Virus record (IMG/VR): IMGVR_UViG_3300032053_014236
Span: 1 to 36,129 of that record
Strand: one strand, 5' to 3'
Origin: a virus
DNA: 36,129 nucleotides
Part shown: piece by piece, positions 1 to 36,129 of the stretch
How positions within the stretch are numbered: position 1 is the stretch's first letter
How the letters are laid out: every line of letters begins with the position of its first letter
Notes under the pieces: model-generated
Told to the model about the DNA's origin: nothing
Databases searched by the model: none
The model's input: only the letters and a program-made list of their open reading frames with translations
Translations under genes and position numbers: made by a program

Positions 1-42
1 ATCGGTGGCAAGTGTGTCATCCCCGTACATAGGAGGAAAATC

Positions 43-258
43 ATGGCAGAAGTTACAGACATCAGTCCAGTAGTAAAACCCATGCCTCAACAGATCATCA
101 TCGAGGTTATTGGGGAACAGGCCCGCATCAATATCAGTGGCCTCGAACCGCTCCAGGTGATCATGCTGATGTCCCAATTTATCGGCATGATGGCTAATGA
201 AATCAAAAAAAATCAGGGATCAGCTCCCCATATAGTGATCCCGGGGGTGATGAGATGA
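43..258 (+). CDS. Small hypothetical protein, 71 residues
   Basis: I do not recognise this protein. It is preceded by a strong ribosome binding site (AGGAGG, eight bases before the ATG), which supports the start. The N-terminal third is Pro/Val-rich, the middle (about residues 18-50) alternates beta-like and amphipathic helical stretches, and the C terminus is Ile/Val/Pro-rich. No membrane segment is convincing. Its stop codon overlaps the next start in an ATGA arrangement, so it should be translationally coupled to the 49-residue gene and through it to the transporter gene. It is the first complete gene of a plus-strand operon that runs against the virion genes. The reading frame is open back to base 1, but the Shine-Dalgarno sequence makes the annotated ATG the natural choice. 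Confidence 0.75.
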   Translation: MAEVTDISPVVKPMPQQIIIEVIGEQARINISGLEPLQVIMLMSQFIGMMANEIKKNQGSAPHIVIPGVMR

Positions 259-404
259 ATGAAATAAAAAACCGTTTACTGAAGAAACAGAGGGATTTGA
301 GCCTCCCATTGATCAAGTGGTTGATTTCTATTTTGTTACCTGGGTACCATCTCCGAGGTAACCCATGCCGTCGTGCCAATAAGGAAGTGGAGCAAACCGC
401 ATGA
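255..404 (+). CDS. Small basic hypothetical protein, 49 residues
   Basis: A short frame between the 71-residue gene and the transporter gene. It starts in an ATGA overlap with the gene before and ends in an ATGA overlap with the gene after, which is the main support for it. The product is basic at both ends (Lys/Arg-rich at residues 5-13 and 34-43) with a hydrophobic stretch at about residues 18-31 (motif LIKWLISILLPGY) that could sit in or on a membrane. One possibility is a small partner of the transporter, but this is a guess from position only. I recognise no family. Confidence 0.55.
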   Translation: MNEIKNRLLKKQRDLSLPLIKWLISILLPGYHLRGNPCRRANKEVEQTA

Positions 405-1552
405 ATTGGTTCTTCATCTTAAGTGCAGCCGTATATTTCCTGCAAGGGATCGAGGGTCTTCCCGGACTAGCAATCTCCCTGTGGCTCAAGGAAACAATCC
501 ATTTGCAGGATTTCGAACTACAGCGCATGATGTCCTATATCACCATAGCGTGGATGGTAAAGCCACTATGGGGATACCTGGTTGATTTTCACAGTACCAA
601 GCGCCGGTGGGTCGCCATCTCGATCCTTACCGGGATTATGATCATGTCATTATTGGGGATGAGTAATTTTGGAGTGTCCAATCTATGGTTACTCGTTGGA
701 CTCATGGCGGCCCTCAATTGGACTATGGCTATCAGGGACGTAGCCAACGATGGCATTGCCTGCGTGGTGGGTAAGCAAACCGGTACAACCGGTAAATTTC
801 AATCCATCCAATGGGGCGCAGTCACTTTCGCAGGACTCCTGGCTATCCTCGGTGGGGGGTACATTGCTACACACTTCACATTCCAAACAGGATACCTCCT
901 CCTAATACCTCTCTTAGCTGCAGGAGGGTACATATTGTGTCGCGTTCCGAAGCTGGAAGGTGTGGATACGCGGGTACCCATGAAGATGTCGGACTATCGG
1001 TTACTCTTGCGCAAGGATTTTCTTGTCCTGGTGCTATTCGTGTGGCTCTTTAATACAGCTCCATCCTTCAGTGCACCCTTGTTTTATAAACAACGAGATG
1101 TTTTTCATTGGTCACCCATGATGATCGCGTACCTGGGGGTATTCGTCTCCATTTTGGATTTAATAGGGGCATGGGTCTATTCCAAATATTGCAAAGTGCT
1201 TCCGATCAAAAAGATCCTGGTATGGTCCATTCTGGTGTTCTCTCCAACCACCCTATGCTATCTGCATTACACGCCGGTCACGGCATGGATATATTCCGGC
1301 ATATTCGCCACAATTGGCATGGTCGTCTTTCTTGTGTGCATGGATTTCATGGCAAGGAAATCGATCGATGGATTGGAGGCCACCAGCTTCGCCATGCTAT
1401 GTAGTGTCAGCAATTTTGGAGCTTGGTGTTCAGCGCAAATGGGGAGTTACTGTCTGGAGTGGTGGGGATTGAATACCACCATCTTCATTAACGCAGCTTT
1501 CGGGTTGCTGGCCTTGGGGGTTGTGCCGTTCTTAAAGTGGGATGAGAAATGA
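401..1552 (+). CDS. Major facilitator superfamily transporter, BT1 (folate-biopterin) type
   Basis: A 383-residue integral membrane protein with about twelve hydrophobic segments, for example residues 4-27, 43-62, 70-87, 95-112, 141-160, 165-182, 206-225 and 360-378. BT1-like signs are the N-terminal FLQGIEGLPG stretch, WMVKPLWGYLVD after helix 2 followed by basic residues (KRRW), an RDVANDG motif where the family has a conserved DxxxD element, and FNTAPSFSAPLFYKQ in helix 7. Known family members carry folates, pterins or related small molecules, and PucC proteins help assemble photosynthetic complexes. The substrate here is unknown. It is shorter than typical BT1 members (about 450-500 residues) but has both six-helix halves and no visible break. 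It overlaps its neighbours by ATGA at both ends. A transporter next to phage structural genes is unusual; I infer an auxiliary metabolic gene or a superinfection or nutrient-uptake role. Confidence 0.85.
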   Translation: MNWFFILSAAVYFLQGIEGLPGLAISLWLKETIHLQDFELQRMMSYITIAWMVKPLWGYLVDFHSTKRRWVAISILTGIMIMSLLGMSNFGVSNLWLLVGLMAALNWTMAIRDVANDGIACVVGKQTGTTGKFQSIQWGAVTFAGLLAILGGGYIATHFTFQTGYLLLIPLLAAGGYILCRVPKLEGVDTRVPMKMSDYRLLLRKDFLVLVLFVWLFNTAPSFSAPLFYKQRDVFHWSPMMIAYLGVFVSILDLIGAWVYSKYCKVLPIKKILVWSILVFSPTTLCYLHYTPVTAWIYSGIFATIGMVVFLVCMDFMARKSIDGLEATSFAMLCSVSNFGAWCSAQMGSYCLEWWGLNTTIFINAAFGLLALGVVPFLKWDEK

Positions 1553-1628
1553 ATATGAAAAGGTGGGTCGGAACAAGACTGAAATGGTGGGCCATCCCCC
1601 AAGACCAGGAAATATTGCAATTGCATGA
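1542..1628 (+). CDS. Possible 28-residue leader ORF before the sigma-like gene
   Basis: A short frame that starts inside the last codons of the transporter gene and whose TGA stop overlaps the ATG of the sigma-region-4-like frame (ATGA at 1625-1628). The product is basic at its N terminus and ends in HPPRPGNIAIA. Read end to end with the following frame, the two halves look like they could be parts of one longer protein, so a frameshift or a sequencing error is possible. I see no classical slippery heptamer at the junction. The competing frame at 1549-1707 starts in an ATGA overlap with the transporter, so the choice is uncertain. Confidence 0.3.
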   Translation: MRNEYEKVGRNKTEMVGHPPRPGNIAIA

Positions 1629-1795
1629 TGCTGATCAAGGTCACCCAGGAAGATTTCACCCTCAAGGAAATCGCGACAATGTATGGGTTAACTCCATGGG
1701 GTGTTGATAAGATGGCACAGAAGGCCATAGGTAAATTGCTCAAGGAACATGAGACTCTTTTGAGGGAGATTCAATGGGAAAAATCCGTAAGGTAA
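1625..1795 (+). CDS. Sigma-70 region 4-like helix-turn-helix protein, 56 residues
   Basis: The product contains FTLKEIATMYGLTPWGVDKM followed by a basic AQKAIGKLLKEH helix. This matches the layout of sigma-70 region 4: an acidic-aromatic lead, a first helix ending in a small residue, a G-L/V-T turn, a recognition helix, then a KAxxKL helix. In full sigma factors this part binds the -35 promoter element; free-standing versions occur in phages and can act as transcription regulators or small terminase-like DNA binders. There is no strong Shine-Dalgarno sequence at a good distance, and two ATG codons stand in tandem (1625 and 1628), so translation probably depends on coupling to an upstream frame. 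It overlaps the next gene by 22 bases. The domain call is moderately firm; its role is inferred. Confidence 0.6.
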   Translation: MMLIKVTQEDFTLKEIATMYGLTPWGVDKMAQKAIGKLLKEHETLLREIQWEKSVR

Positions 1796-2034
1796 CGACA
1801 ATCTGGAAAACCCGAGAAGGCAAGAAGATCCGTATCTGCGACATGACGGATGAACACTTACTGAATGCCATTAAGTTTTGTGAGCTCAGGGCAAAACAGA
1901 TTAAGAACACTGTTCCATATCCAAATTTTAACGGAGAGATGGCTCAAATGTGCGCGGAGGATGAACCGGCCCTGATGGATCTTTATCTGGAATTAGAACG
2001 CAGGGGCTTAGAAAAATTGCCCCTTTATACCTAA
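1774..2034 (+). CDS. Small hypothetical phage protein, 86 residues
   Basis: A small, probably soluble protein with a good ribosome binding site (GAGGGAGA five bases before the ATG) lying inside the end of the sigma-like gene. The N terminus is basic with a beta-like stretch (WKTREGKKIRICDMTDEHLL), followed by a helix with LLNAIKFCELRAKQ and a C-terminal acidic helix containing LMDLYLELERRG. The WKTxxG...I...MTDxHLLNAI pattern is one I associate with small uncharacterised phage proteins, but no function is known to me. It is the last plus-strand gene; its stop overlaps the stop of the convergent membrane-protein gene. Confidence 0.7.
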   Translation: MGKIRKVTTIWKTREGKKIRICDMTDEHLLNAIKFCELRAKQIKNTVPYPNFNGEMAQMCAEDEPALMDLYLELERRGLEKLPLYT

Positions 2035-2303
2035 AGGTGCATCCTGATGATACTCCAAACGATGGCTCCCGCAGCCAATACGAAAGATATGGCAACAGGA
2101 TAAACAAAATACTTCTGGAATTTATCATGATGGGCCAAATGGTTACCGAGTGTGATCTCAACCGTATTCAACGTCACAGACATGGCAGTCAATTTGTCTG
2201 TCAATTTGCCACAAATACTATCCATCCGATCCATGAGGACATCACCCCTGTCTGCCCTGATATCATCCCTGGCTTCTCTGCTGGTTCTGAGATCGTTTTC
2301 CAT
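2031..2303 (-). CDS. Small coiled-coil and single-membrane-segment protein, holin/antiholin (XhlA)-like topology
   Basis: A 90-residue protein with a charged N terminus (residues 1-28), a predicted amphipathic coiled-coil stretch (about 29-60) and one C-terminal membrane segment (about 66-86, FVYPVAISFVLAAGAIVW) ending in a short basic tail. This order, helix then C-terminal anchor, resembles XhlA-type hemolysin/holin accessory proteins used in host lysis, but sequence identity is not strong enough to be sure. The start codon overlaps the stop of the giant gene (TAATG), so it is coupled to it and is the last gene of the late block, a common place for lysis genes. No endolysin is visible nearby. 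Alternatives are a small membrane anchor for an ejected protein or a superinfection-exclusion factor. Confidence 0.6.
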   Translation of the reverse strand: MENDLRTSREARDDIRADRGDVLMDRMDSICGKLTDKLTAMSVTLNTVEITLGNHLAHHDKFQKYFVYPVAISFVLAAGAIVWSIIRMHL

Positions 2304-5300
2304 TAGAAGTTTCCCTTCTGCTTATACTCCATGTAACTCTCCTCCGGCTTCATCGCCTGCCGCATGGACGCCATATTAATCGGAGATATAAGACCTTTGA
2401 ATTTCATTACATCCAAATTGTATTTTTGGATGTCTCGCCTGATGGTACCAAACTCGCTTCCCGTTGACGCGGTGCGAAGGCGTTTCAAGATATCCTGTTT
2501 TTGTTTGCTGTAATGTTCCTGCATGTTCGAGAAGGATCTACGTTCCTGGGATACCTCGGCCATCCTGGCCGGCCTAAATCCAATGGCCTGTCCAACCGTT
2601 TCCGTTGTGGTAGGAACAATCGGACGACCCTTTTCATCAAGTATGGGCTTCCCGGATGCCGTCCGGACACCCTGCTTAGATAGCCTGGCTGCCTTCAGGG
2701 GCGCTTCTGCACCGACCGGGGCCATTGCCTCGACCATCCTGGCGTAATCTCCGTTTGAGGCGCTATTTACGGCCTGTACGCCCTTATCTATGAGCCCACC
2801 CCATACTCCAAAGACAGAATCTTGGACCGGTCCACCAATTCCCGGGATGGGAATGCCAATCTTGATGGATCCGGACAAGTCAAATCCTATGAGGGCCGGC
2901 AAACCTTGCATCCCAACATCGGCCAACATCTCACCACCGACTTTCTTCATGGCTTTGCGCATGTTGGATCGATATGGCACGCCAAACATCTTCTCTGCCT
3001 CTTCCAGGATGTCATCGAGGAATGGAAACGCTGCGAGCCCACCGAAGAGTACGATAAATGCAAGAGACCGCATCATCATGTCCAGGGCAATTCGGTCTTC
3101 CTTGCTCTTCATAAAATATTTCAATGATAACAGATAGTTATGTCTGAAACTCTGGAAAACGTACCCAAGTCCCATGACCTTACCGGCTGCAGTACCATCA
3201 CGAAGCAACTGCGGGGTATTGCTGGCGCCATAAGCGTAATGGGACATATTCACGAATTCCCGGGATGCCAGGAATGCCTGATCCGCGTTCATCCCGGCCT
3301 TGGTATACATCCTGTATCCGGCCAGGTAGGCCACCTTCCGGTTGAACCTTTCCATACCAGCAAACGGAAGGGACATGATATCGAGAACCTTCTGAAAAGA
3401 GTTTTTGGCCCAGCTCCCCGAGATCCTACCCCTGATCGAGTTGAGGTAGTTGGCCATGGTCTCACCCTTTTCCCAAGCTACCTGCAACATTGCTTTTTCG
3501 GATGCAGAATAATTGCCGGATACCACATCCTTCATGGCCTTCATGATGTAGGCAGATCCACTCCCCTTGACCTTGTTATCCTTCATCAAGCGGGATAGGA
3601 TCGGAATGGCGGTCACGAAATTCTGTGTCATCTGTACCGGGACCATCCGTAGGTTGGCGGCGAGATACCACGTGTACGGGATGGTCTTCAGGGCGTTGAT
3701 TTTTCGATCGATCGAATCAGGGTTACGCATCATATCGCGCATGTACCGCGTGGCATATTCGTACAAACCCTGTTGGCCTGTCGCATGAATATCTGTCAGA
3801 GCATCGTGAAAGTCAAAAGCGGCTTCCAACTTACTCATACTTCCGGCGAGCCCCTTCATGTAATTGACGAATACCTCTTCGAGATGTTCGGTTTGATACC
3901 CCTTGATTGCCTCGCCCACGCGCCGGTGCATGTACTTCTGTTTGAATCCACGGGCCGCAATTTCATCATTGACGGCTCCAAGTACGTGCTTCATCAGTAA
4001 GTCGGCCTGTTCGGAGTCGATATAACCACCAGATTGGGCTCGTTCCATGGCCTTTTGCAGGAAGGCTTCCGTGACCGGTATATCCAAAAATCCAAAGATA
4101 TGTTCCGGCACGCCGCGTTCCATGGTCTTTTCCACAGTGAGATCAGGATATGCCCTGGTCATTTCCATGCGGCCCATCTCGGCCTGGGTGGCATTCTCAA
4201 AACGACGAGCATCAATATTGTATTTTTCTCCATCCGGACCCATCTCGAAAGCGCGGACCACATATTCTCCGCGACCACGTTCACGGGGTAAATAAAATTC
4301 GATGGAATTAAGATCCTGTTCCAACTTAGCAATATCTGCCAATTTGGTTTGTGTATATTTCACAGCCGATACGAACGCTTTTTGCACCTTAGCATCGGCG
4401 CTCACGATCACCGTGGTAGGATCAATATTCTCCTGTACGACACGATTCATCTCTGCGAACCATGGTTGTTTGATATTAATTTTGAATGTGATCTCCTTGA
4501 GCCGTCTGGTAGCAAACTCAATGGCCTTCTTGAATCCATTTCTCCACCCATTATAACCTGCGACTTCATCCGGAGTCAAATTACGTCCAATCAATTCCCT
4601 TGCCTTGGTCTGGAGACGTTCCGCCGTATCCAGGTAAATGCCCTGGTTGTCAGACCAGACGATAATCTTATTCAATGCATCTCGGTTAAGATTCTCTTTC
4701 AGAAATGGATTATCACCTGTGTTTGTGATCGGATCCTTGAGCAATAAGATGGTATCACTACTTCTTTTGTCCTGTCTATCCAACTGAACATTGAACATTC
4801 TCTTGAATTCGGGATGTTCAACACCAATCCAGAACGGGTTAGATAACATGGCCTCGGTGGCCTTCAGGTCCCTCATCGGCTGTTCCGCAAAATTTTTATT
4901 CTTGTTGCGCATGGCGGTATACAGATTTCCAAAATTCAATACCGTATGGGCTGCACTGGTATCGTCAGGAGTGGCACCAGTACGCATAACGAAACGTTCC
5001 GTAGGCAGGCCTGTCTTCCATGCACTGGCCTCTGCCAACTGTCTCAGGGAAGCATACCTTTGCATTTCCCCTTTGAAGCGATCATCGGCGATCAACTGCC
5101 TACTGCGATTTAGGTAGACCTGAATGTCAGTTTCGGTTAGATTCATCTGAACACCGAAGATCTTATAAACCATATCTTTCACCAATGTCACGAATTCACG
5201 CCATAACATTGGGTCAGATCTAGTCTCCGCGAGTTGCGCGATCTTCTCTCCGGCCGCAATCATCTTACTGTCCTGGCTTCCCGGGATAAGACGATAGGCT

Positions 5301-8300
5301 GTGTAGATTTCAGATAAACCCTCCTCGCCACCATACAGTTTAAAAACCTTGCTATAGAAGGGAGCCAATCGTTTAAAACCGATGACTCTTTCAATCCCAA
5401 AGTGTCCGAACAATTCGTGGGCAATAGACTTATTGAGATCGGTATGACTCGTCTGATTGCCAGCGATGATCCATAATGTCCTTGTTTCTCGATCAAAAAA
5501 CGCCTTATCGGTGGGTTTTAAATTGACATTGGCCCTACGGATCTGTCCTGGTATGGCGTCATAATTTTCTACGGCCATCCCCCGCAACGCAGCCTTGGGA
5601 ATATCGATCAAAATATTATCCAGGGATTGCTGCACTTCCTGGAGGGCAATGCCCTTACCTTGGATCTCGGGTCCAGCAAGGCGGCGCTCGCTCATCCTGA
5701 ACCTCCCCTCCGCTAATAGTTTCCCTTCCTCTATAGTTCTGGAGGTTCCTATTTTGAGTGCTCCTATGCGACCTTTTGCATCAGCACCCCATTCCGATAC
5801 CTCGAATGTGACACCCTTTCGCTGAATAATATATTTGTCTTTTCCGTCCACAACACCAACGTATAATCCCCTGTCTTCGGCATGCCAGGCTACGTTCTTA
5901 TTTGCACTGACCTGCCCAACCAACCCCCGCCTCTCTGAGAAGCGGGGTAGTATAGGAGCGGGGCTGGTCTGGACATTGACTAATTGATTTTCCGGAGTTT
6001 GGAGCTGTTCTAATCCAAACTTGAAAATAGCATCGGAAAAATCTCTATGCAGATCCTCATTCGTATGGAATGATTTCTCGATTTTATTTTCATCGGCATC
6101 GGTCAGAGAAGTTGATTTGATCACTTCCGATAACGGTGTGCCTTTGTAGACGGCCAAGTTGTAGGCGTTCACGTGGGAAATGATATCACGGTTCTGGTAC
6201 AGGAAATTCAACGTATTCTGATACGTCTGTACCGTCTCCTCGGGCATGCCAATGATGATGTTCGGCACTACCTTGAGACCATTCTCGCGAGCCCGCTGCA
6301 TAGCCTGATCAATCTGTTGTTTCGTGTGCGGTTTACTGTAATTTTTTAGGATATCATTATTGTATGACTCTACCCCTAACTCAACATATTGAATGCCGGA
6401 CTTGCCCAGGAAGTCATCATTCAATTTTACAAATTGAGATGCCGTGGTCTGAATAATGAATCCCTGGAAATCGGGATTGGCAGCTTTCATCTCGTCATAG
6501 ATCTCTGCCAACATGGTATAATTCGACGCCTGCCCGAATGTCTTGTCATTCAGATAGACCAACCGGGCTCCAAGACGCTTAAACGACTCTACCTGGCGTC
6601 TGATATTATCAGGTGTTGTTTCCTTGAGGGATCCGTGGGGTTTCACATCACAGAATTTGCAATTGAATAGGCAACCCTCTGATAACACTAACCTTGGGAT
6701 TACTTCACTTCCTTCGAAGTGTCGGTAATTTGTCCCGGGATTGAATTTGTATCCTTCGTTACGAACAAAATCTGCCATATTGTCATAAATGGCTACATTC
6801 GTGGATGCACCAAAGAGCGCCCTAAGATCCACATAGCCACCAACGGCCACCCTACCCTTGTAACCATCGGCGATCTGCTTGACCATATCCTTATTGACAT
6901 CCAGGACAGAAAAAGCCACCGTTTTGTACTTGGCGTCGCTCAGGAATTTTATGGCCTCATCAATATTCCTCACGACATAAACATCGGTATTGGGCATACT
7001 GTTGGCAGCCACCGAAATCCATTGTGGTATTTCCCAAAAGTCTCTCGGGTGTTTAAACCCTGGCCTACGATTATTATATAGTTCATCATAGTACGCCCGG
7101 TCTATACCTGTCTGCGTTTCCTTGGGGTTGATCAATTCATTGGAAATCTGTACGAGAAGAACGCTGTTCGCATTGGTGTTACCCTTGCCTTGGCGTACCC
7201 ATACGTTACCCTGACCGGGCTCACCCTCTCGGTACAGCATGGATGGGGTGTGACCACCTATGGATATAGGATTATTGGGTCGGTTCTGTTCCGGGGCCAA
7301 TATCTGTTTTCCATCCAGGGTTTCACCACCAATCATTTGTTTTGGTTTTGAAATTAGACGGCTGGCTACTCCTAATCCGTTGTACCACCGTTCTTCGCTA
7401 TCTTCTTGAAGGACCTGGTTGCCTCCAGCGCGGCCTGCGAGCTGCCCTCCGGTGGCCTGAAGAGCGTTATTGCCTTGCCGAAATCGAGACCCGCCTTTTC
7501 CCATATTTCCGAAATTGTTCTGTAACTCTGTAAGAGCGTCTCCGTGTTTTTCATAGAATAACCTTCCTTCGTTTTCAAGACGAGTTAGTTGAGCATGGGT
7601 CATCTGAGTATAGAGCCTGGCCACTTCCAGGGCAAAATCCTCATTGTGTTTAGACACCCTACGATGAGCCAATTCATGCACAAAAGTATGTGTGAGGTTG
7701 GACGACATGGCCTGCAGCTTTGGATATGTTGCACCTACAACCGATTTCCATTCATCCGTCATGATCAATGCATGGGTGATAGCGAATGGGTTCAGGGCAA
7801 ATATCTCATGTCCGGTAACCTTCGGATTTGATCTAAATCCGTGTACCTTGGGATCCACCGTGATGGCCAGATCTAATTTTCCTCCACCAATCTTATCAAC
7901 GATCACCTGGAATGATTGGAAGAGATTGGCCATGTCGGAGATCAATTCCTGATGATTCATAACCAATGCTTTTGCAGCATCGAATTCTGCCTGATCAACG
8001 AATGGTATAAGCACTCTAGTACCATTGATGATAGGAGAATTTTGGATCATGGCAGCGAAGGCTTTCTTAGAGCTTTCGTATTCCTCGGAGTTAACCTCGT
8101 TTATTTTTTCATTAATCCTGGCCTCAACCCCCTTGCGTATTTCTTCGTTCATCGTTGTTCTATTACGCAGGAATGGGTAATTGATGGAAAGTACGTCTGG
8201 TGTTTTGGTAAAATTAACAACAGCTTTCCAATTGGCCACCTTGCGAAGACCGGTCGTATTATACGCATATTCAGGGTCCATTCCAAATAGAGCCAATCCT

Positions 8301-11300
8301 TTATTGAAGGTCTCTACGTGAACCTTAAAACCCTCATTCCATCCTTCGTATCGGTTTGGATTGTCATCGGGTATAAAATATACATCCAGGTCACTTCCCC
8401 CAATAGATAACTTCTCGGATGAAAATATCTGCTTTAGCGTGTCGAAACCATACGATGGAACCAACTCACCGTTATGCGTAAAATTCACGGTATGGACAAA
8501 CACACCCTTTTTAGTGTATCTCTCGAATGCAGAATTCACATCAAAAACACTGATGGCGTATGCATTGTCTTTGGATGCATCGTCGGAGTTGTTAAAAAAT
8601 GACATCTCAAATGTAGTGCCACTATGTTCCGTAACGTCCTTTTCAATAGACAATAATGGAGATCCGGCACCTTTCACTCCAAAGAATTGATCCTTCGCTC
8701 CAGACAGGACAGTCTTAACACCATTTTTAACGGTAGTCACCACTGTTCTACGTGGAGTCAATAGGAAACCGGCCTTCGCCATGCCATACCCACCTCGGCT
8801 TTCCGTACCCTCCTTACCCTTGGCCCCCAATCTCATCAGGTTCTGTTTCAATTGGGTCGTTGACATCCCCACTCCATTGTCTTTGATAATGACAACGGTT
8901 TCAGCTATTCCATCACTTCCCATGTTGAGCTTTGTGGAAATATCAATGCGGGTAGCACCTGCGTCAAGTGCGTTCTGAATAGTCTCATTGGCGATGGTGC
9001 CGGCGAGATCATTGTTCACTATATCCTTACTGATCGTCTGTAGAAGCAGGGTTTGATCAACACCCAATTTCACTTCCTGTGTGGCAATCATGTTGGATGT
9101 CAAATCTTCCTGTACGGCCGTCAGTTCTCCGGTGGCTTCATTATAAATCAATTTTCCGTATGGCCTTTGGATCTCATATATGCTGGTGCCAAGTTTCCCT
9201 GTTCCAACCTGAGAAACCTTGCCACCTAATTCTCCGGTATGTTTTTGAGATTCAGCTTCTAATCTGTTTTCAAAAACAATACGTTCTTGTCTTGGCAATA
9301 CGATGGCAGCCTGATCATCCGAAAGTTTCACTTCATAATCATATGTTATACCGCCACCTAATTCCTCGGCGGCCATGCGCACTTCGGAGTAAAATGGATT
9401 TGCTATTGGTGCTGGCTGTTGCTTGATTTCGGCCATGTTTCTACCGTACCACACATCAAGCAATTCCTGATCTGAAAGGGTTTGTCCCGTGGCCACATCT
9501 AGTTCGTTGATGGCCATGGCAATGCCCTGTTCTCGTCCGTTCAATCCGGTCCGTTCATGACGGAAGCGATCTATGTTGTTGATGTCAACGGTATCAGCTC
9601 CCGGTATCCCCTTAGCCATAGGATGCATTTCGGTGGGGATAGTTTCCGGCGTAGCACCTGTCGATGGAGTTTCCGGTGTGATAACATTCCCTGGTTTACC
9701 AACTTCGGGTATTTCCGGGGGGATCACGTCCACATCCACGGGGGCGGGAGGAGGCTCAGATAAATCGGGTGGGGTTGGCCCCTTGGGGGTCTCCCGGGGA
9801 GGAGGTTCGGGAGGAGTGGCTTCAGGACCTTCCCCACCTTCAGGCTTTTCTCGTTGAGTTAAATCCAGTGGTACTTGTTCAAAAAACTGAGGAACAACAC
9901 CCTTGGTCTCAATCCAATGATAATCAAGTTTCTGTTGTTCCATCTTGGGTTCGAGAACACCCTTGAATTTATCGGGCACCTCGATACCACGCATTTCAAA
10001 ACTCTTGGTAGGTTGTACCTCTTCCTTGAGATTGATGAGTGGCGTACCGGGTTCGGCCAATGCAAACTTAGGACCCATTTCAATGGGTTTTTGCAATTCA
10101 TCTGTTCGTTTGCGCCATTGTTCGGCCTCGGGCAATACGGCCCCCTGCCATTGTTCCGGCCCAAGATTTAATGTCTGTCCCGGTCCCAATTTGGCCTGGG
10201 CCTGACGAATGTTTTCCTGAATCTGTGCGTTCTTTAAATTATCAACGTGTTGTGCAAAGGATGTTTGCAGGGATCCCACATCCATGGGCTGATCCATATC
10301 GATATGCTGACCCTGAAGGATATTCATTACGGCTACGCCACGCCATGCCTCTGCGACTTGCTCACCGAACGTACCCTTGATAAACTTCAGCATATCTTCA
10401 GCTTCGGCAGACCGCTGTTTCATGACATTGGGATCTGTCAGGTCTGTATTTGGATTGAGGGCAGCTCCAACCTTATTTGAAAAAACATGTGGGGCTACCG
10501 CACCAAGACCACCTGTCAATAATGAAAAAATGGTAGTGGGGATGATAACTTGTTTGGCCTCTTCCCATGGTTGGGCTTCTGGACGAACACCTGATTCCTT
10601 GGCCGACGTGGCTTCCAACCATTGTTGTCCGATTTCGGTACCAACCTCTGTACCTATTAATTCCGGAATGGATAATAGAAATTTACCGAATGTTGGTTTT
10701 AATACTCCGGCTACAGTTTTTGCGGCCGGGAGTATAGCCATTTTTTCTAATGCTCGCACGCCATACGTAGTGCCCTTGGATAGTAATCCACCAAGAGCGA
10801 CGTTGGCAAGAGATTCACCTAACCATTCAGTCGCACCTCGTTCTAAGGCTTGTTTATTAATCGTTTCCTCTGAAATGGATGGCAACCCCTGAGCCATTAA
10901 TTCCTGATTCTTCTTATATCCCTCTTCTCTGGCTTGGGAGTATTCAGCCATACCAAATCCAACGGCACCTAGCTGGCCCATGACCTTGGATCCCAGGGCA
11001 GCCCCGGCTATAGCTCCCGGAACGTTACCGATTAATCCACCAATGATGCCACCCCCCACTGCACCAATGGCAGTCGGTAGTAATGATGGGACGGCCATCT
11101 TACCGGCCTGATAAAATTGTTCACCAACGGCGGTCGGCTGAGGTTTTTCCTCTTCAACATTGCGCATAGTGGGTTGTATGACCCCGCCCGCCATATATCC
11201 GGGTGCCCTGTAGACCTCTGTGGCCATTTCTGGCAGTTCCTTGGTGATACTAGCCCCTAGACCCTTCATTAACCCTGTTACGGCCTCTACGGGGCCTCCT

Positions 11301-11629
11301 AGCTTCGGGGCAGGGGGTACAACGGGCTCATGCACTGCGGGCGGTGCAGGGGGGAAGAATACACCCCTGTTAATATCCTCGATTTGCCGATCAATGGCGC
11401 TGGGACCGGGGGTAAACTGAGGCTTGTTGAGGCGTTCATGAGGCGTTGGTACTACCGGAGGGGCAACGGGTTGCTGCATCTCGGGGGGAGGTACGGGTTT
11501 AGCCACCGCTGGCGTTGCCTGCCCTGGAGGCGTCACCACCCCCATGGACGATTCAAGTCCTCCAACCGATGTGTCAGAAAGTCCGTATTGCTTATTCAGA
11601 TCTTCGATCTGCTTATCAATAGAATCCAT
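2303..11629 (-). CDS. Giant polyvalent protein: GHKL ATPase, two zincins, radical-SAM domain, phage polyvalent C terminus
   Basis: A single uninterrupted 3108-residue protein (start ATG after GAGGAGACC). Order: proline-rich N terminus with two IDxQIEDxN repeats (residues 4-12 and 79-87); glycine-rich hydrophobic stretch (187-227); proline-rich linker (about 590-670); GHKL ATPase (about 855-1010: E882/N885/D888, DNGVGM at 917-922, RGGYGMAKAG at 945-954); zincin HELAH at 1318-1322 with a further His at 1328; B12-binding-like fold (about 1545-1610) joined to a radical-SAM core with C1653, C1657, C1660; two RFSERR-like motifs; second zincin HELFGH at 2071-2076; a LPRERGRGEYVV motif (about 2445) like the PLxRFG element; and a helical, partly membrane-like C-terminal region (about 2650-2880). 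Such giants are known as phage polyvalent proteins and are thought to be ejected with the genome to modify host targets. Radical-SAM chemistry within one is, to my knowledge, exceptional. Confidence 0.85.
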   Translation of the reverse strand: MDSIDKQIEDLNKQYGLSDTSVGGLESSMGVVTPPGQATPAVAKPVPPPEMQQPVAPPVVPTPHERLNKPQFTPGPSAIDRQIEDINRGVFFPPAPPAVHEPVVPPAPKLGGPVEAVTGLMKGLGASITKELPEMATEVYRAPGYMAGGVIQPTMRNVEEEKPQPTAVGEQFYQAGKMAVPSLLPTAIGAVGGGIIGGLIGNVPGAIAGAALGSKVMGQLGAVGFGMAEYSQAREEGYKKNQELMAQGLPSISEETINKQALERGATEWLGESLANVALGGLLSKGTTYGVRALEKMAILPAAKTVAGVLKPTFGKFLLSIPELIGTEVGTEIGQQWLEATSAKESGVRPEAQPWEEAKQVIIPTTIFSLLTGGLGAVAPHVFSNKVGAALNPNTDLTDPNVMKQRSAEAEDMLKFIKGTFGEQVAEAWRGVAVMNILQGQHIDMDQPMDVGSLQTSFAQHVDNLKNAQIQENIRQAQAKLGPGQTLNLGPEQWQGAVLPEAEQWRKRTDELQKPIEMGPKFALAEPGTPLINLKEEVQPTKSFEMRGIEVPDKFKGVLEPKMEQQKLDYHWIETKGVVPQFFEQVPLDLTQREKPEGGEGPEATPPEPPPRETPKGPTPPDLSEPPPAPVDVDVIPPEIPEVGKPGNVITPETPSTGATPETIPTEMHPMAKGIPGADTVDINNIDRFRHERTGLNGREQGIAMAINELDVATGQTLSDQELLDVWYGRNMAEIKQQPAPIANPFYSEVRMAAEELGGGITYDYEVKLSDDQAAIVLPRQERIVFENRLEAESQKHTGELGGKVSQVGTGKLGTSIYEIQRPYGKLIYNEATGELTAVQEDLTSNMIATQEVKLGVDQTLLLQTISKDIVNNDLAGTIANETIQNALDAGATRIDISTKLNMGSDGIAETVVIIKDNGVGMSTTQLKQNLMRLGAKGKEGTESRGGYGMAKAGFLLTPRRTVVTTVKNGVKTVLSGAKDQFFGVKGAGSPLLSIEKDVTEHSGTTFEMSFFNNSDDASKDNAYAISVFDVNSAFERYTKKGVFVHTVNFTHNGELVPSYGFDTLKQIFSSEKLSIGGSDLDVYFIPDDNPNRYEGWNEGFKVHVETFNKGLALFGMDPEYAYNTTGLRKVANWKAVVNFTKTPDVLSINYPFLRNRTTMNEEIRKGVEARINEKINEVNSEEYESSKKAFAAMIQNSPIINGTRVLIPFVDQAEFDAAKALVMNHQELISDMANLFQSFQVIVDKIGGGKLDLAITVDPKVHGFRSNPKVTGHEIFALNPFAITHALIMTDEWKSVVGATYPKLQAMSSNLTHTFVHELAHRRVSKHNEDFALEVARLYTQMTHAQLTRLENEGRLFYEKHGDALTELQNNFGNMGKGGSRFRQGNNALQATGGQLAGRAGGNQVLQEDSEERWYNGLGVASRLISKPKQMIGGETLDGKQILAPEQNRPNNPISIGGHTPSMLYREGEPGQGNVWVRQGKGNTNANSVLLVQISNELINPKETQTGIDRAYYDELYNNRRPGFKHPRDFWEIPQWISVAANSMPNTDVYVVRNIDEAIKFLSDAKYKTVAFSVLDVNKDMVKQIADGYKGRVAVGGYVDLRALFGASTNVAIYDNMADFVRNEGYKFNPGTNYRHFEGSEVIPRLVLSEGCLFNCKFCDVKPHGSLKETTPDNIRRQVESFKRLGARLVYLNDKTFGQASNYTMLAEIYDEMKAANPDFQGFIIQTTASQFVKLNDDFLGKSGIQYVELGVESYNNDILKNYSKPHTKQQIDQAMQRARENGLKVVPNIIIGMPEETVQTYQNTLNFLYQNRDIISHVNAYNLAVYKGTPLSEVIKSTSLTDADENKIEKSFHTNEDLHRDFSDAIFKFGLEQLQTPENQLVNVQTSPAPILPRFSERRGLVGQVSANKNVAWHAEDRGLYVGVVDGKDKYIIQRKGVTFEVSEWGADAKGRIGALKIGTSRTIEEGKLLAEGRFRMSERRLAGPEIQGKGIALQEVQQSLDNILIDIPKAALRGMAVENYDAIPGQIRRANVNLKPTDKAFFDRETRTLWIIAGNQTSHTDLNKSIAHELFGHFGIERVIGFKRLAPFYSKVFKLYGGEEGLSEIYTAYRLIPGSQDSKMIAAGEKIAQLAETRSDPMLWREFVTLVKDMVYKIFGVQMNLTETDIQVYLNRSRQLIADDRFKGEMQRYASLRQLAEASAWKTGLPTERFVMRTGATPDDTSAAHTVLNFGNLYTAMRNKNKNFAEQPMRDLKATEAMLSNPFWIGVEHPEFKRMFNVQLDRQDKRSSDTILLLKDPITNTGDNPFLKENLNRDALNKIIVWSDNQGIYLDTAERLQTKARELIGRNLTPDEVAGYNGWRNGFKKAIEFATRRLKEITFKINIKQPWFAEMNRVVQENIDPTTVIVSADAKVQKAFVSAVKYTQTKLADIAKLEQDLNSIEFYLPRERGRGEYVVRAFEMGPDGEKYNIDARRFENATQAEMGRMEMTRAYPDLTVEKTMERGVPEHIFGFLDIPVTEAFLQKAMERAQSGGYIDSEQADLLMKHVLGAVNDEIAARGFKQKYMHRRVGEAIKGYQTEHLEEVFVNYMKGLAGSMSKLEAAFDFHDALTDIHATGQQGLYEYATRYMRDMMRNPDSIDRKINALKTIPYTWYLAANLRMVPVQMTQNFVTAIPILSRLMKDNKVKGSGSAYIMKAMKDVVSGNYSASEKAMLQVAWEKGETMANYLNSIRGRISGSWAKNSFQKVLDIMSLPFAGMERFNRKVAYLAGYRMYTKAGMNADQAFLASREFVNMSHYAYGASNTPQLLRDGTAAGKVMGLGYVFQSFRHNYLLSLKYFMKSKEDRIALDMMMRSLAFIVLFGGLAAFPFLDDILEEAEKMFGVPYRSNMRKAMKKVGGEMLADVGMQGLPALIGFDLSGSIKIGIPIPGIGGPVQDSVFGVWGGLIDKGVQAVNSASNGDYARMVEAMAPVGAEAPLKAARLSKQGVRTASGKPILDEKGRPIVPTTTETVGQAIGFRPARMAEVSQERRSFSNMQEHYSKQKQDILKRLRTASTGSEFGTIRRDIQKYNLDVMKFKGLISPINMASMRQAMKPEESYMEYKQKGNF
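3000..3700 (-). other. C-terminal polyvalent-protein helical region (LPD38-like) of the giant protein
   Basis: Residues about 2650-2880 hold several long helices, including WYLAANLRMVPVQMTQNF, ERFNRKVAYLAGYRMY, a YVFQSFRHNYL segment and a near-transmembrane stretch (AFIVLFGGLAAFPFL). The pattern is like the large polyvalent protein-associated domain 38 that ends many ejected phage giants. The assignment rests on pattern memory and could be refined by profile search. Confidence 0.45.
5300..5480 (-). other. Zinc metallopeptidase-like module 2 (HELFGH) of the giant protein
   Basis: SIAHELFGHFGIERVIG carries HExxGH (H2071, E2072, H2076), preceded by a short beta hairpin (RETRTLWIIAGNQT). This layout recurs in phage polyvalent proteins as a putative zincin. 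Downstream helices containing IQVYLNRSRQLI also match that context. Confidence 0.65.
6000..6990 (-). other. Radical-SAM domain with B12-binding-like N-terminal part, inside the giant protein
   Basis: The iron-sulfur motif CLFNCKFC (C1653, C1657, C1660) follows an IPRLVLSEG lead as in B12-binding-type radical-SAM enzymes. After it come YLNDKTF, a VELGVES strand, KPHTKQQIDQAM, and NIIIGMPEET, which match the order of conserved strands in the radical-SAM barrel. Before it, a Rossmann-like segment (AFSVLDVNKDMVKQIADGYK, then VAVGGYVDL) resembles the B12-binding fold but lacks the DxHxxG cobalamin motif, so cofactor binding is doubtful. Confidence 0.8.
7600..7720 (-). other. Zinc metallopeptidase-like module 1 (HELAH) of the giant protein
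   Basis: FVHELAHRRVSKHNEDF has the HExxH zinc site (H1318, E1319, H1322), and H1328, six residues after the second ligand, followed by a DF pair. This resembles the HELxH...NHxxxF pattern of SprT/YgjP-like zincins. It could process the giant itself, virion partners or host proteins. Confidence 0.65.
8600..9060 (-). other. GHKL (Hsp90/gyrase/MutL-type) ATPase module of the giant protein
   Basis: The three Bergerat-fold boxes are present in order: an N-box with E882, N885 and D888 in NETIQNALDAG; the G1 box DNGVGM; and a glycine-rich lid RGGYGMAKAG. The residues after it (TVVTTVKNG) resemble the HATPase_c_3-type proteins. Conserved catalytic and ATP-contact residues suggest an active nucleotide-binding site. 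What it drives is unknown. Confidence 0.8.
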
Positions 11630-11641
11630 GGTCTCCTCGTC

Positions 11642-13246
11642 TTATTGTCGAGCCCACTTACCATTCCTGTAAATCAAAGCCACTGGCACCAATTCTCCGG
11701 CATCGTTCTTCATGGGCATGGAGACTTGAGCCCCCTCCGTTGGGTTTTGTAATTCGGCCCTTAGGTATTCCTGGTTCATGTCATCCTGTAGGGCTTTATA
11801 CGCCTTGGCCTTCGCATCCGGATTGGAAGCCAACTCCATGTTGTTTTCCAAATCCTTAACCCTTGGAGCAAAACTTTCCTTGATAGATTCCTTTCGGAAA
11901 TTCAACCGGATCTGAGCGGCGTCATTGGCGTTCTTGGCATTCTTGAGGGCATTCTCCATCTGAGCGCCCATACCCATATCGTAGACCATCTTGTTCATTT
12001 CCATTTCACGTTTTTGGGCTTCCGATCCAGCCTTCCATTGTTCCAGACCCAATTTTTGCATTTCAATATTTCTGCCAGCAGCCTCATTGGCAGTTTTCGC
12101 AGCGGCCGTAACTGCCGTACCCTTCTCAGCGAGATACTGTTTGTAGAGATCCTTGCCCGCCGTAGCTTTGGCTTCACGCTCCCTGATGCCCGCTTCTACA
12201 ACCTGGGCCTTACCAGCAGGAGTCATACCTTCCATCTGTTTATTTAATTCCGCGTCTTGCCTCATCTTAGCGGCATTAGCTTCGTACTCAGCCATTCCAG
12301 ACAATGGGACAATACCGGCGGCTCTCTGCATATCCAATTCCTTCATAGCTTCATCGCTTGATGCCCTCTGGAATGCTTCCTGATCGAGCATTTTCTGGTT
12401 CGCATATTGTGTTTCAAGTCCTTGGATAATGCCCTGACGTGTTTGATCTGCAGACGCAAATACTCCACGTCTCGCCGCTTCATCGTTATATGTTCCCGGA
12501 GCCTGCGGTTTCACAGTCATAGTACCCTCTCCGCCGGGAAGGGTATACGCGACCACGCCCTCATTGTTGACCTGTTTGGAAATACCCCATTGATCCAAAC
12601 CAGCAGTAGGAGGAGTTCCCGGAGTACCCTGTGATGGGGCCTGGGTTAATACTCCACCTCTCAGTCGGTCCTCGTTGACCGGTCCACCATATGGAGGAAT
12701 AACAGGTTGACCGGTAGAGGGTGCCCCTGCACCACCTGGTCTAGTAGGGGCTACATAGGGAGCGGCCGGCATACCAGTGGATGTTTCCGACAAATATGAC
12801 TCCACGGGATATTTGATATTTTTCTGATAAAATTGTTCGAACGGCTGCATGACATTTTGCTCAACAGCCGTAGCGGCAGAGGTTAAACCACGTCCCATTT
12901 TACCGGCGATACTTCGTTCCAGTACAGCACTAGGTTCAAGAGATGGAAACTGTGCAGGTGGGATCACGGGTTGGTTAACTCTCGCCACCCGACCAGGACC
13001 CATTGTCGATTCTGCATTGATGATATCAGCTTCCGTCCTGATAGGTGCGGTCGTCTTCACGACCTGCTTAGTACCACCCTCTGGACTATTCTGTACGCTC
13101 TTCTCAACGGTCTGCGTGGGTACTACAGGCTGAGCAGGAGGCACCTGTTGTGCGGCCTGGCGAGCCGCTCTACCGGCTTCCCTCTGCGTGTAATTATCTC
13201 TTACGTCATTCAGGCTATCCCTGATTGCTACATCTTCTGCGGCCAT
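11642..13246 (-). CDS. Coiled-coil virion protein, possible internal/ejected protein
   Basis: A 534-residue protein I do not recognise by family. The N-terminal half (to about residue 230) is Pro/Gly/Thr-rich and low in structure, with repeated QPVIPP motifs. The rest is Ala/Gln/Glu/Lys-rich and predicted to be long coiled coil (about 265-480). The C terminus is a small beta-like tail (VPVALIYRNGKWARQ). A GGAGG site precedes the ATG. It sits twelve bases upstream of the giant gene and directly after another long helical protein, a place where podoviruses keep internal virion (ejection) proteins. The shared proline-rich N-terminal style with the giant suggests the two are packaged or act together. 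This role is inferred from position and composition only. Confidence 0.7.
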   Translation of the reverse strand: MAAEDVAIRDSLNDVRDNYTQREAGRAARQAAQQVPPAQPVVPTQTVEKSVQNSPEGGTKQVVKTTAPIRTEADIINAESTMGPGRVARVNQPVIPPAQFPSLEPSAVLERSIAGKMGRGLTSAATAVEQNVMQPFEQFYQKNIKYPVESYLSETSTGMPAAPYVAPTRPGGAGAPSTGQPVIPPYGGPVNEDRLRGGVLTQAPSQGTPGTPPTAGLDQWGISKQVNNEGVVAYTLPGGEGTMTVKPQAPGTYNDEAARRGVFASADQTRQGIIQGLETQYANQKMLDQEAFQRASSDEAMKELDMQRAAGIVPLSGMAEYEANAAKMRQDAELNKQMEGMTPAGKAQVVEAGIREREAKATAGKDLYKQYLAEKGTAVTAAAKTANEAAGRNIEMQKLGLEQWKAGSEAQKREMEMNKMVYDMGMGAQMENALKNAKNANDAAQIRLNFRKESIKESFAPRVKDLENNMELASNPDAKAKAYKALQDDMNQEYLRAELQNPTEGAQVSMPMKNDAGELVPVALIYRNGKWARQ

Positions 13247-13261
13247 GGGTAATCCTCCATA

Positions 13262-14569
13262 TTAAAGTGTATCGGCTTCATAAACTTCATCGATGGTGGC
13301 CGGAGCATGGTATTGATAACTGGCCGAGTTAGACGCATCGATATGAGCACTCAACGAAATACTGGACATCAATCCAGCTTCCAATTGTGTTAATGTACCC
13401 AGCAGGACTTCTGCGATTTGTACTTCCAATGATTCCTTAAAACGTTGGTTTTCGACGGCGATCTGTGCATTCTTGATGGCAACATCAGCCTCTGCAACAG
13501 CCTGCCGAATCTTACATTCGAATAATTTCACCTGCACCTCATTCATCGATGCCAGGGCAGATACTTGTGCTTTATACGCCTCACATGTTCCAACGAATGC
13601 CTTGATGGTCGCCTCTACTCGGGCGGCTTCTGCCTGTACCGCTGCAGTATAAGCCTGCACCTTGGCTGAATAAATGGTCACAATGGCCTTGGCTTCCTCG
13701 ATTCTGGCACCAACAAGAGCAGTATACATATCTGTCATTGCCTTCGTCTGATCCACCTGGGCTCTGAAGATATTGATTTCCCCCTCGATCTGAGCGGCGG
13801 ATGCCTTGAAAAGCCGTCCCTGAATATCACTGAAGATACTCATAAGCCCCTTCTCTAACTCAACACCAATAGTCAAGCGATCCTTGACACCCTGATAAGT
13901 CATCTCGGCCTGCTTAATGGAAATATCACGGCTGGCATCGTAACGTTTATCCGAATGCTTGATCTCAAGATCATCCAGTGCGGTTATGAGTACCCCATCG
14001 GGTAATGGCCAACCCCTCTTGGCAATATCTGCGGCAATCCGAGATTTCGCATCCCGTAATTCCTGCAGGTCTCTTTGGAGATTGCGATCCCATATCTGCA
14101 CTTCTACGTTGGGATCTATACCGGTGGATCCCGTTAATAGATCGTTGATGATCCTATCCCGCACAGCCTCTAAAAGCGTAGAGGAATATTCGGCCGATCC
14201 TGGGTTAATCACCGCGCTTGGTGCTGACGCATCCATGGTGGGTTGGTCGATGTCCGATATGCTAATATTGACATTGCCAGGATCAGACGGAAGAGAGGCC
14301 ACAATATTCATAGCAGCATTTGGTGCTGCTCCCGGGGGGTCCGGAAGGTTCAGATCCAAAGCCTCGGCTCCTGTTGCATCAAACGGAACGGTATTGGCCG
14401 TAATGGAAGCAATACTTGAAGCTGCGGAAATAACCTGTGAAAGCGAACTTGTAATTTGACTCATTACACCCTGAGCCATACTGTAGGTCAATTGCTGCCT
14501 AGCATCGAATAGGTTAGTTGCCGAGTTAAATATAGACCATAATTCCGGTGGTAATGCTGAAGTTGGCAT
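13262..14569 (-). CDS. Alpha-helical virion protein, possible internal or tail-needle component
   Basis: A 435-residue protein, mostly Ala/Glu/Gln/Ile-rich helix (about residues 145-400) with a conserved-looking KRGWPLPDGVL element near residue 185 that I associate with uncharacterised phage structural proteins. The N-terminal part has a Gly/Pro-rich, beta-like section (about 60-120). A GGAGAATAG site precedes the ATG. It lies between the aromatic-rich protein and the coiled-coil protein, with gaps of only 9 and 15 bases, so the three are surely co-transcribed. A long trimeric or fibrous particle component or an ejection protein are the likeliest roles; the sequence does not decide between them. 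Confidence 0.7.
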   Translation of the reverse strand: MPTSALPPELWSIFNSATNLFDARQQLTYSMAQGVMSQITSSLSQVISAASSIASITANTVPFDATGAEALDLNLPDPPGAAPNAAMNIVASLPSDPGNVNISISDIDQPTMDASAPSAVINPGSAEYSSTLLEAVRDRIINDLLTGSTGIDPNVEVQIWDRNLQRDLQELRDAKSRIAADIAKRGWPLPDGVLITALDDLEIKHSDKRYDASRDISIKQAEMTYQGVKDRLTIGVELEKGLMSIFSDIQGRLFKASAAQIEGEINIFRAQVDQTKAMTDMYTALVGARIEEAKAIVTIYSAKVQAYTAAVQAEAARVEATIKAFVGTCEAYKAQVSALASMNEVQVKLFECKIRQAVAEADVAIKNAQIAVENQRFKESLEVQIAEVLLGTLTQLEAGLMSSISLSAHIDASNSASYQYHAPATIDEVYEADTL

Positions 14570-14578
14570 TCTATTCTC

Positions 14579-16501
14579 CTATGTGTTCTCGTCTTCCAGG
14601 TACGAGACGTCTCCGAAGATGTACCCGAAACACGATGTATATTGACTCATGCCGTGGGGCATATCGGCGGCATCGATAAATCCAGTGGAGGTCCGATATA
14701 AAGCAAATTCCCATCGGTTTCTTCGTTTGGAATTATATCCAATGAGAAGTTGTTCCGATTCTGTCACATCACTCCAGGAATGTCCAGTTAACTTATAACT
14801 GATCCATCCACCAGGATAATCCCTCCACACTCCGGGAGGCCAAAATAACCAATGTGTATCCACGTGAATCGATGTTACATCGCATGTGGGTACAAAATCA
14901 ATTGGCAAATGATAGGGAGATCCGCTACGATGCGCCCCAATTAATTCTCGCTGGGATGGACTAAAAAGGTAATCCGCATCCGGCGAGGGGGGATATGCCA
15001 ATTGTCCATGATAATATTGACCAGCGTACCAATAATCTTTGGTGAAATCTCTGTAATACGATCCACCGCTGGCCCACGCCTTCCACGCCGATATTGAATA
15101 TCTATCTGGTTCTCCACCTGCGGGACATCCAAACAGAATGTACGGTGCGCTTTGTCTATCATGAACACCCCATGGAGATGGCATGGTATCCCCGCTGGGC
15201 CAATGGACGAACAAATCATTGCGTTCGTCATATTTGATGTACCACATTGTTCCGTGTTCTATGTCCGTAAAGTCTGCATTTAAGGATTGGGAGAATGAAG
15301 GAACGTTTCTAATATTTCCACCATTCCACCAGAGCGGAAGAAACCATTCAATGATGTTGGCGTTTTTATGTTGATAATCGCACCATACCGTATACCACGC
15401 ATCACACCAAAACACAAAACCAGTTTCCCCATCATATGCGGCCCCAACCCAGGACCATTTAAGATCCCCTATGTTGGCCAATGGTTCCCCATTGGTATCC
15501 CCACACACCGTTAGATTCCCCTCGGTGCATGAATAGAGGTAGGGTGCGTAGATTTGTTCCCGCCAAAAATTAAATGGTTTTTTATAAAACCGTTGCACAC
15601 CTAATCCGTATGGGCCTCCCGGTTTATACATGAACCGTCCGTAATACCCATAACCACCTGGGCCTCCCGAATGGGGCCATCCACCACCATACCACCATTC
15701 GTTGTGGATGTCACCAAAAAGATCATAATCAATATATTCGGTTGTGTCGGTTGGATCCACATCCAGGTCTTTCACCTGAAATTTTAAAACCATGTATAAG
15801 TCAGCCCATTTATCATAATAGAAAATCATGCCCTCCGTGGCAGGTATTTCCCTAACGGCGAAACCGTAGGTGTGTAATGAACTCCGATACCAGCCTGAAT
15901 ACGCAATTCCTCCTGGTGGATCTATCATGGATGGGTCATACCCACCCCCCCATGAATCATAGGGGGCAAAAGCATTATTATCGTACAGGTCGATGTAAAA
16001 ATTATATTTTCCATTGGGGTCCTGAAAGAACACCATGGACTGTTGCATATTGAATGATGCCATTACCGGACGCAGCGGTCTCGGTTTTATGCCTTCTTCT
16101 ACGGCTTCTTCTGTCGGTCTCCGGTAAATTTTAATCTTGTGAATTCCTGCAGCCGTTGAGGTGTGAATATAACCACCATCGTCCAGCCAGGTCTGTCTCT
16201 GTAATCCGTTGAGATTGGCCCCACCGGTGTAATTAATCAATTTATTCAAACATTGTTCAGCGTACTTCTGGCTCTGCCGGCATTTTGCCGTATCGCCGCG
16301 ATATTCAATGCTGGGAGCGATACAATGGGAATTCATTTGCCCACGGATACGGCGTCTGTTTCTCCTCCTAGCCGCCTCAAGGGCCACTTCTTTTTCCGCT
16401 TCATCATTGAGCTCGCTGGAGCGATCGCGATGACTTAGACCACCATCTTCCAGGTATTTATCTCTTTTGCGTTGATGAAACGGATTGCGAAAATCAAACA
16501 C
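14579..16501 (-). CDS. Tryptophan/tyrosine-rich virion protein, 640 residues
   Basis: The start is GTG, inside a TAGTG overlap with the previous gene, so translation is coupled. The first 60 residues are highly charged (RRRNRRRIRG). The rest is strikingly rich in Trp, Tyr, Gly and Pro, with runs such as NEWWYGGGWPHSGGPGGYGY, and several scattered cysteines. There are no membrane segments. This composition suggests a beta-rich, ring-stacking surface such as a carbohydrate-contacting tail or baseplate part. I know no family for it. Its position between the IPxW-repeat tail protein and the helical virion proteins fits a tail or tail-hub component. Confidence 0.7.
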   Translation of the reverse strand: MFDFRNPFHQRKRDKYLEDGGLSHRDRSSELNDEAEKEVALEAARRRNRRRIRGQMNSHCIAPSIEYRGDTAKCRQSQKYAEQCLNKLINYTGGANLNGLQRQTWLDDGGYIHTSTAAGIHKIKIYRRPTEEAVEEGIKPRPLRPVMASFNMQQSMVFFQDPNGKYNFYIDLYDNNAFAPYDSWGGGYDPSMIDPPGGIAYSGWYRSSLHTYGFAVREIPATEGMIFYYDKWADLYMVLKFQVKDLDVDPTDTTEYIDYDLFGDIHNEWWYGGGWPHSGGPGGYGYYGRFMYKPGGPYGLGVQRFYKKPFNFWREQIYAPYLYSCTEGNLTVCGDTNGEPLANIGDLKWSWVGAAYDGETGFVFWCDAWYTVWCDYQHKNANIIEWFLPLWWNGGNIRNVPSFSQSLNADFTDIEHGTMWYIKYDERNDLFVHWPSGDTMPSPWGVHDRQSAPYILFGCPAGGEPDRYSISAWKAWASGGSYYRDFTKDYWYAGQYYHGQLAYPPSPDADYLFSPSQRELIGAHRSGSPYHLPIDFVPTCDVTSIHVDTHWLFWPPGVWRDYPGGWISYKLTGHSWSDVTESEQLLIGYNSKRRNRWEFALYRTSTGFIDAADMPHGMSQYTSCFGYIFGDVSYLEDENT

Positions 16502-17475
16502 TATCTTCTCCGCACGTTTGAGAAATCACCCATTACCTTCATGGATTCAATTCTAAAATTACTTCCACCCAAATTCTTCAAACCAAACTGAATGAACCTA
16601 CTATTGATACCTCGTCCAATCTTGGCGCGAGACTCGTAGGCATGCTGTTCACCGTGTTTGTGTTCGACCGGATAGTAATATTCGGTAGCCTCATCTACCT
16701 TCACGATAAGGCTGACATCTCCATCCGCCCTCATTGTGATCCATGATTCTCTTGCTCTCTTGAGAATCTTTTCGTACATATCTGTCACTCCAAAGAGGAC
16801 GACCGCATCGATATCTCTTCCGTCATCCTTATTGGCACCAACTGCGTATAATCCGGATGCACTAGCCGTGATAAGTTGATCTCCGCGATATGCCATGGAG
16901 TTGAAATTGAAGCGATTATATTCTGTAATCGCTCCATGAGATGCATTCATCACGACCATTTTATAATTGATGGTTGTGAGTGGCAACCCGGTTGCATTAA
17001 TAATCCACACCGGGATATCTATCGCCACCGTCCCAATCATGTTGAGCCATGCCACCATAGATAGGGTCCAGTGGGGTATGACTATAGAGGCATTGGCAAC
17101 TAGGCCGGTATATCCCGTGCTCTCTACGATCCACGGTGTAGGAACATACAGAACCGTATCCCCATAAACATTCGGGGCTCCGGCATTGATGACCCACAAT
17201 GGGATGTGCAAATCTGAAGCGGTACCAATAATATCGGCAAAACCAAGTGAATTAATCGTCCACTTGGGGATATCGATGTTAACCGAACAAAACAAAGACA
17301 CTGCATCAGACGAAATGGTCCATAGTGGAATATGTAATGCGGCCCCATCTTGAAATAAGGCTGTCATTGTTCCACTTACCGTCATGACCATAGGTATCAC
17401 ACCCAATGGGCGGGTGGTACCTGTGCCACTTACTGTCACTGTCATGGGTACAGAAGACACATCAACAATAGTCAT
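16501..17475 (-). CDS. Tail protein with six IPxW repeats
   Basis: A 324-residue protein whose N-terminal half is built from about six units of roughly 21 residues, each with a beta-strand core such as LHIPLWTI (47), IDIPKWTI (67), LHIPLWVI (89), LYVPTPWIV (109), IVIPHWTL (131) and IDIPVWII (152). The C-terminal half has a globular part ending in RFIQFGLKNLGGSNFRIES and an Arg-rich end, a pattern common in tail proteins of podovirus-like and other phages. The repeats probably stack as a beta fibre. It overlaps the aromatic-rich gene. A baseplate, tail-tip or fibre role is inferred. Confidence 0.75.
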   Translation of the reverse strand: MTIVDVSSVPMTVTVSGTGTTRPLGVIPMVMTVSGTMTALFQDGAALHIPLWTISSDAVSLFCSVNIDIPKWTINSLGFADIIGTASDLHIPLWVINAGAPNVYGDTVLYVPTPWIVESTGYTGLVANASIVIPHWTLSMVAWLNMIGTVAIDIPVWIINATGLPLTTINYKMVVMNASHGAITEYNRFNFNSMAYRGDQLITASASGLYAVGANKDDGRDIDAVVLFGVTDMYEKILKRARESWITMRADGDVSLIVKVDEATEYYYPVEHKHGEQHAYESRAKIGRGINSRFIQFGLKNLGGSNFRIESMKVMGDFSNVRRR

Positions 17476-17485
17476 GGGGATCCCT

Positions 17486-18193
17486 TTATGCTATCTTAAA
17501 TCTCATGTTCCCTACCGTCAGGTAATCAGGCCAGGTAGAGCTTTCATTTCCACCAAAATCAAAAAATCCAACTATCTCATCTGCAGCAGCGTCGTCGTCC
17601 CATATGAGTGCTCCCGCTGTGGGGGCAATATCACCCATCATGGCCAACCCAAAATTCACCGGATCAAAGTCAATATAGGCATACCCACCTGTATCGTATT
17701 GAACGGCCGCGTAGGCAGACATACCATTGGCATCCTGCACGTATCCACCGGCTGTTGGCAATTGGTCCTCGAAGGTAATGGTGATCGCGGCCTCAACTCC
17801 AGCGGTAAGGGTAGGATCCGCTCCTGTCAAATCTACAATCTGCATCCATAAACCTGGACCAACCAAATCAATATCGTACACCAAGAACGGTCCCTGATTG
17901 GCAGGATTGGCCGAGTTTGTGGTAATGTAATTTCCGGGAGCAAAACCAGCAGTCCAGAAATTTCCTGCAGCTCGGGTAATCTTTGCCGGGGTATTGGAAA
18001 ATGTCAATCCAATGGCTCCGCTATTTCCGTTCACATTAATTCTCTTGACATAATACTTTGTGTTGAATGGAACAACTTGAGCAAAATCTGCTCGCATTAA
18101 GATGATTGTAAGAGCATCTGTGGCTAGATTCACCGCTTTTTCAATCATCAAAAGTTTGTATCGATCGCACACAAAAGATTGCATTGTGGGCAT
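17486..18193 (-). CDS. Virion decoration/tail protein, paralogue A
   Basis: A 235-residue, mostly beta protein. It is a paralogue of the next upstream gene: both share an ITRAAGNFW...GFAPGNYITT...GPFLVYDID block (here about residues 71-110) and a C-terminal DIAPTAGALIWDD block followed by a GFFDFGG strand. The central block also resembles a segment of the head-tail adaptor gene. A TAAGGGAG site precedes the ATG. The small Gly/Thr/Asp-rich domains are typical of phage decoration, neck or fibre parts. Function is not known. Confidence 0.7.
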   Translation of the reverse strand: MPTMQSFVCDRYKLLMIEKAVNLATDALTIILMRADFAQVVPFNTKYYVKRINVNGNSGAIGLTFSNTPAKITRAAGNFWTAGFAPGNYITTNSANPANQGPFLVYDIDLVGPGLWMQIVDLTGADPTLTAGVEAAITITFEDQLPTAGGYVQDANGMSAYAAVQYDTGGYAYIDFDPVNFGLAMMGDIAPTAGALIWDDDAAADEIVGFFDFGGNESSTWPDYLTVGNMRFKIA

Positions 18194-18205
18194 AATGTCT
18201 CTCCC

Positions 18206-18868
18206 TTAAATATGATTCACGGTGCTGGAATTCACATTCATTGTGGTACCATCACGGATGATCCGATCTGTCTGAAAACTAAAATACCCAACGATGCAGT
18301 CATCGGAAGTGGTATCATCGAAGATGATGATGCCAGCGGTTGGTCCAATATCCCCACCCGCTGCAGTGAGAGCGATATCGTTCCAAAAACCATATGCGTT
18401 ATCGGTAGCGAGGTCCAACCCCGCATTCTCTCCGGCTAATGCTGTTCCACCCAATGTGTACCCATATCCGCTTCCCAATTCATCATTGGCAGTGATAGCG
18501 CATGATGTGCTTACATCGGTGAGGAGTGCCATGGATCCGGTTGGGTCGGTCACTGTCAACACCAGGGTCGTAACTACGGTGACCAAGAAGGGTCCATAAT
18601 TAGAACCGGCAGCGCTGGTTGTTATGAGGTTTCCCGGGACAAACTTGTCGGTGCTCCAACTCCCGGTTGTGCGGGCAATCGATTGGGAACCGAAATTAAA
18701 TGTGGTCGCACCATTACGATATGCGTTTAAACACCCATACGTAGAATAGAGTGGGCTAAAAACAAAGCCCGCCCGCGTGAGTGCGTATTTAAACGCATCC
18801 GGTGCATCCCAATCGACATTATGATTCAAAAGTCTATACTTATAGTGATTAGACGCCGTAAATAACAT
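18206..18868 (-). CDS. Virion decoration/tail protein, paralogue B
   Basis: A 220-residue protein paralogous to its neighbour. Shared blocks are IARTTGSWSTDKFVPGNLIT with GPFLVTVV, and DIGPTAGIIIFDDTTSDD followed by a GYFSFQ strand. The N termini differ, which suggests distinct partners. An AGGAGGGTG site precedes the ATG. The pair probably arose by tandem duplication. Structural role inferred from place and composition. Confidence 0.7.
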   Translation of the reverse strand: MLFTASNHYKYRLLNHNVDWDAPDAFKYALTRAGFVFSPLYSTYGCLNAYRNGATTFNFGSQSIARTTGSWSTDKFVPGNLITTSAAGSNYGPFLVTVVTTLVLTVTDPTGSMALLTDVSTSCAITANDELGSGYGYTLGGTALAGENAGLDLATDNAYGFWNDIALTAAGGDIGPTAGIIIFDDTTSDDCIVGYFSFQTDRIIRDGTTMNVNSSTVNHI

Positions 18869-18917
18869 TACACCCTCCTAATGGTGAAAACTACAAATAC
18901 ACCCACAATGCGGTGTA

Positions 18918-19700
18918 TTATGCAGCCGGGAACGTCACGGAGAATGTACTCAGCGTCAATGTAGCGCCCGACACCATGGCCAGGGAAGATAGGTTCATCT
19001 CAGCCCCTGCGGTTGAAACTGCGCCCTGAACACGAACATCGGTCGCGTTATCTGTTCCGAGATCCTCTGACGTGACTAGACGAAAATATCCAGCCGTGCC
19101 ATCTGCCGTAATTGTACCCGACCAGGTATCAGCATTCTTAGCAACCGCGCCCGCTGCCGGAAGTCCAAGTTGCAGTGTATCGGTTGCAGCCCGAGATCCC
19201 GCCTGAATAACAGCAGCGGCACCGAAGGTAATCGTTCCGCCACCGTCTGCGATCGTCAATGTAATACCCGGAATGCGACATGATACAACGATAACTCCCG
19301 TTGCACCACCAACGGTTGCACATGAGGCGCGAACCTGGGAAATTTTATTCAATTCCCAGCACACACCCTGCGCGATCTCGTCGTTGTTCGCATGGCCGTA
19401 GGTCGTTGCATCGTAAGATGCCGTGTAGGTTGTTCCATCGACCGTCACTGTGATGTTGTAGGTTCCGGCTGCGTGGACACCAGGCACCGTAATCGTATTG
19501 ATCGCAAGCACACCATGTTCTTTCGTGGATACCACACCGCCAGACTTGGTGAGTTTGACCAGCAGAATACCCTCAGCATCGTCTGCCTCTGCCGGAGGTG
19601 TTCCAGCATAAATCTTGAGCACGGAGTCTGCAAACACTTCCCGTAATCCTCTGCCGTTCAATAACTGATTTCGTAACCCTGTAGAATACTTTTCAGACAT
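18918..19700 (-). CDS. Phage virion protein with MSEKYSTGLRN-type N terminus
   Basis: A 260-residue protein. The N terminus (EKYSTGLRNQLLNGRGLREV, then VLKIYAGTPPAEADDAEG) and the C terminus (YFRLVTSED...MNLSSLAMVSGATLTLSTFSVTFP) match a widespread, uncharacterised phage particle protein family. In between (about residues 68-165) lies an inserted domain with VTVDGTTYTAS and EIAQGVCWELN elements, like small beta domains found in sheath and fibre proteins. The insertion makes it longer than the usual family members. AAGGAGG precedes the ATG. It lies right before the tail-tube-B-like gene in transcription reading downstream, in keeping with a neck or tail role. Confidence 0.75.
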   Translation of the reverse strand: MSEKYSTGLRNQLLNGRGLREVFADSVLKIYAGTPPAEADDAEGILLVKLTKSGGVVSTKEHGVLAINTITVPGVHAAGTYNITVTVDGTTYTASYDATTYGHANNDEIAQGVCWELNKISQVRASCATVGGATGVIVVSCRIPGITLTIADGGGTITFGAAAVIQAGSRAATDTLQLGLPAAGAVAKNADTWSGTITADGTAGYFRLVTSEDLGTDNATDVRVQGAVSTAGAEMNLSSLAMVSGATLTLSTFSVTFPAA

Positions 19701-19715
19701 TTTAATTCCTCCTTG

Positions 19716-20693
19716 TTAGGCTCCGATGCTCTCTATATGGGGCACCGTCATGTTGATTTTCACCTTGGCATCGCCAACTTCTAGTGGTATTTCGTGGATC
19801 AGACAATATTGAAAAAAACCAGACACAGAATGTGCCACGGCTGATCCTATCGTGGCCTCATCTGGTGCATAATGGTTCCAGGTAATATTTTGTGCAGCTC
19901 CATCCAGAGCCCCACGCCATACACCTTCATCGCTAGTCCAATAAATAGTACCTCCGATCCCTTTTCCCATGACTTCATCACCAGGTATCGTGACGGCGGA
20001 TCCCAGGAGGGGAGCACTGTCGGTGATCTTCATCAATTCAGACGATAGAAAATCCTTCCCTGATGCAAAAAAAGCACCATCAGTCGTACCAAGGAATACA
20101 CCAGCCTCGACTGATTTGACCATGGTAACCTTGGCCTTCATCTTCCTCCATCCCCATCGAACATCGTAATAATGGGGCATGTAAGCCTCGGAGATATACA
20201 ACATGTCATCTCGGGCAACTATCATTCTGCCACAATGAAATTCAATAAGATGCCCGGCCGGCATTGTGCGTTGATAATAATCATCGGGACCGGGCAGGAC
20301 TGTAAAAACATCGTCTTCAATGTAACCAATGACCTGGTTGTTCGTGCAGTACGTGCGACCATTCTGGTACACATACTGCATTCTCGCGTCAGGATCGATA
20401 GAGATCACAATCGGGATCAAACTATAGTCGTCATCAACGCGGTAAAGAACGCCTCCATTAGACATGATTTTTATGACATAACACATATCGCCATTTGACC
20501 ATGCCGAATGAAAATTACCAACCAATTTTCTGACGTATCCGGGGCGCCTGAGTAAACGATATTCGTCATCTATATCGACATTGACACCCACCACAAGGTA
20601 GGTTCCGGCTTCCCCACCAGGGGGGATAGCAAGTGGATCTGTCAGGTTGTCGATACCGCGAATTTTACCTGCATCGAGAATGACATCATACAT
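19716..20693 (-). CDS. Tail-tube-B / stabilisation-like protein of podoviruses
   Basis: A 325-residue protein with short blade-like beta repeats, for example RLLRRPGYVRKLVG, GGVLYRVDDDYSL, DDMLYISEAYMPH and GGTIYWTSDEGVWRG, consistent with a beta propeller. The N-terminal NVDIDDEYRLLRRPGY pattern is one seen in podovirus tail tubular B or DNA-stabilisation proteins, which form the nozzle below the adaptor. It is coupled to the adaptor gene by a TAATG overlap, which supports a head-tail connection role. The family assignment is from pattern only. Confidence 0.65.
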   Translation of the reverse strand: MYDVILDAGKIRGIDNLTDPLAIPPGGEAGTYLVVGVNVDIDDEYRLLRRPGYVRKLVGNFHSAWSNGDMCYVIKIMSNGGVLYRVDDDYSLIPIVISIDPDARMQYVYQNGRTYCTNNQVIGYIEDDVFTVLPGPDDYYQRTMPAGHLIEFHCGRMIVARDDMLYISEAYMPHYYDVRWGWRKMKAKVTMVKSVEAGVFLGTTDGAFFASGKDFLSSELMKITDSAPLLGSAVTIPGDEVMGKGIGGTIYWTSDEGVWRGALDGAAQNITWNHYAPDEATIGSAVAHSVSGFFQYCLIHEIPLEVGDAKVKINMTVPHIESIGA

Positions 20694-21589
20694 TAAATCA
20701 TGCCCTCATGTGCATGGCACACCTGGCCATCTTGTCGTGAATCGATCGTAGCAATCATGGCATCTTCAATGACATCTTCGAAAGCTGCCATCGCGTTGGC
20801 CCTTGATTTAGGATCATAAGTATCTGTGTCCTGTTTTCCGTAGGCCTCGGCCATAATTCCATGGATAAACCCCATGTGCCATTGTGTACGTACTTCGGGA
20901 GAAGACGTCAAGGTTGCATTGGTCACGGACGCCAGCGGAAGACGATATACCGACAACCGGAAACTATCTTCGATCTTTCGTAGAATGGCGCTGGTATTCA
21001 CTGCCGCAGTGAGCGTTTGACTCACAGTGATCACCGTGCCAGATACGTTGGTGACGGTCACGACCATGTTATTGGCCCCGGCATTGGTGATCTCTATCCT
21101 GTTCCCAATGGCGTATTTTGCCGTCAGGCCACCCAGGGCATATGTGATCGTATTGGGTCCGGTGGCGAATGTCACATTCGAAGCACCAAGTACCTCTCTG
21201 GTGTTGACGTACTTCGGATAAATCCACATCTTGAGAGAATCCGGGTCCGGACAATAGATCAGGGGAGCCGTCGAGGATGTGTCTCTCCATGCCGGATAAT
21301 ACGTGTTGAGCCACTTGAGATTCTTCTTTGTTAGCCAATTCCCATTGGAATTTAGCCAACAATGTTCAACGTCGATGATCCTCGGGTCAAAGGCCAGTGA
21401 ATACGTATTGCAGGGTATTTCGATCGTGCAAAAAGATGCACTTTCCTCGATGACCGGATAAACGCGCCGATAGAATTTCTCCAACGCTGCATTGTAACAG
21501 GCGATCAATGTGGCCGTTCCCCATCGATATGGCTCTGCAGTATCTTCCAAAAAATCTCTCGCGAGAAGAATGATTTCATTGTGAGTCAT
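20693..21589 (-). CDS. Head-tail adaptor (tail-tube-A / DUF6682-like) with an inserted domain
   Basis: A 298-residue protein. The helical start (EIILLARDFLEDTAEPYRW, then TATLIACYNAALEKFYRRVYP) and the flanking YSLAFDPRIIDV and MGFIHGIMAEAYGK segments fit podovirus adaptors that sit under the portal. A stretch at about residues 135-210 looks like an inserted beta domain (ITYALGGLTAKYAIGNRIEI, then VTVTNVSGTVITVSQTL), which resembles the block shared by the two paralogues at 17486-18868. GGAGTG precedes the ATG. The next gene follows by overlap. Confidence 0.65.
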   Translation of the reverse strand: MTHNEIILLARDFLEDTAEPYRWGTATLIACYNAALEKFYRRVYPVIEESASFCTIEIPCNTYSLAFDPRIIDVEHCWLNSNGNWLTKKNLKWLNTYYPAWRDTSSTAPLIYCPDPDSLKMWIYPKYVNTREVLGASNVTFATGPNTITYALGGLTAKYAIGNRIEITNAGANNMVVTVTNVSGTVITVSQTLTAAVNTSAILRKIEDSFRLSVYRLPLASVTNATLTSSPEVRTQWHMGFIHGIMAEAYGKQDTDTYDPKSRANAMAAFEDVIEDAMIATIDSRQDGQVCHAHEGMI

Positions 21590-21592
21590 GAA

Positions 21593-22438
21593 TTACACTC
21601 CGTAAAATCTTCGATGATAATCAAAATCTTCCTGGACCTGGGTTGCATTCGGTGCCACAAAAGACATGCAGTGTAGGGTATACCATGCTATTTCACCCAC
21701 GGTAATACGTGAAAACCCGGTCATACCCGTACCAAAAAGATTGTAACCACCGATAGTCACGATACCTGTGCCTGGTACCCAATCTGAATAGGTGCAACCT
21801 TCCCCTCCGGTCTGATATGTTGCTCCACCATCAACATATAATCTACACTTATGGGTGGTGGGATCATGAGACATGATATAACAATGCCATAATCCATCTC
21901 CGTTGTGGGCTCCAGCGACATGCACGTGTTGTCCAGATCCCAAGGAGTCAAAATTCATTTGGTTTGCATGGGTCGCGTCATTAGCGAAAAAAGCAAGACC
22001 TGAACCTGCCCCCGGGTTGTATACATCGCACCCCATAATGGCCGTTCCGGGTCCATTTACCGCATCCGACCTGATCCACATTACGATATAATCGGTGATA
22101 CCTTGCCCAATGCTTCCGGTAATGCTTGCATTGATCGTGATGTATTGTCCGTCTGCGGTAAATTGCAATCCATCATGCACATAAGAAGGGCTTCCGGTTA
22201 CCGTAAATGGACACTGGTACCTTGAAAATTCATTGGAATAGGATTGAAAGGCCGTATTCCAAAATGGCATGTAAACCGTCAAGGTCCCCGTAACACCAAG
22301 GTTAACACCACCAATCTGATATGGGGATACCATTCTGTACCGACTATTTATTCCCTGTCCGGCACAACCCGAGTAATACTTATTATTTGGGTATTGGTTG
22401 CCGGCAGCAACGTAACCATTCATAGAGAAAGGATGCAT
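21593..22438 (-). CDS. LamG/concanavalin-like lectin domain virion protein
   Basis: A 281-residue protein whose residues about 95-265 form a jellyroll-type lectin domain: GLWHCYIMSHD, then HKCRLYVDGG, VTIGGYNLF and a final IAWYTLHCMSF strand, the marks of the Laminin_G_3 / concanavalin A-like fold. The N-terminal part contains TLTVYMPFWNTAF, which resembles the IPxW repeats of the protein encoded at 16501-17475. Such domains often bind host surface sugars. AAGAGG precedes the ATG. A receptor-binding or decoration role is inferred. Confidence 0.75.
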   Translation of the reverse strand: MHPFSMNGYVAAGNQYPNNKYYSGCAGQGINSRYRMVSPYQIGGVNLGVTGTLTVYMPFWNTAFQSYSNEFSRYQCPFTVTGSPSYVHDGLQFTADGQYITINASITGSIGQGITDYIVMWIRSDAVNGPGTAIMGCDVYNPGAGSGLAFFANDATHANQMNFDSLGSGQHVHVAGAHNGDGLWHCYIMSHDPTTHKCRLYVDGGATYQTGGEGCTYSDWVPGTGIVTIGGYNLFGTGMTGFSRITVGEIAWYTLHCMSFVAPNATQVQEDFDYHRRFYGV

Positions 22439-22448
22439 GTCATACCTC

Positions 22449-23036
22449 TTAGGCGCTTTGTGGGGTAAGTTTGTATTTCAGTTTCAGGAAAGTCACCCCA
22501 ATGGCATTGGCATACGTATCTGTGGTATCACGGGTCAATGTGAAGTCGATCAGTGAACCAACGGATGTCGCTGCGGCCGAAAAACCTGTGATAGCAATAT
22601 TTCCAGACCATGCGGTACACGAACGTTTGTATTGCGCTAATCCGCCTACCGGACATGTCCATGTTACTGTGACAGATCCAGTCTGTGTTTCGTCCAGGAG
22701 ATCACCATCGGTTAAACAGGATCCGATCATGTTAAATTTGAGAGTTGCTCCGGCCGCAATACCGCCAGCGTTGGTGATAAAAAAATCTACAGCAAATACT
22801 GGCAGCACGGTATCGTCAAGTCCATACGGTGTTAACCAGGGTATGATTACCTGGGTATTAAATGCACCAGTAAAATCACGATAAGCAATCCTACCGGGAG
22901 AATAATCCAATGTGGTTAACATCGGAGGTGAACCGGCATGGCCTTCTAAGGCCCACGAAATAGGAATATCTTGAACTATATACATGGATGCTACACCTCC
23001 ACCGCCACCAGGGCTTGTTATTCGAATGCTACTCAT
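22449..23036 (-). CDS. Hypothetical virion protein, 195 residues
   Basis: A beta-rich protein beginning with a Gly-rich stretch (SPGGGGG). The core has strands around VFAVDFFITNAG, LKFNMIGSCL and VTVTWTCPVGG, ending with a FLKLKYKL strand. A similar overall layout is seen in small phage tail or fibre proteins, but I recognise no defined family. GAGGAG precedes the ATG. It lies between two sugar-binding-like proteins, which fits an outer tail or capsid-surface role. Confidence 0.65.
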   Translation of the reverse strand: MSSIRITSPGGGGGVASMYIVQDIPISWALEGHAGSPPMLTTLDYSPGRIAYRDFTGAFNTQVIIPWLTPYGLDDTVLPVFAVDFFITNAGGIAAGATLKFNMIGSCLTDGDLLDETQTGSVTVTWTCPVGGLAQYKRSCTAWSGNIAITGFSAAATSVGSLIDFTLTRDTTDTYANAIGVTFLKLKYKLTPQSA

Positions 23037-23054
23037 AGTTTGAACTCCTCGTTT

Positions 23055-23699
23055 TTAGATCAATGCAAGGATTTCCAGTACGGGTGTTGCCGCTGCGGCC
23101 TTCGCAAGCAGAAACTGTCCGTCCATCTTATACATTGTGATCGTGTCCACGTTGCCACGGGTTGTATCCCCGGCCGGTAAGATTGAAATATTGGGAGATG
23201 TTGATCTACCAGCGACGAGATAATTGACATAGGTGGCAGCAGACGCCATAGCCTCGCTGGCATTTCCACCACCCAGGTTTACCGTGAATGATCCAACCGT
23301 AAGGGCTGTCCATGTCATGGATATCTTATAAAGCATACCGGGTGTGACAGCCACAGATTGAGTCATTGCCGTTGTTCCGGCACCACTCTTACGGGCTTCA
23401 TTGCTGCTATACGCCCACCCACCTGGTAGGGTCCATCCGTTCGCGTTTCCAGTGAATGTCCCGTTGGTGATCAGGTTAGTAGAAAGTGGCGCATTGGCCA
23501 AATTGATACCTTCGAGATCAAATGTCATTGTACTTCCGGACTTCAATGTCCAGTACGATCCGGTCGTCTCATGGCACAGATAGATGTCGGCGGCGGTTCT
23601 GAGCTGAAGTGCCACACTAAATGCAGGCACATTTACTGCAATCGGTGTCCACGCTGTTGCCGATAACGTAATGGGTGCCAAAACTTTAATTTTTCTCAT
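23055..23699 (-). CDS. Virion protein with carbohydrate-binding-module-like domain
   Basis: A 214-residue protein. The middle (about residues 78-175) reads NLITNGTFTGNANGWTLPGG, followed by QSVAVTPGMLYKISMTW and later a Val/Gly-rich strand pair, the usual look of CBM_4_9-like beta-sandwich domains that bind polysaccharides. The N-terminal segment (TLSATAWTPIAV) and the end are small beta parts. CAGGAGG precedes the ATG. It is the first gene after a terminator that follows the long repeat protein. Likely a surface or fibre element; the binding target is not visible. Confidence 0.65.
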   Translation of the reverse strand: MRKIKVLAPITLSATAWTPIAVNVPAFSVALQLRTAADIYLCHETTGSYWTLKSGSTMTFDLEGINLANAPLSTNLITNGTFTGNANGWTLPGGWAYSSNEARKSGAGTTAMTQSVAVTPGMLYKISMTWTALTVGSFTVNLGGGNASEAMASAATYVNYLVAGRSTSPNISILPAGDTTRGNVDTITMYKMDGQFLLAKAAAATPVLEILALI

Positions 23700-23779
23700 C
23701 TTAATTCCTCCTGAATATAGGTGTTCGGTCTATGGTGAGAAATGGATAGGATCCATTTATGTCCAAAGTTAGGTACCTC

Positions 23780-23816
23780 AAAAAAAGAAAGGGTGAGGGC
23801 GTGAATGCCCCCACCC
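23780..23816 (-). terminator. Rho-independent terminator after the repeat-protein gene
   Basis: On the minus strand a stem of two ten-base arms (one mismatch) around a six-base loop is followed by TTTCTTTTTTT. It begins about a dozen bases after the stop of the 895-residue gene. Strong GC stem plus T tract makes this a convincing terminator or attenuator. Confidence 0.8.
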
Positions 23817-23827
23817 GTGGGAGTAAA

Positions 23828-26515
23828 TTATGCAACCACTGCCGCACACCAAGCGATCAAATCGGTAGCGACCAGTGTTCCAGCCGCATCCTCACAAAGC
23901 AGGACGTAGTTGCCGGCCGCAATTTGCTGCCATCTGAAAGTCATGGTAGCCAACAGGGGCTTGATTGCTCCAGCGGCCGTCTGTACCATCACGCTGATCA
24001 GATCAGGCGCTGTTGTTGTAACGAGTCCGCCAATCGCAACTTCATTCCCTGCAGCCAGGCCCAATGTAGTAAAGTCCATCGCGGTCACTGCATATCGTCC
24101 GTAATACAATTCCTTCGCATCGGCTGCAGCCATGCCAACCGTAGCCGCTCCGGACACATCACCGTTTGCGCATGTTTCGGCGAGGGCAAGGTTCGCCACT
24201 GCGGCGGGGAGGGTAACGATCGTCATACCGGAAGACACGTCTGTATTTCCGGCCCACACTTCAACATCAGCTTCTCGGGATCCATCGCCCATCACTGCAG
24301 CGACTAGGGCCGCGATTGCTGCATCGGCTGACTGATCAGCCGTAATATCAACTACAACGTTTCCGGGGGTTACACCACCACCTGTTTCAAATTCGTAAAC
24401 CCGCGTTCCGATAGTCACTGTCTGCGTATCGGCAGCGGCACCCACTAACTCGAAGTAGCCAACACCGGATCTCCCGGGGTCAACCACGCTTCCACCCATG
24501 AGGGTCATGGGGTCAACAGACACGATATCACCACCAACATTTTTAGTGATGACCTGTCCTAAACCAACGGTCACACCGTCAATGCCAGGGGCCGTTGTCT
24601 GCACAACGACAACCTGTCCGGCTGTGATATTGGATACCACCACATCGGTACCGTCTCCAGTTACAACATCACCAAGCGTTACAGGCACATTTGTTAGATT
24701 TCCGGGACCGTCAGTGGTCAGAAGGCTTCCTTGAGGTAGCCCAAACACGACAATATCATTACCATCCCCTGTAACGATATCTCCAGACGTAACAGCCAAC
24801 GGAGCAATGCCGGCTCCGAGGTTTATAGGCAATTCCCCCCGATCAATATTAACCACTACGACATCAGTGCCGTTTCCGGTAACGATATCTCCAACACCAA
24901 CCGCCACACCGTCAACCTGTCCGGTTGCATTCAATGTGGTCACGATTTCCCCTGGGGCGATTGTCACTGCAATCACATCACCAGCAGATCCACCAACACC
25001 ACCTGTCAGAAGATCGCCATCCGTAAGGGCCACACCAACGATCCCGGGGGTTGTGGTCTGGTTGACAACAACTCGTCCAGACGCAATGTTCGATACCGTA
25101 ACGTCAGTACCGTCACTGGTCACCAAGTCTCCGACTACACCAACCGCTAGAGGAACAATACCAGCACCAAGGTTGATCGGTAATTCACCTTGATCGATGG
25201 TGGTTACCTGTACGTCTGTACCGTCTCCGGTTAGTAAACTTCCAAGGGGAGACATATCCTTGACGCCAAGACCCGCACCACTACCATCACCCACCATCAA
25301 GTTGCCTTGAGGAATATTCAGGGAGGCAATAGGGAAACCTGCACCGGTGCCAATAAGAACGTCTCTGAATCCCAATGGTTGTACGGCTATATCGGTACCA
25401 TTGCTGGTCACGACATCTCCAGCCATCACTGTAATACCACCGATTTCTCCGGTTCCAGCGATGACAGTTACCACTTCGCTGGCAGCGATAGCTCTCACTG
25501 TAACATCCGTCCCATCACCAGTGAGAAGTTCTCCCAACCCAATGGCCTGGGCCACCACGTTTCCTGTGGCGTTGTCGCCGCGAGGAATACTTCCGGCGGG
25601 GATATTCACAACTGCAACATCCGTTCCATCGCTAGTAATTAAATCACCCGATACAACCGCCTGGGCCACGATATCACCTGACCCTGAATCTCCGCGAGGG
25701 AATGATCCATTTGGCATAGCCAAGTTAACAAGCCCCGCCGCCGTACCGATGAGCATATCGCCAGTGGCAAGACTGCAAAGGTCCACATCTGTTCCGTCAC
25801 CGGTTACAACATCACCAAGACCAACTGCGAGATCTGCCAAACCAGAACCGTCGTTAATGACCAGGGATCCCTGGGGAAGATTATGCACCACAACATCGGT
25901 ACCATCTCCCGTAAGAATATCTCCTGTAGTCAAGGCCTGCGCCACGATTTCACTCGTTGCACTGTCTCCTCGGGGAATTGATCCTGCGGGAATATTCACT
26001 GTCGAGAGATCACCAGACACGTTTGTCAAAAGATCTCCGGAAGCCACATTTCGGGCAACCAATGTACCGGTAGCGGTATCAAAGGCCAAACATGTTCCAG
26101 CCCCAATGTTGAGCACGCCCGTACCAACACCGGCGTTGAAGGTAATAATATCACCAGCCACCAACGGACCAAGCTCTGCTCCGAGATTGGTAGCATCTCC
26201 AACAATCATCGCATCCTGAGTGAGAATGATCTCATACGGATATACCGATGTGGTGGGGTTGAAAACTGCAGCGGATGCGTCTCCCTGGTTTTCGTACACT
26301 ACGGATGTTGATGGTGCCGCAGATGTCCAAATCAGCAGGGCTCCCTTAGCCCATCCAGGTCCACTTTCGCCGGATGGATCGGTGTCACTCGATGCCATCA
26401 GGATATTTTTTGCCTTGTCCCTTAAGAGACAAATGCACACATACCCACTGTCCATCTGTGTGGGTGTTCCGGTCAACCTAATTTCTCCAAAACTTCCTCG
26501 TTCTCGTCTACTCAT
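23828..26515 (-). CDS. Long tail/fibre-like protein with DGTDV repeats, 895 residues
   Basis: The N terminus (about residues 1-90, SFGEIRLTG...GWAKGALLIWTS) is a small domain shared with the neighbouring 89-residue protein. Residues about 130-660 are a solenoid-like array with at least ten DGTDV-type blocks (LTGDGTDVVV, VTSNGTDIAV and similar) alternating with NIPAGSIPRG or LPINLGAGI turns; most units are 35-45 residues, some half length. The C-terminal part (about 690-895) has a TVTIGTRVYEF block and a VTAMDFTTLGLAAGN block, like small beta domains of fibres and sheaths. ATAGGAGG precedes the ATG. A beta-helical fibre reaching outward from the particle is the likely role. Repeats make it prone to length change. 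Confidence 0.8.
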   Translation of the reverse strand: MSRRERGSFGEIRLTGTPTQMDSGYVCICLLRDKAKNILMASSDTDPSGESGPGWAKGALLIWTSAAPSTSVVYENQGDASAAVFNPTTSVYPYEIILTQDAMIVGDATNLGAELGPLVAGDIITFNAGVGTGVLNIGAGTCLAFDTATGTLVARNVASGDLLTNVSGDLSTVNIPAGSIPRGDSATSEIVAQALTTGDILTGDGTDVVVHNLPQGSLVINDGSGLADLAVGLGDVVTGDGTDVDLCSLATGDMLIGTAAGLVNLAMPNGSFPRGDSGSGDIVAQAVVSGDLITSDGTDVAVVNIPAGSIPRGDNATGNVVAQAIGLGELLTGDGTDVTVRAIAASEVVTVIAGTGEIGGITVMAGDVVTSNGTDIAVQPLGFRDVLIGTGAGFPIASLNIPQGNLMVGDGSGAGLGVKDMSPLGSLLTGDGTDVQVTTIDQGELPINLGAGIVPLAVGVVGDLVTSDGTDVTVSNIASGRVVVNQTTTPGIVGVALTDGDLLTGGVGGSAGDVIAVTIAPGEIVTTLNATGQVDGVAVGVGDIVTGNGTDVVVVNIDRGELPINLGAGIAPLAVTSGDIVTGDGNDIVVFGLPQGSLLTTDGPGNLTNVPVTLGDVVTGDGTDVVVSNITAGQVVVVQTTAPGIDGVTVGLGQVITKNVGGDIVSVDPMTLMGGSVVDPGRSGVGYFELVGAAADTQTVTIGTRVYEFETGGGVTPGNVVVDITADQSADAAIAALVAAVMGDGSREADVEVWAGNTDVSSGMTIVTLPAAVANLALAETCANGDVSGAATVGMAAADAKELYYGRYAVTAMDFTTLGLAAGNEVAIGGLVTTTAPDLISVMVQTAAGAIKPLLATMTFRWQQIAAGNYVLLCEDAAGTLVATDLIAWCAAVVA
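24600..26080 (-). repeat. Imperfect DNA repeat array inside the long fibre-like gene
   Basis: The coding strand repeats blocks encoding (L/V)T(G/S)DGTDV about every 90-190 bases. On the plus strand they appear as ACATC(A/C)GT(A/T)CC variants. The copies differ at third codon positions, so the array is old or conversion is limited. It is fully coding. Confidence 0.75.
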
Positions 26516-26562
26516 TGTCGCCTCCTATGTGCGCATCTTTTCAGCGCCAGCGATTAAATTGT

Positions 26563-26832
26563 TTATGCCTGTGCCACAAGCGAGAATGTGCAGGAGGTCT
26601 TGGTACCCTTATTACAATAAAGGCCACCTGTCCCGCCCGCTACGTTTGTGTCAAGAAAAAGACACCCCTTGGCATATCCTGCGGTCGAATTGGTAGGTAC
26701 TGTTGTACCTGTCGCCAACAGAACATTGCCAAGACCATCTTCCAACAAAACTACTTCATCGGTTGTCGTGCTGCCGTGTTTAATACCGGTCAGCATGATC
26801 TTGCCGAAACGAACCTGTTCTCTCGATGCCAT
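26563..26832 (-). CDS. Small virion protein sharing the N-terminal domain of the fibre-like protein
   Basis: An 89-residue protein. ATG at 26832 is chosen because GAGGTGG stands six bases before it; a longer frame would need a TTG start. The product (REQVRFGKIMLTG...GYAKGCLFLDTNVAGGTGGLYCN) is clearly related to the first 90 residues of the 895-residue protein. This GYAKG...GGLYxN domain is common in phage structural proteins; it may bind the capsid or a neck part, so the small protein could be a free decoration or a competitor of the fibre anchor. It lies 47 bases before the fibre gene. Confidence 0.75.
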   Translation of the reverse strand: MASREQVRFGKIMLTGIKHGSTTTDEVVLLEDGLGNVLLATGTTVPTNSTAGYAKGCLFLDTNVAGGTGGLYCNKGTKTSCTFSLVAQA

Positions 26833-26846
26833 AAACCACCTCAAAT

Positions 26847-26891
26847 AAGTAAATCCCCCGAGAATAGGGTTTACTCCCGCACTCCCGGGGG
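26847..26891 (-). terminator. Possible terminator after the first decoration-type paralogue
   Basis: On the minus strand ACCCCCGGGAGT pairs imperfectly with ATTCTCGGGGG (wobbles allowed) around a 15-base loop, followed by ATTTACTTATTT. The T tract is weaker than in the two other terminators, so this may be an attenuator. Confidence 0.5.
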
Positions 26892-26900
26892 TAGAATTGT

Positions 26901-27311
26901 TTAGACCGTGAACAGCGCGATCGGACTCACATCAACGATTTGGAAGATGATCCAAAACTTCGCAGCCGCCGAAGCCGCATCCCAATGCAATGTTACATAA
27001 TTTGCAGCGGAATAGTAAACAGGCAATGTCGCATCGTTGATCGCGATGAGACCTGTTCCGTTGAGGCTCAGGTTGCTTTCGAAAGTTGTGGCACTGGTGG
27101 AATCCCCAACGTCCACCGTAACCGCCCCACCGTCTGCAATTCGCAGGCAGGATGTAGCGATAACGAGAGATCCGGCCGGGATATCCATAATCCGCCAATC
27201 GTCACCAGACACTGCATTGCGGGCCACATTGTCAATGTACCGCATCTGCATCCAGTGTCTCTCATGAGCGTATGCTTCTCGTCCGCTCAAACTATAATCG
27301 TATGTTGTCAT
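26901..27311 (-). CDS. Decoration-type virion protein, triplet member 1
   Basis: A 136-residue beta-rich protein. Its YDYSLSGREAY start, TTFESNLSLNGTGLIAINDA centre and KFWIIFQIVDV end are matched in the next gene, and more loosely in the third. AAGGAGG precedes the ATG. The IPAGSLVIATSC and VTVDVGDS strands recall capsid or tail surface proteins in which a beta sandwich presents loops outward. The three genes lie just downstream of the capsid gene and a terminator, so they could form capsid decorations or short fibres. Confidence 0.75.
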   Translation of the reverse strand: MTTYDYSLSGREAYAHERHWMQMRYIDNVARNAVSGDDWRIMDIPAGSLVIATSCLRIADGGAVTVDVGDSTSATTFESNLSLNGTGLIAINDATLPVYYSAANYVTLHWDAASAAAKFWIIFQIVDVSPIALFTV

Positions 27312-27339
27312 GTGTCAAGCCTCCTTAAAATGTGAATTG

Positions 27340-27798
27340 TTAAACAACCAAAATTGCGTCGAGACCTCTCAGGTCAATGTACTCCAAGATGATCCAGAAT
27401 TTTGCTTTTGTCACATCTTGATCCCAACTCACGCCCAACCGATTAAAATGCACACCAAGGCCTTGCAATGGGTTCCAATTATACGTTCTGTATGAATCTT
27501 CTACCCATCTCGGCATTGAGAGATCGTTGATCACAATGTATCCTGTTCCATTAAGATCCAGGTTCGATTCAAAGGTCGAACCGACATCATTCAGGACATC
27601 GATGGTGGCAGTCCCATTGCTACTAACGGTTCGGATCGCAAAAGCTCGCTTCAATAGAACATCTGAGGGAGTGACAAAGAAATACCAATAATCACCCGAT
27701 GTGGCATTCTGCAGGGTTGTGTCGATGAATGCTCCATCAAAGTAATGAGGGTCTCGATATGCCGGTCGTCCACTTAAACTGAAATCATAATCCGTCAT
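27340..27798 (-). CDS. Decoration-type virion protein, triplet member 2
   Basis: A 152-residue paralogue of the neighbouring gene: YDFSLSGRPAY, GSTFESNLDLNGTGYIVIND and KFWIILEYIDL match its blocks. It has an extra loop (about residues 105-130, WNPLQGLGVHFNRLG) that the first member lacks, a likely site of variation. AAAGGAGG precedes the ATG. Role as for the first member. Confidence 0.75.
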   Translation of the reverse strand: MTDYDFSLSGRPAYRDPHYFDGAFIDTTLQNATSGDYWYFFVTPSDVLLKRAFAIRTVSSNGTATIDVLNDVGSTFESNLDLNGTGYIVINDLSMPRWVEDSYRTYNWNPLQGLGVHFNRLGVSWDQDVTKAKFWIILEYIDLRGLDAILVV

Positions 27799-27810
27799 GG
27801 ATCCCTCCTT

Positions 27811-28365
27811 TTATTGATAATCCCTGAGTGTCGTAATGGATTTGTTAACCTCCAACGATGTGGGTAAGGTCAACATCATCACGGTAACCAGGTATTTATT
27901 GCTGGCGTCCATTTCAGTGGGCCATGTGATATAAATATTATCACCCGATGAGTACCACTTTGGAGAAGATGCCGAAATGTAAGCCTTGGTCACATGAATC
28001 GTTTGATTGTTCACCCAATACGTTGCAGAATCGGTATCACCGATGTTAATGTGTAAAGAAGATGTGAAATCAACAGCCGTCAACTCAACTCCCAACACTA
28101 AGGTTTTAACAGGGATGTCAAGGATCTTCCATGTGTTGTTTGAAGCTGGTGTATTTCCATAATAGGTTGACCGACCCTTATAAATGGCACTTGATGGATC
28201 ACCTGGGACGTATTGGAACTGTCGATCATGATCGATGTAAATGGAGTGTGTAAAAAACAATTCCATTCCACCATCTCTAGAACCATATCCACTGTGAGGA
28301 TACGCCTGTGGATCGTATGCCCTATTGTCGGTCCTGTATCCCTTGTACGCAAAATACGAAGTCAT
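27811..28365 (-). CDS. Decoration-type virion protein, triplet member 3
   Basis: A 184-residue protein. ATG at 28365 is preferred because AGGAGG stands eight bases before it; a longer frame exists with a GTG start. It is the most diverged of the three paralogues, with a Tyr/Arg/Gly-rich N-terminal extension (about residues 1-70), then KILDIPVKTLVLGVELTAV, LHINIGDTDSATYWVN and a KYLVTVMMLTL end that fit the shared beta core. The Tyr-rich extension could contact the capsid or a host sugar. It is the first gene after the capsid terminator. Confidence 0.75.
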   Translation of the reverse strand: MTSYFAYKGYRTDNRAYDPQAYPHSGYGSRDGGMELFFTHSIYIDHDRQFQYVPGDPSSAIYKGRSTYYGNTPASNNTWKILDIPVKTLVLGVELTAVDFTSSLHINIGDTDSATYWVNNQTIHVTKAYISASSPKWYSSGDNIYITWPTEMDASNKYLVTVMMLTLPTSLEVNKSITTLRDYQ

Positions 28366-28390
28366 GCGATGCACCTCCTGTGCAACCAAA

Positions 28391-28440
28391 TAAGAAAAAC
28401 AGTACCGTGGGTACCGAAATACCCACGGTAGTAAACTGTT
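28391..28440 (-). terminator. Rho-independent terminator after the major capsid gene
   Basis: On the minus strand an eleven-base perfect stem (TACCGTGGGTA / TACCCACGGTA) around a six-base loop is extended by an outer AACAG/CTGTT pairing and followed by TTTTTCTT. It starts right after the capsid stop codon. Partial read-through here would give much capsid protein and less of the downstream particle proteins. Confidence 0.85.
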
Positions 28441-28443
28441 CGC

Positions 28444-29370
28444 TTATTTGTAGCAGATTAGGGCGCCGTAACCTTCGGGCTTCACAACCTTGTAACCGTA
28501 CACCTGGAGTCCGCGCACGCGGTCAGCAAATGTATCCTGGCTTCGCAGGGTCTCGGTTTCCGTCAACTGTGTTGCGAAGGTAATCGCATCGTTCACACCA
28601 AACAGGGTGTAATAATACGTTGTGCCAGAATGGTTCAGCAAGTTGGAGCTGTAAAGGGTAAAGCGATCGATCATTCCAATTCGACCGTTTCTCAACACCG
28701 ACTGAGAATCGCCGGTAAGAGACGCATCCTTAAGGTCAGACTTTTTGATGAGCCCGGCCATCCACGTGGGGATGACAAACCATCGTCCTGTCTCGGGAAC
28801 GTTCTGTTCGTCAAGAACCGTACCGCAATCCACAAGATAATCGAGAACGTTGGCATCTGTAACCTGCTCGGGAGCACCGGTTGTGCCAAGATCGAAACTC
28901 AAAGACGCCACACCAGCGGTTGGTCCGGTGTTGTTAGCGTGCATGCCGGCATAGATCGTGCTGTCCACGAAGAATGCTGTTTCAATGGCAATCTTCAACT
29001 GCATTGCCGCGTCGTCGGTCCACTTGTTCAACAGAGGTAGGTCTGTCTGGACCTTAATCACATCGTCCATCTCCACGCCCCAATACTTACCTTTGTCGAT
29101 AAGCATGGTGAGGGGTGTGCTGGTCGGTCTCTCGTAAGAGATCTTCCCACCGATGGAGTAATCCGAAATCGTGATGCTCGGGATTGAGCGGATGATAACT
29201 GTGTCGCCCTGTTTCCGAATCTGACCCTCATAGTCGGTATTCGTAATTCTGGCCAACACTGTTGAATCATACCATTTGACGATCATCTTCCCAGCCCAAA
29301 GCTGAGGGATGAATTTGATTGTTCCGGTCGAACTATAATCCGGATGTCCTGGTGCGTAAGGGTATCCCAT
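28444..29370 (-). CDS. Major capsid protein (HK97 fold)
   Basis: A 308-residue protein with the usual length and order of podovirus and siphovirus major capsid proteins: an N-terminal arm (residues about 1-35), VIIRSIPSITISDY near the E-loop side, a helical P domain with MQLKIAIETAFFVDS and LDYLVDCGTVLDEQNVPETG, RWFVIPTWMAGLI, and a late beta part near NDAITFATQLTE. No cleavable delta domain is visible, and a separate scaffold gene precedes it, as in P22-like and related systems. AAGGAGG precedes the ATG. Strong terminator after it. The function call is firm from context and pattern, though no sequence search was possible. Confidence 0.85.
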   Translation of the reverse strand: MGYPYAPGHPDYSSTGTIKFIPQLWAGKMIVKWYDSTVLARITNTDYEGQIRKQGDTVIIRSIPSITISDYSIGGKISYERPTSTPLTMLIDKGKYWGVEMDDVIKVQTDLPLLNKWTDDAAMQLKIAIETAFFVDSTIYAGMHANNTGPTAGVASLSFDLGTTGAPEQVTDANVLDYLVDCGTVLDEQNVPETGRWFVIPTWMAGLIKKSDLKDASLTGDSQSVLRNGRIGMIDRFTLYSSNLLNHSGTTYYYTLFGVNDAITFATQLTETETLRSQDTFADRVRGLQVYGYKVVKPEGYGALICYK

Positions 29371-29408
29371 TTTGAAATCCTCCTTGAATTCTCCTACCCA
29401 TTACGACC

Positions 29409-30512
29409 TTAAACGACTCGACCTTCTGCCACTGCTTTTTCGATCTTCTTCTCCTCGGCCTGCATTGCTTCCTGCCTGCCGTTGTAATACCCCCTGCGGA
29501 CCTTATCGTAAAAGTCTGCAATGTGTTCGGATGAAATAGTTGTTTTATCGATCTCGACCTTTTTAGGGGTCTGAGCTGTTCTGCCCTTTGGAGGATTGAC
29601 CGGTATCTTTTCTGGAATTGGTTCCGGTTCCTGCGCGGGCTCATTTTCTTTTCCAGGTTCAGCGGGTTTTGCCGCCGCTTCTTTCTCTTTCGCAAAATCT
29701 ACGAAGAATTCAGCAACCTTCGAGGAATCCCTTCTACCGATACTTTCCCTGATCAACTCCATCTTGGTCCTGCCGCTGTACTTGTCAACCGGTTGTTCGA
29801 GCCATATCTTAAAGGTCTCATCCGTGTTGACATCGCGCCAACCTTGCACGTTGTTGTCAAGGTAACCGTAAAAGGCCTGGTCGGCAGTGTTCTTTGAGGT
29901 TTCGTCGGCCTTCTTAACGTCCGCTTCTACCTTTTCGAGTTTACCGGCCGTGGTCGCCGTAATGGCAGCCACCTTTTTGTCGATTGCCTTACTGACCGCC
30001 TTCCATACATCCGGGAAGTTTTCGGTTGCGACACGAATATCAGGATCGTTTTCAATATCCTGAAGCATCTCCAGCTTTTTGCTTTCTGGTGCCCCCGACG
30101 CCTCGATCTTGGCTATCCGGTCATTCATCTCCGCAATAGAAGTCCGCAATTTTGCGTTTTCCGATTGCATGGTCAGTAGCTGCTCGTTGGCAGCTCTTAG
30201 GTCCTTGTGTAGTTTTGGGACTTCCTTGTCATATTTGCCCTTCAAGACACTGTACTTATGCTCGGCCTTTTCGTCAGCATCAGGTTCCGGTTCCCCTTCG
30301 GGTGCCTTTCCCTTGTCGTCTATTTGGCCCTTGTCGGGTGCTTTTGACTTTTTGTCACCCTCATCTGACTTTTTGTCACCAGGTTTACCATCCACTGACT
30401 TTTTGTCATCAGGGGTGGGCGCCGGCGCATTTGGATCCGGTGGGGGTGGAAATAACTCCTTTTCTACACGTTCCGTCTCTTCTTTGATCTTTTGAATCTC
30501 AATCGGCAGCAT
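29409..30512 (-). CDS. Capsid scaffold protein
   Basis: A 367-residue, highly charged, mostly helical protein directly before the capsid gene, the classic scaffold place. After a proline stretch (FPPPPDPNAPAPTP) come Lys/Asp-rich repeats with DKKS motifs, then a long coiled coil (about residues 90-215), a small aromatic helical part (FYGYLDNNVQGW) and a Pro/Glu-rich linker before a basic, coat-binding-like C terminus (about 325-367). Scaffold proteins guide procapsid assembly and leave or are cut before packaging. CAGGAGG precedes the ATG. No protease domain is visible. Confidence 0.8.
   Translation of the reverse strand: MLPIEIQKIKEETERVEKELFPPPPDPNAPAPTPDDKKSVDGKPGDKKSDEGDKKSKAPDKGQIDDKGKAPEGEPEPDADEKAEHKYSVLKGKYDKEVPKLHKDLRAANEQLLTMQSENAKLRTSIAEMNDRIAKIEASGAPESKKLEMLQDIENDPDIRVATENFPDVWKAVSKAIDKKVAAITATTAGKLEKVEADVKKADETSKNTADQAFYGYLDNNVQGWRDVNTDETFKIWLEQPVDKYSGRTKMELIRESIGRRDSSKVAEFFVDFAKEKEAAAKPAEPGKENEPAQEPEPIPEKIPVNPPKGRTAQTPKKVEIDKTTISSEHIADFYDKVRRGYYNGRQEAMQAEEKKIEKAVAEGRVV
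30345..30408 (-). repeat. Three copies of a 13-base repeat in the scaffold gene
   Basis: The plus-strand word TGACTTTTTGTCA occurs at 30345, 30366 and 30396 and encodes DKKS each time. It is nearly palindromic and sits in the disordered acidic-basic N-terminal part, so slippage or repeat growth is likely. Confidence 0.8.
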
Positions 30513-30559
30513 TTTTTATTACCTCCTGGGAGCCTACCGCCTCGGTGATCCCTTTAGGA

Positions 30560-30588
30560 CCATCGTAGCTGAAACAGTATTACGATGG
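30560..30588 (-). promoter_or_regulatory. Inverted repeat in the leader of the scaffold gene
   Basis: Two perfect eight-base arms (CCATCGTA / TACGATGG) separated by 13 bases lie in the 142-base gap between the 98-residue gene and the scaffold gene. No T tract follows on the minus strand, so it is not a classical terminator. It could be an operator, an RNA processing stem or a translation control element. The rest of the gap holds no gene that I can see. Confidence 0.45.
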
Positions 30589-30654
30589 GGTTGTGGGGCT
30601 CTCCTCCTCACACAACTTCCCCTACATTGGTGATTTATTTGTCAAAATGTCGTA

Positions 30655-30951
30655 TTACACCGAAGACAAGCCTGCAACGTCCGATACTTCTTTATCAATG
30701 ATTCTAATATGTTCCAGTGCTTCTTCGGGATTTTTGAAACATTTACTAAGGGTATAAAGTGTCATACTAATACCACGGGTGATATCTTCGCGCTTTTGAG
30801 CGTTTACATCACTCATCTCCGGGACACTCGACATAAAACCCATGACCATCTCTTCGCTCATGGCTTCCAACTCGGAACAGAATACCCCAAATGCGGGAGC
30901 CTCACGCAATACGATGATCGCTTTCAACATCCTTTCGGTTAATCTGATCAT
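30655..30951 (-). CDS. Small helical hypothetical protein, 98 residues
   Basis: A soluble, helix-rich protein (LTERMLKAIIVLREA, then VFCSELEAMSEEMVMGFM and EALEHIRIIDKEVSDV) between portal and scaffold. The ATG overlaps the portal stop (ATGA), and the portal end holds its GGAGGAA ribosome site, so coupling is likely. Small genes at this place are often head-assembly helpers, but I recognise no family. Confidence 0.65.
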   Translation of the reverse strand: MIRLTERMLKAIIVLREAPAFGVFCSELEAMSEEMVMGFMSSVPEMSDVNAQKREDITRGISMTLYTLSKCFKNPEEALEHIRIIDKEVSDVAGLSSV

Positions 30952-33104
30952 TCATTTCCTCCCATTCCCATTACGCCACCCGGGGGAGCCTCGGCCGGAC
31001 CACCCCTGCCACCTATCAATTGGGCAGCTCCTCCTTGCGGTTCTAGGCCGCCAGGGGCTAAATTTCTGGCTACAACCGGCGGGGTACCCCTATTTGCCAC
31101 CTGTGGGGCTTCTCCGGGGGCTCCAGGGGCCGCATTTTGGGCGGGTGGGGCAGGTGGAGCTGGGGGGACCGGTGTTTGACGCCGTATGGCAGCCAGGTTA
31201 GGCATAGCCTTCTCGGGGTCAATTTCGTGGGCCTTAGCCACTTCTCCGAGTAAATACCCGCGCCCTTCATTCCCCATAATCTGGAAATCCACGGGATTAT
31301 TGGTCGCATTTAGGAATTCCAACATCCGAATTGCTCTTTGTTCCTTCTCGATTAATGCTGTCGAGCCCTTGGCTACCAACTTTACATCGCCCATCTTTTC
31401 TCTGAATTTCGGATTAAGGGCCAATTTCTCAAACAGGAAAATGATACTTTTTGTGATCATCATGTCATCGATGATCTTGATGATATTACGAATACCACGC
31501 GTCGCCTGGGTAATCAACATCGACAACCCGGATGCAGTATTCCCAGCTCCGCCCACCTGTGAGTCCCCATGCGCGTAAGCGGGAATATTCGATCGCTCGT
31601 CAGCTCCCTTTATAAAATCGCGGAAGACATTGAGGATCTGATCGGAATAGATCTGCGGCTGCCAGAATTGGATGGCAGGGCCAGTCTGCATTAGCTTATT
31701 TGTCGTAAGCCAACGTTTCCACGGAATGAGCCGCATGTCGCCCTTATCTCCACCACGTAGGCGATCCACGTTAATCTCAACCTGCGGTCCGGATCCCATC
31801 CCAATGTTGTTCACGATTGCGCGAGCACAGGCATTCGATACTACCTGTTCAGCATCTATCAACTGAGGCAGGCCCCTGCCCCACCATCCCTTCCGGTTTT
31901 CGTCAAACTGTGCTATGGAGCACGGTCTACGTCCAAGTGGGTCTTCGTTGATAATGGCCTTGATAACGTGATTGCCAATGAGCCACACAACGGCGTCGAA
32001 ATCAAAATCTTCCTGCCCCTTGGGGATCTTGACATTATGTTTTGCCAACATCTCCCCGGGAACGGGGCCATTATATTCCAGACAGTCAATCAGGTCGGTG
32101 TCGTAAACACCGATGGTATTACCCTTCTCGCGTTCTGCTCGTTCTGATTCAATCTGTGTCCATTCCCTGAATTTACCTTCCCCTGCTTCCTTGAGCACGG
32201 CCAGGATTTCTTTGCTATCCATTCCTTCAAGACCCACCATTTGCTGCAGGTCCAGTTTTCGGTATGGATATTTATCGAACCAGTAACCATCCTGGGGTCC
32301 CGTGGAGTCCGGCTGGGGATAAATATCGAAGGGTGATCGAGCCTCAAATTCTTCGATCACACGATCCTCAACCTGCACCTTTCCGTCTTTGCCATAGGAC
32401 AAAACCTTTCTCTGACGTTTGATCGGACCTTTCATGATCATGGTACCCAACACAACAAAATCGGTCAACCCTTCGTTGAGTGCCGAATACCAATCTCCAT
32501 CGATCAATTTGTCGTCGATCTCTTTTTCCATGGCGGCACATAATCGCCACGCTTCTGATTTTAATTCTTTCTCCAGCCGATCATGTAATTTTGGCAATTG
32601 CTCCGTGATGGTTTGCATTAACAGGGCTGGGTCAGTTGGTATCCCGGAGGCCTGACTTTCTGCGTACATCTCGTCCATTGCTTCCTTCATAAATCTTTGG
32701 TTAATGGAAGAAATTGTCTCGGGCGGCAATTCTGGAACAGGGGTCGGCTCTACGCCCCATGGTTTGACTCCGGGTTGCTGGAGGATATCACGTACCCACG
32801 CAACGGCATGGCGGCATTTAGTGTCGGTCACACCCACAAAAACTTCACTGCCTTGAATTTCCTTTATGGCGGCCAATTTTCTGCTATCGTAAGTATTTCT
32901 GGCCTGATCAATATTCTTGAAAAATTGATCTTCAATGCCTTCCTTCTTGGCTCGCTTTGCAGTGTTCCACCGGTTCTGAATATATCCGGATAATTCTACT
33001 AAGAGGGCTTCGTTATTGATAACACCCTCTTCGGCCTTGACATTGGCCTCCGCCGCAGCGTTTTCTTCCTGTGTCAATTGTTCGTTGGACTTGATCATTA
33101 CCAT
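30948..33104 (-). CDS. Portal protein
   Basis: A 718-residue protein; ATG at 33104 is chosen because AAGGAG stands six bases before it, although the frame is open further upstream. The sequence follows the podovirus portal layout: helical wing (about residues 30-90), beta-rich part with DRVIEEFEARSPFDIYPQPD, crown and stem parts with GWWGRGLPQLIDAEQVVSNA and IGMGSGPQVEINVDRL, then a helical stretch with SGLSMLITQATRGIRNI, and an Ala/Pro/Gly-rich disordered tail (about 645-718). It makes the ring through which DNA is packed. The terminase gene ends ten bases before it. Confidence 0.85.
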   Translation of the reverse strand: MVMIKSNEQLTQEENAAAEANVKAEEGVINNEALLVELSGYIQNRWNTAKRAKKEGIEDQFFKNIDQARNTYDSRKLAAIKEIQGSEVFVGVTDTKCRHAVAWVRDILQQPGVKPWGVEPTPVPELPPETISSINQRFMKEAMDEMYAESQASGIPTDPALLMQTITEQLPKLHDRLEKELKSEAWRLCAAMEKEIDDKLIDGDWYSALNEGLTDFVVLGTMIMKGPIKRQRKVLSYGKDGKVQVEDRVIEEFEARSPFDIYPQPDSTGPQDGYWFDKYPYRKLDLQQMVGLEGMDSKEILAVLKEAGEGKFREWTQIESERAEREKGNTIGVYDTDLIDCLEYNGPVPGEMLAKHNVKIPKGQEDFDFDAVVWLIGNHVIKAIINEDPLGRRPCSIAQFDENRKGWWGRGLPQLIDAEQVVSNACARAIVNNIGMGSGPQVEINVDRLRGGDKGDMRLIPWKRWLTTNKLMQTGPAIQFWQPQIYSDQILNVFRDFIKGADERSNIPAYAHGDSQVGGAGNTASGLSMLITQATRGIRNIIKIIDDMMITKSIIFLFEKLALNPKFREKMGDVKLVAKGSTALIEKEQRAIRMLEFLNATNNPVDFQIMGNEGRGYLLGEVAKAHEIDPEKAMPNLAAIRRQTPVPPAPPAPPAQNAAPGAPGEAPQVANRGTPPVVARNLAPGGLEPQGGAAQLIGGRGGPAEAPPGGVMGMGGNE

Positions 33105-33114
33105 GGTTGACTCC

Positions 33115-34647
33115 TTAAGTAAAAGCACTCCATCCGCCACTCTCAATCGGAGCGGATGTCCTATCTGGCCATAACCCCTGTGCCGGTGTGAGCAATGTCA
33201 ATGCGTCTTCGACTGCCATACAAGCATACTGACAAGCATCGTGAATATGGCTCACCAAATTTTTCTCGGGTTTATCGGTATACATTTCCTTACCGACCAC
33301 CTGAATGCGTCTCATTCGGTACTCACCGCGAAACCCCTTGATCAAATGCATGCAAGACGGATCAATCAACATCCCGTATCCATATTTCCCGCAAAATCGC
33401 ATGAGTAAACTTTCTACTGCGGTGAACCGTGCAGACAAAGAGTTTGATCTCGCTGGAGTTGCCTCCATCTTCAGGATCTCGCTGATCTCCTGAAAGGAAG
33501 TACGCTCATCGGTATCCGACCTCTTAACACCCGCAGGGTCACCTGTCAGGATTAACTGAGCTCCATAATACTTAGACACAAGAAATGGTCGAATCACATC
33601 CTTGATCATCAGTCGGGTGCATGTGTCAGTGATTAAAAATTCATGGAGAATCCTCATCTGCCCCCACGGCATAAATTGGCAAATGATCGTAGCCTGGTCA
33701 CGACCCGTGTTATCAAACCCAATAATGAGTGGATATTGTGGGTCTGCCTTGAGTGTTTCTTTCGATACGTGTTTCGAAGCGTCGAACTGAGGGTACACCG
33801 CTTTACCATCAGACACATAGCCGTATTCTCCATCTACGTAGACGCTGATAAATTCCTTGTCCTGTCCGGCCGCAAGGTTGGCATAGTAACCGATCGGAAG
33901 AAACGGAAGGTTCTCGGCCTGTTCCGATCTCCCACTTGGCTGTTTCCACAGTTTTGTGTACGGTACCCCCAAGACTGCGTTACACTTGGGGCATCTTCCG
34001 TTTTCAAAAAGAATGATACCGCCCTGACGATCCTTGCATGTGATGCAATATTGTGGACGTTGGATCTCGAACATTTTGTAAAACCAATGATCAATATCCG
34101 GAGGGTTTGTGTCCATCCAAATGCCATGCCAGGTGGCCCCTCCGGATCCGTCTGCGTTTTTAGGCGGGTATCGTCCAATACGCCCCCGCATTGCGTTTAC
34201 GATAGGAAGTGCAATTTCACGTGCTTCATTGAAGAAAGCACCCGTAAGCTCCAGTGATAATAGATTACGGATATCTTGAGGTTTATCGAGAGCCCTAAAA
34301 TGAATAGTCGCCTCAACAGGGTGACCATCCTCTGTTTGAATTTTGTTAATGACAAGATCATAATCGGTTGCCCTCCAATCGCCAAGCTCCAGGATCCACT
34401 GATGAAATGTTGGAATGGTGGTATCTCGAAGTTGTGGGTAAGAGTTTCTTACAACACCCCACCTAGACCGACTAATACCATCTGGCATGGGGGATTGTCG
34501 CATAGCTCGCTTAACAATCTCAATGGGTCCACATCCGGTAGTCTTGCCGGACCCAAAGGGACCCATGACTGCTCGGAGCATAGAGTCGTCCTGCGAAAAC
34601 GCCTTGATCGTTGGGACCCCTTTATATGAATACTCACGTACCGACAT
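33115..34647 (-). CDS. Terminase large subunit with an inserted zinc ribbon
   Basis: A 510-residue packaging motor. The ATPase has a Walker A GPFGSGKTT (residues 29-37), a Walker B-like LELTGAFFNEA with E141, and a coupling-type MDTNPP at about 179-183. The nuclease half has FDNTGRDQA (D312), LILTGDPAG (D370) and HIHDACQYA (D470), the three expected acidic positions. Between them lies CITCKDRQGG...RCPKC (C201, C204, C219, C222), a zinc ribbon that is not part of the core enzyme. The start uses GGGGGAAC before the ATG. It lies 40 bases after the tRNA-Tyr gene. Confidence 0.9.
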   Translation of the reverse strand: MSVREYSYKGVPTIKAFSQDDSMLRAVMGPFGSGKTTGCGPIEIVKRAMRQSPMPDGISRSRWGVVRNSYPQLRDTTIPTFHQWILELGDWRATDYDLVINKIQTEDGHPVEATIHFRALDKPQDIRNLLSLELTGAFFNEAREIALPIVNAMRGRIGRYPPKNADGSGGATWHGIWMDTNPPDIDHWFYKMFEIQRPQYCITCKDRQGGIILFENGRCPKCNAVLGVPYTKLWKQPSGRSEQAENLPFLPIGYYANLAAGQDKEFISVYVDGEYGYVSDGKAVYPQFDASKHVSKETLKADPQYPLIIGFDNTGRDQATIICQFMPWGQMRILHEFLITDTCTRLMIKDVIRPFLVSKYYGAQLILTGDPAGVKRSDTDERTSFQEISEILKMEATPARSNSLSARFTAVESLLMRFCGKYGYGMLIDPSCMHLIKGFRGEYRMRRIQVVGKEMYTDKPEKNLVSHIHDACQYACMAVEDALTLLTPAQGLWPDRTSAPIESGGWSAFT

Positions 34648-34657
34648 ATGTTCCCCC

Positions 34658-34675
34658 GTTTAGTTACAACTAAAC
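34658..34675 (-). promoter_or_regulatory. Inverted repeat just before the terminase ribosome site
   Basis: GTTTAGTT-AC-AACTAAAC is a perfect eight-base inverted repeat with a two-base centre, placed between the tRNA-Tyr end and the GGGGGAAC site of the terminase gene. It could be an operator or promoter-linked site, or a small stem in tRNA processing. The two-base loop is too small for a normal RNA hairpin without opening some pairs, which favours a protein-binding DNA site. Confidence 0.4.
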
Positions 34676-34687
34676 TGTACGACATAT

Positions 34688-34772
34688 TGGTGGGGAGGAG
34701 AGGAATCGAACCTCCTCAGCGCTAGGCTACGGCTTTACAGGCCGCTAGACTCACCACCTGTCCAACCTCCCC
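34688..34772 (-). tRNA. tRNA-Tyr (GUA), CCA encoded
   Basis: Acceptor GGGGAGG pairs fully with CCTCCCC, A73 and an encoded CCA follow. The anticodon loop CTGTAAA gives GUA with U33 present; the anticodon stem has five pairs including one wobble. A long variable arm (about 13 bases) fits a bacterial type II tRNA-Tyr. The T arm holds TTCGATT. Confidence 0.9.
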
Positions 34773-34773
34773 A

Positions 34774-34847
34774 TGGGGTGGCCGGTCGAATTCGAATCGA
34801 CTCCGAAAGGGCCACGACCTTTCATGCTACCATTACAACACGGCCAC
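34774..34847 (-). tRNA. Probable tRNA-His (GUG) with unusual positions, CCA encoded
   Basis: The acceptor GTGGCCG pairs fully with CGGCCAC, with C73, the His discriminator base, and encoded CCA. The T arm is perfect (GTCGA-TTCGAAT-TCGAC) and the anticodon stem has five good pairs. The loop TCGTGGC gives GUG but with C at position 33 instead of the near-universal U, and the base before position 1 is U rather than the G expected for tRNA-His. The D stem is weak (T10-T25 mismatch). It lies one base from tRNA-Tyr. It may be a degenerate or specialised His tRNA. Confidence 0.7.
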
Positions 34848-34850
34848 ACT

Positions 34851-34925
34851 TGGAGCCGATGAGAGGACTTGAACCCCTAACCCGAGGTTTACAAAACCCC
34901 CGCTCTACCATTGAGCTACACCGGC
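34851..34925 (-). tRNA. tRNA-Thr (UGU), CCA encoded
   Basis: Acceptor GCCGGTG pairs with CATCGGC (one wobble); U73 and an encoded CCA follow. The D arm (GCTC / GAGC, AATGGTA loop) and T arm (TTCAAGT loop) are normal. The anticodon loop TTTGTAA gives UGU. It starts directly after the stop of the HAD gene and ends three bases before tRNA-His. Confidence 0.9.
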
Positions 34926-35252
34926 TTACTTTTCACCGACGAATTTTCCAGAATTTGGGATCACCTGGCGAGCCCGGTCGTCCCAAAGCTCAAGGCATTC
35001 AAAATCCTTGACGTTGGTAATTTCTAAGGGGGGCAGGCCTATTTTGGAAAGCCAAGCCTTTATGGCGTCTGTGGCGTCCTTCCCCAGCCCCGCTCGGGCG
35101 GTGAATATTTTGAAGCGCTGCCCCCTCTTAATTTCAAACTTGATTCGTTCGACCATCCATCGGATAGGTTCTCCGATGTACGTGGGACCCCTCCATTCAT
35201 CATAGAACGCAAGAGTACCATCTAGGTCTACTCCGATCCAACCATTACTCAT
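34926..35252 (-). CDS. HAD-superfamily phosphatase
   Basis: A 108-residue protein with the HAD signature GVDLDGTLA (D9 nucleophile, D11), motif II in FTARAG (T51), a lysine near NVKDF (K83), and motif IV in LWDDRA (D91, D92). The short length without a large cap is like phage 3'-phosphatase or nucleotidase HADs, as in the phosphatase half of T4 polynucleotide kinase. ATG at 35252 is preferred; a GTG twelve bases upstream is in frame. Its end touches tRNA-Thr, so a role in RNA end repair or nucleotide salvage is possible but inferred only from place. Confidence 0.8.
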   Translation of the reverse strand: MSNGWIGVDLDGTLAFYDEWRGPTYIGEPIRWMVERIKFEIKRGQRFKIFTARAGLGKDATDAIKAWLSKIGLPPLEITNVKDFECLELWDDRARQVIPNSGKFVGEK

Positions 35253-35409
35253 TCTTCCATCCACCGGTCGGTACTATCCCATGTTCCTTCATCGCAAGCA
35301 GTCTCACCTGTGCAACGGCGTTCTTCTTACTCGTTGATTTCGCTTTTGTTCCGTGCGGGCTCGTCACTTTGTACTTCCCGCCCTTTGTCTTCGAGATTTT
35401 GTACGGCAT
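35245..35409 (-). CDS. Small basic hypothetical protein, 54 residues
   Basis: A basic protein (MPYKISKTKGGKYKVTSPHG, then KAKSTSKKNAVAQVRLLAM). AGGAG stands seven bases before ATG 35409, so this start is preferred to the longer frame. The pattern PYKxSKxxxGKYxVTSxHGxKAKxTxKxxAxAQVRLL is one I know from small uncharacterised proteins in large DNA viruses and phages. It overlaps the HAD gene slightly and the next gene by 83 bases in another frame. Confidence 0.7.
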   Translation of the reverse strand: MPYKISKTKGGKYKVTSPHGTKAKSTSKKNAVAQVRLLAMKEHGIVPTGGWKNE

Positions 35410-35488
35410 CTTCTTTCTCCTTCGGAAAGTCATATTCCTTCGGAACGAAGAAAAACATGACCTTTCTGCTTACCTGACTTCCCCCCAT
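35327..35488 (-). CDS. Small charged hypothetical protein, 53 residues
   Basis: Starts at ATG 35488 after a GGGGGA site. The product begins with a short basic and aromatic stretch (SQVSRKVMFFFVPKEYDF) and is then acidic and polar, ending in KSEINE. Its second half lies in a different frame over the first half of the basic 54-residue gene. Both frames have good ribosome sites, so one may be spurious past the overlap or both are real. No family recognised. Confidence 0.5.
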   Translation of the reverse strand: MGGSQVSRKVMFFFVPKEYDFPKEKEDAVQNLEDKGREVQSDEPARNKSEINE

Positions 35489-35498
35489 GATATCCCCC

Positions 35499-35642
35499 TT
35501 ATTTCTTGAGATCGATTGCTGCTTCGAGCAATGCAATTTTGTCTTCCAACTTCTTCGCGTTTTTTCGGTATATCCATGCCCCAAACAAAAAAGATACAAC
35601 ACAGCTCAGTGCCCATAAACCCAACCCAATTAAGAACGTCAT
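35499..35642 (-). CDS. Small single-pass membrane protein, 47 residues
   Basis: AGGAGG stands before the ATG and overlaps the stop of the preceding gene. The product has one N-terminal membrane segment (about residues 3-24, FLIGLGLWALSCVVSFLFGA) followed by a short basic link (YRKNAKK) and a coiled-coil-like tail (LEDKIALLEAAIDLKK). Possible roles are a small holin-like or spanin-like part or a membrane anchor; the sequence alone does not tell. It lies at the start of the late block, not next to a lysin. Confidence 0.65.
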   Translation of the reverse strand: MTFLIGLGLWALSCVVSFLFGAWIYRKNAKKLEDKIALLEAAIDLKK

Positions 35643-35650
35643 ATTGCCTC

Positions 35651-36129
35651 CTAATCATCCTTGATGACCAACTTGAATTCCTTCACATTGATCTGTTGAG
35701 GGTTGGTCACGTTTGTCTTGCTCCCGCTCCCGGGCGGTGGAACATTAAAATTTGTGATCTCTTTCAGGGTATCCACCAACTCCTTGAATGAACGCGGACT
35801 CTTCCAATCAAATCCCCAGGTCGCAAGGGCGGCCAACAATTGGTCCCTCCTCGGTTCATAATCGGCCGGGGGCTTCCCGTGCTTGATCGCCTTCGAGATG
35901 AAACTTAACTCATGTAAAGTATCGACGACATCGTTAACAACGGTGGCCAACTTTAAACGAGTATCTTCAGTCTGAGGCTTGATCTTCGCAATAAGGGGGT
36001 CGATGGGGAGTTGTTCCATGCGTTCGAGGCGCTCACGCCACTTAAACGCTCGGGAAATCATGGAGATATAAGGCAGGGACTTACCAAATTGTTCGGATAC
36101 CTTACGGAGGGTGCGACCATGCCCAAGAC
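35651..36129 (-). CDS. Terminase small subunit candidate with N-terminal HTH (5' end outside the window)
   Basis: The frame stays open to the right edge, so the gene is partial; at least 158 residues are visible. Upstream of the first internal ATG (36061) the same frame encodes GRTLRKVSEQFGKSLPYISM followed by SRAFKWRERLERMEQ, which has the helix-turn-helix plus WxxR layout of phage small terminases and related DNA binders. This shows that 36061 is not the true start. The middle is helical and the C terminus is a short acidic beta tail. Position at the head of the packaging genes supports the call. Confidence 0.65.
   Translation of the reverse strand, partial: LGHGRTLRKVSEQFGKSLPYISMISRAFKWRERLERMEQLPIDPLIAKIKPQTEDTRLKLATVVNDVVDTLHELSFISKAIKHGKPPADYEPRRDQLLAALATWGFDWKSPRSFKELVDTLKEITNFNVPPPGSGSKTNVTNPQQINVKEFKLVIKDD

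Follow-up and report, generated by a model that had tools for sequence, protein, structure and literature searches.

Can a phage gene that encodes neither a G at position -1 nor a U at position 33 specify a functional tRNA-His, or is such a gene a remnant, a lure for host enzymes or an artifact? The question is raised by a tRNA-His(GUG) gene (positions 34774..34847, minus strand) in the DNA analysed here, hereinafter the window, which is the complete 36,129-base virus record IMGVR_UViG_3300032053_014236, classed as linear and probably a fragment. Comparison of this gene with tRNA genes of other phages and of bacteria suggests that it is most likely a working phage tRNA-His.

The tRNA-His gene and its genomic setting

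The gene, 74 nt long including the encoded CCA, was detected both by ARAGORN and by the Rfam tRNA model (RF00005). The initial annotation, made from the bases alone, had recognized a tRNA-His body with C73 and proposed covariance-model scoring as a check; the Rfam model assigns 46.9 bits (E = 4e-7), above the gathering threshold of 29, and a cloverleaf, and ARAGORN reports tRNA-His(gtg) at exactly these coordinates. A faster search of the window record with the same Rfam family listed only the neighboring tRNA-Thr and tRNA-Tyr, and not the tRNA-His. The GUG anticodon (34813..34815, minus strand), identified in the sequence and by ARAGORN, assigns the gene to the His isotype, and C73 (34777), read directly and in the ARAGORN parse, is followed by the encoded CCA (34776-34774; the whole 3′ end thus spans 34774..34777, minus strand). 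Every base pair is formed in the 7-bp acceptor stem and in the anticodon and T stems, which have 5 bp each.

The departures from the usual pattern that the initial annotation listed are all present: C instead of the usual U at position 33 (34816, minus strand; sequence and ARAGORN anticodon placement), U at position -1 (34848, minus strand; read from the sequence), where bacterial tRNA-His genes usually have G, and a poor D arm (34824..34838, minus strand) with a U10xU25 mismatch (34838/34824) and a U13.G22 wobble. To these can be added a feature that had gone unmentioned, namely the pair closing the T loop (34789..34797, minus strand), which is A53:U61 (34797/34789) rather than G53:C61. Compared with canonical bacterial tRNA-His, the gene lacks both G-1 opposite C73 and U33; with its U-1, its C73 and at least six acceptor pairs, it belongs to the class of U-1:C73 phage genes, a grouping made in this work; and C33 takes it outside the substrate motif for queuosine insertion (U33G34U35 in a 7-nt loop).

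The score of 46.9 bits is the lowest in the array and lies below those of the six other tRNA-His genes that were scored (51.1-62.4 bits: L273 and L152, 51.1 each; Serratia phage X20, 58.5; L144, 59.8; L150, 61.0; Klebsiella phage KP185, 62.4). The minimum-energy fold predicted for the bare RNA is not a cloverleaf, whereas that of L152 is one and that of L273 comes close; energy-based folds of unmodified tRNAs are frequently wrong. A 26-base string of the gene had no exact match in the viral contigs, a search from which records very near the window were perhaps omitted.

The gene occupies the middle of a Thr-His-Tyr array on the minus strand. The first member, tRNA-Thr(UGU) (34851..34925; ARAGORN; Rfam, 65.2 bits), is separated from tRNA-His by 3 nt (34848-34850), and the last, tRNA-Tyr(GUA) (34688..34772; ARAGORN; Rfam, 52.1 bits), by 1 nt (34773). 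All three genes encode CCA, and both neighbors, which had been described as normal, indeed appear so by their scores and by their U33. Downstream of the array, also on the minus strand, lies the gene for the terminase large subunit (TerL; 33115..34647; phrog_2, E = 2.6e-24). Histidine codons account for 144 of the 10,609 codons in the 23 larger ORFs of the window (CAU 96, CAC 48); this demand is nothing striking.

Several other genes of the window deserve mention in their own right. Immediately upstream of the array, a 112-aa protein is encoded (34926-35264, minus strand) that bears a weak likeness to two families of phage proteins, phosphoheptose isomerase and polynucleotide kinase. A gene close to the edge of the contig (401-1552, plus strand), which runs opposite to the phage structural genes, encodes a 383-aa protein of the Pfam family BT1 (folate-biopterin transporter; E = 3.5e-26). 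The protein had no match in the phage collection (tblastn, 1e-5), and its gene either belongs to the host, marking a boundary, or is a phage gene of an unusual kind. A 3108-aa protein (2303-11629, minus strand) contains an HSP90-like ATPase domain (residues 882-975) and, at residues 1648-1810, a radical SAM domain (E = 2.6e-20); loci L112, L129 and L214 show weak similarity to it in the region of the latter domain.

Loss of the encoded G-1 is recurrent among phages

The missing G-1 had been taken as special to this gene; the same lack recurs in many phages. Viral contigs were gathered through four tRNA-His pattern scans and two protein searches (TerL and the major head protein), and the tRNA-His set compiled from them counts each distinct gene once, requires six or more acceptor pairs and includes the window; given that the genes were selected by pattern or similarity, the fractions below are not population frequencies. 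Among the matches listed, 133 distinct tRNA-His genes of viral contigs comprise 63 with G-1:C73, 38 with U-1:C73 and 32 with other combinations. In the least biased source, a general U33 scan, U-1:C73 is found in 18 and G-1:C73 in 43 of the 75 genes among the matches listed, and the two D-arm scans of viral contigs gave 2 and 16 of 34, respectively, in one case and 16 and 2 of 20 in the other.

Named phages, which were picked because they resembled a tRNA-His query of phage or host origin, have U-1:C73 in 18 of 20 tRNA-His genes; several of these phages are close kin, three of the E. coli phage genes are identical, and 3 of the 23 named-phage stretches yielded no tRNA-His. The 18 include Aeromonas phages AS4, phiAS4, PX29 and 31, E. 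coli phages WilhelmHis, EC121, EcS1, TadeuszReichstein and DT57C (T5-like), mycobacteriophages ScoobyDoobyDoo, Melpomini and Myrna, as well as Serratia phage X20, Klebsiella phage KP185, Salmonella phage CF-SP2, Morganella phage Rgz1, Enterobacter phage IME523 and Edwardsiella phage PEi20. For two of these, WilhelmHis and TadeuszReichstein, the recorded host is E. coli K-12. The two named phages that encode G-1 are Sinorhizobium phage Phosso (G-1:C73) and Streptomyces phage Lululemon (G-1:A73). When the KP185 gene was used as the query, 53 of 60 records, sampled across the 680 similar ones, could be placed on tRNA-His from their coverage or annotation; the alignment starts at query base -2 or -1 in 52 of these 53, which fits the presence of U-1 in those records. 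With the E. coli tRNA-His as the query, ten rows from T4-like phages (H167-H176) begin at G1 and omit position -1.

A U preceding the mature tRNA is in itself ordinary. Among the matches listed, the leader base -1 is U in 1497 of 2077 distinct non-His tRNAs of viral contigs, and passages of PMC11143913 put U-1 in about 60% of E. coli tRNA precursors and describe tRNA-His, with its 8-bp acceptor stem, as a known exception. Because U is the usual leader base in both phage contigs and E. coli, ordinary RNase P processing is the likely path for the U-1:C73 genes. The A53:U61 pair also occurs in L273, L152, X20, KP185, EcS1 and DT57C; an association of this pair with U-1 was considered and rejected, the counts among C73 genes (4/38 vs. 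3/65) being not significantly different (p = 0.42). In the open-licence literature searched, the parts available make no mention of phage tRNA-His lacking G-1.

Hosts and potential suppliers of G-1

The hosts for which tRNA-His was sampled follow the canonical rule. The E. coli gene (L347) has G-1:C73 and U33, and so do all 18 Pseudomonadota tRNA-His that were matched; they come from a search, with one narrow pattern, of 299 genomes in the phylum to which Vibrio sinensis belongs. The other 281 genomes gave no match, so that position -1 is sampled in the matching ones only. The same pattern with C33 matched none of the 299 genomes. A scan of genome contigs gave one V. sinensis locus, in which ARAGORN finds no tRNA, and a pattern search of that genome produced no match.

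Rescue by phage-encoded enzymes finds no support. Proteins of the Thg1 family were sought in the records of 50 of the 69 U-1:C73 loci and 50 of the 78 G-1:C73 loci and were found in 1 and 7, respectively, in a comparison where record lengths are unmatched and many records are fragments. The lone Thg1-positive U-1 record, L309, contains both kinds of tRNA-His, as does L234 from the U-1 set, and the window record, probably itself a fragment, encodes no Thg1 family protein. Among 14 control genomes, the family was detected solely in Methanosarcina acetivorans; E. coli is among the negative ones, so no such enzyme would be available there to the tRNAs of E. coli phages. Histidyl-tRNA synthetase (HisRS) is similarly rare, with a family match in 1 of 50 records, that of Phosso, whose tRNA-His has G-1. 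Thus, neither a phage-supplied Thg1 nor a phage-supplied HisRS explains the U-1:C73 class.

The Thg1 family proteins are encoded in the viral records behind L102, L173, L176, L178, L185, L219, L290 and L309, and their greater frequency where tRNA-His already encodes G-1 hints that they do something other than add G-1; a Thg1 of Bacillus phage Bc431v3 has been described before (sections of PMC3601020). In Phosso (L329), the G-1:C73 tRNA-His (382-456) adjoins a short gene annotated as histidyl-tRNA synthetase (732 onward), the product of which matches PF13393 partially (model positions 23-141 of 308) and looks truncated. Since some alphaproteobacteria use a tRNA-His with A73 and without G-1, these two genes may constitute a phage-borne matching pair.

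C33 and possible escape from host nucleases

C33 is rare. Among the matches listed, 2095 distinct tRNAs of viral contigs have six or more acceptor pairs, and 40 of these carry C33, the window gene and three tRNA-His from a C33 scan being counted among them. Some of the C33 calls may be ARAGORN misplacements, and related records were collapsed only if base -1 and the tRNA were identical; C33 is accordingly unusual, yet not unique. The C33 scan, a complete search of the viral contigs with one narrow pattern, gave 14 stretches, three of which are tRNA-His by ARAGORN: L144 and L150, both with G-1:C73, and L152 with U-1:C73. A further match, L151, was not counted because ARAGORN gives its tRNA no isotype. 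L152 repeats the entire set of features seen in the window, that is, U-1, C33, A53:U61 and unpaired 10:25, and no resemblance to any window protein was found at E = 1e-4 in the 11.4 kb of this locus that were compared; the combination of U-1, C33 and A53:U61 appears to have arisen in L152 independently. Among the 38 U-1:C73 genes from viral contigs in the matches listed, C33 is confined to the window and L152, and all 18 named phages have U33. The association of C33 with the joint presence of U-1 and A53:U61 (2/4 vs. 2/99, p = 0.007) involves four C33 genes, three of them from the C33 scan, and carries little weight.

One predicted consequence of C33 concerns modification of the anticodon. Bacterial tRNA-guanine transglycosylase (TGT) requires U33G34U35 in a 7-nt loop (sections of PMC4425180), and on this ground the window tRNA is predicted to lack queuosine at G34. 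Were queuosine the target of selection, C33 would be expected in the other tRNAs with GUN anticodons as well; the counts for Asn, Asp and Tyr tRNAs (2/224 vs. 34/1738 for the others, p = 0.42) show no enrichment, and queuosine-specific selection is unsupported. Nevertheless, C33 tRNAs cluster within records, with 17 pairs vs. 5.6 expected (p = 0.0004, shuffling) and, once the His tRNAs are removed, 14 pairs vs. 4.7 expected (p = 0.0024), a pattern that suggests some feature of phage or host behind it. Between two and four distinct C33 tRNAs each are found in L216, L150, L204, L152, L181, L198, L249 and L290.

The clustering is one argument for the proposal that C33, together with altered modification of G34, protects the tRNA from a host nuclease that recognizes GUN anticodons or the U33 loop, so that the phage molecule replaces the destroyed host tRNA-His. 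Resistance to nucleases through changes in the anticodon loop has been published as a hypothesis for phage tRNAs in general (part of PMC10264068), and, of the three records besides the window that have a C33 tRNA-His, L150 and L152 bear further C33 tRNAs. In the tRNAs of Shigella phage Sf14, loop changes affect mostly the first and last loop positions and in one case also the sixth, and in the portion of the source considered, position 33 is not among them (PMC12482277). Against this proposal stand the lack of C33 enrichment in the other GUN tRNAs, the retention of U33 in such tRNAs of the same phages, namely the window tRNA-Tyr(GUA) and the tRNA-Asp and tRNA-Asn of L152, and the fact that no host nuclease is linked to the window. 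Nuclease escape is an unlikely explanation of the gene.

Evidence of structural maintenance

Relatives of the window phage were sought through TerL (3 loci) and the major head protein (80 loci). Of the 83 loci, ARAGORN calls tRNAs in only L009, where a tRNA-Phe falls within the head gene, and L081, which has a tRNA-Ser; it finds none in L007, the closest TerL-bearing relative; many of the loci stop short of the region upstream of TerL, so their scarcity of tRNAs is little informative. In L007, the match to the major head protein comes in two pieces (6448-8337; residues 1-33 and 32-308) with about 0.9 kb between them, which suggests an intron or an inserted element.

The nearest tRNA-His relative that was found, L273, came from a D-arm pattern scan of viral contigs. 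It has U-1, C73, A53:U61 and the same D-arm pairing, the U10xU25 mismatch included, but retains U33. As in the window, the gene is located directly upstream of the terminase gene, and the terminase and portal belong to the same PHROGs (phrog_2 and phrog_332); no window protein matches the L273 locus at E = 1e-4. With the same PHROGs and gene position but without matching proteins, L273 is best regarded as a distant relative. The two tRNA-His genes differ at 17 positions, of which 12 make up six compensatory stem pairs and 5, including position 33, are in loops. That every differing stem pair is a compensatory double change, with no uncompensated one, is the pattern of a maintained tRNA rather than of decay.

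This comparison bears directly on the possibility, raised in the initial annotation, of a once-functional tRNA-His that is shedding conserved positions. C33, A53:U61 and U10xU25 all depart from the consensus, the score is the lowest in the array and the minimum-energy fold departs from the cloverleaf, all of which speaks for decay. However, A53:U61 and the U10xU25 mismatch are common to the window and L273, U-1, C33 and A53:U61 co-occur in L152, and the encoded CCA and the 7-bp acceptor stem are intact. Decay thus is disfavored, the gene showing no visible sign of it, and is quite improbable as an explanation, although it could have begun recently with C33.

An uncharged or slowly charged tRNA-His might alternatively serve as a decoy that absorbs host nucleases or modifying enzymes instead of decoding, as the absence of both G-1, the main identity element, and U33 might suggest; this appears still less plausible given that the anticodon, C73 and the helices are kept, although a decoy could do without some of them. 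Finally, an assembly or base-call error at position 33 of an otherwise ordinary U-1:C73 phage tRNA-His, conceivable for a single contig without a second copy whose nearest relative has U33, is very improbable in view of the C33 tRNA-His genes in three further viral contigs.

A proposed route to function

The reading preferred here, to which we assign a probability of roughly 0.6, is that the window gene is a real, structurally maintained phage tRNA-His(GUG) of the recurrent U-1:C73 class that functions through the following proposed steps. The Thr-His-Tyr array would be transcribed as one precursor, from which RNase P would cleave between U-1 and G1 to yield a tRNA with a 7-bp acceptor stem and without G-1. 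The host HisRS would then charge this tRNA through C73 and the anticodon, with reduced efficiency; that charging is probably inefficient is predicted from the sequence, and is plausible because G-1 is the main determinant for HisRS in E. coli (sections of PMC9976931). C33 would block insertion of queuosine at position 34 and weaken the U-turn, such that His codons would be decoded with unmodified G34, and the tRNA would serve translation during infection, possibly in a form adapted to withstand a host factor that recognizes U33. The initial annotation was thus confirmed in its observations and partly supported in its interpretation. It is possible that the host follows other tRNA-His rules or possesses a Thg1-like enzyme, and this alternative is counted against the preferred reading.

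A broader and more tentative proposition, doubtful at present, is that phages whose hosts use G-1 have more than once evolved or retained a tRNA-His without G-1, in some cases also without U33, because such a tRNA escapes a host system, or a control of charging or modification, that acts on normal tRNA-His. Such tRNAs would be charged independently of G-1, which would be new for a bacterial C73 tRNA-His. E. coli HisRS is the textbook G-1-dependent enzyme. The charging of U-1:C73 tRNAs is directly testable since they recur in laboratory phages of E. coli, and the phages that grow on strain K-12 provide a natural way to test how strictly the G-1 rule holds in vivo and what purpose phage tRNAs serve. 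Taken alone, the window gene is a modest curiosity; the more interesting result is the pattern across phages of G-1-using hosts, where an identity mark regarded as near-universal for tRNA-His is lost from many genes that keep C73.

Comparison with known systems

With bacterial tRNA-His of the G-1:C73 type, such as that of E. coli, the window gene shares the GUG anticodon, C73, the GUGG start of the acceptor stem and CCA, but differs from the E. coli and Pseudomonadota genes described above in having U-1, C33 and A53:U61. Loss of G-1 in bacteria has been described together with A73 in some alphaproteobacteria, C73 being otherwise universal in bacteria and archaea (parts of PMC9976931 and PMC6471195). 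The alphaproteobacterial A73 tRNA-His resembles the window gene in lacking an encoded G-1; it is, however, defined by A73 along with a matching divergent HisRS (PMC9976931, same sections), whereas the window gene has C73. Among phage tRNAs with altered anticodon loops, to which the window gene is similar in this respect, three of the four colicin E5 target tRNAs carry loop changes (part of PMC10264068); the terms "position 33", "U33" and "tRNAHis" are absent from the main text of that source as far as available, and the window tRNA is linked to no nuclease. The closest counterparts are the U-1:C73 genes of phages (L273, the L199 group and T4-like, T5-like, mycobacterial and Aeromonas phages), which share U-1, C73 and the acceptor stem with the window gene, and of which L273 additionally has the D-arm pairing and A53:U61 in common with it.
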